64,000 nucleotides of DNA, from contig CALFWB010000039.1 of assembly GCA_937928795.1 (NCBI GenBank), positions 1 to 64,000 on the forward strand, read 5' to 3'. Each line of letters starts with the position of its first letter. Positions within the stretch are counted from its first letter, which is position 1. Source of the stretch: an uncultured Anaerolineales bacterium. GTDB taxonomy: Bacteria > Chloroflexota > Anaerolineae > Anaerolineales > UBA4823. Positions 1 to 64,000 of the stretch are shown in pieces. The position numbers were made by a program, and so were the translations under genes. A model generated the notes under the pieces. That model ran no database searches, was not told the DNA's origin, and saw only the letters and a program-made list of their open reading frames with translations.

Positions 1-2090
1 TCGGATAAAAAGGCAACCGGCTGAGTGCTCATCTTATCGGGGTCATAAGCTGTATCAATCCAGATGTTATTGGAAAATAGAAAAGTGCGATCGCCAAGGA
101 TTTTGACTTTTTGCTGCAGTTCATCATTGATGGGCGGAGGGGCTTCGGCTGCAGTCAGAGCTACCTGTTCAGCCGCTTTTTGAACTGCATCCATCCCGCT
201 GATTTCTTCGCCTGGAGCTGCTTGATAGGTTTGCCATTGCTCTTCTCTGATGCGCGTTTGTTCGTTGCTTCCAAGTAGGGTCTCTTCGGTGGCGAGATAG
301 GAGGTGTAGGGAGTAACAATGCCGTAGCGAATGCTGAGGCGCACAATTTGCTCGATCGTCTCCGGATCGGCGCCTTTGAGGCGAATCTGAGTGAGTAAAT
401 GTCCAATTTTGCGCGTTGCCCACAAGCGGGGGATGGCAGCTTGAGTGGGAGAGGGAAAAGCTGTGCCTTCTCGATCGAACACTTGATTGGGAAAAATAAA
501 GGTTTCTGCTTTTCCGTCAATCTGCCCGCTCAAGCGAATTTCGGTTGCACCGCCTCCCCGATAACGCCCAACCACCAGAATTTGCGAGCCAGCGAAGAGG
601 TCGGGGAGCGGCGCAGGATAGACATCATACACCTTGACCTCGCCGAAGTCGAGTGCAAGGTCGGTAAGGAGAGGGGCTTCAATCCGTTCATAAAAAGCGG
701 TCAGCTTGCGGGTGAGGTCTTCGCCGGGTTGGATGTAGGTGCTTTGACCGTGGTTCTCTTGGGCGAGGGAATCGAGCAGGAAGGTATCTACATCATAACC
801 AACGCCAAAGGGGAAGAGCCGCAAATTCGGTGGGGCATTCAGGCGAACCTCGTTTAGGATCAACGAGCTGTCTTGAATCCCAACGGTAGGTAAGCCGTCT
901 GTGAGGAAGATCAGATAAGTCGGGCGGTCCGGCGTGATCATCTGCAGAGCTTGGAGCAAGGCCGTGTGGATGTCTGTACTCCCTTCTGCTGATAAATTCT
1001 TGAGCCAACGTTTCGCTTCGGCTGCTTCAGCGGCTGGACGAAGATTCGCTTTGTATGAGAGGACGTCGGTGCTAAAGGCAAGGATGTTAAAGCGATCTTC
1101 CTGATTCAAGTGCTCGAGAACATACTCAAGGGCTCGCATGGCTTGTTGGAATTTTTCGCCCTCCATGCTTCCAGAGCGATCGAGCACGAGAAGAACATCT
1201 TTTGGGATGGGCTTTGTGGAGAATTTAGGGGAAGGTGCTAGCATCAACAAAAACGTGCCGTCTGAGTCGAAGCGATCGTGAGGATCGCGAAAGGTGAAGA
1301 GGTGGATCGCTTGGCTTTCCCCAAGGGAGATGATCAGCGAGAAATCTTGGTCGGGAAGGACATCGTTTTCCTCGTAGCCGATTTGAGCTTCGGTTTCAGA
1401 TTGGTGGCTAACCGAAACCGAATGAGAGGGAGAGTAGATGGCGCGGATGGGAATAGACGAGCGGACATTGACGTTGATCACAACCGATTCCAGCGGTTTG
1501 ACAGAAAACTTTTCGGTACTAAGAGGGTAGAGAAAGTTAAGGAAATTCCCTTCTAGAGAGAGCACTTGCGCGTATTCCAAGGTGATTTGGCGTTCGGTGC
1601 GGGGTGGGATGGGGAAGAGGCGCGCTTGAACGGCATTGCGGTTGACATATTCAAGCAAGGCAGGGTCTCGTAAGGTCGCAGTAATTTCTTCATATTTTTG
1701 GCGTGCTTTCTCCGCTTCTAAGATTTCCCCTTCAACTGCTCTGCCGTCCATCAAGAGCTTGAACGAGGTCAGGGCTGCATCAGGAGGGATGGGAAAGAGA
1801 TAAGTGCCTTCGATCGCCCAGTCATTGGGGTTGTAAAAGGCTTGTTCTACTTTGGTGATGGCAATTTGATCCTCGATGGTGACGTTGACATGGTGATAGC
1901 GGATGACTAATTGGGCAAGGGGTGTAGGTGGACAAGGTGGTGGGGGAGGACAGGGAGGATCGATGCAAATCGGCATCGGACAAAGCGGTGGCTCGGGGAT
2001 GATGATGCCATCTGCGGAGGCAAGCTGGGCAGCGGGTAAACTCAACCAGAGGATCAAGGACAAAAGCAACGAGAAAACAGGTTTTTTCAT
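1..2090 (-). CDS. VIT and von Willebrand factor A domain protein, secreted (partial, runs off left edge)
   Basis: Reading the minus strand from the ATG at 2090 gives an open frame of about 696 codons that reaches the window edge without a stop, so the C-terminus is missing. A signal peptide (MKK, then a Leu-rich core, roughly residues 1-26) is followed by a short Pro/Cys-rich linker with runs of CPPP. A VIT domain (vault/inter-alpha-trypsin type, about residues 60-190) comes next, then a VWA domain starting near residue 295 with an intact metal-binding DRSGSMEG motif (DxSxS). Such proteins are usually exported and bind partners through a metal-dependent adhesion site; the ligand is unknown. 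No clear Shine-Dalgarno precedes the ATG, but the signal peptide supports this start. Confidence 0.85.
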   Translation of the reverse strand, partial: MKKPVFSLLLSLILWLSLPAAQLASADGIIIPEPPLCPMPICIDPPCPPPPPCPPTPLAQLVIRYHHVNVTIEDQIAITKVEQAFYNPNDWAIEGTYLFPIPPDAALTSFKLLMDGRAVEGEILEAEKARQKYEEITATLRDPALLEYVNRNAVQARLFPIPPRTERQITLEYAQVLSLEGNFLNFLYPLSTEKFSVKPLESVVINVNVRSSIPIRAIYSPSHSVSVSHQSETEAQIGYEENDVLPDQDFSLIISLGESQAIHLFTFRDPHDRFDSDGTFLLMLAPSPKFSTKPIPKDVLLVLDRSGSMEGEKFQQAMRALEYVLEHLNQEDRFNILAFSTDVLSYKANLRPAAEAAEAKRWLKNLSAEGSTDIHTALLQALQMITPDRPTYLIFLTDGLPTVGIQDSSLILNEVRLNAPPNLRLFPFGVGYDVDTFLLDSLAQENHGQSTYIQPGEDLTRKLTAFYERIEAPLLTDLALDFGEVKVYDVYPAPLPDLFAGSQILVVGRYRGGGATEIRLSGQIDGKAETFIFPNQVFDREGTAFPSPTQAAIPRLWATRKIGHLLTQIRLKGADPETIEQIVRLSIRYGIVTPYTSYLATEETLLGSNEQTRIREEQWQTYQAAPGEEISGMDAVQKAAEQVALTAAEAPPPINDELQQKVKILGDRTFLFSNNIWIDTAYDPDKMSTQPVAFLS

Positions 2091-2174
2091 GATGGTTTCG
2101 TTGGTTTTCTAGAACTTGAATCGAGAGGGTACTTCTGAAGGTTAGACGTTAGGGGAGATGGTGAAGTTCCAGCG

Positions 2175-2183
2175 TGGTATAAT
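2175..2183 (+). promoter_or_regulatory. Extended -10 promoter, probably for prfA
   Basis: The sequence TGGTATAAT is a perfect TATAAT preceded by the TGn extension. No good -35 hexamer is visible at 17 bp. It would give a leader of roughly 220 nt before prfA that includes the palindromic repeat at 2321. The same nine bases occur before glmS and mreB. Confidence 0.5.
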
Positions 2184-2320
2184 AAACATTCGGTTTCAAG
2201 ATTGATGACAAAGGTTAATCTTGCCTGCAAGAATTGCGGCTAAAAAGTTAAGTTAACCTGAGTTCGGGATTGGCTTACCATCTTGATATGTCATTTTGAG
2301 CAAAGTTTATTATCTTGGCG

Positions 2321-2377
2321 TGTCACTTCGAGCGAAGCGAGAAGTCCTCAAGATTTCTCCTCGCTGCGCTCGTCGAT
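2321..2377. repeat. Dispersed palindromic repeat, family R (copy 1)
   Basis: The element begins TGTCACTTCGAGCG and ends in the near-complement TCGCTGCGCTCGTCGA, with a short AGATTTCTCC segment near the middle, so it can fold into a long imperfect hairpin. Related copies lie at 19001, 46851, 49431 and 49985. No transposase is associated. It lies in the 318-bp gap between the VIT/VWA gene and prfA, where otherwise I see only the candidate promoter. Confidence 0.75.
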
Positions 2378-2408
2378 AAATTACAAACACATTGGATTGC
2401 GTTAGGGT

Positions 2409-3476
2409 ATGTTAGATAAATTACGTGGTATCGAAGAAAAATACGAGGAACTCAATCGCGCCCTCCTTGAAGTGGGCAGCGACTACCAGCGGGCTGCGGA
2501 ATTAAACATGGAGCGCAGTGAGCTTGAACCGCTGGTCGAAAAAGCCCGCCAGTATCGCCAAATGATAGAAAGAAGGGAGGAAGCCCGCTCTTTCCTAGAA
2601 GGAGATGACGAGGAACTGCGTCAGTTAGCAGAAGCGGAGATCGAAGAACTCGATCAAAAAATCGAACGCTTGGAAAAAGAAATCAAGAGCATGTTATTGC
2701 CCCGCGACAAGCGCGATATGCGCAATGTCATCATGGAAATCCGCGCTGGGACAGGGGGCGATGAAGCTGCCCTCTTTGCTGCCGACCTTTTCCGCATGTA
2801 CAGCCGTTATGCCGAGAAAAAAGGCTGGGAGATCGATGTTTTATCGGCTAACGAGATTGGGATTGGCGGCTATAAGGAGATTATCTTCATGGTCAAAGGG
2901 CGGGGGGCGTATTCTCGTCTCAAGTACGAGTCGGGCGTTCATCGGGTTCAACGCGTGCCGGTTACTGAAGCATCCGGGCGCATTCACACTTCCACTGCAA
3001 CGGTGGCGGTTTTGGCAGAGGCCGACGAAGTCGAAGTGGATATCCCCGAGTCAGATTTACGCATTGATGTCTATAAGTCGGCCGGAGCAGGAGGGCAAAA
3101 TGTACAGAAAAATGCCACGGCGATCCGTTTGACCCATCTCCCGACAGGCATTGTTGTGCAGTGTCAGGACGAGCGTTCGCAGTTGCAAAACAAACTGCGG
3201 GCGTTGAGTATTTTGCGGGCGCGCCTGTATGAAATCGAAATGGAAAAGCAACGTCAGAGTATCGAGCAAGCGCGCCGCTCTCAGGTGGGCACAGGGGAGC
3301 GGGCGGAGAAAATTCGCACGTATAATTATCCTCAATCGCGCGTCACTGACCATCGCATTAACCTTTCTAGCTACAACTTGCCGGCTGTCATGGAAGGGGA
3401 AATTGACGAATTTATCGAGGAACTTGCTTTACGCGACGAAGCCGAACGCTTGGCAGCCATCGAAGTTGAAGCGTAA
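2409..3476 (+). CDS. prfA: Peptide chain release factor 1
   Basis: This 355-residue protein recognises UAA and UAG stop codons and triggers peptide release on the ribosome. The catalytic GGQ loop is at residues 228-230 (context GAGGQNVQ). The stop-codon reading tripeptide PVT is at 184-186, the PxT form that marks RF1 rather than RF2. Length is normal for the family. Translation from ATG 2409 gives the expected N-terminal coiled-coil region. The gene is followed 14 bp later by prmC, which methylates the GGQ glutamine, so the enzyme and its substrate are probably co-transcribed. Confidence 0.97.
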   Translation: MLDKLRGIEEKYEELNRALLEVGSDYQRAAELNMERSELEPLVEKARQYRQMIERREEARSFLEGDDEELRQLAEAEIEELDQKIERLEKEIKSMLLPRDKRDMRNVIMEIRAGTGGDEAALFAADLFRMYSRYAEKKGWEIDVLSANEIGIGGYKEIIFMVKGRGAYSRLKYESGVHRVQRVPVTEASGRIHTSTATVAVLAEADEVEVDIPESDLRIDVYKSAGAGGQNVQKNATAIRLTHLPTGIVVQCQDERSQLQNKLRALSILRARLYEIEMEKQRQSIEQARRSQVGTGERAEKIRTYNYPQSRVTDHRINLSSYNLPAVMEGEIDEFIEELALRDEAERLAAIEVEA

Positions 3477-3490
3477 CCTTGTGATCATCG

Positions 3491-4336
3491 GTGAAGCTGG
3501 CTGACTTCCTGCAACAGACTTCGCCTGAGTGGAGGGGGGTCACAGATTCCTCGGAATTAGATGTCACCGTGCTAGCGGCTCACCTGCTTGGGCGTTCACG
3601 CGCCTGGGTTTTAAGCCACGGGGATTATGAACTCACGGCTGAACAGCTTCAGTCCCTGACTGAAAACATAGCCCTTTATCGGGAAGGTGTCCCTTTACCC
3701 TATTTGCTCGGTGAATGGGAGTTTTTCGGCAAAAAGTTTATCGTTACGGAAGCGACCCTAATCCCGCGCCCTGAAACTGAACTGATGGTCGAAGAGGTTT
3801 TGGCTTGGTTGGAAAGTCATCCTCAAGCCGAAGCGGCCTTGGATATTGGCACAGGCACAGGATGTGTGGCGATCTCCATTGCCCTTGCCTGTGAGCGAGT
3901 GCGCGTGGTAGCGAGCGATCTATCTTTGCCTGCTTTGGCTGTGGCAAAGAGAAATGTCGCAAAATATGATTTACAAGAGCGCATAGCTTTGATTTGCGCT
4001 TCGTTGTTGCCTCCCTTGGCGAGGAGATTTGACGTGCTCTGTGCCAATTTGCCTTATATTCCCTCGCAGCGCCTGAGGGCACTGCCAATCTACGGCAAAG
4101 AACCAACCTTAGCCCTAGATGGCGGCAGCGATGGGTTGGATTTATATCGTGGGTTATTGCCGGCCTTAGCGGCAGTAGTTAGGGAAGATTGTCTGATTGC
4201 TTGTGAAATCGATTCTTCTCAATCGCTTGCCATGCTAGCTATGGCACACCGGGTCTTTCCGCAAGCAGAGGTTAGCGTGATTAAAGACTTGAGTGGTCAA
4301 GATCGTCTTCTGCGGGTGAAAATTGAGAGCAACTAA
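3491..4336 (+). CDS. prmC: Release factor glutamine N5-methyltransferase
   Basis: This 281-residue enzyme transfers a methyl group from S-adenosylmethionine to the glutamine of the release-factor GGQ motif. An N-terminal helical domain (about 1-85) precedes a Rossmann methyltransferase fold with the SAM loop DIGTGTGCVAIS near residue 117. The substrate-binding motif, normally NPPY, reads NLPY at residues 186-189, which is unusual for the family. Start is GTG 3491, just after prfA; the Shine-Dalgarno is weak. Placement next to prfA is the classical arrangement and supports the assignment despite the motif change. Confidence 0.92.
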   Translation: MKLADFLQQTSPEWRGVTDSSELDVTVLAAHLLGRSRAWVLSHGDYELTAEQLQSLTENIALYREGVPLPYLLGEWEFFGKKFIVTEATLIPRPETELMVEEVLAWLESHPQAEAALDIGTGTGCVAISIALACERVRVVASDLSLPALAVAKRNVAKYDLQERIALICASLLPPLARRFDVLCANLPYIPSQRLRALPIYGKEPTLALDGGSDGLDLYRGLLPALAAVVREDCLIACEIDSSQSLAMLAMAHRVFPQAEVSVIKDLSGQDRLLRVKIESN

Positions 4337-4361
4337 GGCCTTCTAAGAGGAGCAATTTGCA

Positions 4362-5156
4362 ATGTTTGTCTTTCTGTCAAAAATCTTGCCGCCACTGATT
4401 TATCCTTTAGGTTTGTCTTGTATCCTCTTGATGGTGGCGCTTGGCTTTTATCAAAGACGGCGACTCGCTCGGGCAATGGTCTTGGCGAGTTTTTTGCTGC
4501 TTTGGCTGGGCGGGAATCGCTTGGTGGCATACAATTTAGCAAAATGGCTAGAATGGCAATACTTACCCCTAAAAGAAGTTCCTGAGGTAGAGGTAATGGT
4601 GGTGTTGGGCGGCGGGACATTGGCGGCAAACCCGCCCCGCCTGATGGCGGAAATTAACGGCGCCGGCGATCGTTTGATCTATGCTGCTCGACTTTATCGA
4701 GAGGGGAAAGCGCAAAAACTGCTCCTCAGCGGAGGGGGAATCGAGTGGTACACACCCAGCAGTGATAACCCGGCAGCGGAGATGGCTGTCCTTTTAGAAT
4801 TGATGGGAGTGCCCCGAGATGCCCTCATCTTAGAGGGCCGTTCTCAGAACACTTTGCAAAACGCTCAATTTACCAAAGAATTATTAGATGCTATGGGCGT
4901 AAGACGCATCCTTTTAGTAACCTCAGCGATGCACATGCCCCGTTCGGTGCGGGCTTTTGAACGGCAAGGGTTAGAGGTGATTCCTGCTCCCACCGACTAT
5001 ACGGTCACCCAGATTGGTTGGAGGACGATGACAACGCCCAATTTAGTAAACCTTGTGTTGAACCTGATCCCAAACGCCGATAACTTATCGCTCACGACCC
5101 GTGCCCTAAAAGAGATCATCGGGGCAACGGTCTATGAATGGGTGGAGACGGATTAA
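4362..5156 (+). CDS. YdcF/ElyC-like DUF218 membrane protein
   Basis: The 264-residue product has two hydrophobic segments in the first 60 residues, then a DUF218 domain starting with VMVVLGGG and continuing with an LLLSGGG segment and a SAMHMPRS segment, all typical of the SanA/ElyC/YdcF family. Members act at the envelope, and some influence peptidoglycan or lipid-carrier use, but the reaction is not established. A GAGGAG Shine-Dalgarno at about 4346 supports ATG 4362. It follows prmC by 25 bp and may belong to the same transcript. Confidence 0.85.
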   Translation: MFVFLSKILPPLIYPLGLSCILLMVALGFYQRRRLARAMVLASFLLLWLGGNRLVAYNLAKWLEWQYLPLKEVPEVEVMVVLGGGTLAANPPRLMAEINGAGDRLIYAARLYREGKAQKLLLSGGGIEWYTPSSDNPAAEMAVLLELMGVPRDALILEGRSQNTLQNAQFTKELLDAMGVRRILLVTSAMHMPRSVRAFERQGLEVIPAPTDYTVTQIGWRTMTTPNLVNLVLNLIPNADNLSLTTRALKEIIGATVYEWVETD

Positions 5157-5210
5157 GAATTGGGACGAGTCGAGAAGGCTAATGCTAACCTGAGATCGGG
5201 ATAAGTAACT

Positions 5211-5394
5211 ATTCAGCCGTCTGTCTGGATGGGCAGGGCTGAAGCCGCCTGCTCAGCGCATGCAAGCCCTTTCGGCTAGGCGCCAAAGCAAACGGCTCCG
5301 ACTTTCATGTACGGAGGCAGGACTTTCGCCCAACAAACCAACGTGTAAAGCATGATGGCTGAATCGTCACCGAAACTCTTGATGGCTTTGCGCC
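5211..5394 (+). ncRNA. Candidate structured RNA of unknown class
   Basis: This lies in the 320-bp gap between two convergent genes. ATTCAGCC at 5211-5218 pairs perfectly with GGCTGAAT at 5357-5364. Inside are a hairpin GCAGG/CCTGC (5233-5237 with 5248-5252, inner GC-TGAA-GC), a hairpin GCGC..AGCC/GGCT..GCGC (5256-5283) and a hairpin CTCCG/CGGAG (5296-5300 with 5312-5316). GGCGCCAAAGC at 5279-5289 can alternatively pair with GCTTTGCGCC at 5385-5394, outside the closing stem, which would form a pseudoknot. A short GACC-AAAAA-GGTC stem followed by T6 (about 5438-5456) may end the transcript. I could not match it to a known riboswitch, RNase P, 6S or tmRNA. The strand is inferred only from the T-run. 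Confidence 0.4.
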
Positions 5395-5437
5395 TTTGTG
5401 CTAAGAAAAGAACCTTTATTGATGGAGGGCCATTGAC

Positions 5438-5456
5438 CAAAAAGGTCGCTCTTTTT
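5438..5456 (+). terminator. Weak hairpin terminator
   Basis: A four-base-pair GACC/GGTC stem with an A5 loop is followed by GCTC and six T residues. The stem is short, so termination may be inefficient. It lies just beyond the 3' end of gltX, which is on the other strand, and after the structured region. Confidence 0.4.
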
Positions 5457-5476
5457 TGCTAAAGCCAATGGGCTGA

Positions 5477-6985
5477 CTACGCACTGCTCTCCTGTACAAC
5501 CTCAGCCAACCTCTTCAAAGCTATCTGAACCCGCTCCATCACGGTCGCTTTACCTAAGATAACCATGCTCTCAATTAGCGGCGGACTGACGCTCTGACCG
5601 GTTACGGCAATGCGCAAAATGCCAAAAAGTTGACCGGCTTTCAATCCCATGTGCTCCGCTAAGGAACGCAGGGCTGTTTCTATGGTTTCTTTCTCAGTAA
5701 AATCCAGACTGCTCAACAATCTCTCACATTCCTGCAAAGCCTTCAGGGACTGGGTTGCGCTCATATTCTTACCGATCAGCAGTGAAGGCTCATATTCCAA
5801 CTCTTCCCGAAAGAAAAAGCCCGCCATCTCGACCGCATCATCCAAAGTGACAAGGCGCTCTTGAATGATGGGAGCAATCTGGATCAGCTTCTGATCCTCG
5901 ACCTTTAAGCCCGCCTTCACGAAGAAGGGCTTGACTCTCTTGGCTAGGTCCTCAATCGCAAGATGGCGAATATGCAACCCATTAAAGTGATCAAATTTGG
6001 TGAAGTTGATCGCCGCTGGTGAAGGATTCAGGTGATCCAAGCTAAATTTCTCGATTAGGTCTTGCATCGTGAAAAACTCAGTCTTATCATCATAACTCCA
6101 CCCCATTAGGGCAATCCAATTCACCACCGCCTCAGGCAGATAGCCCAATTGCTCTAAGTCCTTAATGAAGATCGAATAGCCATCCTGCAACAGTTGAGCC
6201 GACTCGCGCTTGCTCATCTTGCCTTTTCCGCTCGGCTTGAGGAAGACCGAGAGGTGCACAAACAACGGTTCTTGCCAACCGAAGGCGCGGATAATATGCG
6301 CGTGAAGCGGAAAGGTAGAAAGCCACTCCGAACTGCGCAAGACGTGCGTAATGCGCATCAGTTGATCATCGACCATGGCCGCCAAGTGGTAGAGCGCCCA
6401 GCCATCCGATTTGACCAAAATATAATCGTCGATCGTCCGATTTTCCACCGTAATTTCGCCCCGCAAGTAATCTCGCACCGTGATCGAGCCTTCTTTGGGA
6501 GTCTTGAAGCGAATGACATGCGGTTCGCCTTGCCTAACCCGACGCAAGGCATCTTCTAGGGTTAATTGGCGGCACAAGCCATCGTACATTGTCGGTTGCT
6601 TGTTGTGCATTTGCTGCTCGCGCAAGCGCGCTAAACGTTCTGGAGTGCAAAAGCAATAGTAGGCTTTGTCCTTTTCAACCAATTGCTTTGCGTACTCTAA
6701 ATAAATCTCTTTGCGTTCCGATTGGCGATATGGACCATAGGGTCCGCCAACATCGGGGCCTTCGTCCCATTGCAAACCGAGCCAGTTCAGGCTCTCGATC
6801 AGCTCTTGCTCTGCCTCTGGAACGTAACGTTTCTGGTCGGTATCTTCAATGCGCAAGAGAAACTGCCCGCCAGTTTGGCGGGCAAGCAGGTAATTGTATA
6901 AGGCTGTACGACCACTGCCGAGATGGGTTCTTCCGGTAGGCGAAGGTGCAAAACGCACCCGAACAGGGGGAAGTCTATCAACCAT
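5477..6985 (-). CDS. gltX: Glutamate-tRNA ligase
   Basis: A class I aminoacyl-tRNA synthetase of 502 residues that charges tRNA-Glu (and, in organisms using GatCAB, tRNA-Gln). The first signature reads PSPTGRTHLGS, the GluRS version of HIGH, and the second is GKMSKR. The C-terminal helical anticodon-binding region is complete. A longer frame from TTG 7003 exists, but ATG 6985 has GGAG eight bases upstream and begins right before the conserved RVRFAPSPTG, so I prefer it. It is the last gene of the mre-min-rodA cluster and starts 24 bp after the rodA stop. Confidence 0.96.
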   Translation of the reverse strand: MVDRLPPVRVRFAPSPTGRTHLGSGRTALYNYLLARQTGGQFLLRIEDTDQKRYVPEAEQELIESLNWLGLQWDEGPDVGGPYGPYRQSERKEIYLEYAKQLVEKDKAYYCFCTPERLARLREQQMHNKQPTMYDGLCRQLTLEDALRRVRQGEPHVIRFKTPKEGSITVRDYLRGEITVENRTIDDYILVKSDGWALYHLAAMVDDQLMRITHVLRSSEWLSTFPLHAHIIRAFGWQEPLFVHLSVFLKPSGKGKMSKRESAQLLQDGYSIFIKDLEQLGYLPEAVVNWIALMGWSYDDKTEFFTMQDLIEKFSLDHLNPSPAAINFTKFDHFNGLHIRHLAIEDLAKRVKPFFVKAGLKVEDQKLIQIAPIIQERLVTLDDAVEMAGFFFREELEYEPSLLIGKNMSATQSLKALQECERLLSSLDFTEKETIETALRSLAEHMGLKAGQLFGILRIAVTGQSVSPPLIESMVILGKATVMERVQIALKRLAEVVQESSA

Positions 6986-7009
6986 AATTGCTCCACAAAC
7001 CAAAAAAGA

Positions 7010-8128
7010 TTAAGCTGTTGAGAATTCCAGCGCCTTTTGACGCAGGGCAACGCTCTCTACAAGGCCAATCCCCAGCAAGATGGACAAGAGCGAACTCCCT
7101 CCGTAGCTGACAAAAGGTAGCGTTAAGCCAGTTGCTGGCAATAGATTTAAGTTAACGCCGATATTCACAATCGCTTGGAAGGCAATCAAGGTAGCTACCC
7201 CATAGGCGATCAAACCGCCAAAAGCATCTTGGGCGTGCTTTGCTACCAAAAGGCAGCGATAGATGACAAAAAGCAACAAGAGGAGCACCAACAGTGTGCC
7301 GATAAATCCAAATTCCTCAGCGATTGCCGAAAAGATAAAATCGGAATGGCGCACCTTCAAAAAGCGCAATTGCACCTGTGAGCCATGCCCATATCCCTTG
7401 CCCAATAAGCCTCCAGAGCCGATGCTGATCAGAGCTTGTTGAATATTGTAAATTTCGCCATGGCGTGCCTCAGGGTCCGGGAAAAGAAAGTTGATTATTC
7501 GGTCTCGTTGGTAATCAACCAAAAAGGGGAAGCTAACGATGGGTGCTAAAATGCCTAATCCAAGAAACGCAAAAAGATGTTTAGGTTTCAATCCACTGAC
7601 AAAGAGAAGGGCAAACCAGATAACAAAGATTACAATAGAAGTACTTAAGTTGGGCTGCAATAAAATCCAAATGACAATTCCAATCGTTAAGATCAGGCTT
7701 TGGATCACCACCCGCAGATCATGGATGCGGTGTTGGTTGCGCGAAAAGAAATCAGCCAGAACCAGAATCATCACAATTTTAGCTAACTCTGAAGGCTGAA
7801 TCAAGATCACGCCGGTATCGAACCAGCGTGCCGACCCAAAAAAAACCGCTCCGGTCACAAAGAGGATTGCGAGGAGCACCCACATTCCCACATACATCGT
7901 CTGATTTAGGGTTGACCAAGTATGATAATCAATGGAAGCGGTAATGATCACCACAACAAAGCCAAGAATGGCAAAAATTAATTGTCGTCTGACGAGATTG
8001 AGCTCCTGCAACTCAATATTACCCGCAATGGCTGAGCGGATCATCGTGATCCCGAAGATGGTCAAGATAGCTACAGCCCCTAACAACCAAAAATCAAAAT
8101 GGCGCCAGTTGACTCCACGCATATCCAC
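7010..8128 (-). CDS. rodA: Rod-shape SEDS glycosyltransferase RodA
   Basis: A 372-residue polytopic protein with about ten hydrophobic segments, belonging to the SEDS family (RodA/FtsW/SpoVE). RodA polymerises lipid II into glycan strands together with PBP2 during side-wall growth. Conserved SEDS blocks are visible, such as the GSGGLLGKGYGHGSQ segment and the C-terminal LPFVSYGGSS. The presence of mrdA (PBP2) and mreBCD in the same cluster argues for RodA rather than FtsW. The start may be GTG 8128 or ATG 8122; GGGA lies upstream of both. It begins directly after the minE stop. Confidence 0.93.
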   Translation of the reverse strand: MDMRGVNWRHFDFWLLGAVAILTIFGITMIRSAIAGNIELQELNLVRRQLIFAILGFVVVIITASIDYHTWSTLNQTMYVGMWVLLAILFVTGAVFFGSARWFDTGVILIQPSELAKIVMILVLADFFSRNQHRIHDLRVVIQSLILTIGIVIWILLQPNLSTSIVIFVIWFALLFVSGLKPKHLFAFLGLGILAPIVSFPFLVDYQRDRIINFLFPDPEARHGEIYNIQQALISIGSGGLLGKGYGHGSQVQLRFLKVRHSDFIFSAIAEEFGFIGTLLVLLLLLFVIYRCLLVAKHAQDAFGGLIAYGVATLIAFQAIVNIGVNLNLLPATGLTLPFVSYGGSSLLSILLGIGLVESVALRQKALEFSTA

Positions 8129-8398
8129 TTATCCCAGTCGCCTTCGCGTCGGTGTCTTTAAGGGAATATCCGCAATCAGACGTTGCTCTCTTCCCTGTTG
8201 AGAAATCTCAATGCGAACTGCTTTCTCGTCAATCTCAACATGACGCGAGATAACTCCGATTAATTCATCTTTGAGGTCTTCCAGCACCTTAGCGCTGAGA
8301 TTGGTGCGATCATGGACCAAAAGCAGTTTCATCCTTTCCTTGGCCTGGTAGGCTGAGTTGGTTTGCCGGTTGAGGATGCGGTCAATGATGCGAGCCAT
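8129..8398 (-). CDS. minE: Cell division topological specificity factor MinE
   Basis: An 89-residue protein with the MinE signature: a TNSAYQAKERMKLLLVHDR segment (residues about 15-33) that forms the MinD-binding and switching helix/strand, followed by the dimerisation domain. MinE drives pole-to-pole MinD/MinC oscillation by stimulating MinD ATPase. Its start codon lies one base after the minD stop, and the GGAGG Shine-Dalgarno is inside the 3' end of minD, indicating translational coupling. Confidence 0.95.
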   Translation of the reverse strand: MARIIDRILNRQTNSAYQAKERMKLLLVHDRTNLSAKVLEDLKDELIGVISRHVEIDEKAVRIEISQQGREQRLIADIPLKTPTRRRLG

Positions 8399-8399
8399 T

Positions 8400-9203
8400 T
8401 TATCCGCCTCCTCTGCGTAAGAAGCGACCGATTTGGCTCAATATACCACTCTGATCTTCCAGCTCCAGAAACGGTACTTTCTCTCCTCGTAAGCGGCTGG
8501 CAATATTGCGAAAAGCCTGCCCTGCGCGGCTTTTGCCATCTAATGCCACCGGCACGCCCCGATTCGTGCTAATGATGACCTCTTCGTCTTCAGGGATTAA
8601 TCCCAGCAATTCAATAGCCAGTAATTCCAACACATCCTCAGCGGAGAGCATATCGCCCTTTTTGACCATTTCGGGTTTGATGCGGTTGATGATCAAGCGC
8701 GCCGGACCTTTTTCCTCAGCCTCGATTAAGCCAATTATCCGATCAGCATCCCGAACAGCAGAAACTTCTGGATTGGTGATAACAATGCTCATATCGGCCG
8801 GGGCAATCGCATTGCGAAACCCCCGTTCGATCCCTGCCGGCGAATCGATCAAAATCCACTCGTACTCTGCCCGCAATTCATCACACAGACGAACCATGTC
8901 ACTCGGAGAGACGGCGCTTTTATCGCGCGTTTGGGCGGCCGGGATTAGATAAAGTTCGGGAAGACGCTTATCGCGAATCATCGCCTGACGCAGGCGGCAG
9001 CGACCTTCAACCACATCCACTAAATCGTAAACAATGCGATTTTCCAAACCTAAAACCACATCCAGATTGCGCAACCCAATATCAGCGTCAATGCAAACCA
9101 CCTTAGCACCAGAGGTAGCCAAAGCCGCAGCGATGTTGGCTGTCGCAGTAGTTTTCCCCACCCCGCCTTTACCGGAAGTTATCGTAATAACTTTTGCTGG
9201 CAT
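8400..9203 (-). CDS. minD: Septum site-determining ATPase MinD
   Basis: A 267-residue ParA/MinD-type ATPase with the deviant Walker A motif GKGGVGKT at residues 11-18. MinD binds the membrane as an ATP dimer, recruits MinC to inhibit FtsZ away from midcell, and is released by MinE. The C-terminus (RFLRRGGG) is basic and could be the short membrane-binding helix. It lies between minC and minE, as in other complete Min operons. Confidence 0.96.
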   Translation of the reverse strand: MPAKVITITSGKGGVGKTTATANIAAALATSGAKVVCIDADIGLRNLDVVLGLENRIVYDLVDVVEGRCRLRQAMIRDKRLPELYLIPAAQTRDKSAVSPSDMVRLCDELRAEYEWILIDSPAGIERGFRNAIAPADMSIVITNPEVSAVRDADRIIGLIEAEEKGPARLIINRIKPEMVKKGDMLSAEDVLELLAIELLGLIPEDEEVIISTNRGVPVALDGKSRAGQAFRNIASRLRGEKVPFLELEDQSGILSQIGRFLRRGGG

Positions 9204-9211
9204 AAATTTCC

Positions 9212-9919
9212 CTATCTATCCTTTGCATTCCAAGGTTCGGCAACTAACTGCCCATCTTGCAAATGTACCATTTCTGGTTGTGGTTTTCCCTTCCGTTGCG
9301 GGGTAAGGGCAATTTGGTCGGCTATGCGCAGTTGGGTGGGTTGCAAATCCAAAGCACACACAACAGCCTGGGTGTTTCCTTCTGCGCCGGCATGAACCAC
9401 GCCCCGCAGGCGCCCCCACACGATTACATTCCCTGCCGCAATGATTTCTGCCCCCGGATTGACATCCCCAAGCACAACAACATGGCCGGCATACTCAACC
9501 CGATACCCCGAGCGCAGGGTTTTATTCACCAAAACCGCATCTTCTCCGTCGTGAACAATGGTACTTAGAGCTTCTCTATCTTCTTTTTCCGGACGACTCA
9601 GGTGAGTTGCTAAGCCCAACTTTTGGGCAGCCAATTGCGTGGAGGGAGATTCGCTCAATACGGCCCATAAGGTGAGGTTATAGTGGCTCAATTCATCCTT
9701 GAGACTTAGGATTTCTTCCTCACCAATCACAACAGTGCGGCTATCTAGGGCAACCTTTGCCCCTCTCCAAAATTCTTGCCTTTCTCCCACCATCCTGAAT
9801 AAGGCGCGCCGATTCTCTTCCCATTCCCCTGCTTCGAGAAGAAACAGCAATCCCTCACGAATGCCCTTGACCTGCACCATTTTGATTAGCAAAAGACTAG
9901 ATGGTTCACTTTTATTCAA
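9212..9919 (-). CDS. minC: Septum site-determining protein MinC
   Basis: A 235-residue FtsZ inhibitor. The N-terminal domain (about 1-115) is divergent, while the C-terminal beta-helix domain is clear from the GDVNPGAEIIAAGNVIVWG and LRGVVHAG segments. MinC is recruited by MinD and destabilises FtsZ polymers. It is followed by minD after 8 bp. The gap of about 47 bp to the upstream mrdA is short enough for read-through. Confidence 0.93.
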   Translation of the reverse strand: MNKSEPSSLLLIKMVQVKGIREGLLFLLEAGEWEENRRALFRMVGERQEFWRGAKVALDSRTVVIGEEEILSLKDELSHYNLTLWAVLSESPSTQLAAQKLGLATHLSRPEKEDREALSTIVHDGEDAVLVNKTLRSGYRVEYAGHVVVLGDVNPGAEIIAAGNVIVWGRLRGVVHAGAEGNTQAVVCALDLQPTQLRIADQIALTPQRKGKPQPEMVHLQDGQLVAEPWNAKDR

Positions 9920-9966
9920 AGAAAATTGATTGATTAGAATGATTATCCTTAAAATTATACACGAAT

Positions 9967-12042
9967 CTACGGCAAACCGAGTGCCGTATCAATGCGTTTC
10001 AATTCAAAATAGGCTTCAATGACCTGGCGCACAATTGGGCCAGCCACGGACGCCCCTTCGCCACCGTTGTAGACAAACGCGACCACAGCGATCTCAGGGT
10101 CTCCGTAGGGTGCGTAAGCCACTGTCCAAGCATGAGAGGGCCAGTTACCCGGAATACATAAATTCTTCGCATTCGCATATTGGTCACAATACTCAGCCGT
10201 GCCGGTTTTTCCCGCCACCGGGATGGTCACATTGCGAAATTCACGGGTTAACGTCCCGTTGGTCACTGCCCTACGCATACCCTCTTGAACCTTATCGATC
10301 ACCCAAGGTTGAACGGTTTTGGTCTGACCCTCGATGGGCTCACAGCCCCGAATGGTCGTGTCATAGAATTCCTGAATCACCGCGTCTTTTGTGATGTCCC
10401 AGCGCATTACAGGGGAAAAAGGCTGAATCACGTTTCCTTCCGCATCGGTGATCTCACGGATCAAGGTCGGTTTCATCAGCTTACCGTCATTCGCAATGGT
10501 TGCAGCAGATAACAACACTTGTAGAGGGGTAGCTAAAACATACCCTTGTCCCACACTGGCAATGTAGGTGTCTCCTGTTGACCAGCCTTCCCCGTGAGTA
10601 ATGCGCTTCCACTTCGGATCTGGCAGTAATCCTTTCTCCTCTTCTGGCAACTCAATCCCCGGATATTCCCCATATCCCAACGCACGCGCATACGTGCCTA
10701 AACGACAAATCCCTAATCCAACCGGCACCTCATCGCGATAACCGCCACCGAGCTTGTAAAAATAGACATTGCTGGAGTTAGCGATCCCCCCAAGGAAGTC
10801 TAACTGTCCAAAGCCGGCTTTGTTCCAATCCACAAACTCTCGCTCACGTCCGGGGTCATTGGCATAATAGCGCTCGGTAATGGTAATTTTGGGTGGCGTC
10901 GAGAGCACTTGTTCGGGAGTCACCACGCCCTCGTTTAAAGCGCCAACTGCCGTACTCAACTTAAACACCGATCCAGCCGGTAAAACATCCCCGACCGCAT
11001 GATTCAGCAGAGGATTAGCTGGGTCGTTGATCAATTGATTGTAGTAATAAGCCGGGATAAAACGCGCCATGCGATTATTTTCGTATGTGGGGTAGGAAAC
11101 CATCCCTAGGATTTCTCCGGTTTTCGGATTCATGGCGATCACCACCCCGCTGGTCGAGCGAATGGTGTTCAGGTATCGATTCCAGAACTCGATCTCTCCG
11201 ATTAGGATGCCGGTCATTGCCTGTTGCAAACGGGTATCAAGGGTCAAACGCAAATTAGCGCCTGGAACGGGATTGACCGGCGGCTCCAAACCACGGATAA
11301 CTTTTCCAGCGACATCGACCTCAACCTTCCAAGTGCCGTTCCTGCCTGCCAAAAGGTCTTGAAATTGCAACTCCAGACCGGCGTAGCCAACTTTATCCCG
11401 GTTGGGAACAAAACCCTTTGCTCGGAACTCTTCTTCCTGATTAGCCGGGATTGGACCCAAAAATCCGATGATGGAAGCAGTCAGCGATCCAGTTGGATAA
11501 TCGCGGATTGGTTCAATCTCAATCGAAACACCGGGCCAATCAACCGCCTTTTCTTGGATCACCCGAGCAACTTGTTCAGGAATATCACACTTAATGCGCA
11601 CAGGCTGGTAAGGGGTTGACGATAAGCCGTACTCAGCGATCTGGGCGATGCCATGCTGAGAAAAACAAGGAACATAGGGGTTGTCAGGAGTGATTCGATT
11701 GAGATTGACCGGCATCCCGAGGATTTCAGAAAGCTGGCGATAGATCTCTTGCACCTCACCGACATCATCCGGTAAATTCGCTGCGGTGATAACCACATTG
11801 AAAGAAGGGATGTTGCGCGCAAGGACAATCCCATTTCGATCGACAATAATTCCCCGCGTGGCAGGCAAATTAAGCACCTCCACTCGATTCTCCTCTGCCC
11901 GAGCGACCCAATCTTTCACTTGCAAAATCTGCAGCGAAAAAAGGCGGAATATATAAATTGAGAAGATTGCCCCCACCACCACCATAAAAATCGTCAATCG
12001 AATTGGAGAGAGATGTTTTTCAGGCATTCCGTTAGGACTCAT
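9967..12042 (-). CDS. mrdA: Penicillin-binding protein 2 (elongation transpeptidase)
   Basis: A 691-residue class B PBP that cross-links new peptidoglycan during rod elongation. One membrane segment (about residues 15-40) anchors a dimerisation domain and a transpeptidase domain. The active-site motifs are PAGSVFK (catalytic Ser near residue 358), SSN and KTGT. It overlaps the end of mreD by 11 bp, which indicates coupled translation, and is the expected enzymatic partner of RodA in this cluster. Confidence 0.95.
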   Translation of the reverse strand: MSPNGMPEKHLSPIRLTIFMVVVGAIFSIYIFRLFSLQILQVKDWVARAEENRVEVLNLPATRGIIVDRNGIVLARNIPSFNVVITAANLPDDVGEVQEIYRQLSEILGMPVNLNRITPDNPYVPCFSQHGIAQIAEYGLSSTPYQPVRIKCDIPEQVARVIQEKAVDWPGVSIEIEPIRDYPTGSLTASIIGFLGPIPANQEEEFRAKGFVPNRDKVGYAGLELQFQDLLAGRNGTWKVEVDVAGKVIRGLEPPVNPVPGANLRLTLDTRLQQAMTGILIGEIEFWNRYLNTIRSTSGVVIAMNPKTGEILGMVSYPTYENNRMARFIPAYYYNQLINDPANPLLNHAVGDVLPAGSVFKLSTAVGALNEGVVTPEQVLSTPPKITITERYYANDPGREREFVDWNKAGFGQLDFLGGIANSSNVYFYKLGGGYRDEVPVGLGICRLGTYARALGYGEYPGIELPEEEKGLLPDPKWKRITHGEGWSTGDTYIASVGQGYVLATPLQVLLSAATIANDGKLMKPTLIREITDAEGNVIQPFSPVMRWDITKDAVIQEFYDTTIRGCEPIEGQTKTVQPWVIDKVQEGMRRAVTNGTLTREFRNVTIPVAGKTGTAEYCDQYANAKNLCIPGNWPSHAWTVAYAPYGDPEIAVVAFVYNGGEGASVAGPIVRQVIEAYFELKRIDTALGLP

Positions 12043-12538
12043 AGAGCGGCTCCAGCGGATAAAGCCATCTGGCTAACTCACCGATCAAGGCATAAATCGG
12101 TATGGCAAATAAGAAATTATACAACACGCTTGGCAGAAAGATCGCCGCGAAAGTGTATTCGATGACAAACGGGCGACCTGATAACTGTAATGCCAATTGG
12201 CTTATGCTATCAGTTACGAAAGTTCCAATGATCGTCATGACCAACATGGATAGAAAAGGAATTCGCCAAACCATTCTTCGAACGAGCAAAGCTAGACCAA
12301 CAACCGAGGTATAGGCAAGCAGATACACTCCGAAAGGCATCGCAGAGACCCAAGTCACAAGAAGAGCTCCAATCAGAGCCCAATGCCAGGCAGTGCGCAC
12401 TTCTCGCCGCAAAGACCAGGCGAGAATGGTAATCAAGATCAAATCTGGGTAGCCCTGTATCAAAGGCAAATTGGCAAGAATCCCGATCTGGATCATAAGT
12501 AAGGGGATAAAGACCAAAAACGCCGCAAGGATAGCCAT
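12032..12538 (-). CDS. mreD: Rod shape-determining protein MreD
   Basis: A small (168-residue) integral membrane protein with five or six hydrophobic segments, with length and position typical of MreD between mreC and the PBP2 gene. It is part of the elongasome linking cytoplasmic MreB to periplasmic synthases. Sequence conservation of MreD is low, so the call rests mostly on gene order and topology. It begins about 15 bp after mreC ends. Confidence 0.88.
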   Translation of the reverse strand: MAILAAFLVFIPLLMIQIGILANLPLIQGYPDLILITILAWSLRREVRTAWHWALIGALLVTWVSAMPFGVYLLAYTSVVGLALLVRRMVWRIPFLSMLVMTIIGTFVTDSISQLALQLSGRPFVIEYTFAAIFLPSVLYNFLFAIPIYALIGELARWLYPLEPLYES

Positions 12539-12553
12539 AAAAGTGCACTCTCT

Positions 12554-13399
12554 TTATGGTTGACTGCCCTGTGGAATTAAGGGCTCAAGATTCACCGGCC
12601 GAAAATTCACAATCACCAAGACAATCTCCAATTGGTTGAAATCCACCACACTCTGAACCGTAGCGGATTGAAAGATGTCTTGTGGTTGGCTACGGATGCC
12701 GGAGATTTGTCCGATGACAATATTTGGAGGATAGCCTCCGCCCAACCCCGAAGTGAGAACCAAATTTCCAACCTCGATCGGCGCGCCCTGAGGAATTAAG
12801 TCGAGCAATAAATCCCCACTCACTTGTCCCTTTAAGACCGCTTGTGTTCCCGAAGGTTGAATCTTAGCATTCACTACCGCTCCCGAGTCGGTAATTAATT
12901 GCACTCGCGCTGCATTGGCTGTCACGGCATCAATCCTGCCTACCAAACCCTGTTGGGTAACCACCGGCATACCGCGCCGAATGTTGTCATCCGAACCGCG
13001 GTTGATAAGGATATACCTCAAGAACGGACTGGGGTCTCGTCCGATCACAGCCGCAGCTTGATAGCGGTTTTCGGGGTTTGCTCGCGCAAAATCCACCAAT
13101 GCAGATAAAATGCGTGCTTCAGTTAATTGTTGTTGCAGTTCAATGATCTGGGCTTGCAATTGAGAGACTTGGGCTTCAAGTTGCAAGTTGCGTTGTTGCA
13201 AACGGGCTATGTCTTGTGGTGCTCGCAGAACATTTTGGGCAACCTGATAGCGGGAATAAACCCAAGTCTGAAGTTCTATGAGGGGATTTAGCAAGATGCG
13301 CGAGAAAGGATTGAGATACCCACCTAGAGCAAGTGCAATCAAACCTACCGCGATCAACACAAAAACGATCGTTTGCAAATTGCGAGAGGCAGTACTCAT
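12554..13399 (-). CDS. mreC: Rod shape-determining protein MreC
   Basis: A 281-residue bitopic protein with one N-terminal membrane helix (about 8-30), a coiled coil rich in Gln and Leu (about residues 58-95) and a C-terminal beta domain with the segment LVLTSGLGGGYPPNIVIG that is diagnostic of MreC. MreC activates PBP2/RodA from the outer face of the membrane. It follows mreB by 3 bp. Confidence 0.94.
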   Translation of the reverse strand: MSTASRNLQTIVFVLIAVGLIALALGGYLNPFSRILLNPLIELQTWVYSRYQVAQNVLRAPQDIARLQQRNLQLEAQVSQLQAQIIELQQQLTEARILSALVDFARANPENRYQAAAVIGRDPSPFLRYILINRGSDDNIRRGMPVVTQQGLVGRIDAVTANAARVQLITDSGAVVNAKIQPSGTQAVLKGQVSGDLLLDLIPQGAPIEVGNLVLTSGLGGGYPPNIVIGQISGIRSQPQDIFQSATVQSVVDFNQLEIVLVIVNFRPVNLEPLIPQGSQP

Positions 13400-13402
13400 T
13401 TC

Positions 13403-14470
13403 TTATTCGTGCTTCGTACTCCCACGTTCCAGACCCACCAAAAAGCGGCTCAGATGATCTAAATCTTCAAGGATGATCCCTGCCCCACGGGCGACGCAGG
13501 ATAAAGGCTCATCTGCAACCCAGGCTCGAATGCGCAGCTCTTCGCTTAACCGTTTATCCAACATTTGTAAAAGCGCGCCTCCCCCGGTCATACAAATCCC
13601 CGTTTCCATTAAGTCCGCTACAATCTCTGGAGGAGCCTCATCCATGGCATCCTTAATGGTGTCAATAATGGTCTGCACCGAACCGCTGATCGCTTCACGG
13701 ATTTCTACTGAGGAAACTTCCACAGCCTCAGGCAAGCCGGTAACCAGATTGCGGCCGCGCAGGACCAAGGTTTTTTCTTGGGGCAAGTGATAAGCCGACC
13801 CAATGGTGATCTTTGCCTGTTCAGCCATCCGTTCACCGATCAATAGGTTATATTTATTGCGTACATACTCTATAATATCCTGGTCCATCTCATCACCTGC
13901 GACACGCAAAGAGCGCGCAACCACAATACCACCCATAGAAACAACGGCAACTTCCGAAGTACCTCCACCAATGTCGAGGATCATACTGCCGCGAATTTCC
14001 GAAATCGGTAAACCGGCCCCAAGTGCCGCCGCAATAGGCTCTTCGATCAGGTAAACCTCCCGCGCCCCAGCGGACATTCCGGCTTCGTAAACCGCCCTTT
14101 TCTCGACCTCCGTCACTCCCTGCGGAATGCCAATCACTACTCTTGGTCTCGGTACCGGGACGATCGATTGCTCATGGGCTTTACCGATAAAGTATTCTAA
14201 CATCGCTTGGGTAATTTCAAAATCGGAGATGACGCCATCTCGTAACGGTCGGATGGCAATGACATTGGCCGGCGTACGGCCGACCATCTCTTTGGCTTCA
14301 GCGCCAATGGCTAAGGGTTCGCGTGTCTTTTTATTAATAGCTACCCAAGAGGGCTCGTTAATCACAATCCCTTTGCCGCGCACGTTCACCAAAGTGTTGG
14401 CCGTCCCCAAGTCGATGCCGATATCCAAGGAAAAAAATCCCAACAACCAGTTGAGGGGATTGAATTTCAA
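13403..14470 (-). CDS. mreB: Rod shape-determining actin MreB
   Basis: A 355-residue bacterial actin that forms membrane filaments guiding side-wall synthesis. The ATP-binding phosphate loop IDLGTANT (about residue 18) and the second phosphate motif ILDIGGGTSEVAV are intact. It is the first gene of the minus-strand cluster. A short N-terminal segment (FNPLNWLLGFFS) before the phosphate loop looks amphipathic and may bind membrane. Confidence 0.97.
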   Translation of the reverse strand: MKFNPLNWLLGFFSLDIGIDLGTANTLVNVRGKGIVINEPSWVAINKKTREPLAIGAEAKEMVGRTPANVIAIRPLRDGVISDFEITQAMLEYFIGKAHEQSIVPVPRPRVVIGIPQGVTEVEKRAVYEAGMSAGAREVYLIEEPIAAALGAGLPISEIRGSMILDIGGGTSEVAVVSMGGIVVARSLRVAGDEMDQDIIEYVRNKYNLLIGERMAEQAKITIGSAYHLPQEKTLVLRGRNLVTGLPEAVEVSSVEIREAISGSVQTIIDTIKDAMDEAPPEIVADLMETGICMTGGGALLQMLDKRLSEELRIRAWVADEPLSCVARGAGIILEDLDHLSRFLVGLERGSTKHE

Positions 14471-14588
14471 GCGGTTCTCCTCATAAAGTGTTTAATTTCA
14501 AATGGGATGAAGGGATGCTTTTTCTTTCCACATCCTGAAGATGCGACTTCTTTCAATTTTTTCCTATTCCCGAGATTCATCTTGCGGG

Positions 14589-14597
14589 ATTATACCA
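14589..14597 (-). promoter_or_regulatory. Extended -10 promoter for the mreB cluster
   Basis: On the minus strand this reads TGGTATAAT, identical to the boxes before glmS and prfA. It lies about 120 bp before the mreB start. No convincing -35 box is seen. Confidence 0.55.
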
Positions 14598-14696
14598 TTG
14601 AAAGCGGAATCCCCTTTTACTGCCTTAAAAGGCTTATCTTTCATTAAGGTTTGTTTAGAATGTTCAACCTTCAGCATCGGACGAGGTTTCATCCTT

Positions 14697-14705
14697 TGGT
14701 ATAAT
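14697..14705 (+). promoter_or_regulatory. Extended -10 promoter for glmS
   Basis: TGGTATAAT lies about 60 bp before the ribozyme cleavage site. The expected start of transcription is near 14712, so the whole ribozyme is in the leader. The -35 region is weak. Confidence 0.6.
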
Positions 14706-14765
14706 AGCGGACGATTAATTCTTAAGATCGGGAGGTGACTTGGGAAAAGTTTTGCGGGAGAGATA

Positions 14766-14957
14766 GCGCAAGGTCCGTCTGCCTAGGACGGTTGACGAGG
14801 AGAGGGTTTCTCTCTGCAAAGAGAGACTAACCGCACCTGTGCGGGAAAATCGAAAGATCAGCGGAAGCCCTCCGGATGCCCCACCATCCGTTCTCTCCCC
14901 TCCAAACAGACTTCCAACCCAAAACAGGAGGGTAACCCCCTGCACAAACGTTGGAAG
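14766..14957 (+). ncRNA. glmS ribozyme (GlcN6P-activated self-cleaving RNA) with an insertion
   Basis: The leader matches the glmS ribozyme order. The predicted cleavage site is A14765|G14766 in ATAGCGC. The core GTTGACGAGG follows at about 14791. The next helix pairs GAGGG (14802-14806) with CCCTC (14868-14872). ATCGAA (14849-14854) and GCGGA (14861-14865) are the conserved catalytic segments. A hairpin CGGATG/CATCCG spans 14873-14890. The distal domain is CTTCCAAC (14911-14918) with GTTGGAAG (14950-14957), enclosing the G-rich hairpin flanked by AAAC and ACAAA as in the Bacillus RNA. Between GAGGGTT and ATCGAA there is an extra stretch of about 40 nt forming two hairpins. Glucosamine-6-phosphate would promote cleavage and lower glmS expression. 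Confidence 0.9.
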
Positions 14958-15035
14958 AGTGGGAATCAGCTCATCGGGAAGCATCTCAATCTATGCTTCA
15001 GCCGATGGAATCATTTGAATTTTGGAGGGATGCTC

Positions 15036-16877
15036 ATGTGTGGAATCGTCGGTTATATCGGGCCGCGCGATGCGACGCCCATTATTCTTAACGGTCTCCA
15101 ACGTCTGGAGTACCGCGGCTACGACTCGGCTGGCTTGGCTGTGCTCAGCAATCAGAGGATCGAAATTCGCCGTGACGCAGGCAAGATCAGCCATCTCATC
15201 GAACTCGTGCAGCAAAATCCGCTCTGTGGAAATTTGGGTATTGGACATACCCGTTGGGCAACTCATGGCGCCCCGAGCGCCAAAAATGCCCACCCACACG
15301 TCGGGATGACCGGTGAAGTGGTGGTCGTCCACAACGGAATTGTCGAAAACTACCGTAGCCTGCGCGAAGAATTGGAAGCAGAAGGGGCGGTGTTTAGCTC
15401 TGAAACGGATACCGAAGTGATTGCACATCTTATCGAAAGGTATCTCCCGACCCAAAATGACCTCACCGCAGCCGTCCAAAAAGCCTTGCAGCACATCGAA
15501 GGTGCGCATGGGATCGTGATTTTTTCAACCAGAGAGCCGGACAAATTAATTGCTGCGCGGATTGGAAACGCCGGCGGGGTTGTGATCGGCATCGGAGAGG
15601 GAGAAAATTTTGTCGCTTCGGACCTGCCAGCCATCCTCGAACACACCCGTAAAGTGATCTTCCTTGACTCTCAGCAGATGGCAGTGGTTAGAAGAGAAGA
15701 TGTCCAAGTCCAAACCCTACAAGGAGATCCCATTGCCGCCTCGCCCCACACTATTTCTTGGGACCCGGTGGCAGCCGAAAAAGGGGAATATCGCCACTTT
15801 ATGCAAAAGGAAATTCACGAACAGGTTCGGTCTCTCACCGACACAATTGCTGGGCGGGTTGATTTTCAAAACGGGCGTATTCATCTGGACGAATTAAACC
15901 TCACCCCAGCAGTTGCTCAATCTATTCAAAAAATATTCATTATCGCCTGTGGCACTGCCGCCCACGCAGGAATGATCGGAAAAATCCTAATCGAACGCAT
16001 TGCCCGAATTCCGGTTGAAGTTGATATTGCCTCCGAATTCCGCTATCGGGAGCCTCTGGTTGATCAAAACTGCGTCACCCTTGCCATTAGCCAATCTGGT
16101 GAAACTGCAGATACGTTGGCAGCTATGGAAGAAGCTCGCAAACGCGGCTCCAAGCTGTGGAGTATAGTTAATGCCATTGGTTCTCAAGCTATGCGCCTTG
16201 CAGATGGTTATATCTCCATGCAATGTGGGCCAGAAATTGGGGTCGCCTCCACCAAAGCCTACACTGCCCCATTGGTTGATCTCTACATGCTGGCTATCCT
16301 CCTTGCGGACTTACGCGGCAATCTTTCTCCAACCAGCCGCCAACAACTGGTCAATGACCTGCGTATGATCCCGAATTTAGTCGGTGTCTGTTTAGACCGC
16401 GAAAATGCCGTGATCGATGTGGCAAAAACGCTTCTCGAAACCTCGAATTGCCTCTATCTAGGGAGGGGGATCAATATGCCAACAGCTTACGAAGGTGCCT
16501 TGAAACTCAAGGAAATTTCCTACATTCACGCCGAAGCCTATCCTGCTGGTGAAATGAAACACGGACCAATTGCCTTGATCGACAAGGAAATGCCGGTGAT
16601 CGCCCTGATACCCAAAGATCCTTGGTATGAAAAGATGTTCAGTCAAGTGGAGCAAGCCAAAGCCAGAGGCGGCACGGTGATTGCCGTAGCCACCGATGGT
16701 GATGAGCAAATCCGTGCAATTGCCGATCATGTGCTTTGGGTGCCACCAACACCTTGGCTGCTCAGTCCGGTGACGGCGGTTATTCCGTTGCAACTGCTCG
16801 CCTATCATATCGCTGCGCTGCGCGGTTTAGATGTCGATCAGCCCCGCAACCTAGCGAAATCCGTAACGGTGGAATAA
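15036..16877 (+). CDS. glmS: Glutamine-fructose-6-phosphate aminotransferase (isomerising)
   Basis: This enzyme makes glucosamine-6-phosphate from fructose-6-phosphate and glutamine, the first step to UDP-GlcNAc and peptidoglycan. I start at ATG 15036 because the mature enzyme needs a cysteine right after Met (MCGIVGYIG) as the N-terminal nucleophile, and GGAGGG ends six bases upstream; earlier in-frame starts (TTG 15015, ATG 15030) would bury it. A glutaminase domain (about 1-240) is followed by two SIS sugar-isomerase domains, with SQSGETADT and the C-terminal KSVTVE typical of GlmS. The 613-residue length is normal. Control is by the ribozyme directly upstream. Confidence 0.97.
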   Translation: MCGIVGYIGPRDATPIILNGLQRLEYRGYDSAGLAVLSNQRIEIRRDAGKISHLIELVQQNPLCGNLGIGHTRWATHGAPSAKNAHPHVGMTGEVVVVHNGIVENYRSLREELEAEGAVFSSETDTEVIAHLIERYLPTQNDLTAAVQKALQHIEGAHGIVIFSTREPDKLIAARIGNAGGVVIGIGEGENFVASDLPAILEHTRKVIFLDSQQMAVVRREDVQVQTLQGDPIAASPHTISWDPVAAEKGEYRHFMQKEIHEQVRSLTDTIAGRVDFQNGRIHLDELNLTPAVAQSIQKIFIIACGTAAHAGMIGKILIERIARIPVEVDIASEFRYREPLVDQNCVTLAISQSGETADTLAAMEEARKRGSKLWSIVNAIGSQAMRLADGYISMQCGPEIGVASTKAYTAPLVDLYMLAILLADLRGNLSPTSRQQLVNDLRMIPNLVGVCLDRENAVIDVAKTLLETSNCLYLGRGINMPTAYEGALKLKEISYIHAEAYPAGEMKHGPIALIDKEMPVIALIPKDPWYEKMFSQVEQAKARGGTVIAVATDGDEQIRAIADHVLWVPPTPWLLSPVTAVIPLQLLAYHIAALRGLDVDQPRNLAKSVTVE

Positions 16878-17258
16878 AAAATTTTGTCTGCCGCACAAGC
16901 TGGAGCCTATGGGATGCTTGACCAAACCTGGCAAGACTGTAACATAGGCTTCAGCCTGTGCCTCGTTTCCACAAGCTCAAGCCGGGTCTTTTGGTATGTT
17001 TGAGAAATAGTGCTAAACAGGAACTGGGTAGCCGTCTAGGAGCAAAGTGCATAAACTCGCAACTGTATTCGCTCTAAGCTCTCGGAACAAATGGTTGAAC
17101 CTGAAAGAGCTTATGGGGTTTGAAGCATAGCCTAAACACGACAGATCAGCTTGCTTTCGCTTTTCTCTTTATGCGTAACTCCTAAAGAGAGATACCCTAA
17201 ACAACGCCTGAGTGAACATCGCTTAAGGTGGGAAAGTCCCTGCGGAGGTCATCCTAAG
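16878..17258. other. Intergenic region with degenerate inverted repeat
   Basis: No gene is supported here. AGCCTATG (16904-16911) and CATAGGCT (16943-16950) form an inverted repeat, and the phrase GTAACATAGGCTTCAG resembles the tandem units at 49767-49959. The remainder shows no recognisable motif. Confidence 0.5.
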
Positions 17259-18425
17259 CTAAAAACGCATCCAAACCCGCCGCAAGATGGCAATCAAAAA
17301 CAAAGAAAAAAAGAGAATGGGAATTGGGATTAACAAAACATCGCTCAAATGGACTCTGGCAATTGGCTCTTCTACAATGGTCTTGGTTGGCAAGGGTCTT
17401 ACCTGCCCAGAAGGCGCTCCAGTATCCAATGACTGAATCCTCCCTTCGGACGAGGCAAGTTCCGCAACTTGAGATGGAATTTGATTCATCTCATGCTGCG
17501 GTTGGGGTGGGGTCGGTTTCGGTTGAAGGCGCTTCAAGTAGGGCTTTGTGCCGTCTAAAACGGCGATCGCCTGTGGAATCAATCGTTCGGTTTGGATATA
17601 GGCTTTACCCTGACAAACCAATTGAGTGGATAGTCCCCCATCGAGCATCATAACCTTCTCAGCCCCAAAGTTGCGCAGGGTTTCCGCGGCATCCCGTTGG
17701 CGTGCTGCCTGGGTGCTGAAAATCAGCAAGGTTTCATATACACCATCCCTATTCTGGTCTGCAACCCCGATAAATGTCCTTCCCACGTATTTCTGCGGAC
17801 TCTTGCGGGCGTCTTCCGTTAAACCGCCAACGATGTTCGGTGCGGTTGATTTTTGAAAATCCACTTTGGTCAGAGGACGAATGTCGGCGTGCTCCTTCCA
17901 AAGCTCAAGCATCAATTTTTGATCAGCGAATTCACCCTTCGAATAGCCACCGCTGACAACCTTGCCGTCTACTTTCAAGGGAAAAGGCAAACGGGTGGGA
18001 TATTCATACATATAGAAAAATTGTCCATTGGTCACACAAAAAGCCCGACTTGTCTGCGAGATAATCTCATCCCAATATTGAAGAACCGACCTTGAGGTAA
18101 AACGCACATCCAAACCGCCATACACGCCAGAAGTAACGCCCTGGTGATTGACTTTTCCATGCAAGAGACGCACTTCTGCCCCACGATCTAATCGGATGAC
18201 CTGCACATAATCTGGAAAACCGCTGGGATATTCTTTGCGGTAAAGCTGTACCCCAACGGAAGAACGAATCAGCTTAAAACCATCGGGTAAAGCTAAGCTC
18301 GCTTGGACAAATTGGGGGAATGAGAGCGTGAAGAGATGTAGTAGCAAAATGATCCCACCTTTCCAAAAGGCAGGATAAAATCGATTAGCTATCATTAAGA
18401 AAAAACCCTGAACAACCCTATTCAT
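17259..18425 (-). CDS. Phosphodiester glycosidase family protein (NAGPA/DUF2233-like)
   Basis: About 388 residues. An N-terminal hydrophobic segment (signal or anchor) precedes a domain containing VTNGQFF and MMLDGGLSTQLV, which are hallmarks of the phosphodiester alpha-GlcNAcase/DUF2233 fold. A Pro/Gln-rich linker and a C-terminal membrane helix ending in basic residues (RRVWMRF) follow, so the domain is probably anchored outside the cell. Bacterial relatives act on cell-wall glycopolymers or capsules, but the substrate here cannot be told. The start is uncertain: ATG 18425 or ATG 18395, neither with a good Shine-Dalgarno. Confidence 0.75.
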   Translation of the reverse strand: MNRVVQGFFLMIANRFYPAFWKGGIILLLHLFTLSFPQFVQASLALPDGFKLIRSSVGVQLYRKEYPSGFPDYVQVIRLDRGAEVRLLHGKVNHQGVTSGVYGGLDVRFTSRSVLQYWDEIISQTSRAFCVTNGQFFYMYEYPTRLPFPLKVDGKVVSGGYSKGEFADQKLMLELWKEHADIRPLTKVDFQKSTAPNIVGGLTEDARKSPQKYVGRTFIGVADQNRDGVYETLLIFSTQAARQRDAAETLRNFGAEKVMMLDGGLSTQLVCQGKAYIQTERLIPQAIAVLDGTKPYLKRLQPKPTPPQPQHEMNQIPSQVAELASSEGRIQSLDTGAPSGQVRPLPTKTIVEEPIARVHLSDVLLIPIPILFFSLFLIAILRRVWMRF

Positions 18426-18879
18426 AGATAGAACAATTGTACTATAAAATAACAAAAAACACCAAACTTGCGCCTAAACCCAAACTCCTTGCTATCTGCG
18501 TCCTATTTGGAAAATTATAACTGCCTGCGCATATCTACCCAGGCTGGCTGAAGCCCTGCCTTATGACCCAAAAGCCCTACAGACTGTCCAAAAGTCAGCT
18601 TCAATCGACTATCATGAAATTAGGAAGGGATTTTCCTGCCTGAATTTTGAACCGATTGAAGAAGGGTAGGTAGTTCCAGAAAATTTCCTCAAGGAAAAGG
18701 AGAATTTCTCCTTTCGCCTCTTGAGAGAAGAGCGGGAGCGCTGCCCTGAGCTTGCCGAAGGGGTAGAGGCAGGTTTCGACAGGCTCAACCCGCGCTGATC
18801 TGCTCCCCTTGCCCTTCGGGGGAAGGGCTTGGGATGAGGGGAATATTAGCCAATTTGCCCTCAGTCTAGCTTGCCGTTC

Positions 18880-18957
18880 GTGTCCACGCAAAAGTTGGAG
18901 GACAACTCAATGAGTTGTCCTCCAAAGCAATGTTGCTAACAACTTTTGAGTGCACAC
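18880..18957 (+). mobile_element. 78-bp non-autonomous element (MITE-like), copy A
   Basis: The ends are imperfect 17-bp terminal inverted repeats (TGTCCACGCAAAAGTTG and the complement of TGTGCACTCAAAAGTTG; 15 of 17 match). A perfect palindrome with 13-bp arms, GGAGGACAACTCA and its complement around one A, sits inside. The 8-bp sequence TGCCGTTC flanks both sides (18872-18879 and 18958-18965). Compared with the other copies both arm ends changed together (GTAGG to GGAGG and CCTAC to CCTCC), keeping the stem. Confidence 0.85.
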
Positions 18958-19000
18958 TGCCGTTCCAAAAAGAGAAACAACCTGATAGTGAGTTTGCATT

Positions 19001-19082
19001 TGTCATTTCGACGAGCGCGCAAGGAGAAATCTTGTAAAGACTAGTACGATTATAGTTACTTCTCGCTGCGCTCGCAGTGACA
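19001..19082. repeat. Dispersed palindromic repeat, family R (copy 2)
   Basis: The element starts TGTCATTTCGACGAGCG and ends GCTGCGCTCGCAGTGACA. It is longer in the middle than the other copies. It lies about 45 bp after mobile element copy A and about 45 bp before the methyltransferase gene. Confidence 0.75.
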
Positions 19083-19127
19083 GGTTAAAGTGGTCCGTTT
19101 ATCCAAACTCAGGTTAAAATAGCAATA

Positions 19128-19706
19128 ATGGCACAAACCGATGCAAATCGCTGGAATGATCGCTATCAAGAAGGCAGCTATCTCGCCTTGCGAGAGCCGC
19201 GCGCTCTTCTACTTGAAGCCTGTGATTGGTTGCCCGCCGGAGGCTTTGCCTTGGATTTGGCCATGGGGCTGGGGTATAACGCCGCTTTCCTAACTCAGAG
19301 GGGCTTCACTGTGATCGGCGTGGACATTTCCTTTGTCGCTCTTCAAAAGGCAAAGACCTTCCATCCCCAAATCCTAGCGGTTTGTGCTGATTTAGAGGCC
19401 TTCTTTTTGCCTGCCAACACCTTTGACGTGGTCTTGAATTTTTATTTCCTACAGCGTTCGCTCTGGAAAGAAGTGCGCAAGTGGCTCAAACCGCATGGCT
19501 TGCTCATTGTCGAAACCATGACGGTCGAGATGAAAGCTCTGAAACCAGAAATCGACGAACGTTACTTGCTTCAACCAAACGAACTGAAAGAGACTTTCGC
19601 CGATTTTGAAATCCTGCTCTATCGTGAAGGATGGCAAGATCAAAACGGAGAACGTCGCCGAGCAGTTGCCTCTTTGATTGCACGCAAACCGAAGGTGTGT
19701 ACTTAG
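19128..19706 (+). CDS. Class I SAM-dependent methyltransferase
   Basis: A 192-residue protein with a Rossmann methyltransferase fold: ALDLAMGLGYNA near residue 41 is the SAM-binding loop and VIGVDIS the acidic strand end. It resembles the TehB/UbiE-like small methyltransferases; the substrate is unknown. It opens a run of four closely spaced plus-strand genes (gaps of 9, 9 and 3 bp) with SRAP, glycerate kinase and a radical SAM protein. No strong Shine-Dalgarno is seen before ATG 19128. Confidence 0.8.
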   Translation: MAQTDANRWNDRYQEGSYLALREPRALLLEACDWLPAGGFALDLAMGLGYNAAFLTQRGFTVIGVDISFVALQKAKTFHPQILAVCADLEAFFLPANTFDVVLNFYFLQRSLWKEVRKWLKPHGLLIVETMTVEMKALKPEIDERYLLQPNELKETFADFEILLYREGWQDQNGERRRAVASLIARKPKVCT

Positions 19707-19715
19707 GAGAAGAGG

Positions 19716-20378
19716 ATGTGCGGAAGGTTTACTCTCACAACGGATATCAGCGAACTTCAAAAAGCTTTTCCCTGGGCAGAATTTCCTGCTCAGATGACCC
19801 CGCGCTATAATATCGCCCCTTCCCAACCGGTGGCGGTGATTGCCAACCACAACCCCAACCGAGTAGATTTCTTTATTTGGGGTCTAATCCCAAGTTGGGC
19901 AAAGGAGCCTCAGATCGGCAACCGCTTGATGAATGCCCGAGCCGAAACGCTCACTCAAAAACCAGCTTTTCGCAGTGCTTATCGCTATCGGCGATGCCTC
20001 ATCCTTGCCGATGGCTTTTTCGAGTGGCGAAAAGAAGGCAAAACAAAGACGCCCTTTCTAATCCGCCTCAAATCCGCACAACCTTTTGCAATGGCTGGTC
20101 TATGGGATCGTTGGCAAAGCCCTGACGGTTCGGAAATTCTCTCCTGCACGATCATTACGACCGAGGCAAACGAACTGGTGCAAGCGATTCACTCCCGAAT
20201 GCCGCTTATTCTAGCCCCAACAGAGTATTCTTTCTGGTTAGAAGCCTCTGATGCGGAAATCTCGCGCCTAAACGCCTTGCTTCAGCCCTACCCAGCCGCA
20301 GAGATGGAAGCTTTTCCCGTTTCTGATCTCGTCAACTATCCAAATCAGGATCGCATTGAATGCATTCAACCCGTTTAG
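19716..20378 (+). CDS. SOS response-associated peptidase (SRAP/YedK-HMCES family)
   Basis: The 220-residue protein begins MCGRFTLTT; Cys2 is the residue that forms a thiazolidine cross-link with abasic sites in single-stranded DNA, shielding them during replication. Other family landmarks are NIAPSQP, WGLIPSWAKE, NARAET and the HSRMPLIL segment with the catalytic His. AGGAGAAGAGG precedes ATG 19716. The family acts in the cytosol on damaged DNA. No SOS gene is nearby, and no obvious LexA box was found. Confidence 0.95.
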   Translation: MCGRFTLTTDISELQKAFPWAEFPAQMTPRYNIAPSQPVAVIANHNPNRVDFFIWGLIPSWAKEPQIGNRLMNARAETLTQKPAFRSAYRYRRCLILADGFFEWRKEGKTKTPFLIRLKSAQPFAMAGLWDRWQSPDGSEILSCTIITTEANELVQAIHSRMPLILAPTEYSFWLEASDAEISRLNALLQPYPAAEMEAFPVSDLVNYPNQDRIECIQPV

Positions 20379-20387
20379 GGGAAAGCA

Positions 20388-21752
20388 ATGAGTGTGGAAT
20401 TCCTTGCACCCCTCCCCCATAGTCTACAGGAGCATCCTTTTCGAGATGTGTTGGTCAATGCGCTTAGGGCTGCGCTCGATGCCGTCAATGGCGAGGAAGC
20501 AGTGCGCCGCAGCTTGCACGTGGAAGGGGATCAGCTTTGGGTCGGGGAAAAAGTCTATCCTCTGCACCCGAAAGGACAGCTTGCTCTCTTGGCAGTCGGC
20601 AAGGCGGCCGTTTCCATGGCACGGGGAGCAAAGCAAAGTCTGGGCGATCGCCTTTCAAGGGGCATAATCGTCACCAAGTTCCTGCCCGAAAATGAGGTGC
20701 TGGATTTTCCCACCCTCTTGGGTGATCATCCTATCCCAAAACAACGCAGTTTGCGCGCCGCTCGCACTGTGGAAGGCTTTCTAAAAACCCTCCAACTCGA
20801 AGACACCCTGCTCTGCTTAATCTCCGGGGGAGCGTCAGCATTGCTGACCTATCCGCGCCACCCCTTACGCCTTCAAGATTTGCAAAAAACCACCCAGTTG
20901 CTCCTGCGTTGCGGGGCAAACATTCACGAATTAAACACCATCCGCAAACATCTCGAACGCTTCAAGGGCGGCGGACTGGTCCAAATGGTGAATGCAACCC
21001 GTGTGATCAGCTTGATCATCTCTGATGTCATTGGGGATTCAATCGAGGTTATCGGTTCAGGCATGACTGCGCCGGACCCAACCACTTTTGAGAATGCCCT
21101 AGCCATTCTCGATCGGTATGAGTTACGGCACTCTTTGCCTTCCAGAGTGTTAGCCTATTTGGTTGAGGGCAGTCAGGGAGCTCATCCCGAAACTCTAAAA
21201 GCGGATATGGCATTCTCCAAACAGTTTGCCAACCATCTCATCGCCAGCAACCGCCATGCTTGTGAAGCAGCGCAGCGGAGTTTAGAACGAGCTGGGGTTG
21301 AGACTTTACATCTCACCTCTTATTTACAAGGCGAAGCCAGCCAAGTTGGGCGTGTCTTTGCCTCCTTTGCCCGCCAACTGAGCGCTTTGCAAAGTGCTTC
21401 GAGGTCTCCAATTTGCTGGATTGCCGGCGGGGAAACAACGGTCACCGTTCGCGGTCAGGGGATCGGAGGGCGCAACTCCGAGCTAGCTCTAGGTGCGGTA
21501 ACCGATTTGAGTGGTTTAGAAGGCGTCCTGCTGATCACCCTCGCCTCCGATGGTGATGACGGTTTTAGCCCAGCGGCCGGAGCGGTGGTTAGTGGCTCAA
21601 CCGCCAGGCGAGCTCAGCAACTCGGTTTGTCACCCGTTGAATTTCTCAAGCGAAATGATTCCTACACATTTTTCAGCCATCTTCAAGATTGTCTCTTCAC
21701 TTCGCCTACCCATACCAATGTCAATGACTTAATTTTTCTGTTTGTCGGTTAG
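20388..21752 (+). CDS. Glycerate 2-kinase (GckA, DUF4147/MOFRL family)
   Basis: A 454-residue enzyme expected to phosphorylate D-glycerate to 2-phosphoglycerate. The N-terminal DUF4147 domain contains LLAVGKAAVSMARG and the SGGASALL loop. The C-terminal MOFRL domain contains IAGGETTVTVRG, GGRNSELAL and ASDGDDGFSPAAGA. The length is typical. It starts 9 bp after the SRAP gene and is followed 3 bp later by the radical SAM gene, which suggests a shared transcript. Confidence 0.92.
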   Translation: MSVEFLAPLPHSLQEHPFRDVLVNALRAALDAVNGEEAVRRSLHVEGDQLWVGEKVYPLHPKGQLALLAVGKAAVSMARGAKQSLGDRLSRGIIVTKFLPENEVLDFPTLLGDHPIPKQRSLRAARTVEGFLKTLQLEDTLLCLISGGASALLTYPRHPLRLQDLQKTTQLLLRCGANIHELNTIRKHLERFKGGGLVQMVNATRVISLIISDVIGDSIEVIGSGMTAPDPTTFENALAILDRYELRHSLPSRVLAYLVEGSQGAHPETLKADMAFSKQFANHLIASNRHACEAAQRSLERAGVETLHLTSYLQGEASQVGRVFASFARQLSALQSASRSPICWIAGGETTVTVRGQGIGGRNSELALGAVTDLSGLEGVLLITLASDGDDGFSPAAGAVVSGSTARRAQQLGLSPVEFLKRNDSYTFFSHLQDCLFTSPTHTNVNDLIFLFVG

Positions 21753-21755
21753 TCT

Positions 21756-22652
21756 ATGGTAGCCAGTTACGTGACGCTTGATCCCAAATTGCTTAAAGAA
21801 CGAGCCGAGGCGGCAAAGGAACACCTGAACCACTGCGACCTATGCGGCTGGGAATGCGGTGTTAACCGTCTAGAGGGTAAACTTGGTGTCTGCAAAACGG
21901 GGGATGTCGCCTATCTCAGCAGCTTTGGGCCCCATCATGGAGAGGAAAATCCGCTGCGCGGCTGGCGTGGTTCTGGAACGATCTTCTTTGCCGGTTGCAA
22001 TTTACGCTGTCAATACTGCCAAAATTACGAGATCAGCCACCTTTACCAAGGCTATGCCGTGACCCCAACCCAATTAGCCGAAATCATGCTTCACTTACAA
22101 GCCATAGGCTGTCATAATATTAATCTGGTTTCTCCATCCCATGTGATTGTGCCCATCCTGCAAGCATTGGTTCTGGCGCAGGCAAACGGCCTTCATCTGC
22201 CATTGGTGTATAACACCGGGGGGTATGATTCCCTAAGTGCTCTGGGGCTCTTGGAAGGCATCATCGACATTTATATGCCAGACATGAAATATAGCAACGC
22301 TCATCTAGCCCAAAAATACTCTCGAATTCCAAATTACCCTACGATCAATCAACAAGCGGTCAAAGAAATGCACCGTCAAGTTGGAGACTTGGTCTTAGAT
22401 GAAAACGGAATTGCCCAACGTGGCTTGTTGATTCGGCACCTTGTCTTACCGAACCAAGTTGCAGGCAGCGAACAAATCCTTAGATTTATCGCTCAAGAGA
22501 TTTCACTCAACACCTACCTGAACATCATGGATCAATACCGACCGCTCTTTCAGGCTCACCGCTATCCGGAAATAAATCGGCGAATTACCTCTCAGGAATA
22601 TCAAGAGGTCATTGCTCTGGCGCGGTCTCTGGGGCTAAATCGCCTTGATTAA
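21756..22652 (+). CDS. Radical SAM protein, PflA-like (COG1313 type)
   Basis: A 298-residue protein with the radical SAM cluster motif CNLRCQYC (Cys81, Cys85, Cys88). Four more cysteines at positions 27, 30, 34 and 46 (CDLCGWEC...VC) could bind a second metal or stabilise the N-terminus. Sequence style matches proteins annotated as pyruvate formate-lyase activase-like, but no glycyl-radical enzyme is nearby, so the true target is unknown. It is the last of four tightly spaced genes; the proS leader follows. Confidence 0.85.
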   Translation: MVASYVTLDPKLLKERAEAAKEHLNHCDLCGWECGVNRLEGKLGVCKTGDVAYLSSFGPHHGEENPLRGWRGSGTIFFAGCNLRCQYCQNYEISHLYQGYAVTPTQLAEIMLHLQAIGCHNINLVSPSHVIVPILQALVLAQANGLHLPLVYNTGGYDSLSALGLLEGIIDIYMPDMKYSNAHLAQKYSRIPNYPTINQQAVKEMHRQVGDLVLDENGIAQRGLLIRHLVLPNQVAGSEQILRFIAQEISLNTYLNIMDQYRPLFQAHRYPEINRRITSQEYQEVIALARSLGLNRLD

Positions 22653-22719
22653 TCGCATTTTATCCTCGCAGAGGCTCTACACCGCCCGCTTTTGAAGGCA
22701 CTTCACGAGAATTTTTACC

Positions 22720-22747
22720 TTGACATCATTGAACAAAATGGTAAACT
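22720..22747 (+). promoter_or_regulatory. proS promoter
   Basis: TTGACA at 22720-22725 and TAAACT at 22742-22747 are 16 bp apart, and the -10 is preceded by TGG. Transcription should begin near 22754, at or one base before the ATG of the leader peptide, so that peptide may be translated from a leaderless mRNA. Confidence 0.75.
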
Positions 22748-22754
22748 AAAAACA

Positions 22755-22814
22755 ATGATACAGCCGAATTTCCCGAGTGAACTCTCCCCGTTCCCGCCTA
22801 CCCGAAAACCCTAA
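22755..22814 (+). CDS. Proline-rich leader peptide of proS
   Basis: A 19-codon frame, MIQPNFPSELSPFPPTRKP then TAA. Six of the nineteen codons are proline (four CCG, one CCT, one CCC). It sits exactly between the promoter and the prolyl-tRNA synthetase gene and is followed by mutually exclusive hairpins. Its role would be to measure charged tRNA-Pro: slow decoding at residues 12-15 would keep the ribosome on the 5' arm of the first hairpin. There is no Shine-Dalgarno, which fits the leaderless start suggested by the promoter position. Confidence 0.8.
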   Translation: MIQPNFPSELSPFPPTRKP

Positions 22815-22900
22815 CCTGGCTTTCGGCTTCTGAGAGTTCGCCGGCAAAAGTCTAGTAATCCCTGCCCTCTGGAGCGAAAGCCACAGAGGGCAATTTTTAT
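22779..22900 (+). promoter_or_regulatory. Transcription attenuator of proS
   Basis: Three alternative pairings are visible. The protector hairpin is GAACTCTC (22779-22786) with GAGAGTTC (22832-22839) plus CCGAAA (22802-22807) with TTTCGG (22821-22826). The antiterminator is CTTTCG (22820-22825) with CGAAAG (22875-22880), continued through GGAG to AGAG (22833-22836) with CTCT (22867-22870), with small bulges. The terminator is TGCCCTCTG (22863-22871) with CAGAGGGCA (22884-22892), followed by ATTTTTAT. A ribosome stalled on the proline codons would cover the protector 5' arms and favour the antiterminator; one that reaches the stop codon would favour the terminator. Confidence 0.8.
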
Positions 22901-22924
22901 CCATCTTATCATGAGGAGGACGCT

Positions 22925-24697
22925 GTGAGAGTTTCGCAATTATTCAATGTGACCCTACGAGAAGCCCCTGCAGAGGCAGAAGTTGCCAGCCACCAATTGC
23001 TTGTGCGAGCTGGATTTATTCGCCAATTAGCGGCCGGCATTTTCAGTTACCTGCCCTTAGGGAGGAGAACACTGACCAAAATCGAAAATATCATGCGCGA
23101 GGAAATGAATGCCATCGGCGGTCAAGAGATGACCATGCCGGTCGTCCACCCGGCTGACATATGGAAAGAGACCCAGCGCTGGTATCAAATCGGCACCGAA
23201 ATGGGGCGATTTAAGGATAAGAACAATCGCGACATGGTTTTAGCGATGACACATGAGGAAGTAGTTGCCGACATCGTGCGCAAGGATATCCGTTCCTACC
23301 GCCAACTACCCCGGTTAATTTACCATATCCAGACCAAATGGCGCGATGACCCCCGGCCGCGGGCCGGGCTCATACGGGTGCGGGAATTCACCATGAAGGA
23401 CAGCTACAGCCTCGATGCCGACTGGGAAGGGCTAGACAAACAGTATCGCGCTCATTATCAAGCCTATTTCAACATCTTTCATCGCTGCGGAATTCCGGTG
23501 ATTGCCGTCAAATCCGACGTCGGCATGATGGGCGGCAAGATGGCACACGAATATATGTATCTCACGCCCATTGGCGAAGACACTCTTGTCATCTGTGATA
23601 ATTGTGGCTACTCCGCCAATCGCCAAATCGCCTTCTTCAAGAAAACTCCTCCGCCTCCAGAGGAACCGCTACCCGCCGAAAAAGTGTATACCCCGGAAGC
23701 AAAGACCATTGAAGCCCTTGCCAACTACTTGCAAATCCCCAAACAAAAAACGGCCAAAGCGGTTTTCATGGTGGCGACATTACCCGATGATGGCGGGTAC
23801 AAGGACACCTTTATCTTCGCCATCGTGCGCGGCGATATGGAACTGAACGAGACCAAACTTGCCAACATCCTAAAAGCCAAAGAGCTGCGATCAGCGACCG
23901 AGGAAGAGATCATTGCCACCGGTGCAGTGCCGGGATACGCTTCCCCCGTTGGGCTAAAGGATGTCTTGGTGGTTGTGGACGACCTTATCCAACAATCGCC
24001 CAATTTGGTTGCAGGCGCAAATGAAGAGGGCTACCACCTAAAAAACGTCAACTATGGACGCGATTACAGCGCCAACATTGTCGCCGACATCACCGCTGCT
24101 CAAGATGGCGATGCTTGCATTCGCTGTGGCGCTCCCTTGCGCACCGCCCGCGGCGTTGAAGTTGGGAATATCTTCAAATTGGGTACGCGTTATTCCGATG
24201 CAATGGGATGTACCTTCCTTGACAAGGATGGCGTTGAAAAGCCGATTATCATGGGATCATACGGAATTGGCAGCGGGCGTCTGATGGCTTGCATTGCGGA
24301 GGAACACCACGATGACCAGGGATTAATTTGGCCAATCACCGTTGCCCCCTACGAAGTTGAAATTGTATCTCTTGGCGGTCACCAGAGTGAGAAAGTCCAA
24401 ACCGTTGCCGATCGTTTATACCAAGAATTCCTCGACCGAGGGATTGAAGTCCTCTATGACGACCGAGATGAAAGCCCAGGCGTAAAATTCATGGATGCAG
24501 ACTTAATCGGCATCCCGATTCGGCTTACGGTGAGCGAGCGCACGGTGCAACAAGATGCCGTTGAATTCAAGCGCCGCGACCAGAGTGAGAAACGCCTAGT
24601 GCAACTTTCCGAGGTCTACGCCACGGTCAAGCATGAGATTGAACTCCTTCATCAAGAGATCCGATCCAAAGTGATTGAGGTGCCATTCGAAGGATAG
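22925..24697 (+). CDS. proS: Proline-tRNA ligase (bacterial type)
   Basis: A 590-residue class II aminoacyl-tRNA synthetase that charges tRNA-Pro. It has motif 2 (WRDDPRPRAGLIRVREF), an inserted editing (INS) domain between about residues 225 and 390, motif 3 (GIGSGRLMACIAEE) and the C-terminal anticodon-binding domain (about 465-575). Start is GTG 22925 with GAGGAGG at 22912-22918. Expression is likely governed by the attenuator in its leader, not by a T-box, of which I see no sign. Confidence 0.97.
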   Translation: MRVSQLFNVTLREAPAEAEVASHQLLVRAGFIRQLAAGIFSYLPLGRRTLTKIENIMREEMNAIGGQEMTMPVVHPADIWKETQRWYQIGTEMGRFKDKNNRDMVLAMTHEEVVADIVRKDIRSYRQLPRLIYHIQTKWRDDPRPRAGLIRVREFTMKDSYSLDADWEGLDKQYRAHYQAYFNIFHRCGIPVIAVKSDVGMMGGKMAHEYMYLTPIGEDTLVICDNCGYSANRQIAFFKKTPPPPEEPLPAEKVYTPEAKTIEALANYLQIPKQKTAKAVFMVATLPDDGGYKDTFIFAIVRGDMELNETKLANILKAKELRSATEEEIIATGAVPGYASPVGLKDVLVVVDDLIQQSPNLVAGANEEGYHLKNVNYGRDYSANIVADITAAQDGDACIRCGAPLRTARGVEVGNIFKLGTRYSDAMGCTFLDKDGVEKPIIMGSYGIGSGRLMACIAEEHHDDQGLIWPITVAPYEVEIVSLGGHQSEKVQTVADRLYQEFLDRGIEVLYDDRDESPGVKFMDADLIGIPIRLTVSERTVQQDAVEFKRRDQSEKRLVQLSEVYATVKHEIELLHQEIRSKVIEVPFEG

Positions 24698-24739
24698 TTC
24701 CTCTGCGGGTATTTTCTAAAAATTTAGCCAGAATTTCAG

Positions 24740-24775
24740 GTAGGACAACCGCAGGTGGTTGTCCTACTTTTATTT
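24740..24775 (+). terminator. proS terminator
   Basis: GTAGGACAACC (24740-24750) pairs with GGTTGTCCTAC (24757-24767) around a GCAGGT loop, followed by TTTTATTT. The outer ten bases of each arm are the same as in the palindrome at the centre of the 78-bp mobile element. Confidence 0.85.
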
Positions 24776-24946
24776 GTCCAGCAGACTGGGCTTACGAAAT
24801 CGCACTGCAATCCACCTATGAGTTTTGAAAGCCCAACCTTACAAAATTTTTAATTCCTCTTTCGCAGTTTGTGAATAAAATCCATTCATCGACCTTTTGT
24901 ATCGACCTTTTAATTCGGTCCAACTTTTTCGAAATGAGGTAACTCT

Positions 24947-25876
24947 ATGACCGCAGAAAAACCAACTTTGACCTTTGGTCATCTGAAAATCACCGACCAC
25001 CTGTTATTAGGCATCGCAAAAGAACAACACAACCAGGATGCTAAGCCATATCAATACTTCCACTTGGAGACAAAAGCCTATCGAGGCTGGAATCCGCTTG
25101 CCGATGATCTGAAAAGCGGTAATCTTGATGGAGCATTCATTTTAGCACCTCTTGCCATGGAGATTTTTTACGCAAACAAAAATATCCAAATGGTGCTCCA
25201 AGCTCATAAATCCGGGAGCATTGTCATCAAGAACCGCCGAGCAAACATTGAGCAGGTCGAAGATTTCAAGGGGAAAAATGTCCTAATCCCTCATTACCTC
25301 TCTGTGCACCATCTACTTTTTGACCGAATGCTGCGCGAAAGCGGCTTGGAAATCGGTCCGGGCAAAGACGTCATTCTCGATGTCGTTGCCCCCTCGGACA
25401 TCCCTGAGATTATCGAATGGGACGAGAAAGGACAAGTGGGAGGTTTTATCGTAGCCGAACCCTTTGGAACACAGGTGGTCAAAGCTGGATACGGTGATGA
25501 ATTTGCCCTCTCTAAAGACTTGTGGCCCAACCATCCTTGTTGCATTGTCGTTGTTAAGAAAGAGGTAGTTGAAAAACATCCTGACGCCGTCTACGAATTT
25601 ACCAAAAGTTTAGTGGAAGCAGGACAATATGTTGAAAGCCAGCCCGATCAAGCCGCCCAAATCGGTTCGATATTCCTTGACCAAAGCTTCGATGTTATCA
25701 AAACGGTCTTAACCACTCCTAAGGATCGCGTAACGTACGCTGAACTTAAACCGGTGATCGAAGATTTTGAGTATATGCAAACTTATTTGACCAACCAAAT
25801 CAAAGCCATGTCCGACAAAATTGATTTAGAACAATTCATCGACTACCGCTTTGCCGAAGAAGCCAAAGCCCAATAG
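24947..25876 (+). CDS. NMT1/THI5-like substrate-binding protein without signal peptide
   Basis: A 309-residue protein of the periplasmic-binding-protein fold, most like the NrtA/SsuA/NMT1 group that binds nitrate, sulfonates or thiamine precursors (GWNPLADDLKSGNLDGAFILAP, IVAEPFGTQVVKAG, CCIVVVKKEV). It has no signal peptide or lipobox: the first residues are MTAEKPTLTFGHLK, GAGGTAA precedes this ATG, and the only upstream ATG runs into a stop. No permease or ATPase lies beside it. The next gene, 10 bp on, is a sulfurtransferase. It may work in the cytosol as a sensor or carrier of a sulfur compound; the ligand is inference. Confidence 0.75.
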   Translation: MTAEKPTLTFGHLKITDHLLLGIAKEQHNQDAKPYQYFHLETKAYRGWNPLADDLKSGNLDGAFILAPLAMEIFYANKNIQMVLQAHKSGSIVIKNRRANIEQVEDFKGKNVLIPHYLSVHHLLFDRMLRESGLEIGPGKDVILDVVAPSDIPEIIEWDEKGQVGGFIVAEPFGTQVVKAGYGDEFALSKDLWPNHPCCIVVVKKEVVEKHPDAVYEFTKSLVEAGQYVESQPDQAAQIGSIFLDQSFDVIKTVLTTPKDRVTYAELKPVIEDFEYMQTYLTNQIKAMSDKIDLEQFIDYRFAEEAKAQ

Positions 25877-25886
25877 GAGATGTTCC

Positions 25887-26738
25887 GTGAATGAATACTT
25901 AATCGAAGTAGAAGAATTTAGACAACTCACTAAAGAAAAGCCCGTTTTTATCATCGACACACGAGATACTGCAGACTATGAGGAATGCCATATCCCGAAC
26001 GCGATCCACGTGATTGACATCTTCCTATACCTGTGTACACGTGGCAATGGTGGATTTCCCGCCATGGTTAATCATTTTTCGCACCTGTTCGGAAAAATTG
26101 GCTTGAAGCCCACCGACACCGTTGTCGTCTATGAAGATGCCATGGATAACGGCTATGGGCGTTCTTGCCGTGGATGGACGATCTTAAAATATCTGGGCGT
26201 TTCAGATGTTCACGTCCTGCATGGTGGTTTGCGCGCTTGGTTAAAAGCGGGATACGCGGTCACCCAAGAGGTTCCAGAAGTGTCCAAAACCGCTTTTTCT
26301 CCTCAGCTTCATTCAGATATCCTCATCCCTGCAGAGGAGATGGTTAATGCCATTAGCAATCCCGACATCCAAATTGTAGACTGTCGGGATTACGCCGAGT
26401 GGATCGGGGCAAACTCTTCACCCTATGGTTATGATTACTGCCCTCGCAAAGGGCGCATCCCTAACGCCAAATGGGTCGAGTGGTACCGCATGATGAAAAT
26501 CAAGGATGGCATTCCGTGGTTCAAATCACCGGATGAGATCTTAGAGGTTTGTTCTAACGCAGGAATTACCCCCGAAAAGCCCGTTTATCTCTATTGCTTC
26601 AAAGGAGCGCGCACTTCAAACACCTATATTGCCCTAAAACTAGCCGGATTCCCAAGCGTAAAAAATTACTTTGGATCTTGGAACGAGTGGTCGCGCGACT
26701 TTTCCTTACCGATTGAAGAGGGTTACCCGAAACTATGA
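25887..26738 (+). CDS. Sulfurtransferase with tandem rhodanese domains
   Basis: A 283-residue protein with two rhodanese domains. The first (about 1-125) lacks a catalytic Cys in its loop; the second carries YCFKGART with the likely persulfide-forming Cys237. It should move sulfane sulfur from a donor such as thiosulfate or mercaptopyruvate to a thiol acceptor; the donor cannot be told. I prefer GTG 25887, six bases after AGGAGA; a longer frame from 25851 would overlap the binding-protein gene. Close coupling with the preceding gene suggests a joint role. Confidence 0.88.
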   Translation: MNEYLIEVEEFRQLTKEKPVFIIDTRDTADYEECHIPNAIHVIDIFLYLCTRGNGGFPAMVNHFSHLFGKIGLKPTDTVVVYEDAMDNGYGRSCRGWTILKYLGVSDVHVLHGGLRAWLKAGYAVTQEVPEVSKTAFSPQLHSDILIPAEEMVNAISNPDIQIVDCRDYAEWIGANSSPYGYDYCPRKGRIPNAKWVEWYRMMKIKDGIPWFKSPDEILEVCSNAGITPEKPVYLYCFKGARTSNTYIALKLAGFPSVKNYFGSWNEWSRDFSLPIEEGYPKL

Positions 26739-26746
26739 GTGGATCA

Positions 26747-26785
26747 CAGACTGCCGAAGTCCATAGACTTCGGCAGTCTGCTTTT
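26747..26785 (+). terminator. Strong hairpin terminator
   Basis: A perfect 15-bp stem (CAGACTGCCGAAGTC, 26747-26761, with 26766-26780) and a four-base loop are followed by CTTTT. It ends the binding-protein/rhodanese transcript. The opposite strand lacks a T-run. Confidence 0.85.
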
Positions 26786-26865
26786 CTGTTCTCCTCACCA
26801 TGAGAACAAGGCAGCTTTCGGTTCCCAAGTCGGCTCAAGGCCGGCAATGAATTGCTTACTCTAAG

Positions 26866-27195
26866 TCACCCCATCTTGAAGAACTGGGTTAACTTCATTG
26901 CCAAGTTCAGATCGCCGGCTAATTTGAGTTTACCCTGCATAAAGTACTGCATCCCATTTGCCCTGCCGAGAAGCACATCCTTGAAATCCTGCGCGTCCGC
27001 TGTGAGGGTCATGGTCGGATTCTCTGCCACACCACTGGCTACGCTGCACGTGCCATCTTTGATCGTAACAATATAATCCCCACCCTCTTCGCCGGTCAGG
27101 CGATATTGGATCACGGCGTTTACACCTTGTGCTTTTTCAGGCAAAAACGCTTTGGGATGATTATCGATTAACTGTTGGACGGTAATGTCTGCCAT
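26866..27195 (-). CDS. SCP2 sterol carrier-like protein
   Basis: A 109-residue single-domain protein of the SCP2 family (VNAVIQYRLTGEEGG, NPTMTLTADAQDF, MQGKLKLAGD). Such proteins bind hydrophobic acyl chains or acyl-CoA in the cytosol. I start at ATG 27195 because AAAGGAG lies just upstream; a longer TTG frame would only add that Shine-Dalgarno to the protein. It is the last gene of the beta-oxidation operon, which fits an acyl-CoA carrier role. Confidence 0.9.
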   Translation of the reverse strand: MADITVQQLIDNHPKAFLPEKAQGVNAVIQYRLTGEEGGDYIVTIKDGTCSVASGVAENPTMTLTADAQDFKDVLLGRANGMQYFMQGKLKLAGDLNLAMKLTQFFKMG

Positions 27196-27209
27196 TTTCT
27201 TAACTCCTT

Positions 27210-28412
27210 TCAATTGGGAAGATTTTCAAAGATACCGGCTGCGCCCATGCCGCCGCCGATGCACATGGTTACCATGCCAAATTGTACATCACGGCGCTTC
27301 ATTTCATAAATCAATTGCGTCGTCAATTTTGCCCCTGTACATCCTAGGGGATGTCCTAGGGCAATAGCGCCGCCGTTTACGTTCAAAATATCCATGTTCA
27401 AATTCAATTCGCGAACGACCGCTAGAGACTGAGCGGCAAAGGCTTCGTTCAACTCGATCAGTCCAATGTCTTCCAAGCTCAACCCAGCTAATTTCAACGC
27501 TTTGGGAATGGCGACAACGGGACCAATGCCCATGACTTCCGGTGGCACACCACCAACGGCAAAGGACACAAACCGCACTAGGGGTTTCAAGCCCAGCATC
27601 TCTGCCTTAGCTTGCGACATGATCACCACTGCGGCTGCGCCATCGGACATTTGCGAGGAATTTCCTGCTGTAACCGTGCCGCCTTCCTTGAAGGCTGGTT
27701 TCAATTTTGCCAGCGCTTCCAAGCTGGTATCCTTGCGCGGGCCCTCATCAACCCGAAAGACAAAGGTTGAACTTTTCGGCTGTCCGTTGGGATCAACTTC
27801 TACATTCGTCACCTCTACTGGTACGATCTGGGATTCAAAATACCCTTGTTCAATGGCATGGATTGCTTTTTGATGGCTCTGTAAGGCAAATTGGTCCTGA
27901 TCTTCACGCGAAATTCCATACTTTGCAGCGACATTTTCAGCGGTCAACCCCATGTTGGTGAAAGCTTCTGGATGATGTTGGGCAAGGTATGGGGTAGGAG
28001 CAAACTTAAAACCGGTCATCGGCACCATACTCATCGACTCTACCCCTCCTGCAATAGCCACATCCATCTGACCAGCCATAATGGCAAAAGCTGCGTGAGC
28101 AATGCTCTGCAAGCCGGAAGAACAAAAGCGGTTAATCGTCTCGGCTGGCACGGCGGCAGGCAACCCGGCGCGTAAGCCGACCAGACGCGCCACGTTCATC
28201 CCCTGCTCGCCTTCAGGAAAGGCACAGCCCAAAATGAGATCATCGATCATTTGCGGTTCTAAAGCGGGGACGCGCCTAAGTAAATCTTGGACCACGGTCG
28301 CAGCCAATTCATCGGGGCGAGTGGTCGCCAAACTGCCCCGTTTAGCTCTGCCAACTGCTGTCCGAGCCGCAGCTACGATCACCGGAGTGCGAAATTTATC
28401 TTTTACAGCCAT
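27210..28412 (-). CDS. Acetyl-CoA C-acyltransferase (beta-oxidation thiolase)
   Basis: A 400-residue thiolase that cleaves 3-ketoacyl-CoA with CoA to acetyl-CoA and a shortened acyl-CoA. The nucleophilic Cys97 lies in NRFCSSGLQ, the catalytic His354 in GHPLGCTG and the second Cys384 in MCIGGGMG. The length is that of FadA-type enzymes. It lies between the multifunctional protein and SCP2 genes on the same strand, completing the cycle. Confidence 0.95.
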
Positions 28413-28440
28413 CCTTGTCTCTCCTGTTCTATACCCTCAT

Positions 28441-30864
28441 CTAATTGCGCAGTGGTTTACCCGTCTGGAGCATATGCCAGAGGCGCTGTTGGGTCTTTTC
28501 TTCGCCACACAACGAGAGAAAAGCCTCCCGCTCCAAATCGAGGAGGTACTGTTCATCCACCCAAGTTGGGCGGCTGAGTTCCCCGCCGCACATGACATAA
28601 GCCAATTTTTCTCCGATCAGGCGTTCATGGTCGGTAATGTAACCGCCCTGATTCATCATATAGACCCCCACACGCAACGCAGCTAGGGCATCGCGACCAG
28701 CGGCGTAAATTTTTTCGGGCAAGGGCGGCCGATAGCCATCGGCGGCAAGGTGCAAGACCTCCCGCTTTGCTTCGGCTAGCAAGTGGCTGCGATTCATCAC
28801 GACGCGGTCGGCGGCTGATAGGAAACCAAACTGGCGCGCTTCCTCGGCGCTGGTTGCCACTTTCGCCATGCCAATCGTCTCAAAGACGCGCTGCAAAAAG
28901 GGCAAGGCTTCGGCATTTTGGGTCCGCAGCGGCGGAGTGACGATGCGCCGCACAAGTTCTTTTGTCCCTCCTCCGGCCGGGATGACCCCGACGCCAATCT
29001 CCACCAAGCCGCTGTAGAGTTCGGCATGAGCTACCACGCGGCTGCCGTGCATCATCACTTCACAGCCGCCTCCAATGGCTAAACCGGCCGGAGCAATCAC
29101 CACCGGCTTGGAGAAATAGCGCATCCGCATGTTCATATTCTGCATCTTGCGCACGGCGGCATCCAAGGTGTCCCACATCCCACTCTGCGCTGCCATTACG
29201 ATCATAAAGATATTTGCGCCTGCCGAAAACTGCTCGGCATCATTGCCGATGACGATCCCCTCATAGTCCTTTTCCGCCATGTCGAGCGCTTCGAGAATCA
29301 TATTAAAGATGTCATCATCCAGAGCGTTCACTTTGGTATGAAATTCCACGCCCAGCACTCCATCGCCGAGATCGATCAAGCTTGCCCCTGGGTTGACTTT
29401 GAGTTGCTTGCCGGCGCTTTTCAGTTCAGACAGGACGATCGCTGCAGGATGCGGCCGAATGGGCTCATAAGTTTTTTTGGCTGGATGATAAACACCGATC
29501 TTGCGCCCGTTTTCCACTTGGTAAAAGGTGAGGAAACCGTTTGCCAGCATTTCATCCACCCAACTTGCCGGAGGAAAGCCCGCTTCCTTCATCGCCTGTG
29601 CAGTTTCAGCTACCCCCAAAAGGTCCCAGGTTTCAAACGGGCCTGCTTCTCGACCAAAGCCCCAGCGCATGGCATCGTCAATCGGCTTGGGAGTGTCGGC
29701 AATTTCCGGAATGCGTTCCGAAGCATAGGCGAGGCTTTGGTAGGTCAAAGCGCGCACCAATTGACCGGCGCGGTCTTGGGCGGCGATCAAGGTCTTCAGC
29801 CGCTTACCTAGGTCTTCTTCGTCTTTCACCTTTCCGATCGATTCAAAGCGCGGTTTCTGAGGCGGTTGATACTCCAGCGTCTGCAGGTTGAGGGACCAAA
29901 ACTCCTTGCTCCCATCGGCTTGACGCACTTCTTTGTAGAAACCTTGCCTAGTTTTATTCCCCAGCCTCCCTTCCGAGACCAGGGTGTGGATGAGTTTGTT
30001 GACTCGCTCAGAATTAAGATATTTTTGGGCATGGGTATCGTGCGGAATAGCCGGCGCCAAATTGCGCCCCACATGCTCCCAAATATCAATCCCGACCAAG
30101 TCCATCAAACGAAAAGTGGCTGTTTTGGGATTCCCGATTGGCGGCCCGGTAATGGCATCGACCTCTTCGACGGTGTACTCGTTCTCCAAAATGTAATCCA
30201 AAGCAAACGCCGCCGAACCAAATGCAACCCGATTGGCAATGAAGTTGGGCGTATCCTTGCACAGGACAATGCCCTTGCCAAGATGATATTCTCCAAAGTG
30301 GCTGATGAATTCAACCACCTCAGGCAAGGTATCTTGGGTTGGGATCACTTCCAGCAGTTTGAGGTAGCGTGGTGGGTTGAAAAAGTGAGTCCCAAGAAAA
30401 TGCTGGCGAAAACTTTCGCTGCGTCCCTCAGCAATGGAAGTGACCGGGATGCCGGATGTATTTGTGCTGACGATCGAATACGGGGCACGCACCGCATCGA
30501 TCCGCTCCATCAACCGGCGCTTGATGGCTAAATTTTCGACAATCACCTCAATAATCCAATCCCCTTGGGCGACAAGCTCAAAATCATCTTCCAAATTGCC
30601 CAGACGCACCAGATTGGCGTGATCCGGAGTGAAAAAGCTGGCTGGACGAGACTTTAAGGCACGCTCAAATCCTTCGCGCACAATCCGATTGCGCACCTCA
30701 GAGCTGGAGAGGGTCAATCCTTTTGCTTCTTCTTCGGGCGTCAAGCGATCTGGCACAATATCTAACAGCGTTACGCGCACGCCGGCATTGGCAAGGTGGG
30801 CAGCGATCGCTGCCCCCATCGTGCCGGCCCCGATCACAATAGCATGTTTAATGTGGTATTTCAT
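28441..30864 (-). CDS. 3-hydroxyacyl-CoA dehydrogenase / enoyl-CoA hydratase (FadN-like)
   Basis: An 807-residue bifunctional enzyme. The dehydrogenase part comes first, with the NAD loop GAGTMG at residues 12-17 and the HFFNPP motif, and the crotonase (hydratase) domain is at the C-terminus with FSAGANIFM and AIGGGCEVMMHGS. This order is that of Bacillus FadN and the reverse of E. coli FadB. It carries out the hydration and oxidation steps between the acyl-CoA dehydrogenases and the thiolase. Genes on both sides are on the same strand with short gaps. Confidence 0.95.
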   Translation of the reverse strand: MKYHIKHAIVIGAGTMGAAIAAHLANAGVRVTLLDIVPDRLTPEEEAKGLTLSSSEVRNRIVREGFERALKSRPASFFTPDHANLVRLGNLEDDFELVAQGDWIIEVIVENLAIKRRLMERIDAVRAPYSIVSTNTSGIPVTSIAEGRSESFRQHFLGTHFFNPPRYLKLLEVIPTQDTLPEVVEFISHFGEYHLGKGIVLCKDTPNFIANRVAFGSAAFALDYILENEYTVEEVDAITGPPIGNPKTATFRLMDLVGIDIWEHVGRNLAPAIPHDTHAQKYLNSERVNKLIHTLVSEGRLGNKTRQGFYKEVRQADGSKEFWSLNLQTLEYQPPQKPRFESIGKVKDEEDLGKRLKTLIAAQDRAGQLVRALTYQSLAYASERIPEIADTPKPIDDAMRWGFGREAGPFETWDLLGVAETAQAMKEAGFPPASWVDEMLANGFLTFYQVENGRKIGVYHPAKKTYEPIRPHPAAIVLSELKSAGKQLKVNPGASLIDLGDGVLGVEFHTKVNALDDDIFNMILEALDMAEKDYEGIVIGNDAEQFSAGANIFMIVMAAQSGMWDTLDAAVRKMQNMNMRMRYFSKPVVIAPAGLAIGGGCEVMMHGSRVVAHAELYSGLVEIGVGVIPAGGGTKELVRRIVTPPLRTQNAEALPFLQRVFETIGMAKVATSAEEARQFGFLSAADRVVMNRSHLLAEAKREVLHLAADGYRPPLPEKIYAAGRDALAALRVGVYMMNQGGYITDHERLIGEKLAYVMCGGELSRPTWVDEQYLLDLEREAFLSLCGEEKTQQRLWHMLQTGKPLRN

Positions 30865-30881
30865 CTCGCCTCCTTCCCGCT

Positions 30882-32141
30882 CTAGCGCAGCTCCCGTCCG
30901 GAATACCCTAAGATATTGCGTGCCACTACCAAACGATTAATCTGGCCGGTGCCCTCGTAAATGTCAGTGATCTTAGCATCGCGAAACCACTTTTCTAAGA
31001 GATAGTCTCTCGAATAACCAATTGGCCCCATGAGTTCCAAGGCACGTTGGGTGATCTTGGTCACAATATCACCTGCCCGTAATTTTGCCATCGAAGCCTC
31101 GAGTGGGTTAGGTTTACGGTTATCTGCCATCCAAACCGCCTTGATCACCAACAGCCAAGCCGAGCGCAGCATGACCTCCATGTCAATGATTTCGCGTTCG
31201 ATGTTCGTTAGCTTTGAACGAGGGTGACCATAGCGGATCTCAATCCCTTGTTTCGCCAGTAATTCCTTGACCAATTCGAGGGTTGCCCGCGCAACGCCAA
31301 CGCCCGTGGCGGATACCAGCGGTCGCGTGGCATCGAAGGTTGCCATAGCCCCTTTGAAGCCCTTACTGGTATCGGGTTGAATTTCAGGGCTGCCGAGAAT
31401 GTTCTCAAAAGGCACACGCGCATCTTGCAGGACAATCGAAGCGGTGTCACTGGCACGAATGCCGAGTTTATGCTCTAACTTGGTGACTTTCACGCCCGGG
31501 GTGCCGGCCTCAACGACAAACGAGCGCATTCCCGCTCGTCCGGCACTCGGATCGATAGTCGCCCAAACCACCACAAAACCGTTGCTCTCTTCCAACGATT
31601 TCTGCCCTGCGGTCACAAAGATCTTTTCGCCGTTCAAGACCCATTCATTGGTGTTTTTATCCAATACAGCCGTGGTACGAATGGCTGAGGTATCCGAGCC
31701 ACAGTGTGGTTCGGTCATTGCCATAGCAGCAAAGACCGGTTTCTCTTCTCGAAAACGAGCGAGGAATTTTTGCTTTTGTTCTGGTGTGCCGGCTGCTTCC
31801 ACAGCGGCTGCCCCTAAGCCGCCGCCCGGCGTACACAGATAGATACCTACATCACCCCACGAAAGCATCTCCAGCATAAAGGCAAGCATTTGGTAACCGA
31901 TGGGAGGACGCTTCTCTTTCTTTTCCGCTTCCTCACCTTCTTTTTTCTTCTCTTCCGGAGGGGCTAGAGAACCCGCTCCTGTCGCTTTCATTGCCATGTG
32001 CATAAAGTTGATGTAATCCCAAGGGATTTCATGTTCATGCTCGTCAAAATAACGCGAGACCGGGCGCATCATGTTTTCAGCCACAGTCTGCAGGACGTAA
32101 CTCTGTTGAGCAATCGGTTTCGGCATTTCAAATTCGATCAT
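30882..32141 (-). CDS. Acyl-CoA dehydrogenase (catalytic type)
   Basis: A 419-residue flavoenzyme that introduces the trans-2 double bond into acyl-CoA. The FAD-binding segment MTEPHCGSDTSAIR and the C-terminal DIYEGTGQINR, with the expected catalytic Glu, are present. An unusual, highly charged insert (EEKKKEGEEAEKKEKR, around residues 63-78) interrupts the N-terminal helical domain. A second acyl-CoA dehydrogenase gene that lacks the Glu lies 17 bp upstream. Electrons would pass to ETF; no ETF genes are in the window. Confidence 0.94.
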   Translation of the reverse strand: MIEFEMPKPIAQQSYVLQTVAENMMRPVSRYFDEHEHEIPWDYINFMHMAMKATGAGSLAPPEEKKKEGEEAEKKEKRPPIGYQMLAFMLEMLSWGDVGIYLCTPGGGLGAAAVEAAGTPEQKQKFLARFREEKPVFAAMAMTEPHCGSDTSAIRTTAVLDKNTNEWVLNGEKIFVTAGQKSLEESNGFVVVWATIDPSAGRAGMRSFVVEAGTPGVKVTKLEHKLGIRASDTASIVLQDARVPFENILGSPEIQPDTSKGFKGAMATFDATRPLVSATGVGVARATLELVKELLAKQGIEIRYGHPRSKLTNIEREIIDMEVMLRSAWLLVIKAVWMADNRKPNPLEASMAKLRAGDIVTKITQRALELMGPIGYSRDYLLEKWFRDAKITDIYEGTGQINRLVVARNILGYSGRELR

Positions 32142-32158
32142 CTTTTACCTTCCTTTCT

Positions 32159-33253
32159 CTAGATCATTCCCAAACCGGTGAGAACAGCGAAGCCGCGTCC
32201 GTTGCGCATCCATAATTCAACCGGGTGTTCGCGAATATACCCATGTCCACCGAGGATTTGCACGGCGCGATCGGTCACCATCATCGCCATATCCATCGCC
32301 CCAATATAGGCTAAATAAGCCTGCTTGCTCGCCTCCGCTTTCTGATTGTCTACCATCCAAGCTGCTTCCCAAGTCAGCAAGCGAATGGCTTCAATCTCGG
32401 TTGCCATTTCGGCAAGCATGAAGGCGATAGCTTGTTTTTGGGCAACCTTCACCCCAAAAACCTCCCTCTCTTTGGCGTAATCCCGCGAATACTCAAACGC
32501 CGCCCGGCTGACCCCCACCGCCATGGCTGCCATTGCCAAGTGCATCGAGGCAAGAATGGGTGTCGGGTCGTGCCCTTCTGGACCACCCAATCTTTGTTCG
32601 GCTGGAACTAAAACGTCTTGCAGGCTGACTTTATAGATCGGCAGAGCATTGATGCCCATCGTTTTCTGCCGCTCACCAATTGTTATCCCCGGCGCATCGC
32701 GTTCAACAATGAAGCCCTGCGTTTTTCCCTCTAGGTTAGCATAAACGATCATCTTGGAAGCTTCATTGGCAAAGGGAACATAAGTTTTCTCGCCCCGCAG
32801 CAGGTAAGAACCGTTTTTCTGCTCCGCCGTTGTGCGCATCTCGAGCAGGTCGAAGTCAAAATAAGGCTCGATGCAGGCCGCTGTAAACGGTTGCCATTCT
32901 CCTTCTGCGATGGGCGGCAAATAGGATTGTTTTTGCTCTTCGCTGCCACAAGCTAAGATTGGCAACGCAAACAGAGCCGGCGTGAGAACAGCCAATGTCC
33001 CGGCAAAATCGCCGTATGCCATCTCCTCCGCTGCCAGCACTCCAGTCAAGACTGAGTGCTCGCCAAAGCCCCCATAGGTCTCCGGAATCGAGGCTTGCAA
33101 GACCCCCAATTCCCACCCTTTGTCGATCACCTCTTTGGGATAGCCATACTCCTCATCGGCGTCATGGGCTTTGCGCCTGAGGTCGTTCACGGCATAGCGG
33201 TTGATGGCATCGATCAACATTTTTTGCTCTTCGGATGGTTCAAACGAATACAT
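32159..33253 (-). CDS. Acyl-CoA dehydrogenase paralogue lacking the catalytic glutamate
   Basis: A 364-residue member of the acyl-CoA dehydrogenase family with the N-terminal, middle and C-terminal domains. Where the active paralogue has YEGTGQ this one ends in WMRNGRGFAVLTGLGMI and stops, so the usual catalytic Glu is replaced (Thr in my alignment by eye) and the last helix is short. No frameshift is needed to explain this. It could form a mixed complex with the adjacent active enzyme, as known for some actinobacterial FadE pairs. MYSFEPSEEQ is a normal N-terminus. Confidence 0.88.
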   Translation of the reverse strand: MYSFEPSEEQKMLIDAINRYAVNDLRRKAHDADEEYGYPKEVIDKGWELGVLQASIPETYGGFGEHSVLTGVLAAEEMAYGDFAGTLAVLTPALFALPILACGSEEQKQSYLPPIAEGEWQPFTAACIEPYFDFDLLEMRTTAEQKNGSYLLRGEKTYVPFANEASKMIVYANLEGKTQGFIVERDAPGITIGERQKTMGINALPIYKVSLQDVLVPAEQRLGGPEGHDPTPILASMHLAMAAMAVGVSRAAFEYSRDYAKEREVFGVKVAQKQAIAFMLAEMATEIEAIRLLTWEAAWMVDNQKAEASKQAYLAYIGAMDMAMMVTDRAVQILGGHGYIREHPVELWMRNGRGFAVLTGLGMI

Positions 33254-33313
33254 AGCACACTCCTTTTCTTTCGCTGTTTCCCTTGAAAATAACCATGCTC
33301 CTCCCGAGTGAAT

Positions 33314-34345
33314 TTATAGGCGGCGATATTGGATCGGTACGACTCGATGAGCGTTCTCTAAATCCTCTAGGTTGGCAATCTCAAGCAAGCCGCGTTGATA
33401 GAGATATTCCACGTGCGCGCCGCTTTCTTCCAAGGCAAGCAAAATATTGTAGCCGTTCACCTCCCCGAATAAAAGTTTTGAGACCTCCGCAATCGTGTGC
33501 GGTTGCTGCAAAATCTCCAGCACTTGGGCCAATCGCTCCTGATGGACCTGGCGGATTTCCTGAATCCGCTGCTCCAAATTCATTATCGGTGAGCCATGAC
33601 CGCCAAAAGTAAGATCAATATCCTTCGCCCACTCCTCAAGTCGTGAGAGCGATTCGAGATAATGACCCAAGCCCGTATAGTGGGTTAGCTGTTCGGGCGC
33701 TTGATGAGGGCTGATATGGCTCAACACCATATCCCCACTAAAAAGCACGTTATCCAACTTCAAGACCACATGGCCAGCGCAGTGACCGGGAACATGGAGA
33801 GCTTCAAAGCGCCCAACCCGATAATTTTCTGCTTCATAAGTCCGATCCACTGTGATTGACCGTCCTAAGCCTTTCGTGATTCGATAAAGACTCAAACAGT
33901 GCTCTCTTAATGCCTCACTTGCACCTGCTTCGATGAGAAATTCTTCCAAATGCCTTGAGACGACCACAGTCCGCTCTTCGTAGTTGGTCAAATTGCGCAA
34001 GTCAAGCTCGTGGATGTACACTTGAGCGGAAGTCTGTTCACGAAGCTGGGCGCAACCACCGAAATGGTCAATGTGTCCATGAGTAATGAGAATGCGATCC
34101 AATTGAGCAAAATCTAACGGTTGACCGATTCGTTCGCCCACTGCTCGAATGCCCGCTAAAAGATTTTCATTCGAATTGGGCATTCCCGAACCGCTATCGA
34201 TCAGCGTGAACATCGGCCGCCGATCGGTCTGCTCGACGACCAAGTAGGCAAAACCACGTAAGATCGGAAAAAGCTGCAAGGGAATGGCAAAGATCTTTGC
34301 CCCGCTTGACGTGCGGTATGCCCGGATGCCGTTTTCTTCAACCAT
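33314..34345 (-). CDS. MBL-fold metallohydrolase
   Basis: A 343-residue metallo-beta-lactamase superfamily protein. The metal-binding HGHIDH (residues 89-94), a distal VPGHCAGH and FSGDMV give a complete dinuclear site, so it should be active. The C-terminal ~90 residues resemble the LACTB2-type or winged-helix tail of hydrolases acting on thioesters or RNA; the substrate is unknown. It overlaps the TetR gene by 8 bp and precedes the acyl-CoA dehydrogenase genes, so an acyl-CoA thioesterase-like role is possible but inferred. Confidence 0.85.
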   Translation of the reverse strand: MVEENGIRAYRTSSGAKIFAIPLQLFPILRGFAYLVVEQTDRRPMFTLIDSGSGMPNSNENLLAGIRAVGERIGQPLDFAQLDRILITHGHIDHFGGCAQLREQTSAQVYIHELDLRNLTNYEERTVVVSRHLEEFLIEAGASEALREHCLSLYRITKGLGRSITVDRTYEAENYRVGRFEALHVPGHCAGHVVLKLDNVLFSGDMVLSHISPHQAPEQLTHYTGLGHYLESLSRLEEWAKDIDLTFGGHGSPIMNLEQRIQEIRQVHQERLAQVLEILQQPHTIAEVSKLLFGEVNGYNILLALEESGAHVEYLYQRGLLEIANLEDLENAHRVVPIQYRRL

Positions 34346-34916
34346 CCTCGTCTTTCCGCCTTTTTAGACCCAAAACAAACAAGTTTGCACACTCTTGCGC
34401 CAATTCGGCCGGGGTCAAGGGGCCATCTTCACGATACCATGTGATCGTCCAGTTCATCACCCCCAAAAGAAAGCGCGAAACCAGAGCGACATCAGAGATG
34501 ACAAAAACACCTTGCTCTGCCCCTTCGATTAGTAGGGATCGCCATAAGGATTCATAGTGGTCGCGGCGCGGAATATGTCTCTGGCGGTACTCCGGTTCCA
34601 GAGAACGATACTCCAAAAGCAACACCGAAGATAAATCTCGCTCTTCCAGCATAATCTGAAGATAGGTGAGCATAGCTTGGCGCAATTTTTCTTCGGGTGG
34701 CAAATCCAAAGCCAAGACCTTCTCCATTCCTTCAATCAACAAATCCAACGCCTGGTCTAACAGAGCTAATAAAATCTCCTGCTTGCTGTTAACATGATGA
34801 TACAGACTGGCTTTTTGGAGCTTGACCGCGTCAGCGATATCCTGCATCGAGGCGGCATGATAGCCTTTTTGGCGGAAGATTTGTGCTGCAGCTTCGAGAA
34901 TTTCGTCGCGCGTCAT
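34338..34916 (-). CDS. TetR/AcrR family regulator of the beta-oxidation operon
   Basis: A 192-residue repressor with an N-terminal helix-turn-helix (ILEAAAQIF, then DIADAVKLQKASLYHHVNSK) and a ligand-binding helical domain (about 60-190). As the first gene of the minus-strand operon with an inverted repeat in its promoter, it probably represses itself and all downstream genes. By analogy with FadR-type TetR proteins, acyl-CoA is the likely inducer. That ligand is inference. Confidence 0.9.
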   Translation of the reverse strand: MTRDEILEAAAQIFRQKGYHAASMQDIADAVKLQKASLYHHVNSKQEILLALLDQALDLLIEGMEKVLALDLPPEEKLRQAMLTYLQIMLEERDLSSVLLLEYRSLEPEYRQRHIPRRDHYESLWRSLLIEGAEQGVFVISDVALVSRFLLGVMNWTITWYREDGPLTPAELAQECANLFVLGLKRRKDEDG

Positions 34917-34925
34917 CGGATCAAC

Positions 34926-34943
34926 CTACCGACCGTTCGGTAG
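34926..34943. promoter_or_regulatory. Candidate TetR operator
   Basis: CTACCGA and TCGGTAG form a perfect 7-bp inverted repeat around CCGT, 10 bp before the TetR gene start. The ACCGA/TCGGT core resembles operators of acyl-CoA-responsive TetR repressors. Confidence 0.7.
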
Positions 34944-34999
34944 TCTTAGCATAGCAAATTTTTAGAGGGATGTCAAGTTAAGGGCGGATGAGAAAACAA

Positions 35000-35878
35000 T
35001 TAATCCGGCGGCTTGGTCAGGATAAGCATGGGGTCGACAGCTCGAAATTCGCCCGACACTCTCCACCGCAGATAGGTTTGACGTTCTTCGGGTGTTGCTT
35101 CGGCAACATAATAGGCCATGCTTGGAAAGCTTTGCGCTGCATTGCCAACGCGCATTTCCAAGTGAAGATGGGCAACGCCAGCGTTCCCAGATTTGCCTAC
35201 CGTTCCGATCGGCTGACAACTAACAATGGACTCCCCCATCTCGATCGGATAGAGCTCCTCTAGATGGGCATATAAAACATAGAGCGATTCTCCCCCCGAA
35301 AGATCCAAAGTCTCTCTTACCCAGGCAGGGATGGTGGAGAAAGGAGTTTCAACGATCAAGAGGTTGCCATAGGGGAAACGGTCTCGAATCGCAGCGGCAA
35401 TTTTTCCCGCCAGCACGGCTTGAACACTCTCCCCCGCAATCGAATCCCTCCCAAACTTACGGTAATAAGCAAAATCCACCCCTTGATGGCGACCATCTTG
35501 TCCCGGCGGAGGCGGATGAAAACCATCCGAGACAATTGCAGCTAACTCATCCAAAGGAGTAGAGTACAAAGGTGAACAAATTTCCACCTCAGGTAAGGGA
35601 GTGGCAGTTGGCTCTCTGGTGGGTAAAGGCGTGGCGGTTAATGTCGGCAGAATTTGGAGTTGCATCTTTGGCGGCGTTAACGTCACAGCAGCTTGATGAA
35701 GAATCGGAGTGTGTGATTGCTGGCTTACAGACAAAGGTTCTCTGTGCCAAGTTGAGCACCCCCACGAAGTTACTGCAATGAGCAGAAGAATAAACCATCG
35801 GGATGACTTAAGAGAAGTCGATGATTTTAAGCCAGGTTGATGAGATTTTTGCGGTGAAGTGGAACGGCGATCGAACAT
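35000..35878 (-). CDS. M23-type (LytM-like) peptidase lipoprotein
   Basis: A 292-residue protein. Residues 1-40 form a basic and hydrophobic signal ending in a lipobox with Cys41, followed by a Pro/Thr-rich linker (TPLPTREPTATPLP) and an M23-like domain. Metal ligands are in HQGVDF (His131, Asp135) and HLHLEMR. Family members cut peptidoglycan cross-bridges or act as inactive activators. It is anchored outside the membrane. The gene stands alone between the TetR operon and tRNA-Pro. Confidence 0.85.
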   Translation of the reverse strand: MFDRRSTSPQKSHQPGLKSSTSLKSSRWFILLLIAVTSWGCSTWHREPLSVSQQSHTPILHQAAVTLTPPKMQLQILPTLTATPLPTREPTATPLPEVEICSPLYSTPLDELAAIVSDGFHPPPPGQDGRHQGVDFAYYRKFGRDSIAGESVQAVLAGKIAAAIRDRFPYGNLLIVETPFSTIPAWVRETLDLSGGESLYVLYAHLEELYPIEMGESIVSCQPIGTVGKSGNAGVAHLHLEMRVGNAAQSFPSMAYYVAEATPEERQTYLRWRVSGEFRAVDPMLILTKPPD

Positions 35879-35956
35879 GATTTGCAGTCTTGATGCCGAG
35901 GAATCATATCACATCCTGCGCTGGAAAATTCCCCAGCCAGCGGAGCAAATTTCAAT

Positions 35957-36034
35957 ATGTGCACTCAAAAGTTGTTGGCAATATTGCTTTGTAGGACAAC
36001 TCAATGAGTTGTCCTACAACTTTTGCGTGGACAC
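35957..36034 (-). mobile_element. 78-bp non-autonomous element (MITE-like), copy B
   Basis: The same 78-bp element as at 18880, in reverse orientation, with arms GTAGGACAACTCA around one A. Exact 9-bp direct repeats AATTTCAAT flank it (35948-35956 and 36035-36043), which shows insertion. It landed just upstream of the tRNA-Pro promoter. Confidence 0.9.
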
Positions 36035-36050
36035 AATTTCAATTTTATGC

Positions 36051-36079
36051 TTGTCAGAAAACCATACCTGCGCTATAAT
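36051..36079 (+). promoter_or_regulatory. tRNA-Pro promoter
   Basis: TTGTCA (36051-36056) and TATAAT (36074-36079) are separated by 17 bp, a near-consensus housekeeping promoter, with the tRNA 5' end 12 bases beyond the -10. Confidence 0.85.
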
Positions 36080-36090
36080 CGCATCGAAAT

Positions 36091-36165
36091 CGGGGCGTGG
36101 CGCAGCCCGGCTAGCGCGCTTGCATGGGGTGCAAGAGGTCCTGGGTTCAAATCCCAGCGCCCCGA
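36091..36165 (+). tRNA. tRNA-Pro (anticodon GGG)
   Basis: A 75-nt cloverleaf with acceptor CGGGGCG / CGCCCCG, D stem GCGC/GCGC, anticodon stem CTTGC/GCAAG with loop ATGGGGT, and T arm CTGGG-TTCAAAT-CCCAG. The discriminator is A and CCA is not encoded. The GGG anticodon reads CCC and CCU codons. Confidence 0.97.
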
Positions 36166-36179
36166 CTGCTCAAGTTCAC

Positions 36180-36216
36180 AAGTCCCCTCCCAAAAAGCGA
36201 GGGGACTTGGCTTCTT
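36180..36216 (+). terminator. tRNA-Pro terminator
   Basis: A perfect 10-bp stem AAGTCCCCTC (36180-36189) with GAGGGGACTT (36199-36208) is followed by GGCTTCTTTT. Confidence 0.85.
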
Positions 36217-36310
36217 TTGACTACTTGCGATCCAAAGTTCTGTTGTCCGTTAAGGCGCAAGGTGACACAAGAAAATTTCGGGGGCTATCCTATTTTATCG
36301 TCCTCAAACC

Positions 36311-36532
36311 TTAATCCTCATCGTCGTCTAGCACAGTGAAGCCGATCTTAACAGTCACCTGCCATTGTCCAACGTGATCTTCATCGATTCGACCACGAAT
36401 CTCGACCACCTCCAACCATTTCATTTCGCGCACGGTTTTGGCAGCTCGTTTGATGGCATTTTGAACTGCGTCGTCGATGCTTACAGGCGAAGTGCCAGTT
36501 AATTCGATCATTTTGTACACAGGATTGGACAT
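36311..36532 (-). CDS. Dodecin family flavin-binding protein
   Basis: A 73-residue protein that matches dodecin along its whole length (VYKMIELTGTSPVSIDDAV, WLEVVEIRG, QVTVKIGFTV). Dodecins assemble into dodecamers that store or buffer flavins in the cytosol. A GAGAGGAG Shine-Dalgarno precedes ATG 36532. The conserved Trp of KWLEVVE would stack on the flavin. It stands alone, with a large hairpin upstream at 36658. Confidence 0.93.
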   Translation of the reverse strand: MSNPVYKMIELTGTSPVSIDDAVQNAIKRAAKTVREMKWLEVVEIRGRIDEDHVGQWQVTVKIGFTVLDDDED

Positions 36533-36657
36533 TTTATACTCCTCTCTTTTTATGGGGACAAATAGGCTTACTCCATTTTACTCGAAAATTTATCGCTTGA
36601 GCTGGATTTGGAACCATTTTCTGCATTTGACACCTAAACCCACCCAATGGGATAAAA

Positions 36658-36696
36658 TGCAGATGCCCGGGTGAGGGGGGCACCCGGACATCTGCA
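36658..36696. promoter_or_regulatory. Long hairpin upstream of dodecin
   Basis: TGCAGATG-C-CCGGGTG (36658-36673) pairs with CACCCGG-A-CATCTGCA (36681-36696), leaving one mismatch in 16 positions. On the minus strand it is followed by ATTTTATCC, so it could act as a terminator or leader hairpin for transcripts heading towards dodecin. No minus-strand gene lies immediately before it. Confidence 0.5.
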
Positions 36697-36777
36697 ACTT
36701 CAACTATAGCATAAAATATCAGAAAGATCAATAGATGATTCAAAATATCAAGATATTTTCTCACAGAATTTTCCTTG

Positions 36778-36880
36778 TATAAAATGGCACTTATTGGTAG
36801 AATATCAACTTAAGTACTCCCGATTTACATTTTAGACGTGGGAGCTGTTGACCAAGGGAACTTAAGCTTTTCTCAGGAGG
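36778..36880 (+). promoter_or_regulatory. Leader region of the liv operon
   Basis: TATAAA at 36778 may be a -10 box. CTCCC (about 36816-36820) and GGGAG (about 36839-36843) form a stem between two AACTTAAG repeats, the second running into CTTTTCTC. A nine-codon frame at 36784-36813 reads MALIGRIST, with three of nine residues Leu or Ile, but its ATG is too close to the -10 to be transcribed from it. Only the leader hairpin is reasonably clear. Confidence 0.35.
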
Positions 36881-36965
36881 AGGTGCGACAAAAGAGATCA
36901 TCACCCACAAAGATTCCCATCCGAATTTTCAGACAATCTAAACTATCCTTTGGAGGAGCTTGAAG

Positions 36966-38105
36966 ATGTCAAAAAGATTTCTATTTATCATTAGCATCCT
37001 AATCGTATTGAGCCTAACCTTAGGTGCCTGCGCTCAACCCAAGCCCCAAACCCTCAAGGTTGCCATCCTTGCACCTTTGAGCGGGGCAGTGCCGACCTTT
37101 GGCGTCTCCACTCGTGATGGCGCTTTACTTGCCATTAAGGAATGGAATGCGAAGGGTGGTGTCTTGGGCAAACAGATTGAAGCAATTGTCGAAGACAGCC
37201 AATGTGAAGCAGACCCAGCCGTGAATGCGGCCAATAAAGTGATCAACCAAGATGGGGTTAAGTTCATCATCGGAGAAGTTTGTTCCAAGGCTTCCATCCC
37301 CGTCTCTGAAATCGCCGAGGAAAAAGGCGTGGTGCAGATTAGCCCCACTTCAACCAACCCCAATGTCACTTTGAAAGCCGATGGCAGCACTAAGCAATAC
37401 GTCTTCCGCGCTTGCTTCATTGACCCCTTCCAAGGCCTGGTCGGTGCTTCATTTGCCATCAACGAACTCGGCGCAAAGACGGCTTTTATCATCCTCGATC
37501 AGGGTAACGACTACGTTCGCGGCTTGGCTGAAAACTTCGAGCAAGCCTTCACCCAAAAAGGTGGACAAATTGTCGGTAAGGAGACTTACACCTCCCAAGA
37601 CACCGACTTTTCAGCCATTTTAGCCAAGGTCGCTGAAGCAAAACCGGACGTTGTCTATCTGCCCGACTATTACAATATCGTTAATCTCGTCACTGCCCAA
37701 GCGAAAGAGAAAGGCATTACCGCTCCATTCCTCGGTGGTGATGGTTGGGATTCGGCGGAACTTGACCGCGCTGCAGCGGAAGGCGGATACTATACGAACC
37801 ACTATTCCGATCAGGATACCCGAGCAATCGTGCAACAGTGGGTAAAGAACTATCAAGCAGAATACGGATCGGTTCCGGATGCGTTGGCAACCCTCGCCTA
37901 CGATGCAGCCAACCTGCTTTTAGCAGCCATTCAAAACGCCGGCACTGACGATCCCGCCAAGGTCAAAGATGCCATGGCAAACATCAAATGGGAGGCGGTT
38001 TCGGGGACGATCACCTTTGATCAATATCACAACCCGATCAAATCTGCTGTCATCCTGCAAGTAAAAGACGGTCAAATCCAATACGTCACTACCGTTGCAC
38101 CCTAA
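36966..38105 (+). CDS. livK: Branched-chain amino acid ABC transporter, substrate-binding lipoprotein
   Basis: A 379-residue extracytoplasmic binding protein (type I fold, LivJ/LivK family) that would capture Leu/Ile/Val or related amino acids. The signal peptide ends in a lipobox LGAC with Cys22 as the lipidated residue. GGAGGAG lies seven bases before ATG 36966, which I prefer to the upstream TTG at 36960. It is the first gene of a complete five-gene operon. The ligand range cannot be read from the sequence; amides and other amino acids are possible. Confidence 0.93.
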   Translation: MSKRFLFIISILIVLSLTLGACAQPKPQTLKVAILAPLSGAVPTFGVSTRDGALLAIKEWNAKGGVLGKQIEAIVEDSQCEADPAVNAANKVINQDGVKFIIGEVCSKASIPVSEIAEEKGVVQISPTSTNPNVTLKADGSTKQYVFRACFIDPFQGLVGASFAINELGAKTAFIILDQGNDYVRGLAENFEQAFTQKGGQIVGKETYTSQDTDFSAILAKVAEAKPDVVYLPDYYNIVNLVTAQAKEKGITAPFLGGDGWDSAELDRAAAEGGYYTNHYSDQDTRAIVQQWVKNYQAEYGSVPDALATLAYDAANLLLAAIQNAGTDDPAKVKDAMANIKWEAVSGTITFDQYHNPIKSAVILQVKDGQIQYVTTVAP

Positions 38106-38125
38106 TCTCCCATCTAAATACCAAC

Positions 38126-38147
38126 GGGGGGCGATGTTTCGCCCCCC
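38126..38147 (+). promoter_or_regulatory. Intercistronic hairpin after livK
   Basis: GGGGGGCGA pairs with TCGCCCCCC around a TGTT loop. There is no T-run, so it should not stop transcription. Such hairpins often protect the upstream binding-protein mRNA, giving more LivK than permease. Confidence 0.65.
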
Positions 38148-38171
38148 TATCCTGTCCCGCAGGAATGGAAG

Positions 38172-39281
38172 ATGAACAATGAGCAATTGACCTTATTGCA
38201 ACGAATCATCAAGGGGAAGTGGATTGGGAAAGGATTTTTAGCACTTTTAGCTTTAGCAGTCATCTGGTGGGTCGGCGGAAAGGCCTTACAAAGTCCTCCC
38301 CTATTCTTTCAACAGATTATTAACGGCATCCAGTTAGGCTTCGTTTATGCCCTGATCGCCCTTGGATACACGATGGTTTATGGGATCGTGCGCTTGATCA
38401 ACTTTGCCCATGGCGACGTTTTCATGTTCGGGGCATTTGTCAGCTTTTTCTCTGTAAGCCAATTTCAACTCCATCTATGGCCAATCAAGGCCCTTCCCTC
38501 TCTGCCGCCCGCTCTAGGTATTGTCATCGGAACGCTTTCGGTCATCCTTCTTTCGATGGTCTCGTGCGCCATCCTTGCCATGACGATCGAGAGAATCGCC
38601 TATAAACCTTTGCGCGATGCGCCCAGAATTTCTGCCTTGATCACGGCCATCGGCGTTTCTTTCTTTTTGGAGTATTTTGGCGCCTTGCCTTTCGTCTTCA
38701 CCCCCAATTTTATAACCTACAAACGCCCTTTTGACATTGTCACTTGGTACATTCAAGGCGGTATCCATCGTTTGGAGGCCGGAGCTGAAGCCCCGCCGGG
38801 CAGTGTGATCTTTTCCAATGTGCTGATTATCATCATTGTGGTTTCAATTCTGCTTTTGGTGGGATTAAACTACATTGTGCGCCAAACGAAAATCGGTAAA
38901 GCCATGCGAGCCACAGCTTACGATAAACCCACCTCTCGTTTGATGGGTATCAATGTCGATGGGGTGATCTCGACAACCTTTGCGATTGGGGCATCCTTAG
39001 CCGGTGCAGCCGGCGTTCTTTATGCCACTGCCTATCCTCAAGTGGTCTTCTGGATGGGCATCATCCCCGGTCTGAAAGCCTTTGTTGCTGCAGTATTAGG
39101 AGGGATCGGTAGCATCCCAGGTGCTTTTGTTGGAGCCTTAATCATGGGGCAAGCCGAGGTGCTTTCAGCAGGATATATTTCTACCCCCATGCGCGATGCC
39201 GTTGCCTTTACAATTCTTATTCTCGTCTTGCTGATCCGCCCGACTGGTATCTTCGGTGAACCCGAGCGCGAGAAAGCCTAA
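38172..39281 (+). CDS. livH: Branched-chain amino acid ABC transporter, permease LivH
   Basis: A 369-residue membrane protein with about eight to nine hydrophobic segments. The conserved LivH block FVYALIALGYTMVYGIVRLINFAHGD appears near residue 55, and the C-terminal part contains AAVLGGIGSIPGAFVGAL. A loop of about 40 residues near position 190 (periplasmic side) is longer than usual. It pairs with LivM to form the membrane channel. Confidence 0.94.
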   Translation: MNNEQLTLLQRIIKGKWIGKGFLALLALAVIWWVGGKALQSPPLFFQQIINGIQLGFVYALIALGYTMVYGIVRLINFAHGDVFMFGAFVSFFSVSQFQLHLWPIKALPSLPPALGIVIGTLSVILLSMVSCAILAMTIERIAYKPLRDAPRISALITAIGVSFFLEYFGALPFVFTPNFITYKRPFDIVTWYIQGGIHRLEAGAEAPPGSVIFSNVLIIIIVVSILLLVGLNYIVRQTKIGKAMRATAYDKPTSRLMGINVDGVISTTFAIGASLAGAAGVLYATAYPQVVFWMGIIPGLKAFVAAVLGGIGSIPGAFVGALIMGQAEVLSAGYISTPMRDAVAFTILILVLLIRPTGIFGEPEREKA

Positions 39282-39296
39282 TTTAGGAGGCAAAGC

Positions 39297-40568
39297 ATGA
39301 AACTTGATCGACACACGCTCGGATTTTGGATTGTGCTGATCGGCTTAATTGTCTTGATACAGATTCTCGTCAGTTTGGGAATCCTAAGCCCCTTCTGGGA
39401 AACGCTGCTCAAAATTGGCGCAGTCATGTCCATCGTCAGCCTCGGACTCAACTTGATTTATGGCTTCAACGGTCAATTCTCGCTGGGTCAATGGGGCTTT
39501 TATGCAATTGGCGCTTACGCAGCGGCCGACGTAACCTACCGCTGGACGCAGATGAACAATGCCTCGGGCTTGATGGTTTTGTTGCTCGTTGTTGCTCTGG
39601 TCGGAATCGCCTTTTTCCTTACCGCAAAGCTTGTTGCCCGCTTGCGCGGCCTCGATCCACTTTCTGCGTTTGCCCTATACATTGTCGCCGTCTTGATCGC
39701 GGCCGTCATCGGTGTTCAGCTTGGTCGAGTACTGATTGCGCCGGCTACCCAGATTCTCTCTTCCCTCCCTCCAAACCTCTCGCTCCAAATCGTCTATCTG
39801 ATCGCCGTGTTACTTGGGGGGTGTCTGGCTGCCGAAGTTAGCTACCTGTTCGGCTTGCCGGTATTAACGTTAGGTTCAGACTACTTTGGCATCGCTACGT
39901 TGGGCTTCACCATCATCGTCAAAGTTCTGCTCGACAACTCCGATACATTGCTTGGCTTTGAAGAAATGAAAGGAGCACGCGGCATGGTCGGCATTCCCAA
40001 GACAACCTCATGGCTTTGGGTTGCCCTGTTCCTAATCATCGTCATCATTCTGCTGCGGAATCTGCTCCATTCGAGCCATGGGCGAGCTATTATCTCTGTT
40101 CGAGAAGATGAAATTGCAGCCAAAGCTATGGGCATCGACGTCGCCCAACAAAAAACGATTGCGTTCGTCTTGGGCAGTTTTCTGGCAGGCTTAGCAGGTG
40201 GTTTATATGCTCACATCAACGGCTTTTTGCATCCAAACACGTTTAACTTCATCAAGTCTTTCGATCCAATGATCATTGTCGTCTTCGGCGGTTTGGGTAG
40301 TGTTTCTGGGACGATCATGGCTGCCTTCACTTGGGCGTTGGTGCTAGAGGGTTTTTTGCGGATTCTGCTGCCGGCCGGATTTGAAACCTGGCGATTTGTC
40401 GTCTATCCACTCTTCCTGCTGGTGATGATGCTCCTAAGGCCACAAGGACTTTTTGGGGGGTTCGAGTTCCCTTATCTGCGCCAAGTTCTCCCCAAACCTT
40501 ATACCCCGAAAACCGAGGAGCAGCTCTCCCTTGTACATGCAATCGAAGAAGCCTCGGAAGGAGATTAG
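39297..40568 (+). CDS. livM: Branched-chain amino acid ABC transporter, permease LivM
   Basis: A 423-residue polytopic permease with the LivM hallmarks GLNLIYGFNGQFSLGQ (about residue 45) and REDEIAAKAMGID (the EAA-like loop contacting the ATPases). It is longer than typical because of an extra pair of hydrophobic segments between about residues 100 and 180. AGGAGG at about 39287 precedes ATG 39297. It partners with LivH. Confidence 0.94.
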   Translation: MKLDRHTLGFWIVLIGLIVLIQILVSLGILSPFWETLLKIGAVMSIVSLGLNLIYGFNGQFSLGQWGFYAIGAYAAADVTYRWTQMNNASGLMVLLLVVALVGIAFFLTAKLVARLRGLDPLSAFALYIVAVLIAAVIGVQLGRVLIAPATQILSSLPPNLSLQIVYLIAVLLGGCLAAEVSYLFGLPVLTLGSDYFGIATLGFTIIVKVLLDNSDTLLGFEEMKGARGMVGIPKTTSWLWVALFLIIVIILLRNLLHSSHGRAIISVREDEIAAKAMGIDVAQQKTIAFVLGSFLAGLAGGLYAHINGFLHPNTFNFIKSFDPMIIVVFGGLGSVSGTIMAAFTWALVLEGFLRILLPAGFETWRFVVYPLFLLVMMLLRPQGLFGGFEFPYLRQVLPKPYTPKTEEQLSLVHAIEEASEGD

Positions 40569-40571
40569 GTC

Positions 40572-41441
40572 ATGCTGTCAACCACTCCCGCTCATTCTCC
40601 CACTCAAGAGATCGGTCAGGATGGTCGTGCTTTATTAGAAATTCGTGGACTAACCAAAGAATTCGGCGGCTTGAAGGCGGTTAATAATTTTGACATCTCC
40701 ATTTCCAGAGGGGAATTGATAGGTTTGATCGGTCCAAACGGGGCAGGCAAGACAACCGTTTTCAACTTGATCACCGGTATCTACGTAGCAACCCAAGGTT
40801 CGATAAAATACAAGGACACTGAACTGATCGGACTGCAGCCGCACGAAATCACCCGCCTAGGGATTGCCCGTACCTTCCAGAATATTCGCCTCTTCCCAAC
40901 GCTCACCGTTCTAGATAACGTGCGCATCGCCTATCATACCCACGCGGGTTACAGCATGTTCGATGCCATCACGCATAGCCCCCATTACCAGAAAGCCGAA
41001 AAAGAACTTACCGAGAAAGCCCAAGAGTTTCTCAGCGTTTTCAATCTCCACACCCGTCAGGGAGAAATTGCCAAAAATCTTCCTTACGGCGAGCAACGCC
41101 GCCTTGAAATTGCGCGAGCGTTAGCTGCCTCCCCCGAATTGCTGCTGCTTGACGAGCCGGCGGCTGGGATGAATCCGAAAGAAGTTGCCTCCCTAATGGA
41201 CCTCATTCATTTTATCCGCGAACGGTTCAATTTGACCATTTTGTTAATCGAGCACCAAATGCGCGTCGTTATGGGGATCTGTGAGCGGATCACGGTGATG
41301 GATTTTGGCGAAGTGATTGCCCGTGGCACACCCGAAGAGATTCAAAACAACGAGAAAGTCATCGAAGCCTACTTAGGGCGTGGAGCAGCAGCTCTATCCC
41401 AAAAACTCCAGGAGAAACGCAGTCATGTTGCTGGAAGTTAA
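40572..41441 (+). CDS. livG: Branched-chain amino acid ABC transporter, ATPase LivG
   Basis: A 289-residue ATPase with Walker A GPNGAGKT, the signature LPYGEQRRLEIARAL (a divergent LSGGQ typical of LivG) and Walker B LLLLDEPAAGMNP. About 20 residues precede the nucleotide-binding fold, as in longer LivG versions. It starts 3 bp after livM and overlaps the start of livF by 17 bp. Confidence 0.95.
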   Translation: MLSTTPAHSPTQEIGQDGRALLEIRGLTKEFGGLKAVNNFDISISRGELIGLIGPNGAGKTTVFNLITGIYVATQGSIKYKDTELIGLQPHEITRLGIARTFQNIRLFPTLTVLDNVRIAYHTHAGYSMFDAITHSPHYQKAEKELTEKAQEFLSVFNLHTRQGEIAKNLPYGEQRRLEIARALAASPELLLLDEPAAGMNPKEVASLMDLIHFIRERFNLTILLIEHQMRVVMGICERITVMDFGEVIARGTPEEIQNNEKVIEAYLGRGAAALSQKLQEKRSHVAGS

Positions 41442-42135
41442 AGACCTAAATGTCTATTACGGCGCCATTCATGCCCTGCAGGGAATTAGCTTTTACTTGA
41501 ATGAAGGCGAAATTGTCACTCTCATTGGCGCAAACGGGGCAGGCAAATCCACTACCCTGAACACCATCTCTGGCATTCTGCGCCCACGCAGTGGACAGGT
41601 GTTCTTTGAAGGCAAGGATATCACCTTCACCCCGGCTGAAGAGATCGTGCGCCTGGGCGTGTGCCAATCTCCTGAAGGACGAAAAATCTTTGCCACGCTA
41701 ACCGTGATGGAAAACCTCGAAATGGGCGCTTACACCCAAAATAACAAGGAGGAAATCCAAAAGAATCTCGAGCGCGTCTTTCGCAGCTTCCCGCGCCTGA
41801 AAGAACGACAAAACCAACTTGGTGGAACCTTATCAGGTGGTGAACAGCAAATGCTGGCAATCGGTCGTGCCTTGATGTCACGACCGCGCCTGCTCTTATT
41901 AGATGAACCCTCAATGGGGCTTTCTCCGATCTTGGTCGAAGAGATTTTCAACATCATCCAAGAGATCAATGCCCAAGGCACCAGCATTTTGCTGGTTGAA
42001 CAAAACGCCCAAATGGCTCTCTCTGTTGCCCACCGCGGTTACGTATTAGAGACAGGCAAGATCGTCCTCGAGGGCGATTCAAACGACCTACTCCATAACC
42101 CCATGGTGGCAAAAGCCTATCTAGGCGCACATTAG
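41425..42135 (+). CDS. livF: Branched-chain amino acid ABC transporter, ATPase LivF
   Basis: A 236-residue ATPase with Walker A GANGAGKS, signature LSGGEQQMLAIGRAL and Walker B LLLLDEPSMGLSP. I start at ATG 41425 (MLLEVKDLNVYYG), nine bases after AGGAGA; a longer frame would extend into livG without conserved residues. It pairs with LivG to power uptake and is the last gene before the terminator at 42166. Confidence 0.95.
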   Translation: MLLEVKDLNVYYGAIHALQGISFYLNEGEIVTLIGANGAGKSTTLNTISGILRPRSGQVFFEGKDITFTPAEEIVRLGVCQSPEGRKIFATLTVMENLEMGAYTQNNKEEIQKNLERVFRSFPRLKERQNQLGGTLSGGEQQMLAIGRALMSRPRLLLLDEPSMGLSPILVEEIFNIIQEINAQGTSILLVEQNAQMALSVAHRGYVLETGKIVLEGDSNDLLHNPMVAKAYLGAH

Positions 42136-42165
42136 AGAAAAAGCTCGTCATTCCAAATGAGGGTC

Positions 42166-42202
42166 AAGGGGCTGTGCCGCTTCAATCGCCAGCCCCTTTT
42201 TA
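42166..42202 (+). terminator. liv operon terminator
   Basis: AAGGGGCTG (42166-42174) pairs with CAGCCCCTT (42190-42198), then TTTAT. The loop is 15 bases. Confidence 0.8.
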
Positions 42203-42335
42203 TGGCCATAAAACCTGAATACGGTTAGTTTTCAATAGCCACTTCTTTACCAATTATATCTGGAAAATTTCGATAGGTTAATTCTTGTTAACCTATCACT
42301 TTTATTTGGAGAGAAATGCCATCAAGAAAGATAAA

Positions 42336-45300
42336 ATGATAAGGGTTATGAGCAATATGCATGCACCGAATCAATCAAGCGACATTGACTTCTGGAGCGC
42401 GCTTCCAAATAACTCCGCCCCCCTTACCCTCTCATCTTTCCTAACAATCCTCGAAAATCTTTCAGATGGTTTTTGCGTTAATCGCTGGATTCGAGATAAG
42501 GCAGGACATGCCATCGATTATGTCCTTATTGCGTTGAATTCCCGCTTTGAAAAACTGATTGAACGCACCAGAAGCGAACTCCTCCATAAGCTTAGCGTTG
42601 AGGTCTTCGGCGCTGACGCATCCTCCTTAATGGAGAAGTTTCTTGAACTGGAACACGGTGTCTCATCTGTTAACTTTGAATACTCTTCTGAAACCCGGCA
42701 AAAAGATTTTACGATCACCGCTTTTTCTCTCGATCAGGACACTTTTGCTGTTCTCTTACGGGATCAAACGACCCATAAAAAAGCCGCCAAAGCGCTCGAT
42801 AGAGGGATTCAGATCTTTCAGAAATTCATGCAAACCGTTCAAGATGGCATCATCATTGTCGACCTACACGGGAGGATTCAGCTCTGGAACGAGGCAGCCG
42901 AACGCATCTTTGGCTATACCAAAGATGAAGCTCTCGGTAAAGTAGTCGATCATCTGATCATCCCTGAGGAGCGTCAAAGGTGGGTTGATGAGAGGTGGTA
43001 TGCCCTGATTAAGAGCGCAATCGCTGGCGGAGAGGGGATTAAACTAGAGTTTGAATGCCGTACAAAAAATGGAGGTCTCATCCCTATTGATGTTTCCCTC
43101 TCTCTTACGACCATTGACAATGAGTGGATGGGGATTGCGGTTGTGCGCGATATTTCCGAGCGAAAGATGGCTGAAAAAGCCGTTGAGCGGCGCGAGGCAA
43201 TCCTCACGGCGGTAAGTTTTGCGGCAGAGCGTTTACTGCAAGCGGATGCTTGGCAGGACTCTATCCAAGATATCCTCGCTATTCTAGGGGTTGCTACGGA
43301 AGTTGACCGCGTTTATCTCTTCAAGAAGGACGAGTCTCAATCCGAGGATGATGTCTATGTCAGCCAGTTGTACGAATGGGTTGCTGCTGACGTTATACCG
43401 CAAATAGATAACCCTGCTTTGCAACATATGCCCTTGCGAGAGAACGGCTTCGGCCGTTGGCTTGATCAACTCAGCCAGAATGAAGCCCTGTATGGCTCAA
43501 TTTCAGAGTTCCCTCTCTCAGAACAAGACTTTTTGCGTGCGCAAGGCATCCAATCTCTTGTCGTTGTGCCTGTTTTTGTTATAGACCATTGGTGGGGCTT
43601 TGTCGGCTTTGACGATTGCCATACCACGCGGACATGGAGCCGCTCTGAAATCGATGCTCTGCGCCTAGCTGCCAACCTGATCGGCACAGCCATTCACCGC
43701 CAAGAAATCAGTGCCCAAATTCACCAGAGCGAAAAGCGTTATCGAAACCTCGTTGAGCGTTTGCCGGTTGTCGTCTATGTTGCTAAAATGACCCCGCAAG
43801 GGGCGCTTCAAGCGGAATATATTAGCCCAAATGTGCTCGACCTCTGCGGCTACACCCCACAGGAAATTCACCATGACCCCTCTCTTTGGACTCAGCGTAT
43901 TCACCCCGCTGACCAAGCGCAAGCCATTTCAACCTACCACCGTCATTTATCCGAGCGAACAGCCTGGGATCAGGAATACCGCTTCATTTGCAAAAATGGC
44001 GAGACAATTTGGTTGCGAGAACAGGCGTTACCGATTTTCGACCCTCAATCCAACACCCTACGGGCTCAGGGGGTAATTCAGGATATCAGCTTGCAAAAGC
44101 GCCGCCAACGTGAGCAACAAGCTACCCAACTGGTTCACCAAGCGCTTCAGGGGGACGATACCCTAGACACCATGCTCAGCCGCTTGCTTGAAGCCGTCAT
44201 TCACGCCATCCCCAACGCTGAGAAGGGAAGCATCTTAGTCAGTGAAGGCGATGGCTTGACGATCCGCGCCTTATATGGCTATCAGGATGAAAGAATTTGG
44301 AAGGTCAGTTTCCCACTCACCTCAGGGTACTCCGCAAAAACTTTTCGTTTGCGAGAGCCGCTCATCATCCCAGATGCACACTATGATCCTTCCATTCGGT
44401 ATGAGGGCGAAATAGAAGAAATGGTACAAGTGCAAAGTGCCATTACAGCCCCGCTCTTGTTGCACGATCAAGCCATTGGTGTCATTTCCCTAGACAACTG
44501 TACCCGAAAGAACGCCTTTTCACTGGAAGATTTGCACTTCTTAAGTCAGATTGCTGCCACGGCTGCTTTGGTTGTAGAAAACGTTCGGCTTCTGGATGAA
44601 GCTCGCAACCGCTTACGCGAGCTTGAACTCATTTCCAGTTTGAGCTACGCTATGCGGGATGCAAAAAGCCATAGCGAGATGGTTGACATCACCCTTGAGC
44701 GCATCTTAAACAGCCTACAGATGGATTGTGCAGCAATCCGTCTATATGATCACACCACGAAGCACATTCTCTACGAGAACATGCGCGGCTATTGGCAGCA
44801 GATTGACCAATTCCTGAATGTATTCGGAAATGAACGCATTCGTATCCTAAGAGAGAAACAGTCCTCAATCTCGATCGAAAAAGATGCCAATTGCCAAGAT
44901 TCGTCTTCCTGCCCTTGTCGCTTTCTGGCAGGCGTAGCTTTAGTCAATCAAACCCATAGCATCGGCGAATTATTGGTTTGCCGACGAAGTAAAATCTCCG
45001 AGCAAGATTTCCGCATTTTAGAGGCTATTGCAGACATTGTTGCGAACGCGCTGCATCGAGCGAGCCTGCATGAAAAAACCGAAAAACAATTGCGACATCT
45101 AAGTTCTTTATACACAATCGACCGAGCTATCAGCAAGCGCCACGATCTGAGGGCTGTTTTACAAATTATTGCCCAAGAAGCGCGCCCCCAACTCGGCGTC
45201 GATGCCATTGCACTCCACATTTTTGACCCTCAAACCAAGCAGCTCAGCTTCATCGCAGGAGATGGCTTTTATACAGACTACATCAAAGACACTCATCTAA

Positions 45301-46184
45301 GAATGGGAGAAGGAGAGATAAGCAAGTCGGCGCTACAGAAAACGCCCATTTATGTCCCGAATGTCTATCGGGTAAACACACCGTTAGCAAAAACCAAACT
45401 ATGCATTGAGGAAGGATTTATCGCCCATCATACTGCCCCCTTGCTTATTCAGGATCAACTTAAGGGAGCGATCGAAGTCTTTCATCGCGCCGAATTTAAT
45501 CCTTCCGAAGATTGGCGTGCCCTTTTTGAAGCTTTTGCCGACCAAGCGGCAATTGCCATCGATAACGCCCAACTGTTCGAGGATATCCAAAGGACAAACC
45601 TTGAATTATCCATAGCCTATGATGCAACGCTAGAGGGGTGGGCTAAGGCTCTGGAACAGCGCGATCGTGAAACCCTCGGACATACCAATCGGGTGACCGA
45701 ATTGACTCTGCATATGGCAGCCGAAATGGGCATTCCCAACGAACAACTCATTCATATTTGGCGGGGGGCTCGCTTGCATGACATCGGCAAAATGGCAATT
45801 CCCGATCAAATCCTTTTGAAATCCGGTCCGCTTACCGAAGAAGAATGGGAAGTTATGCGTCTTCATCCCGTTTATGCCTACGAGCTGCTCTCGCCGATTG
45901 AGTATTTGCGTCCAGCACTAGACATCCCATATTGCCACCACGAACACTGGGATGGCAGTGGATATCCGCGCGGCTTGAAAGGGGAAGAAATTCCTCTTGC
46001 AGCGCGCATATTCGCTGTCGTAGATGTCTGGGATGCCTTAACCAGCGGGCGTCCCTATCGCTCAGCTTGGGATGCCGAAGAAGCCATCCAATATATCCTC
46101 AACCAGCGCGGCAAGCAGTTTGACCCATCCGTGGTAGATGTGTTCTTGCGCATTATCAAGGAAAGAATCGAAAATAATCAATGA
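42336..46184 (+). CDS. Multi-PAS/GAF sensor with HD-GYP c-di-GMP phosphodiesterase output
   Basis: About 1282 residues from ATG 42336 (ATG 42348 and 42357 are alternatives). No membrane helices are evident, so it is likely cytosolic. Domains in order: PAS-like (about 25-150), PAS (about 155-280, FGYTKDEALGK), GAF (about 285-460), PAS (about 470-600, CGYTPQEIHHD), then three GAF domains (about 605-760, 770-920, 930-1090), and a C-terminal HD-GYP domain. The latter has the metal site RLHDIGKMAIPD with His1148 and the HHEHWDGSGYP motif, so it should hydrolyse cyclic di-GMP. It follows the liv operon after a terminator and probably has its own promoter. The signals sensed are unknown. Confidence 0.92.
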   Translation: MIRVMSNMHAPNQSSDIDFWSALPNNSAPLTLSSFLTILENLSDGFCVNRWIRDKAGHAIDYVLIALNSRFEKLIERTRSELLHKLSVEVFGADASSLMEKFLELEHGVSSVNFEYSSETRQKDFTITAFSLDQDTFAVLLRDQTTHKKAAKALDRGIQIFQKFMQTVQDGIIIVDLHGRIQLWNEAAERIFGYTKDEALGKVVDHLIIPEERQRWVDERWYALIKSAIAGGEGIKLEFECRTKNGGLIPIDVSLSLTTIDNEWMGIAVVRDISERKMAEKAVERREAILTAVSFAAERLLQADAWQDSIQDILAILGVATEVDRVYLFKKDESQSEDDVYVSQLYEWVAADVIPQIDNPALQHMPLRENGFGRWLDQLSQNEALYGSISEFPLSEQDFLRAQGIQSLVVVPVFVIDHWWGFVGFDDCHTTRTWSRSEIDALRLAANLIGTAIHRQEISAQIHQSEKRYRNLVERLPVVVYVAKMTPQGALQAEYISPNVLDLCGYTPQEIHHDPSLWTQRIHPADQAQAISTYHRHLSERTAWDQEYRFICKNGETIWLREQALPIFDPQSNTLRAQGVIQDISLQKRRQREQQATQLVHQALQGDDTLDTMLSRLLEAVIHAIPNAEKGSILVSEGDGLTIRALYGYQDERIWKVSFPLTSGYSAKTFRLREPLIIPDAHYDPSIRYEGEIEEMVQVQSAITAPLLLHDQAIGVISLDNCTRKNAFSLEDLHFLSQIAATAALVVENVRLLDEARNRLRELELISSLSYAMRDAKSHSEMVDITLERILNSLQMDCAAIRLYDHTTKHILYENMRGYWQQIDQFLNVFGNERIRILREKQSSISIEKDANCQDSSSCPCRFLAGVALVNQTHSIGELLVCRRSKISEQDFRILEAIADIVANALHRASLHEKTEKQLRHLSSLYTIDRAISKRHDLRAVLQIIAQEARPQLGVDAIALHIFDPQTKQLSFIAGDGFYTDYIKDTHLRMGEGEISKSALQKTPIYVPNVYRVNTPLAKTKLCIEEGFIAHHTAPLLIQDQLKGAIEVFHRAEFNPSEDWRALFEAFADQAAIAIDNAQLFEDIQRTNLELSIAYDATLEGWAKALEQRDRETLGHTNRVTELTLHMAAEMGIPNEQLIHIWRGARLHDIGKMAIPDQILLKSGPLTEEEWEVMRLHPVYAYELLSPIEYLRPALDIPYCHHEHWDGSGYPRGLKGEEIPLAARIFAVVDVWDALTSGRPYRSAWDAEEAIQYILNQRGKQFDPSVVDVFLRIIKERIENNQ

Positions 46185-46268
46185 GCGTTTGGTATTCGCC
46201 TAAATTCAGGAAAGGACCCCGTGAGCCTTCCCGATAAGCAAAGCATGATGCGCAAATCCCCTAATTGG

Positions 46269-46296
46269 CGTGGCGAGTCTTCGACTTGCCACGCGC
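46269..46296. repeat. Intergenic inverted repeat
   Basis: GCGTGGC-G-AGTC and GACT-T-GCCACGC form a hairpin around TTC in the gap after the HD-GYP gene. Neither strand has a T-run, so it does not look like a standard terminator. Confidence 0.55.
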
Positions 46297-46399
46297 CACC
46301 GACCTTAGCTATTTAGCCAGAGGCAGAGATGAGCAAAAGCTACGCCTAAGTTATTCTGGCAACCAAGTGGGGTCTAAATTTTTTCCCAAACTCTCCCTC

Positions 46400-46753
46400 T
46401 TACGTTGTGATCATCGAGCGAATATCCGGTCGGTCCAAGCGCAGCAAAATCCAGCCCGATAGGAGCATTCCAATTGCCGTAAAGATGATTAGCTCAACAT
46501 TCCACGTCCCTTGCGGGGTCTTTGCAGCCGGATAGAACATCATAAACCGAACGATTATATTCAAGCCTTGAACAAAGATACTCATGGTCAAAGCCCAAAG
46601 GCGTCTGCGCCATAAACCATACCCTAGCAAGACAAAGAACAACAAGACTACAACAATTACACCAATACCATTCAGAAGAGTGCGCGGCGGATAGAGAAGA
46701 ATGGGGATGAACTGCAAGAAGATTATGGCAAGAAAAGTGTTTTTGGTTGACAT
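46400..46753 (-). CDS. Small polytopic membrane protein of unknown function
   Basis: A 117-residue protein with four hydrophobic segments (about 5-22, 28-50, 55-78 and 92-112) and short basic loops (LWRRRLW, LLRLDRPDIR). I do not recognise a family. GGAGAG lies just before the paired ATG codons at 46756 and 46753; 46753 gives better spacing. It stands alone on the minus strand between repeats, with no operon partner. Confidence 0.65.
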   Translation of the reverse strand: MSTKNTFLAIIFLQFIPILLYPPRTLLNGIGVIVVVLLFFVLLGYGLWRRRLWALTMSIFVQGLNIIVRFMMFYPAAKTPQGTWNVELIIFTAIGMLLSGWILLRLDRPDIRSMITT

Positions 46754-46850
46754 CATCTCTCTCCAGCACAAGTTTGTTGTGATTGTACCTTTAGAGGCTC
46801 AGTGTGTCAATTAGAATACTGTGAGTTCGGGTAAGTTTGCCAGCTTGACC

Positions 46851-46916
46851 TGTCACTTCGAGCGCAGCGAGAAGAAGTCTTCTAGATTTCTCCTCGCTGC
46901 GCTCGTCAAAATGACA
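46851..46916. repeat. Dispersed palindromic repeat, family R (copy 3)
   Basis: A complete 66-bp copy from TGTCACTTCGAGCGCAGCG to CGTCAAAATGACA, able to fold end to end. It lies 48 bp before mobile element copy C in the 340-bp gap that follows the small membrane protein gene. Confidence 0.8.
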
Positions 46917-46963
46917 AATGCGAATTCAAAAACAAGAATTTTGAAAAGCCCTAGCCGCGAGGC

Positions 46964-47041
46964 GTGTCCACGCAAAAGTTGTAGGACAACTCAATGAGTT
47001 GTCCTACAAAGCAATGTTGCCAACAACTTTTGAGTGCACAT
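46964..47041 (+). mobile_element. 78-bp non-autonomous element (MITE-like), copy C
   Basis: Full-length copy with the 17-bp inverted ends and the GTAGGACAACTCA palindrome. Exact 9-bp direct repeats CCGCGAGGC flank it (46955-46963 and 47042-47050). Confidence 0.92.
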
Positions 47042-47094
47042 CCGCGAGGCAGTTACCTTTCACAAACAAAGTAAGCTGGATATAATAACCCCAC

Positions 47095-48162
47095 ATGAGC
47101 GGAAATTCATTCTCTCGACGCGAATTTTTACGCCTGAGCTTGCTTGGCTTGGGTGGATTGGCTTTCTCACCCCTTTCTTCCCTTTTCCAAGAGACGGGGT
47201 TCGGCAACCTCGGCCGGATAGCGACGCGTCAATTAGACCTCTATAGCCAACCTCGCGATGACAGTCCGATTATCGGCAAGCGTTATCGCGATCAAATCGT
47301 CAACATCTATGAAGAGGTCATTTCTCCCAAAGGGCCGGCGCACAACCCGGTCTGGTATCGAGTTTGGGGGGGTTACTTGCATTCGGCTCATGTACAAAAA
47401 GTGCGCGTTCAATTCAATCAGCCCTTATCCGCTGTTCCAGAGCATGGACAGCTCTGTGAAGTGACCGTCCCTTACACCACTGCCTATGAATATAAAAACG
47501 GTTGGAAAAAATGGGAGTCCTACCCACTTTACTACGAGACTTTGCATTGGGTCACCGATGTCGTAGAAGGTCCTGACCGCCAACCCTGGTACCAAATCAG
47601 CTCAGAATTAACCCAGTATCTGGTTTATTACGTGCCTGCCATTCACCTGCGTCCAATCCCTGATGAAGAGTATTCGCCTCTCTCCCCCGATGTACCAGCT
47701 CACAAGAAACTGGTCGAGGTAGAAATTCGGACTCAAACCTTGCGAGCTTACGAAGATGGCGAAGTTGTGTTCACTTGCCGCGTCTCTACCGGCATTCCCT
47801 ATCTGAACCCTACCCGACAGGGGATACCCACCGAGACACCCAAAGGGGAATTTCGCATCTTCTCTAAGATGCCAAACAAACATATGGGAAGCGTGACTGG
47901 CAATCCTGACGCCGAAGAACGCGGGGGGTTTTCACTACCAGGTGTACCGTGGACTTGCTTTTTTGTTGATACAGGGGTCGCTTTCCATGGCACCTATTGG
48001 CACAATAACTTCGGCGTATGGATGAGCCATGGATGCGTTAATATGCGCAACGAAGATGCAAAATGGCTCTTCCGCTGGACTACGCCGATCTATGAGTTAC
48101 CAATAAAATCGCGCCGCGATTGGGAGCGGCGCGGTTTTGGCACTCGTGTGATCGTGAAATAA
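47095..48162 (+). CDS. L,D-transpeptidase (YkuD) with Tat-type signal
   Basis: A 355-residue exported protein. The N-terminus SRREFLRLSLLGLGGLAF is a twin-arginine signal, unusual for this enzyme class. An SH3-like region follows (about 45-170), then a YkuD domain with HGTYWHNNFGVWMSHGCVNM, where His and Cys314 form the catalytic site. The enzyme makes 3-3 peptidoglycan cross-links or attaches proteins to the wall. It is transcribed alone, directly downstream of mobile element copy C. Confidence 0.93.
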   Translation: MSGNSFSRREFLRLSLLGLGGLAFSPLSSLFQETGFGNLGRIATRQLDLYSQPRDDSPIIGKRYRDQIVNIYEEVISPKGPAHNPVWYRVWGGYLHSAHVQKVRVQFNQPLSAVPEHGQLCEVTVPYTTAYEYKNGWKKWESYPLYYETLHWVTDVVEGPDRQPWYQISSELTQYLVYYVPAIHLRPIPDEEYSPLSPDVPAHKKLVEVEIRTQTLRAYEDGEVVFTCRVSTGIPYLNPTRQGIPTETPKGEFRIFSKMPNKHMGSVTGNPDAEERGGFSLPGVPWTCFFVDTGVAFHGTYWHNNFGVWMSHGCVNMRNEDAKWLFRWTTPIYELPIKSRRDWERRGFGTRVIVK

Positions 48163-48174
48163 ACCGGTCGGTCG

Positions 48175-48699
48175 TTACGGGGTCGGCGTGCTCATCGGAT
48201 GCTCATGTTCGTGCTCACCACTGCCGTGATCGTGTTCGCCATGCGGTTGCATCTCCATCCCACCACCTCGAACGGCTACATCCAGCGTAAGGTCAGGGCT
48301 AGACTTAAATTTTAGCGTCACTTTGAAGGTGTCCCCTTCTTTCAAATCGCGTTTTAGCCCGATCAACATGATATGATAACCACCTGGCTGCATCACAATT
48401 TCGCCATTAGCCGAAAGCGGAATCGAGTCCTGTTTCAACATGACCATGACACCCTGATCATTAACTTCAGATTTATGCAACTCAACGGTTTGGGCGATAT
48501 CTGAGGCTGCCCCAACCAATTCATCGGCTCTGTTGGAATGGTTGTGTAAAACCATATAAACTGCCCCATTACCATCCTTGACGCCTGTCCTCGCCCAAAC
48601 TTCATGGGCTTCCATACCCCCGTGCGATGACTGGCAAGCAGTGAATAGGACAATGGATACCATCGCTAGGGCTAACGACAATCTAAGTTGTTCTTTCAT
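48175..48699 (-). CDS. PCu(A)C-type copper chaperone lipoprotein
   Basis: A 174-residue protein with a lipobox (FTAC, Cys22) and a PCuAC domain. The expected Met/His copper ligands appear as VELHKSEVNDQGVMVMLKQ and QPGGYHIMLIGL. The C-terminal 25 residues are His-rich (HGEHDHGSGEHEHEH), an added metal-binding tail. Outside the membrane it would deliver copper to the Cu-A or Cu-B site of cytochrome oxidase, together with SCO1 (62902). Its start overlaps the regulator gene by 17 bp, so the two are co-translated. Confidence 0.92.
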   Translation of the reverse strand: MKEQLRLSLALAMVSIVLFTACQSSHGGMEAHEVWARTGVKDGNGAVYMVLHNHSNRADELVGAASDIAQTVELHKSEVNDQGVMVMLKQDSIPLSANGEIVMQPGGYHIMLIGLKRDLKEGDTFKVTLKFKSSPDLTLDVAVRGGGMEMQPHGEHDHGSGEHEHEHPMSTPTP

Positions 48700-49273
48700 C
48701 GAATCCTCCTTGTTTAGACTGATAGTTTTTCATAGAAATGTCACTTTGGGTCAAAAACTCAATGGCTGCTTGAATGGTTTCGATATGTCCACCAAATCCC
48801 TTTTGGAATCTCTTGACTTCCTCTTCAGAAGCAAAGGCTAACACGCTCGGGGAACAACAAATCCGCAATTCTGGTTCAACCAGAAAATAGGCTTGCCAAG
48901 CGCTAATGACATGACCATGTAGAAAGTCAGTTGCCAAGGATTGCCACACATCTTGCCGATACCCATAAGCTAACAAGCCGCAGTGAGGACAACAAAAGGA
49001 AATCTTTCGCCCTTCCTGTGTGATTAGGGTAAATAAATTTTGCGCAGCAATGTTTCGATTGCACATCTGGCAATGGGTCGCATCCTCCCCCTTCAGTTTA
49101 GCTGTGGCAAATATTTTGCCATGCCGTTTGAGGATCAAGCCGACTTGCTGTAAAGCCTCCAGATCGCGATAGATAGTCATCTTCGAGACCGATAACTCCT
49201 GGGCAAGGTCGGCGATGGTCAGGACTTCCTGCTGGGAAAGTCTTTCTAGAACGAGTCGTTGTCTTGGGTTCAT
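48683..49273 (-). CDS. DeoR-type HTH fused to a NosL-like metal-binding domain; probable copper regulator
   Basis: A 196-residue protein. Residues 1-55 are a DeoR-like helix-turn-helix (LTIADLAQELSVSKMTIYRDLEALQQVG). Residues 65-175 resemble NosL/TRASH metal-binding proteins, with Cys68 and Cys71 (HCQMC), Cys94, Cys95 and Cys98 (FCCPHC) and Cys139-Cys140, and the CSPSVLAFASEEEVKRF segment typical of NosL. It overlaps the PCuAC gene and has an inverted repeat just upstream. I infer that it senses copper and controls itself and the chaperone. It lacks the sugar-phosphate-binding domain of true DeoR proteins. Confidence 0.82.
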   Translation of the reverse strand: MNPRQRLVLERLSQQEVLTIADLAQELSVSKMTIYRDLEALQQVGLILKRHGKIFATAKLKGEDATHCQMCNRNIAAQNLFTLITQEGRKISFCCPHCGLLAYGYRQDVWQSLATDFLHGHVISAWQAYFLVEPELRICCSPSVLAFASEEEVKRFQKGFGGHIETIQAAIEFLTQSDISMKNYQSKQGGFDERTT

Positions 49274-49280
49274 AGCCTTT

Positions 49281-49325
49281 TGTTATATTATGTGATTAAT
49301 AACAAAATCTTCCCATAATATAACA
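49281..49325. promoter_or_regulatory. Candidate operator of the copper regulator
   Basis: TGTTATATTATG (49281-49292) and CATAATATAACA (49314-49325) are perfect 12-bp inverted repeats 21 bp apart. A third half-site ATAACA lies at 49299-49304, 21 bp from the last ATAACA (49320-49325), which is two helical turns. All are within 55 bp of the regulator start codon. Confidence 0.7.
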
Positions 49326-49359
49326 TCTTATACCAAATTTGTCAAATATAATTGGAGAT

Positions 49360-49409
49360 GTGTCCACGCAAAAGTTGTAGGACAACTCAATGAGTTGTCC
49401 TACAAAGCA
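49360..49409 (+). mobile_element. 78-bp element, truncated copy D
   Basis: The left end and the central palindrome are intact (TGTCCACGC to TCCTACAAAGCA); the sequence then diverges and the right end is missing. It sits next to family R copy 4. Confidence 0.8.
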
Positions 49410-49430
49410 TAGGTTTGCCCCGTTTAGCGC

Positions 49431-49494
49431 ATCACTTCGGCAAAGCGAGAAGAAGTCCTTAAGATTTCTCCTCTCTGCGCTCGTCGAAATGACA
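49431..49494. repeat. Dispersed palindromic repeat, family R (copy 4)
   Basis: ATCACTTCGG to CGTCGAAATGACA, with the central AGATTTCTCC. A few substitutions weaken the left arm. Confidence 0.75.
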
Positions 49495-49565
49495 AAAGCC
49501 GAAACGAACGATCAAATTAGCGCTCTTTTCGGAACAGCAAATTTGGCTGAGAGCGAAGGGAGAAA

Positions 49566-49685
49566 CTCCCCTCGCCCTCCGGGAGAGGGGTTGGGGGTGA
49601 GGGCTGCTCCCCTCGCCCTCCGGGAGAGGGGTTGGGGGTGAGGGCTGCTCCCCTCGCCCTCCGGGAGAGGGGCCGGGGGTGAGGG
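49566..49685 (+). repeat. Three tandem copies of a 41-bp unit
   Basis: Units start at 49566, 49607 and 49648, an exact 41-bp period; each begins CTCCCCTCGCCCTCCGGGAG and can fold (CCCTC with GAGGG). The last unit has TTG changed to CCG. A degenerate single copy lies near 18801. The open frames that cross it are a by-product of the repeat. Confidence 0.9.
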
Positions 49686-49766
49686 AACCGTTCAAGCACA
49701 CCAAAGCCGCAAGAAATGGACAAAGAGATTAGAGGATTAAGAAGTTCTACTCCAACTTCAAAAAGA

Positions 49767-49959
49767 TTGTCGTAACATGGGCTTCAGTCCGTGCCTCTCT
49801 GCGCAAGCTAAAGCTCACGCTAAGGTGGAGAAACACCACTAAGCAGATTGCCGTAACGTGGGCCTTCCGCCCGTGCTTCTCGGCGCAAGCTAAAGCTTAC
49901 GCTACTGCGGTGGAGAAACACCGCCAAGCAGATTGCCGTAACATGGGCTTCAGCCCGTG
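49767..49959 (+). repeat. Tandem repeat of 79-85 bp units (2.4 copies)
   Basis: Units start with GATTGYCGTAAC at 49767, 49846 and 49931; each holds CATGGGCTTCAG-CCGTG and GCAAGCTAAAGCTYACGCTA palindromes and GGTGGAGAAACACC. The third unit is cut off where a family R fragment begins. Confidence 0.85.
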
Positions 49960-49984
49960 TCACTTCGAGCACAGCACCTTCATA

Positions 49985-50047
49985 TGTCACTTCGAGCGTA
50001 GCGAGAAGCCCTTCAGATTTCTCCTTGCTGCGCTCGTCGAAATGACA
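49985..50047. repeat. Dispersed palindromic repeat, family R (copy 5)
   Basis: TGTCACTTCGAGCG to CGTCGAAATGACA. Fragments of the same family lie immediately before (about 49958) and after (about 50083). From 50110 to 50216 I see nothing recognisable. Confidence 0.8.
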
Positions 50048-50216
50048 GGCTTGCCTTGTCCCTTGAAGTAAGGCGAGCAACGCGTCATCTCGATCGCAGC
50101 GAGAAGCATATTGCTAAGAAAATCACCTTAAAGGCAAGAAGATCCCAAGCAATAAGCGAAGAATATCCTTTTGAGCGGACTTTATGGCTTGGTGCCCAAA
50201 GTCTCGACAGCATCCT

Positions 50217-51056
50217 CTAAGATCGCTCGGCTAATTCAAGCAGTTTGCGGATTGCTTTTTGTTGTTTGGGCTTGAGATTAAACATCTGCAATTCCTCAAG
50301 TTGCCCCTCAAAAATGCGCCGTCCTAACCCCGAATAACGCCAAATCTTCAGGTCCTCCTCCAACGGGGAACCGATAATATCTTCGCGCACAATTTTGCCA
50401 TCTGCCATTGCCAACACTCGGCGGGTCTGACGGGCAATCGCCAGATCATGGGTCACCACGATAAAGGTTATTCCCTTAGTCCGATTTAGCTCGGCGATCA
50501 AGCGCATCAAGTCTAAACTGGCTTGGGAATCCAAATTTCCGGTTGGCTCATCGGCTAGCACAATCAGCGGGTCATTGGCTAAAGCCCGAGCAATTGCAAC
50601 GCGCTGCCTTTGTCCTCCCGATAGCTGAGCTGGGAGGTGATTGACACGCTCGGCAAGGCCGACCATCTCAAGTAACTGGAATGCTCTGCTTTTCCGTTCA
50701 TTCGCGGAATAGTATCCCATCATCGGGATTTCAACATTCTCTCTGGCGGTTAAGGTAGGGATGAGATTATGCAATTGAAAGACGAAACCAACCGTCTTTG
50801 CCCGAAAGCGGTCTTTATCCCGAATCGAAGCCAAATCTTCCCCGTTGATCAAGACCTGTCCGCTGGTTGGTACATCCAAGGCGCCAAGCAGGTTGAGCAA
50901 AGTGCTCTTCCCGCTGCCGCTCGGTCCCATGACGGACACCAGCTCTCCCGCAGCAATGCGCAAATTCACTCCGTTTAGAGCATAAATTTGTTCCCCATCT
51001 CCGTAAACTTTGGTCAAGTCAACGGTTTCTACAATGAATTGCTGGTCTTGTTCCAT
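50217..51056 (-). CDS. ABC transporter ATP-binding protein (MacB/LolD type)
   Basis: A 279-residue ATPase with Walker A GPSGSGKS, signature LSGGQRQRVAIARAL and Walker B VLADEPTGNLDS, the pattern of the MacB/LolD/FtsE group. I start at ATG 51056, eight bases after GGGGAGG; a longer frame from 51098 adds no conserved sequence. About 50 residues follow the ATPase core (EEDLKIWRYSGLGRRIF onward), an extension of unknown role. It is the last gene after an adaptor and a permease; together they form an export or mechanotransmission system. Confidence 0.93.
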   Translation of the reverse strand: MEQDQQFIVETVDLTKVYGDGEQIYALNGVNLRIAAGELVSVMGPSGSGKSTLLNLLGALDVPTSGQVLINGEDLASIRDKDRFRAKTVGFVFQLHNLIPTLTARENVEIPMMGYYSANERKSRAFQLLEMVGLAERVNHLPAQLSGGQRQRVAIARALANDPLIVLADEPTGNLDSQASLDLMRLIAELNRTKGITFIVVTHDLAIARQTRRVLAMADGKIVREDIIGSPLEEDLKIWRYSGLGRRIFEGQLEELQMFNLKPKQQKAIRKLLELAERS

Positions 51057-51072
51057 GCAAAGCGCCTCCCCA

Positions 51073-52215
51073 TCACTTTTCCACTTGGATATCGACAAAG
51101 GCGGTCATGCCCCAGCGCAAAGGCGCGGGCGTCTCATCCATCTCGATTACAACCGTATAATTGACTCCAGAACCTTCGGAGGCTTTAGGGGAAATCAAGA
51201 CAACCTTGCCATTGACAACAACATCCGGCAAGGCATCAAAGGTAATAACGACTTTGTCGCCAATCTTTACCCGCGCCACATCGATTTCATTCAAGTCGGT
51301 GGTCTCAACCCGCAAATGACCCAAATCAGCCAAGATTAAGATTGGCTGGCCGGGAGCCACCCATTCCCCCTCGCGCACATAGACTTCACTGATCGTGCCG
51401 GCATATAAAGCTTTGATCTCCAAATCGGCAAGTTTCTTTTCGGCAGCAGCTAAAGCGGCTTTGGCGGTTGCCAACCGCGCTTCAGCGAGGGCAACCAAAT
51501 CTGGGTCGGGGCCTTGGGATAGGGTGAGATAATCCCGTTCTGCCTTGGCGAGTTTAGCCAGTGCTTCTTGTAAGGCAAATTCGTAGGTCAAGCGCTTGAC
51601 AGCAGCGTTGTAATCAGCCTGCGCTTCGTCAAGTTTTTCCTTCAGTTTTTTGCGCGTCTCGTTCTGCTCGGATTCGTTGCGGTAGGGTTGAAAAGCCGCC
51701 GTGGCAGCGTCTAAGCGTTCTTTCATGACTTTGACAGCTTCCACTGCAGAAAGGCCCTTTTGATTGACCGGAACGGTGAAGTTATCCAACTGATACTGCG
51801 CTTCTTTTACAGCGTTGTTGGCGAGGTAATAAGCCTGCAAGGCAGTTGCCAAAGCTAAATCGTGGTTCTTATAGAGATCATCCAGCGCCTGTTCAGCAGA
51901 GAGCACCTCGGCGCGCGCTTGGGCCACTTGGGCTTCAAGCTCCTCTTTGCCCTTGAGGCGCAGTAAAACCTGCCCTTCTTCAACCACATCCCCTCTTTCA
52001 ACCAACACTTCGGCAACCACCCCCGGAAAAGTGACACTAAGGGTGGAGCGTTTCAGCGGTAAAACAATCCCGGTGGCACTGACAACAGGGTTGGTATTGA
52101 GGATAACCTCTTCAGCCGCCGTTGGCGTTGACCCTTGTTGACCACAACCCGCCAGTATTCCAGATAGAAACCCGATCAAAATCAGGAAGCATAAGGTTTT
52201 TTTAGAAAGTGTCAT
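51073..52215 (-). CDS. HlyD/RND-type adaptor lipoprotein
   Basis: A 380-residue membrane-fusion protein. The signal peptide ends in a lipobox (LAGC, Cys24). A biotinyl-lipoyl-like domain (VVAEVLVERGDVVEEGQVLLRL) is split by a long Ala/Glu-rich coiled coil (about residues 90-250) and followed by a beta-barrel region (VREGEWVAPGQPILIL, VKIGDKVVITFD). It would link the MacB-like permease to its cargo outside the membrane. The gene lies 33 bp after the permease gene and 16 bp before the ATPase gene. Confidence 0.92.
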   Translation of the reverse strand: MTLSKKTLCFLILIGFLSGILAGCGQQGSTPTAAEEVILNTNPVVSATGIVLPLKRSTLSVTFPGVVAEVLVERGDVVEEGQVLLRLKGKEELEAQVAQARAEVLSAEQALDDLYKNHDLALATALQAYYLANNAVKEAQYQLDNFTVPVNQKGLSAVEAVKVMKERLDAATAAFQPYRNESEQNETRKKLKEKLDEAQADYNAAVKRLTYEFALQEALAKLAKAERDYLTLSQGPDPDLVALAEARLATAKAALAAAEKKLADLEIKALYAGTISEVYVREGEWVAPGQPILILADLGHLRVETTDLNEIDVARVKIGDKVVITFDALPDVVVNGKVVLISPKASEGSGVNYTVVIEMDETPAPLRWGMTAFVDIQVEK

Positions 52216-52248
52216 ATCTTCCTCCTCAGAAAGATTCGGCTCATTTGA

Positions 52249-54507
52249 TTATTCGTATCTCAACGCCTCGACCGGCTGCAGGCGAGTGGCACGATAAGAA
52301 GGGTAAATACCGCCCAGGATGCCCAACGTGATGGCTACTCCTAAAGCACGGGCAAAAATATCCCATTCCCAAACGGTCGTCAATAATCCGCCTACCAAAG
52401 GCGCTTGACTCAAACCAATAGCCAGAATGAAGGCAACGACGATCCCCGCGCATCCTCCTAGCAACCCTAGAACCAGGGCTTCCTTTAGTATCATTCCTAA
52501 AACCCTTCGTCTGCGCCAACCCAGTGCTCTCAAGACGCCAATTTCGCGGGTGCGCTCAAAAACCGCCATTAACATCGTATTTAAGACCCCAATGCCCCCA
52601 ACAAAAATCGCCAAGAATGAGATGGCATTCAGCATCACTTCGGCTGATTTGCGGTCTGGCATCTGGCTAGAAAATTCCGTGCTGAGGGTAGCATGGACAT
52701 CCGCAAATTGACGGTTAATGCGCCCCACCAGTTGCTCGGCAGTCTTCGGATCGCGCACTTTTACTGCCGCCATGGTCACTTTTCGCGGTCGCCCGGTTAA
52801 GCTTTGTGCATCCCGCAATGTGATCACCCCTCCCAGCTCTTCCCAACTGATTTTCGATTCGTAAATACCAACAATTCGAAATCTTACTCCGCTTAGCTCA
52901 AGGGTATCGCCGATTTTCTTGCCCAAGGTCTCCATCATCATCCGCCCGACCACAATTTGGTGATTGGTGGTTAAGGGTTGACCCTCGACAACTTTAATAC
53001 GCTGGATGGAAAATTCATTCGGAGCATATCCCTGCAAGATGAAAAACCCGCCTGCCTCAGGCATGGTAACCGCCGTGAAAATTAAGCCGCTGACCGCCTG
53101 AACCTCCGGTAAGGCAGCGATTCTAGCCAGGATTTCCTCATCGATGGCGCTAAAACTGGTATCCGAGACATTTGCCTGACGCAACATGATCTCCGCTTGG
53201 GTGCCTAGGATCATGGTATCCATCTCCTTGAACGCTCCCCGAATGACCGCCTCCATAGCCATAATGCCACCGACCGTTAGGGCAATGGCAAGCAGCGTTA
53301 GCCCTGTGCGGGTAGCACGCTGCCACAGGCTTTGCAAAGTCATCCCACCCACAGGGAAGCGACGCGTTTTGCTTCCCGATCCACCACCCTCGTAGCGCAA
53401 GGCTTCAATAGGCTGCAATTGGGCTGCCCGCCAAGCCGGGTAAAGCCCACCCGTAATCCCCAGAATCATGACCACTACAAAGGCGGTAATAAACTGACTG
53501 GGTCCTAAAGTAGAGAGATTGACACCAAAAAACGTGGTGGTATTGGATAAGAGATAAATCAACAACACTCCGATAAGAGAGCCTAAAACCCCTCCCCCTA
53601 GACAGACCAAGATTGCTTCACCGAAAATCATCCCTAAAATTTTACCCCTGCGCCATCCCATTGCCCGCAAGACGCCGATCTCGCGCGTGCGCTCAAAAAC
53701 AGACATTAACTGAGAATTCATCATTCCCACTCCCCCGATGATTATCGCTAGGCTACTAATCACCCAAACATATCCCTCAAAGAAATCTGCCATGGAGGTC
53801 TGCTCGGCTAAATCGCTTACGCCGCCAATGGAAAGATCCGCGAAACGGCGCTCCACGCGTTGAATGACCCGCTCCCGCAGGGAAAGGTCTTTTAGTTTGA
53901 TATAGAACAAGCTCACTTGGCGCGGCTTTCCCAATAGCTGTTGAGCATCTTCCAGCAGCATTACCGCGCCAGCATCTTCCATGGCGTCCCCGGTTTCGTA
54001 TATTCCGACCACGCGAAAAACAACTCCACCCACCCGCAGAGAATCGCCTACAGACTTCTTAAGTACCTCTGCGGCGGCTGAACCAAGCAGGAGCGGTCGG
54101 CCACGTAAGGATTTTGACTTAACCGCCTGGATTGGACTACCATCCTTGATCACATAGCGGCTTAAGACAAAGCTATCTTGCGGATAACCAAAAACGAAGA
54201 AGAAAGGCTGTCCCTCTGCTTCAGAATAGCCTTGGATCATGCCGCTAACCTGCGCAATTTCGGGCATTGCCGTCAATTCTGCCTGTAAGGCTTCATCAAT
54301 TGAGCTCATACTCAGATCAAACGCATTCGGTTGGCTGATCACTAAATCCGCTTGGCTGCCACTCAACAAAGCGGTATATCCCATCCTGAAGCCATCGGCT
54401 AAGGCTCTCAAGCTAACAATCGCTGCCACGCCAATGGCAATCCCTAGCATGGTCAGAAGCGTGCGAATTTTGCGGCGGATCAGGTTTTTATAAATCACAA
54501 TCATCAT
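52249..54507 (-). CDS. MacB-like permease with two fused FtsX modules
   Basis: About 752 residues from ATG 54507 (TTG 54534 is less likely). The protein is an internal duplication. Each half has one N-terminal membrane helix, a periplasmic MacB_PCD-like domain and a three-helix FtsX domain. The halves share blocks such as NLIRRKIRT / RATRTGLTLLAIALTVG, VFERTREIGVLRAMGWRR / VFERTREIGVLRALGWRR and GGLYPAWRAAQLQPIEALRYE / GGIYPSYRATRLQPVEALRYE. The single polypeptide could act as the dimer that MacB normally forms from two chains. It is first in the three-gene operon. Confidence 0.92.
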   Translation of the reverse strand: MMIVIYKNLIRRKIRTLLTMLGIAIGVAAIVSLRALADGFRMGYTALLSGSQADLVISQPNAFDLSMSSIDEALQAELTAMPEIAQVSGMIQGYSEAEGQPFFFVFGYPQDSFVLSRYVIKDGSPIQAVKSKSLRGRPLLLGSAAAEVLKKSVGDSLRVGGVVFRVVGIYETGDAMEDAGAVMLLEDAQQLLGKPRQVSLFYIKLKDLSLRERVIQRVERRFADLSIGGVSDLAEQTSMADFFEGYVWVISSLAIIIGGVGMMNSQLMSVFERTREIGVLRAMGWRRGKILGMIFGEAILVCLGGGVLGSLIGVLLIYLLSNTTTFFGVNLSTLGPSQFITAFVVVMILGITGGLYPAWRAAQLQPIEALRYEGGGSGSKTRRFPVGGMTLQSLWQRATRTGLTLLAIALTVGGIMAMEAVIRGAFKEMDTMILGTQAEIMLRQANVSDTSFSAIDEEILARIAALPEVQAVSGLIFTAVTMPEAGGFFILQGYAPNEFSIQRIKVVEGQPLTTNHQIVVGRMMMETLGKKIGDTLELSGVRFRIVGIYESKISWEELGGVITLRDAQSLTGRPRKVTMAAVKVRDPKTAEQLVGRINRQFADVHATLSTEFSSQMPDRKSAEVMLNAISFLAIFVGGIGVLNTMLMAVFERTREIGVLRALGWRRRRVLGMILKEALVLGLLGGCAGIVVAFILAIGLSQAPLVGGLLTTVWEWDIFARALGVAITLGILGGIYPSYRATRLQPVEALRYE

Positions 54508-54534
54508 TTGATTGAGCTCGTAATTTGCACTCAA

Positions 54535-54896
54535 GAATTTTCGAAGGTAAAGCTCTATAGCACAATGGCAAAGAGTTGTGCTAAAACTTTGGCATACACA
54601 ACGACTGCGATAACAGACTATTTACGATGATATTCTCTAGAGAGTTGCGAAATTGGTACCTATTACTTATCCTCGCAAGAGGTATATGCCTTGAGTAAAG
54701 GCAACGCGCTTTATTTTACTACTCTTTTCACTTAAGGAAGTTTATGTTGTTAAGTTAAAATCACCATAACATCATCGAATATTAACATCATTAAGAAACC
54801 ATAAAACAAACAACCGGATACAAAATGTTATAATTTTTTTAACACTTAAGAGGAAAATTTTGAATAGCTTCTGTCAACGAACTGCACGAAATTCCC
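54535..54896. other. AT-rich intergenic region between divergent operons
   Basis: No gene is supported. The segment from about 54715 to 54845 is distinctly AT-rich and holds the ppx promoter at its right end. No clear repeat or hairpin stands out in the left half. Confidence 0.6.
54826..54834 (+). promoter_or_regulatory. Extended -10 promoter for the polyphosphate cluster
   Basis: TGTTATAAT is an extended -10 box (TGn-TATAAT). The -35 region is not recognisable. It would give a leader of about 55 nt before ppx. Confidence 0.55.
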
Positions 54897-56414
54897 ATGC
54901 ACGAGCATCTGGCGGCAATTGATATCGGCTCAAATGCGATTCGGATGGCGGTTGCTCGCCTAGAGAGTCAGGGCAATCTAGAAATTGTCGAAAACACCCG
55001 TGTCCCCATTCGGCTTGGCAAAGATGCCTTTACCTTAGGCTACTTTACCGAAGAGACAATTCAGATGGCAGTCGGCACCTTCCACCGCTTCCGCAACCTT
55101 GCCCAAGTTTTTGATGTCAAAGTAGTCCGCGCCGTTGCCACCAGCGCTATGCGCGAAGCTGCCAACAGCCATATTCTCATCGATCGCATCGCTTCTCAAA
55201 CCGGCTTTCAAGTCGAAGTGATTAGCGAAATCGAAGAAGCTCGCCTCATTCACTTAGCTGTTCAGAGGGTGATCGATCTCAAAGGCAAGCGCGCGCTGTT
55301 GATTGATATTGGAGGTGGGAGTGTTGAAGTCACCCTATCCAACGAGAACGTGTTATCGGTCGAAAGTTACGCCCTCGGAACGGTGCGTTTGTTGACCAAA
55401 CTAGAAGGAAGCAACGGCAGCCTCAATTTCAATCAACTGGTCAGTGAGTACACCGATAAAGTTCGCCGTCGCATTCAATCCCAAATTGGGAACGAGAGCA
55501 TCGATCTCACCATAGCTACCGGCGGCAACGCTGAAGAGATGGGCAAATTGCACAAGCGGCTTTTCAAAGGCGACCGAGAAGATTGTATTACAATTACCGA
55601 AATCGAAAAACTCATCGAAATGCTTCAGCGGATGTCGCTGGATGAGCGAATTCAGAAACTGCACCTTAGGCCCGATCGAGCAGATGTCCTCCTCCCTGCG
55701 GCGGTCGTCTTACGCATGATCGCAAACATAGCACAATCTAAAACAATCCAAACCCCTGAGGTCGGATTAAAAGACGGCTTACTATTGGAATTGGGAAGCA
55801 CCTTCCGAGGACCTCCCAAACCACGCCGCGAGCAGGTGTTCACCTCAGCGATTAAGCTAGGACAAAAATACAAGTTTGACGAAGAGCACGCGCGCTTTGT
55901 GGCAAACTTTGCCAGTCGTCTCTTCCTACAGTCGCTATCCCTCCATAATCTCACCGAAAAAGAACTCCTTATCCTAGAGGCCGCCTCACTCCTGCACGAC
56001 ATTGGACACTTTATTAACACGATCGATCATGACAAACATGGCTATTACATCCTCATGAATACCCCTTTGGTCGGCCTTTCTCCAAAAGAACAAGAGATCC
56101 TCGCCACGGTTGTCCGTTATCACCGTAAGGATTCGTTTGCTACCCCAGATGATGTGTTTAAGTCCTTATCGCAAAGTGAGCGCGCCATCGTTTCCAAATT
56201 ATGTGCCTTGATGGAGCTTGCCGATGCGCTTGATATTAGCCATACAGCCCGCCTTCACGATCTGATCCTCGAGCAGCATGGTAGCCAGTGGAAGCTCATC
56301 CTGGTCAGCTCTGATCCGTTGCTGCTAGAAAAATGGTGGGTTGAGAAAAGAAAATCTCTTTTTCAGGATGTATTTGGCGTTCAATTGACTGTGGAGGTTT
56401 GGAATGGAAGCTGA
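54897..56414 (+). CDS. ppx: Exopolyphosphatase (Ppx/GppA family) with HD domain
   Basis: A 505-residue protein. The N-terminal actin-like domains contain AIDIGSNAIRMAVARL and LLIDIGGGSVEVTL, the two phosphate loops of the Ppx/GppA family, which remove terminal phosphate from polyphosphate or hydrolyse pppGpp. The C-terminal HD domain (LLHDIGHFINTIDHDKHG) is conserved in the long form. It overlaps the next gene by 11 bp. Context with CHAD and ppk favours polyphosphate as the substrate. Confidence 0.93.
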   Translation: MHEHLAAIDIGSNAIRMAVARLESQGNLEIVENTRVPIRLGKDAFTLGYFTEETIQMAVGTFHRFRNLAQVFDVKVVRAVATSAMREAANSHILIDRIASQTGFQVEVISEIEEARLIHLAVQRVIDLKGKRALLIDIGGGSVEVTLSNENVLSVESYALGTVRLLTKLEGSNGSLNFNQLVSEYTDKVRRRIQSQIGNESIDLTIATGGNAEEMGKLHKRLFKGDREDCITITEIEKLIEMLQRMSLDERIQKLHLRPDRADVLLPAAVVLRMIANIAQSKTIQTPEVGLKDGLLLELGSTFRGPPKPRREQVFTSAIKLGQKYKFDEEHARFVANFASRLFLQSLSLHNLTEKELLILEAASLLHDIGHFINTIDHDKHGYYILMNTPLVGLSPKEQEILATVVRYHRKDSFATPDDVFKSLSQSERAIVSKLCALMELADALDISHTARLHDLILEQHGSQWKLILVSSDPLLLEKWWVEKRKSLFQDVFGVQLTVEVWNGS

Positions 56415-57360
56415 ACAATCTATCACAGAGCAACTCTCAACTTCACTTCAAGCTCGTTGGGAGAAGTACAACCAAGAACTCAACCGCTGTCGGGCTGAGT
56501 TTTCTGAGGAGGCTGTTCACGACCTACGTGTGGCAACGCGGCGCCTGCTAGCTCTCCTTGACCTCACGGGGCTCCTTTATACCGGCGCGCCGGTTCAAAA
56601 ACTGCTCCTAGCTTTCAAGGACCAGCTTGATAGTTATGACGACTTGCGAGATACGCAAGTGATGCTCCTAGAGGTTGGGCAACAGGTGCAAGAGATGCCC
56701 AGTTTGGCAACGTTCCAAAAATTCCTCGCCAAGCGAGAAAAACGTCTGCTACAAGCCGCCCAAAAAAACGTCCAAAGCTATAAACTTAATACCCTTGAAA
56801 AACGCCTCACTGCGGTGCAAAAGGCAATGCGAAAAACTGCGGAGGATAGCGCCCTCGCCGAGTCTCTCTTTCAGACGCTCGACGATGTCTACGCCAGTGT
56901 ATTGAAACGTTTCAAACAAATTGACCCAGCTATCCCTCAAACCATTCATCGCGTCCGAGTGCGCTTTAAGAAATTCCGCTATATGATCGAATGCGTCTAT
57001 CCTTTCATCGCCGATTTCCCCCCAGATAATTTGCGCGCCATGCATGATTATCAAACCCTAATGGGAAATATCCAAGATGTCGAAGTCCTGCTCTCGACCC
57101 TGAACACGCTTGCCGCCAAGAAAAACGGACACAATTTTAGCGAAGCAATTGAGCATTACCAGAATCGACACACTCAAACCATTCAAGCGTACCTAGGAAA
57201 GAAAGACGAACTCTTCCAATTCTGGCGTGCCTCTCCTTCAAAGCCTTTCCCGTGGCAAGCAACGACCGCTTCTCAAACAGGCAAAAAACCCCGCCGCAAG
57301 GCAGGTGTGCCTTCCGCAAAAGGGGCAGAAGAGGAAATCAAGGTAGCACAAGAAGCGTAA
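56404..57360 (+). CDS. CHAD domain protein
   Basis: A 318-residue alpha-helical protein with the CHAD repeats: conserved His/Arg/Lys pairs in EEAVHDLRVATRRLLAL and in IHRVRVRFKKFRYMIE. CHAD domains bind polyphosphate directly and often target to polyphosphate granules. The C-terminal 40 residues are basic and Lys/Arg-rich (GKKPRRKAG). It overlaps ppx by 11 bp and precedes sixA, so it is part of the polyphosphate operon. Confidence 0.92.
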   Translation: MEAEQSITEQLSTSLQARWEKYNQELNRCRAEFSEEAVHDLRVATRRLLALLDLTGLLYTGAPVQKLLLAFKDQLDSYDDLRDTQVMLLEVGQQVQEMPSLATFQKFLAKREKRLLQAAQKNVQSYKLNTLEKRLTAVQKAMRKTAEDSALAESLFQTLDDVYASVLKRFKQIDPAIPQTIHRVRVRFKKFRYMIECVYPFIADFPPDNLRAMHDYQTLMGNIQDVEVLLSTLNTLAAKKNGHNFSEAIEHYQNRHTQTIQAYLGKKDELFQFWRASPSKPFPWQATTASQTGKKPRRKAGVPSAKGAEEEIKVAQEA

Positions 57361-57405
57361 TGCAGTGCAAGGGTCTCAGGTTGATTTCGTTCCATAGAGA
57401 GGGAA

Positions 57406-57915
57406 ATGATGAAACTCTATCTTTTACGTCATGCCATTGCCGATGTGCGCGATCCGGTAAAATACCCTGATGACAGCTTACGTCCGCTGACCAAAGAGGG
57501 AAAAGACAAATTTCGGCGCATTTGTGGCGGCATTCAGCGCTTGCGCCTAGCCTTCGATCTGGTCGTTTCTAGTCCCTACACCCGCGCCCAGCAAACAGCG
57601 GAGATTTTCTGCGAAGAGTTGAAGATCAGCAAAGCTCAACTCGTGCTTAACGAAAACCTCACCCCGTTTGGCGACCCACAGGCTCTTTTTGAAGAAATCT
57701 CAGCGCAATACCCCAATATTGATAACCTTGTGTGTGTGGGCCATGAACCCTATTTGAGTGAATTGATTGGTGCTTTGCTTTGTGGAAATGCTGCGGCGAG
57801 CATCACCATGAAAAAAGGTGGGCTCTGTTGCCTAACCCTCTCACAGTTGGATTTTGCTGGTTATGCCACGCTTGAATGGCTTTTGACCCCAGCCCAATTG
57901 ATTGCTATGTCCTAA
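57406..57915 (+). CDS. sixA: SixA-type phosphohistidine phosphatase
   Basis: A 169-residue histidine phosphatase superfamily protein with the catalytic LRHAIAD at residues 6-12, a PYTRAQQTAEI segment and the distal VGHEPYLS His. SixA enzymes remove phosphate from phosphohistidine proteins. Its place between CHAD and ppk suggests a link to histidine-phosphate intermediates or polyphosphate turnover, which is inference. GAGGGAA precedes the paired ATG codons at 57406 and 57409. Confidence 0.9.
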   Translation: MMKLYLLRHAIADVRDPVKYPDDSLRPLTKEGKDKFRRICGGIQRLRLAFDLVVSSPYTRAQQTAEIFCEELKISKAQLVLNENLTPFGDPQALFEEISAQYPNIDNLVCVGHEPYLSELIGALLCGNAAASITMKKGGLCCLTLSQLDFAGYATLEWLLTPAQLIAMS

Positions 57916-57927
57916 AATCTCGCAGAA

Positions 57928-60024
57928 ATGGTTGAAGCCATTCCCCTTACCCCAGAAGTTTATCTTAACCGTGAGCTAAGCCTATTAGAGTTTCAACGGC
58001 GCGTTTTAGAAGAAGTTGAAAACCCTACTCACCCTTTGCTTGAGCGCCTGAAATTCCTCTCAATCTTCGGCTCAAACATGGATGAATTCTTCATGGTGCG
58101 CGTTTCGGGCATTCGCGAACAGGTAGAATTGCAGGTCTTAGATGTGATGCCCGACGGCTTAACTCCCAAGGAACAACTGATTGCCATTCGGAAAAAGTCG
58201 CTCGAACTGTACCGTCTGGCTCAGCGCCTTTATCGAAAAGAATTGCTGCCAGCCTTGAACGAAAATGGCATCCATATCATGGATTACTACAAACTAACGG
58301 ATGCCCAACGCAAACGCGCCGACGCATATTTTTTCAATATTGTTTTCCCTGTTCTCACCCCGCTCGCCTTTGATCCCGGCCATCCGTTTCCTCACATATC
58401 CAATCTCAGCACCAATCTGGCCGTTGTCATCCACGACAAGAAAGGGCGCGAGAAGTTTGCCAGAGTAAAAGTTCCCAGTCTCTTACCGCCCCTGCTTTCA
58501 GTTGGCCGTCATACGGTGAAGGTGTCGCAGCCAACTAAGAGCATCAAACACTATTACTACATTTGGCTCGATCAACTGATCGCCGCTCAGCTCAGTCAAC
58601 TCTTCCCCGGCTTAGAGGTTGTCGAAGTGCATCCTTTCCGCGTTATTCGCGATGCCGACATCGAAATTCAAGAGCTGGAAGCCGACGATCTGCTGGAAAC
58701 CATGAAGGAAAATTTGCTCTCGCGCAAGTTCGGCTCGGTTGTCATGATGGCCATCGACAGCGAGATGCCTAAAAACATCCGTGACCTTTTAGTTCAAAAC
58801 CTCGAATGCAAGCTCACTGATGTCTATACCATCGGGCAGCCTCTCTCGCTCTCCTCGCTCAAACAGGTTTACGATGAAGTGGATGCCCCAGAACTGAAAT
58901 TTGCCCCCTACAAACCCCATCTTCCCAAGCGCTTACTCCACGCTCACCAGAACGCCTTGATCTTTGAGCGCATTCGGGAGGGAAACATCCTTTTACACCA
59001 CCCATATGATTCCTTTGTGCCGGTGATCGAATTCCTCCAAACTGCAGCGCGTGACCCGCATGTTTTGGCAATCAAGCAGACCCTTTATCGGGTTGGGAAA
59101 AATTCCCCAGTTGTTGAAGCGCTAATTGAAGCCGCCCAAAACGGGAAACAAGTTGCCGTGTTGGTCGAACTAAAAGCGCGTTTTGACGAAGAGAGCAACA
59201 TTGAGTGGGCACAGCGCTTGGAGCAAGTTGGCGCCCACGTGGTTTATGGTTTGATCGGCTTGAAAACTCACTGTAAAGTTGCCATGGTTATCCGTCAAGA
59301 AAGAGAGGGAATTCGGCGCTATCTTCACCTCGCTACCGGAAACTATAACGCCATTACCGCCCAAGTTTACGAAGATATTGGCTTGCTAACTTGTGATGAG
59401 CAAATGGGCATTGATGCCACCGACTTGTTCAATTACCTGACCGGCTACTCGACCAAACAAGAGTACTTAAAATTCCTGGTTTCGCCGGTCAACCTGCGCC
59501 AGAAAATAGAAGAGTTGATCAAGAGAGAAATTCAACATGCCCAAAATGGCAAAAAAGCCCAGCTCATTTTCAAGATGAACTCTCTTGCCGACCCGCATAT
59601 TGTTCAATTACTTTATGAGGCTTCTCAAGCTGGCGTTCAAATCGATCTGATTGTGCGTGGCATTTGTACGCTTGTGCCGGGCGTCAAAGGCTATAGCGAA
59701 AAAATTCGGGTGGTCAGCATCTTAGGGCGATTTCTGGAACATAGCCGTATTTATTTTTTCCGCAATAATGGCAAAGAAGAAATTTACATCGGCAGCGCCG
59801 ATCTCATGACCCGCAATCTCGATCACCGCGTTGAGGTAATTTTCCCAATTGAAGATCCCCTACACCACGCTTATTTAAAGAAAATCCTAGAGATATACAT
59901 CGAGGATAACTCCTGTGCCCGCCAAATGCGTGACGATGGCTCTTACATTAGCCTAAAACCCCCGGATGGAAAGGGATGTCTAAACGTTCAGGAATGGCTT
60001 ATGGACCCTGCCAATCGGAAGTAA
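57928..60024 (+). CDS. ppk: Polyphosphate kinase
   Basis: A 698-residue PPK1 enzyme that polymerises the gamma phosphate of ATP into polyphosphate, reversibly, at the membrane. The N-terminal NRELSLLEFQRRVLEE, the head domain with SNMDEFFMVRVSG, and two phospholipase-D-like C-terminal domains are all present. The autophosphorylated His448 lies in KTHCKV, followed by YLHLATGNYN. The length is normal. It is the last gene of ppx-CHAD-sixA-ppk, so synthesis and breakdown of polyphosphate are made from one operon. Confidence 0.96.
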   Translation: MVEAIPLTPEVYLNRELSLLEFQRRVLEEVENPTHPLLERLKFLSIFGSNMDEFFMVRVSGIREQVELQVLDVMPDGLTPKEQLIAIRKKSLELYRLAQRLYRKELLPALNENGIHIMDYYKLTDAQRKRADAYFFNIVFPVLTPLAFDPGHPFPHISNLSTNLAVVIHDKKGREKFARVKVPSLLPPLLSVGRHTVKVSQPTKSIKHYYYIWLDQLIAAQLSQLFPGLEVVEVHPFRVIRDADIEIQELEADDLLETMKENLLSRKFGSVVMMAIDSEMPKNIRDLLVQNLECKLTDVYTIGQPLSLSSLKQVYDEVDAPELKFAPYKPHLPKRLLHAHQNALIFERIREGNILLHHPYDSFVPVIEFLQTAARDPHVLAIKQTLYRVGKNSPVVEALIEAAQNGKQVAVLVELKARFDEESNIEWAQRLEQVGAHVVYGLIGLKTHCKVAMVIRQEREGIRRYLHLATGNYNAITAQVYEDIGLLTCDEQMGIDATDLFNYLTGYSTKQEYLKFLVSPVNLRQKIEELIKREIQHAQNGKKAQLIFKMNSLADPHIVQLLYEASQAGVQIDLIVRGICTLVPGVKGYSEKIRVVSILGRFLEHSRIYFFRNNGKEEIYIGSADLMTRNLDHRVEVIFPIEDPLHHAYLKKILEIYIEDNSCARQMRDDGSYISLKPPDGKGCLNVQEWLMDPANRK

Positions 60025-60134
60025 TTCGGTCCGCAGCGGTTCAACTCGGTAAAAAATCCACAGATGACGCAGATTTGGCAGAAAAATTCATCGGGTTCAG
60101 TTCGGAATACGCGCAAGGATTCAGGCCTTGCCTT

Positions 60135-61574
60135 TTACATAACCGCATCAACCATCAAAACGAGGAACAAGAAAGCCAAATACATGCTAGAGTAACGATA
60201 CATTTTCCATGCAACTTTGTTGCCTTCTTTTTTCCAGACTTTCCAGGCTGCAGAAAGCAACCAGAGTCCCAAGAGGATTGATCCAATCAAGGTGAATACA
60301 CCGCCCAAGCCAAATAACGGCAAGAGGAGGGTCAAACCGACCAGTTCAACTGTATAGACAAAGATCTGCCGCCGGGTTTCCTCCTCGCCGCGCACAACCG
60401 GCAACATCGGAACACCGGCACGGGCATAATCACTGCGCCGCACCAACGCCAAAGCCCAAAAGTGAGGCGGTGTCCACATAAAAATCACCCCAAACAGAAA
60501 AAGAGCGGAAAGCTGCAGACTGCCCGTAGCTGCTGCCCATCCCACTAAGGGCGGAATTGCCCCCGCCCCTCCGCCGATGACGATGTTCTGAGGAGTGGCT
60601 TTCTTGAGCCAAAGGCTATAAATCACCACGTAATAGAAAAAGCCAACCAAACTCAGAATGGCTGCCAGAAGATTAACTTTTGCAACCATCAGGTAAAAGG
60701 AAAGCAGAGAAATTCCCACCCCAAAGGCTAAGCCTTGGGCTGGAGTGAGCCTGCCAGCCGGGATCGGGCGTTTCTGGGTGCGCTGCATCTTTTGGTCGTC
60801 TTCGCGGTCAAGGTATTGGTTCACAGCACCCGCTCCCCCCGCTGCCAGAAAGCCGCCTATCAAAGTCCAAAAGGTCAAAGAGAGAGAAGGAAAACGCTGC
60901 CCCCCAACCACCATGCCGGCGTAGGTGGTGACTAACAGCAAGGCGACTACGATGGGCTTGGTCAATAGCAAAAAGTCCTTCAGGGCAGACCACTGCCAGC
61001 GATTGGACTGCATGCGCAAAACTTCATCTTCAAGAACAAGCCCTGCTCGGCCTACCCCGATGGTTAGAACGATTGCAGCAATCCAAATACCCAGAAATGT
61101 TACCTGATGAAGCACAACTAAGTATGTTGGAAATCCTTCCACCAATTGCTTGCCCAGCATCGCTTGGGATAAATACAAGACCGTTACAATGGTGGCTGGA
61201 ACAACGATGGATGTCTTTTCTCGATAAGTGGTAAAAGCGCGCTGCCAATAAAATAACCAAGCTACTCCGATCATCAAGACGAGGAAGCGGTGAGCCATGT
61301 TCACCCACTGGAACGGGCTGAGCGGGAACCATTGATCAGGCAAGCAGAACGGCCAACTCAAACAAACAGAAGCAAGGTCAAAATGGGCAATCAAACCGCC
61401 GCTGCCAAGAATGGCGATTAAGCCAGCCACCATCAGGAGTGTCCAACGCCCAAAAGGCGTGGAGTAAGCAAGATTTAGACGAACCGTCAAGGCTTTAAGC
61501 TGGCGGAGGACAAACCCCAGCGCGCAAAGCAAGACGAATAGGGCAACCCAAAGCATCGGATTGGTTTGATTCAT
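60135..61574 (-). CDS. Fusion of half-size CtaA-like domain and CtaB haem O synthase
   Basis: A 479-residue membrane protein. Residues 1-190 hold five hydrophobic segments with two His in the CtaA/COX15 pattern (VNMAHRFLVL, LVVLHQVTFLG), that is one four-helix half of haem A synthase. Residues 200-479 are a complete UbiA-type protohaem farnesyltransferase with NQYLDREDDQKMQRTQKRP and YTPPHFW-like MWTPPHFWALAL. The enzyme would farnesylate haem B and perhaps oxidise haem O. I start at ATG 61574, whose ATGA overlaps the SURF1 stop. It belongs to the cytochrome oxidase assembly operon. Confidence 0.9.
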   Translation of the reverse strand: MNQTNPMLWVALFVLLCALGFVLRQLKALTVRLNLAYSTPFGRWTLLMVAGLIAILGSGGLIAHFDLASVCLSWPFCLPDQWFPLSPFQWVNMAHRFLVLMIGVAWLFYWQRAFTTYREKTSIVVPATIVTVLYLSQAMLGKQLVEGFPTYLVVLHQVTFLGIWIAAIVLTIGVGRAGLVLEDEVLRMQSNRWQWSALKDFLLLTKPIVVALLLVTTYAGMVVGGQRFPSLSLTFWTLIGGFLAAGGAGAVNQYLDREDDQKMQRTQKRPIPAGRLTPAQGLAFGVGISLLSFYLMVAKVNLLAAILSLVGFFYYVVIYSLWLKKATPQNIVIGGGAGAIPPLVGWAAATGSLQLSALFLFGVIFMWTPPHFWALALVRRSDYARAGVPMLPVVRGEEETRRQIFVYTVELVGLTLLLPLFGLGGVFTLIGSILLGLWLLSAAWKVWKKEGNKVAWKMYRYSSMYLAFLFLVLMVDAVM

Positions 61575-62368
61575 GCTCTCATCCTTCGTCGAATCAAGAT
61601 CGGATAGCCGATAGCCACAATGGCTGCAAAGGTAAACCACTGCAAAGCGTATCCCAAATGCGGCCCCTCGCTTAAGTCAAGTTCAAGTGTGGCAGGGACG
61701 GGCAAATGGGCAGATGCACCTTCCCCCTCGGTCTGTTGGATGTAAACGTCTTGGACAATGGGATAGGGAATTTGTTGGGCAATTGCCCCGATATTGGCGA
61801 GATTCCAAGCTCGCAATGGCGGATCAGCGGGCGATGGGATGGGATCGCTACGCCGTCCAAAATCCGGCTTAGATTGAGCGCGCCGAATCACACCTATGAC
61901 GGTTACTTGCCCAGGCTGATCGAAATCCGACCAATTGCCGCTCAGGAAATCCTCTCCGGGAATCCAGCCGCGATTGACCATGATGGCAAGATCGCTACCT
62001 GCAACCTTCAGTGGAGTGAGCAAGGCGACGCCCCAGCGATTCTGATAGGCTTGATTTCGCAGAGCAACCTGATGCTCAAAATCATATTCACCCTGAACGA
62101 GAACCGAGCGATATTCCATCCCGTAGAGATTCTCTTGCAGAGTCGTTGCATCCAGAACCAAAGTAGGCTGCTGGAGCTGGGCTTGCACCCGAGCGTTGAA
62201 AGCTCGCCGTTGCTCGAGCCGATCCAACTGCCAAATTCCCAGACGGATCAGCACCCCAACCGCAAGCAGCACGAGAAAAGAAGTTATCCAGAACCGTAAA
62301 CTTGCGAATTGGCGATGAGCGCTTTTTGGTTTATTGACTACCGCTTTGGTCGAGAGCAAATGGCTCAT
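61571..62368 (-). CDS. SURF1 family cytochrome oxidase assembly protein
   Basis: A 265-residue protein with an N-terminal and a C-terminal membrane helix flanking a SURF1 domain. Landmarks are LGIWQLDRLEQRRAFN near the N-terminus, ILVNRGWIP-like IMVNRGWIPGEDF in the middle and HLGYALQWFTFA at the C-terminus. SURF1 helps insert haem A into subunit I of aa3 oxidases. It overlaps both neighbours by 4 bp, as expected for a tightly translated operon. Confidence 0.94.
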   Translation of the reverse strand: MSHLLSTKAVVNKPKSAHRQFASLRFWITSFLVLLAVGVLIRLGIWQLDRLEQRRAFNARVQAQLQQPTLVLDATTLQENLYGMEYRSVLVQGEYDFEHQVALRNQAYQNRWGVALLTPLKVAGSDLAIMVNRGWIPGEDFLSGNWSDFDQPGQVTVIGVIRRAQSKPDFGRRSDPIPSPADPPLRAWNLANIGAIAQQIPYPIVQDVYIQQTEGEGASAHLPVPATLELDLSEGPHLGYALQWFTFAAIVAIGYPILIRRRMRA

Positions 62369-62901
62369 TTTTGACCCTCGCTAACCACATTAGCAAGCTT
62401 AGTTCCCTCTGCTGATTTTATCGGCAGCGCCACCAGGCTATAGACAAACAAGAGCATTGCCAAGGTTGGCGCCGCCATTGCCAAAGCCAAAAAGCGACTA
62501 GTCCAGGTAGTCGGCTTCAAGACATCCACCCCAAAATAATTCCCGACCACAAAACTGCATTGGTAAGCTAATTTGTCAGAGGTATCGAAACGAAGACTGG
62601 CCGAGCGCCCAGCAGGAATCCAAAGCGGACCGAGTTGATGATCCACAACATCCTCGTTGCGCACCAGCAGCACATCCCCGACCACAAAAGTCATTCCCTC
62701 TGGAAGATCAATCTCTTCCTCACCTTGGGCAATACGTTCCGCAGTGCCGTTCGGAATGACCAACTCCACAGTTTTTGGCGGCCGATCGCGTTCATCGCGC
62801 TGTAAGAAGTACATTGCTTCGTTAAACACCGCCACGAAGGCTATGGCAATCAGAAGGACAATGCCAAACCGTTTGACATAGGGGCGAAAGGATTTGGACA
62901 T
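62365..62901 (-). CDS. Membrane-anchored cupredoxin-like protein of the oxidase cluster
   Basis: A 178-residue protein with an N-terminal helix (about 12-32) and a C-terminal helix (about 138-160). In between is a beta-rich domain: VELVIPNGTAERI, FVVGDVLLVRNEDVVDHQLGPL and LAYQCSFV, the spacing of a cupredoxin fold with a His and a Cys as possible copper ligands, though a second His is not clear. Start overlaps SCO1 closely (next gene ends at 62902) and it overlaps SURF1 by 4 bp. A role in copper delivery to oxidase is inferred from position. Confidence 0.65.
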   Translation of the reverse strand: MSKSFRPYVKRFGIVLLIAIAFVAVFNEAMYFLQRDERDRPPKTVELVIPNGTAERIAQGEEEIDLPEGMTFVVGDVLLVRNEDVVDHQLGPLWIPAGRSASLRFDTSDKLAYQCSFVVGNYFGVDVLKPTTWTSRFLALAMAAPTLAMLLFVYSLVALPIKSAEGTKLANVVSEGQK

Positions 62902-63516
62902 TTATCTGACTCCCTTCAGCAATTGGCGGATATCCTCCAGTAAAACCTTTACGCCAATGTCATAAGGATAGGTTAGGATGAGATTCTGTTCGGCATCCAA
63001 GACATAAATTCGTGCCGTATGATCAACCAGATAGTTTTCCGAACCTTCCACTTGGCGAATTTGGCGAAATGCTCCAAATTGTTTCCACACTTTAGCAAGC
63101 TCTTCTTCGCTTCCGGTCAACCCAACAAACTGCGGATCGAAGTTTCGCAAGTGTCTTGCCAGCACTTCTGGAGAGTCGCGCTGAGGGTCAACTGTGATGA
63201 AAACGAATCGCACTTTTTCGGCTTGTTCAGCAAGGTTAGCATTGACTTGCCTAAATGTAGCCAACGTGATCGGACAGACATCCGGGCAATAGGTGTAACC
63301 AAAGAAAACAAATACCACACGCCCTTTGAGATCAGACAGGCGAAAATCCGAGCCATATTGATCGGTAAGCCGAAAATCCGCCATTGGCAAAGGTGGCTCG
63401 ATCAACGTTCCTCGATAAGTGTGAGGACGCAGAACAAATCCTACCCCCATGAGGATTAGGAGCAACCCCAAAAGTCCACCGATCAGCCAAACTTTCTGCT
63501 TTGCCATCTTGCTCAC
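62902..63516 (-). CDS. SCO1/SenC family copper chaperone
   Basis: A 204-residue membrane-anchored thioredoxin-fold protein. One N-terminal helix (about 10-29) precedes the domain with the copper-binding CPDVCP (Cys77, Cys81) and the distal His166 in VDHTARI, so all three ligands are present. It inserts copper into the Cu-A site of oxidase subunit II. It lies directly downstream of subunit III. Confidence 0.95.
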   Translation of the reverse strand: MSKMAKQKVWLIGGLLGLLLILMGVGFVLRPHTYRGTLIEPPLPMADFRLTDQYGSDFRLSDLKGRVVFVFFGYTYCPDVCPITLATFRQVNANLAEQAEKVRFVFITVDPQRDSPEVLARHLRNFDPQFVGLTGSEEELAKVWKQFGAFRQIRQVEGSENYLVDHTARIYVLDAEQNLILTYPYDIGVKVLLEDIRQLLKGVR

Positions 63517-63533
63517 TGTGTATCCCGTCTAAC

Positions 63534-64000
63534 TCAAGGTAAGGGTGTACCGATCAAATACAAGGCCGGGTAGAAGAAGATCCACACTACATCCACAAAG
63601 TGCCAATAGACGGCTGCCGCTTCCACTGCCCAGTGTCTTTCAGGTGAGTACAAACCACGTGCACCATTGCGCAAGACGACAGCCAAGAAGATCACCCCAG
63701 TTAGGACGTGGAAGGCGTGAAAGCCGGTCAAAGTGTAAAAAATAGAAGCCGCAGCACCATCCGCCGTTCCAAACGGTGCAATCTGCCACTCGACACCCAC
63801 AACGCCCACTAGGAATGCAACCCCTAAAAACAGGGTGATCGCTGTATTGCGCAAGAAGGCTTTACGATCGCCGTGCGCCATTGCAATCTCAGCGCGGTTC
63901 ATAAAGAAGGAGCTGGTCAATAGCATAGCTGTAACCACAAATCCAACCACCTGATCGAGATGGGGGCGCGACTGAGTACCGAGCAGATAAAAGCGGCTGA
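63534..64000 (-). CDS. coxC: Cytochrome c oxidase subunit III (partial, runs off right edge)
   Basis: The minus-strand frame is open to the window edge; about 155 C-terminal residues are seen. Three to four membrane helices with TGFHAFHVLTGVIFLAV, AAVYWHFVDVVWIFFYP and an ending at YLIGTPLP identify subunit III of the haem-copper oxidase family. The N-terminal helices lie beyond the window. A possible internal start at 63950 is only the first GTG in view, not the true start. It heads the visible part of the oxidase assembly operon. Confidence 0.92.
   Translation of the reverse strand, partial: SRFYLLGTQSRPHLDQVVGFVVTAMLLTSSFFMNRAEIAMAHGDRKAFLRNTAITLFLGVAFLVGVVGVEWQIAPFGTADGAAASIFYTLTGFHAFHVLTGVIFLAVVLRNGARGLYSPERHWAVEAAAVYWHFVDVVWIFFYPALYLIGTPLP

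Follow-up and report, generated by a model that had tools for sequence, protein, structure and literature searches.

In front of proS, the gene for prolyl-tRNA synthetase, the DNA of an uncultured Anaerolineales bacterium carries a leader region that is very probably a ribosome-mediated transcription attenuator sensing charged tRNA-Pro. The region lies within the stretch of 64,000 nucleotides that was analysed (the window), and its elements are collected in Table 1. These include a promoter, a short proline-rich frame directly behind it, a protector hairpin, an antiterminator and an intrinsic terminator. An initial annotation, made from the letters of the window, had already read the region as a proline attenuator, and all the elements that it listed were found where it had placed them or within a few bases. 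Its reading is supported by the conservation of the proline-rich frame, by compensating changes in the stems, by the terminator and by the distance between the -10 element and the ATG.

Table 1. Elements of the proS leader region, in positions of the window.
Feature	Position	Strand	Sequence, evidence or remark
Promoter, -35	22720-22725	+	TTGACA; 10/12 consensus for -35 plus -10
Promoter, extended -10	22739-22747 (hexamer 22742-22747)	+	TGG-TAAACT; 16-nt spacer after -35
Putative leaderless leader-peptide ORF	22755-22814	+	MIQPNFPSELSPFPPTRKP and stop; ATG 7 nt after -10, without Shine-Dalgarno
Protector hairpin, whole	22773-22844	+	Fold; swap test; pair types
Protector outer helix	22777-22786/22832-22841 plus 22773-22775/22842-22844	+	Fold
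Control codons	22788-22799	+	CCG TTC CCG CCT (P-F-P-P); align with P-x-P-S/A/T of relatives
Protector inner helix	22802-22807/22821-22826 plus 22810-22811/22818-22819	+	Fold
Antiterminator 5' arm (segment 2)	22817-22830	+	TGGCTTTCGGCTTC; swap test, ribosome-state folding, pair types
Intrinsic terminator	22863-22900	+	9-bp stem 22863-22871/22884-22892, 12-nt loop, U tract 22893-22900
Antiterminator 3' arm (segment 3)	22871-22883	+	GGAGCGAAAGCCA; mostly terminator loop
Segment 2:segment 3 pairing bases, example			GGCUUUCG:CGAAAGCC
Shine-Dalgarno of proS	22914-22919	+	AGGAGG; sequence
proS, prolyl-tRNA synthetase	22925-24697	+	590 aa, GTG start; protein search; proposed regulated gene

The annotated frame of 19 codons with six prolines was recovered as such, and its proline content has a probability of about 2e-4 against a background of 5% proline. 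In folding of RNA 22755-22850, the protector appears as two stacked helices (-25.1 kcal/mol, z -2.5). When the RNA is masked through the end of the proline-rich region, leaving 22810-22883, segment 2 pairs with segment 3 (fold energy -23.3) to form an antiterminator of 13 pairs with one bulge; the presence of this element had been annotated correctly, but its arms are better placed here than at 22820-22836 and 22867-22880. The terminator proposed at 22863-22892 plus a U tract is borne out by folding: alone it reaches z -5.4, RNA from 22827 onward folds into it, and its stem is followed by ATTTTTAT. A simple terminator scanner gave no match at this place, as it accepts loops of at most 8 nt and this one has 12 nt. 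The region thus presented holds the alternative protector, antiterminator and terminator pairings with shared segments that characterise an attenuator. The mutual exclusion of the three pairings, as initially claimed, stands as far as the sharing of segments goes, but between antiterminator and terminator the competition for bases is incomplete: the antiterminator of the window takes the terminator loop plus only the top base pair of the stem, not the whole 5' arm. Exclusion between these two would therefore be topological and kinetic, and the secondary-structure programs used cannot score a loop-pseudoknot alternative. Taken by themselves, the elements of the window might partly be due to chance, a doubt that is removed by their conservation in 51 distinct leaders.

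These leaders were collected by locating proS through a protein search of 61 related genomes and a named collection, all of them environmental assemblies, and by reading the upstream regions; the 51 distinct leaders that were kept had been chosen partly by their proline content. By reading, the leader precedes 29 of the 31 proS genes in the family to which the window belongs and 5/11 in other families of the order; of the copies in the order that lack it, several sit close behind another gene. The case that the initial annotation had named as refuting, proS in place with neither a proline-rich frame nor compensating stem changes, was seen only in a minority of the order and in genomes outside the class. 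All 51 leaders carry a proline-rich frame and a terminator hairpin followed by a U-rich tail. P-x-P occurs in nearly all of them, and P-x-P-[S,A,P,T]-x-R-[K,N] is common to most of the peptides, while their other positions vary freely. The frame is maintained through synonymous changes, as all four proline codons are used at both conserved proline positions (CCT/CCC/CCA/CCG being 18/15/10/7 at the first and 31/3/5/11 at the second). Proline makes up 18.6% of the 51 leaders, a composition that is partly circular as evidence, since proline content entered the selection. Promoter position, RNA arms and spacing are free of this circularity, and an independent search pattern of promoter plus ATG that took no account of proline found the proS leader again in six out of eight genomes (G000, G003, G005, G016, G021 and G029).

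The promoter is arranged alike in most of the set: the -35 and -10 elements are 16-17 nt apart in most of the 51 relatives, 34 leaders have a -35 element with at least 5/6 matches, and in most of the 51 there are 6-10 nt between the end of the -10 hexamer and the leader ATG. Among the 51 leaders, none has a convincing Shine-Dalgarno sequence before this ATG, whereas the pheST leader of E. coli is Shine-Dalgarno-led. The initial suggestion that the ATG lies at or next to the transcription start agrees with this conserved spacing, which fits a leaderless frame and from which the start site is predicted.

Some leaders and upstream regions depart from the common picture. In L116 all stem sequences are replaced and their order is kept (GGCCCCGTTGT / ACAACGGGGCG / CGCCCCGTGTTGA / TCAACACGGGGCG); together with L111 and L028, it belongs to the leaders in which, as judged by eye and unscored, the stems are unrelated and the order is the same. 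The 9-mer GTCCCTAGC, encoding Val-Pro-Ser, is found in the distantly related leaders L013, L026, L028, L056, L068, L086, L112, L115 and L116, and is kept even where the stems are unrelated. Genome G021 contains a second complete leader (L043 / L280), behind which proS breaks off after ~65 codons and gives way to unrelated sequence and an assembly gap. Upstream of proS in L055 and L067, promoter and terminator are present and the usual leader is absent; both share a possible four-codon frame, TTG AAA CCC GTT, followed in L055 by a stop.

Covariation was assessed in the 36 alignable leaders by a swap test, in which cognate arms were compared with arms exchanged between species over 20,000 permutations. 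For the antiterminator, none of the 20,000 permutations was as good as the cognate arrangement, and for the protector 93 were. With one sequence per similarity cluster (n=27, 24 and 16, the last comprising sequences of <60% identity), the antiterminator again gave 0/20,000 in each set and the protector 9-12/20,000. Most antiterminator positions vary in pair type (after GGCUUU, for example, CG, CC or CA occurs together with its complement), and several positions show G-C, C-G, A-U and U-A pairs. Of the covariation that the initial annotation had proposed to look for in all three stems, compensating changes were thus found in protector and antiterminator, and for the terminator its presence throughout. 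Compared with dinucleotide shuffles, duplex energies are only modestly low (mean z of about -1.3 and -1.1) owing to the high C and G content of the leaders, and the swap test and the folding of ribosome states are the stronger evidence.

The position of segment 2 is tied to the proline codons. In 35 of the 36 aligned leaders, 22-24 nt separate its start from the second conserved proline codon, while the distance between segment 2 and the stop codon ranges over many values, from +6 to -28. Ribosome states were represented by folding with transcription halted just past segment 3, a stalled ribosome being represented by a mask of 13 nt that begins at the second proline codon. The expected number of segment 2:segment 3 pairs is 2.5 in free RNA, 10.4 when the ribosome is stalled at proline and 1.0 when it has reached the stop codon; the stalled value exceeds the at-stop value in 36/36 leaders and the free value in 35/36. 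In all 36 leaders, a ribosome at the control codons is predicted to free segment 2 and one at the stop codon to cover it. Shuffling segment 2 lowers the stalled value to 1.8, and shuffling the frame upstream of it raises the free value to 7.7, so it is the protector that holds segment 2. In about six leaders (L011, L014, L025, L040, L043 and L086), the free state is predicted to favour the antiterminator already.

From these features a mechanism can be proposed, in which transcription would start at or next to the leader ATG, as the spacing suggests, and the ribosome would load on the leaderless end. With ample Pro-tRNA, it would reach the stop codon and cover segment 2, the terminator would form and transcription would end before proS. 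If Pro-tRNA were short, the ribosome would stall at the P-x-P codons and open the protector hairpin; segment 2 would then be free to pair with segment 3 once this is transcribed, no terminator would form and proS would be made. Without any translation, the protector would keep segment 2 and the terminator would form.

Leaders matched to an amino acid also precede other genes. In the same genomes, the proS leaders are richest in Pro, those of hisG in His (21% of their composition) and those of lysW in Arg (17.5%). Leaders of hisG with runs of 3-6 His codons occur in 28 of 30 Anaerolineae relatives (L164-L193), that of the window genome being MANLHTHAHHHHTSRLAGWLWRVG (L173). Arginine-rich leaders of lysW, such as MMLPFAKPAARRPFSPSRGRMGGFALATAR, occur in at least 12 relatives (L194-L216, with L200 as the locus of the window genome). 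LysW serves as carrier protein in an arginine/lysine pathway, which makes arginine a plausible control amino acid for its gene. In both sets the ATG mostly follows just after the -10 element and a terminator is present. For proB, the gene with which proline synthesis begins, a proline leader was sought as well, and the upstream regions read contain none. Within the window's genus (G000-G005), no proB (glutamate 5-kinase) scored above the curated cut-off, so that these bacteria may obtain proline by a different route or take it up.

No match to the T-box family (RF00230) was obtained in 22650-22960 even at E 10, nor did any other Rfam family match the leader of the window; the window also contains a glmS ribozyme (RF00234; 14754-14967, +) and a tRNA-Pro with a GGG anticodon (36091-36166, +), about 11 kb downstream of proS. 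The window genome has T-boxes elsewhere, for example before pheS (T-box at G000:C55:57602-57880, gene at C55:58043-58966). Among 40 further Chloroflexota proS upstream regions, mostly from other classes, no proline leader was seen, and four from outside the window's class (L284, L285, L319 and L322) have a T-box; these matches (E 1e-11 to 5e-18) do not reach the gathering score, yet they contain the GGTGGTACCGCG motif. The leader at proS hence occupies the place where some other Chloroflexota have a T-box. It is likely that the Anaerolineae possess class-wide leaderless, amino-acid-matched attenuators (Pro at proS, His at hisG, Arg at the lysW operon) and T-boxes at other genes such as pheS, the proS leader lying in the position of the T-box of other Chloroflexota.

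The conservation of the peptide beyond its prolines raises the question of nascent-peptide arrest, in which the P-x-P-S/A-x-R peptide itself would stall the ribosome, on limiting EF-P or a bound antibiotic for example, and the RNA switch would report this stall instead of charged tRNA-Pro. Such an explanation would account for the S/A at the next position, for the R two further on and for the recurrence of GTCCCTAGC in distant leaders, and it is nevertheless improbable. Consecutive prolines are present in few leaders, P-x-P is not known as a strong EF-P arrest motif, the clade of the window carries P-F-P-P-T-R-K instead, and the parallel His and Arg leaders point to the sensing of codons. The conservation of R/K is partly explained because their codons make up the arm of the protector to which segment 2 is paired; for the conserved features as a whole (the Ser that follows the second Pro, Arg and GTCCCTAGC), pairing is only part of the explanation.

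Two further explanations do without a regulatory role for translation of the frame. The rich conserved structure, together with the T-box found at proS in other Chloroflexota, could suggest a structured RNA with a terminator that is constitutive or senses a tRNA or a protein, the short frame being untranslated. This is very unlikely, given that proS shows no Rfam match, that the position of the ATG after the -10 element is kept, that proline codons are conserved with synonymous changes, and that segment 2 has a fixed distance to these codons and a variable one to the stop. Slighter still is the chance that the frame, which has its own promoter, is an unrelated small protein gene followed by an ordinary terminator that exerts no control over proS: its N-terminal sequence is not conserved, its conserved part lies within mutually exclusive RNA helices, and it accompanies proS and does not occur before proB. 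Attenuation by charged tRNA-Pro remains the preferred reading.

Attenuators of this kind were known before pheST in E. coli and before trpS and leuS in Streptomyces (PMC1262725). They share with the proS leader the synthetase's own amino-acid codons in the leader peptide, an antiterminator and a terminator, and differ in amino acid, gene and phylum. In Salmonella mgtP/mgtL, proline codons in a short ORF before the gene increase transcription at low levels of charged tRNA-Pro (PMC3641672), but the genes are those of Mg2+ transporters rather than of a synthetase, and mgtP has a Shine-Dalgarno sequence and three consecutive proline codons. Like the proS leader, as judged from its predicted start, the leaderless trpL attenuator of Sinorhizobium meliloti has its ORF at the 5' end of the transcript (PMC7298713), although it serves tryptophan biosynthesis in Alphaproteobacteria. 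In mycobacteria, leaderless ORFs that contain control codons are also described in front of amino-acid genes; these are poly-Cys ORFs, and the citing article calls the mechanism translation attenuation (Canestrari 2020, as cited in PMC13236596). The T-box resembles the proS leader in sensing tRNA charging, as proposed here, but binds the tRNA directly and without a translated ORF. Switching between T-box and leader peptide has been reported for the control of hisS (PMC2965389), and leaderless genes for Chloroflexi (PMC3160421).

In the open-licence literature, no prior description was found of a proline leader for proS or of leader peptides in Chloroflexi/Anaerolineae. The kind of attenuator is hence already known, and its specificity, gene, probable leaderless form and lineage are together new as far as could be seen. 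If the proposed reading holds, proline and prolyl-tRNA synthetase would join the known specificities of leader-peptide attenuation, which would extend to a phylum for which no report was found. Two unrelated sensors of tRNA charging, the T-box and the leader peptide, would serve the same gene within one phylum, and a leaderless control frame whose start codon falls on the transcription start would offer a simple test bed for the coupling of 70S initiation on leaderless RNA to the termination of transcription.
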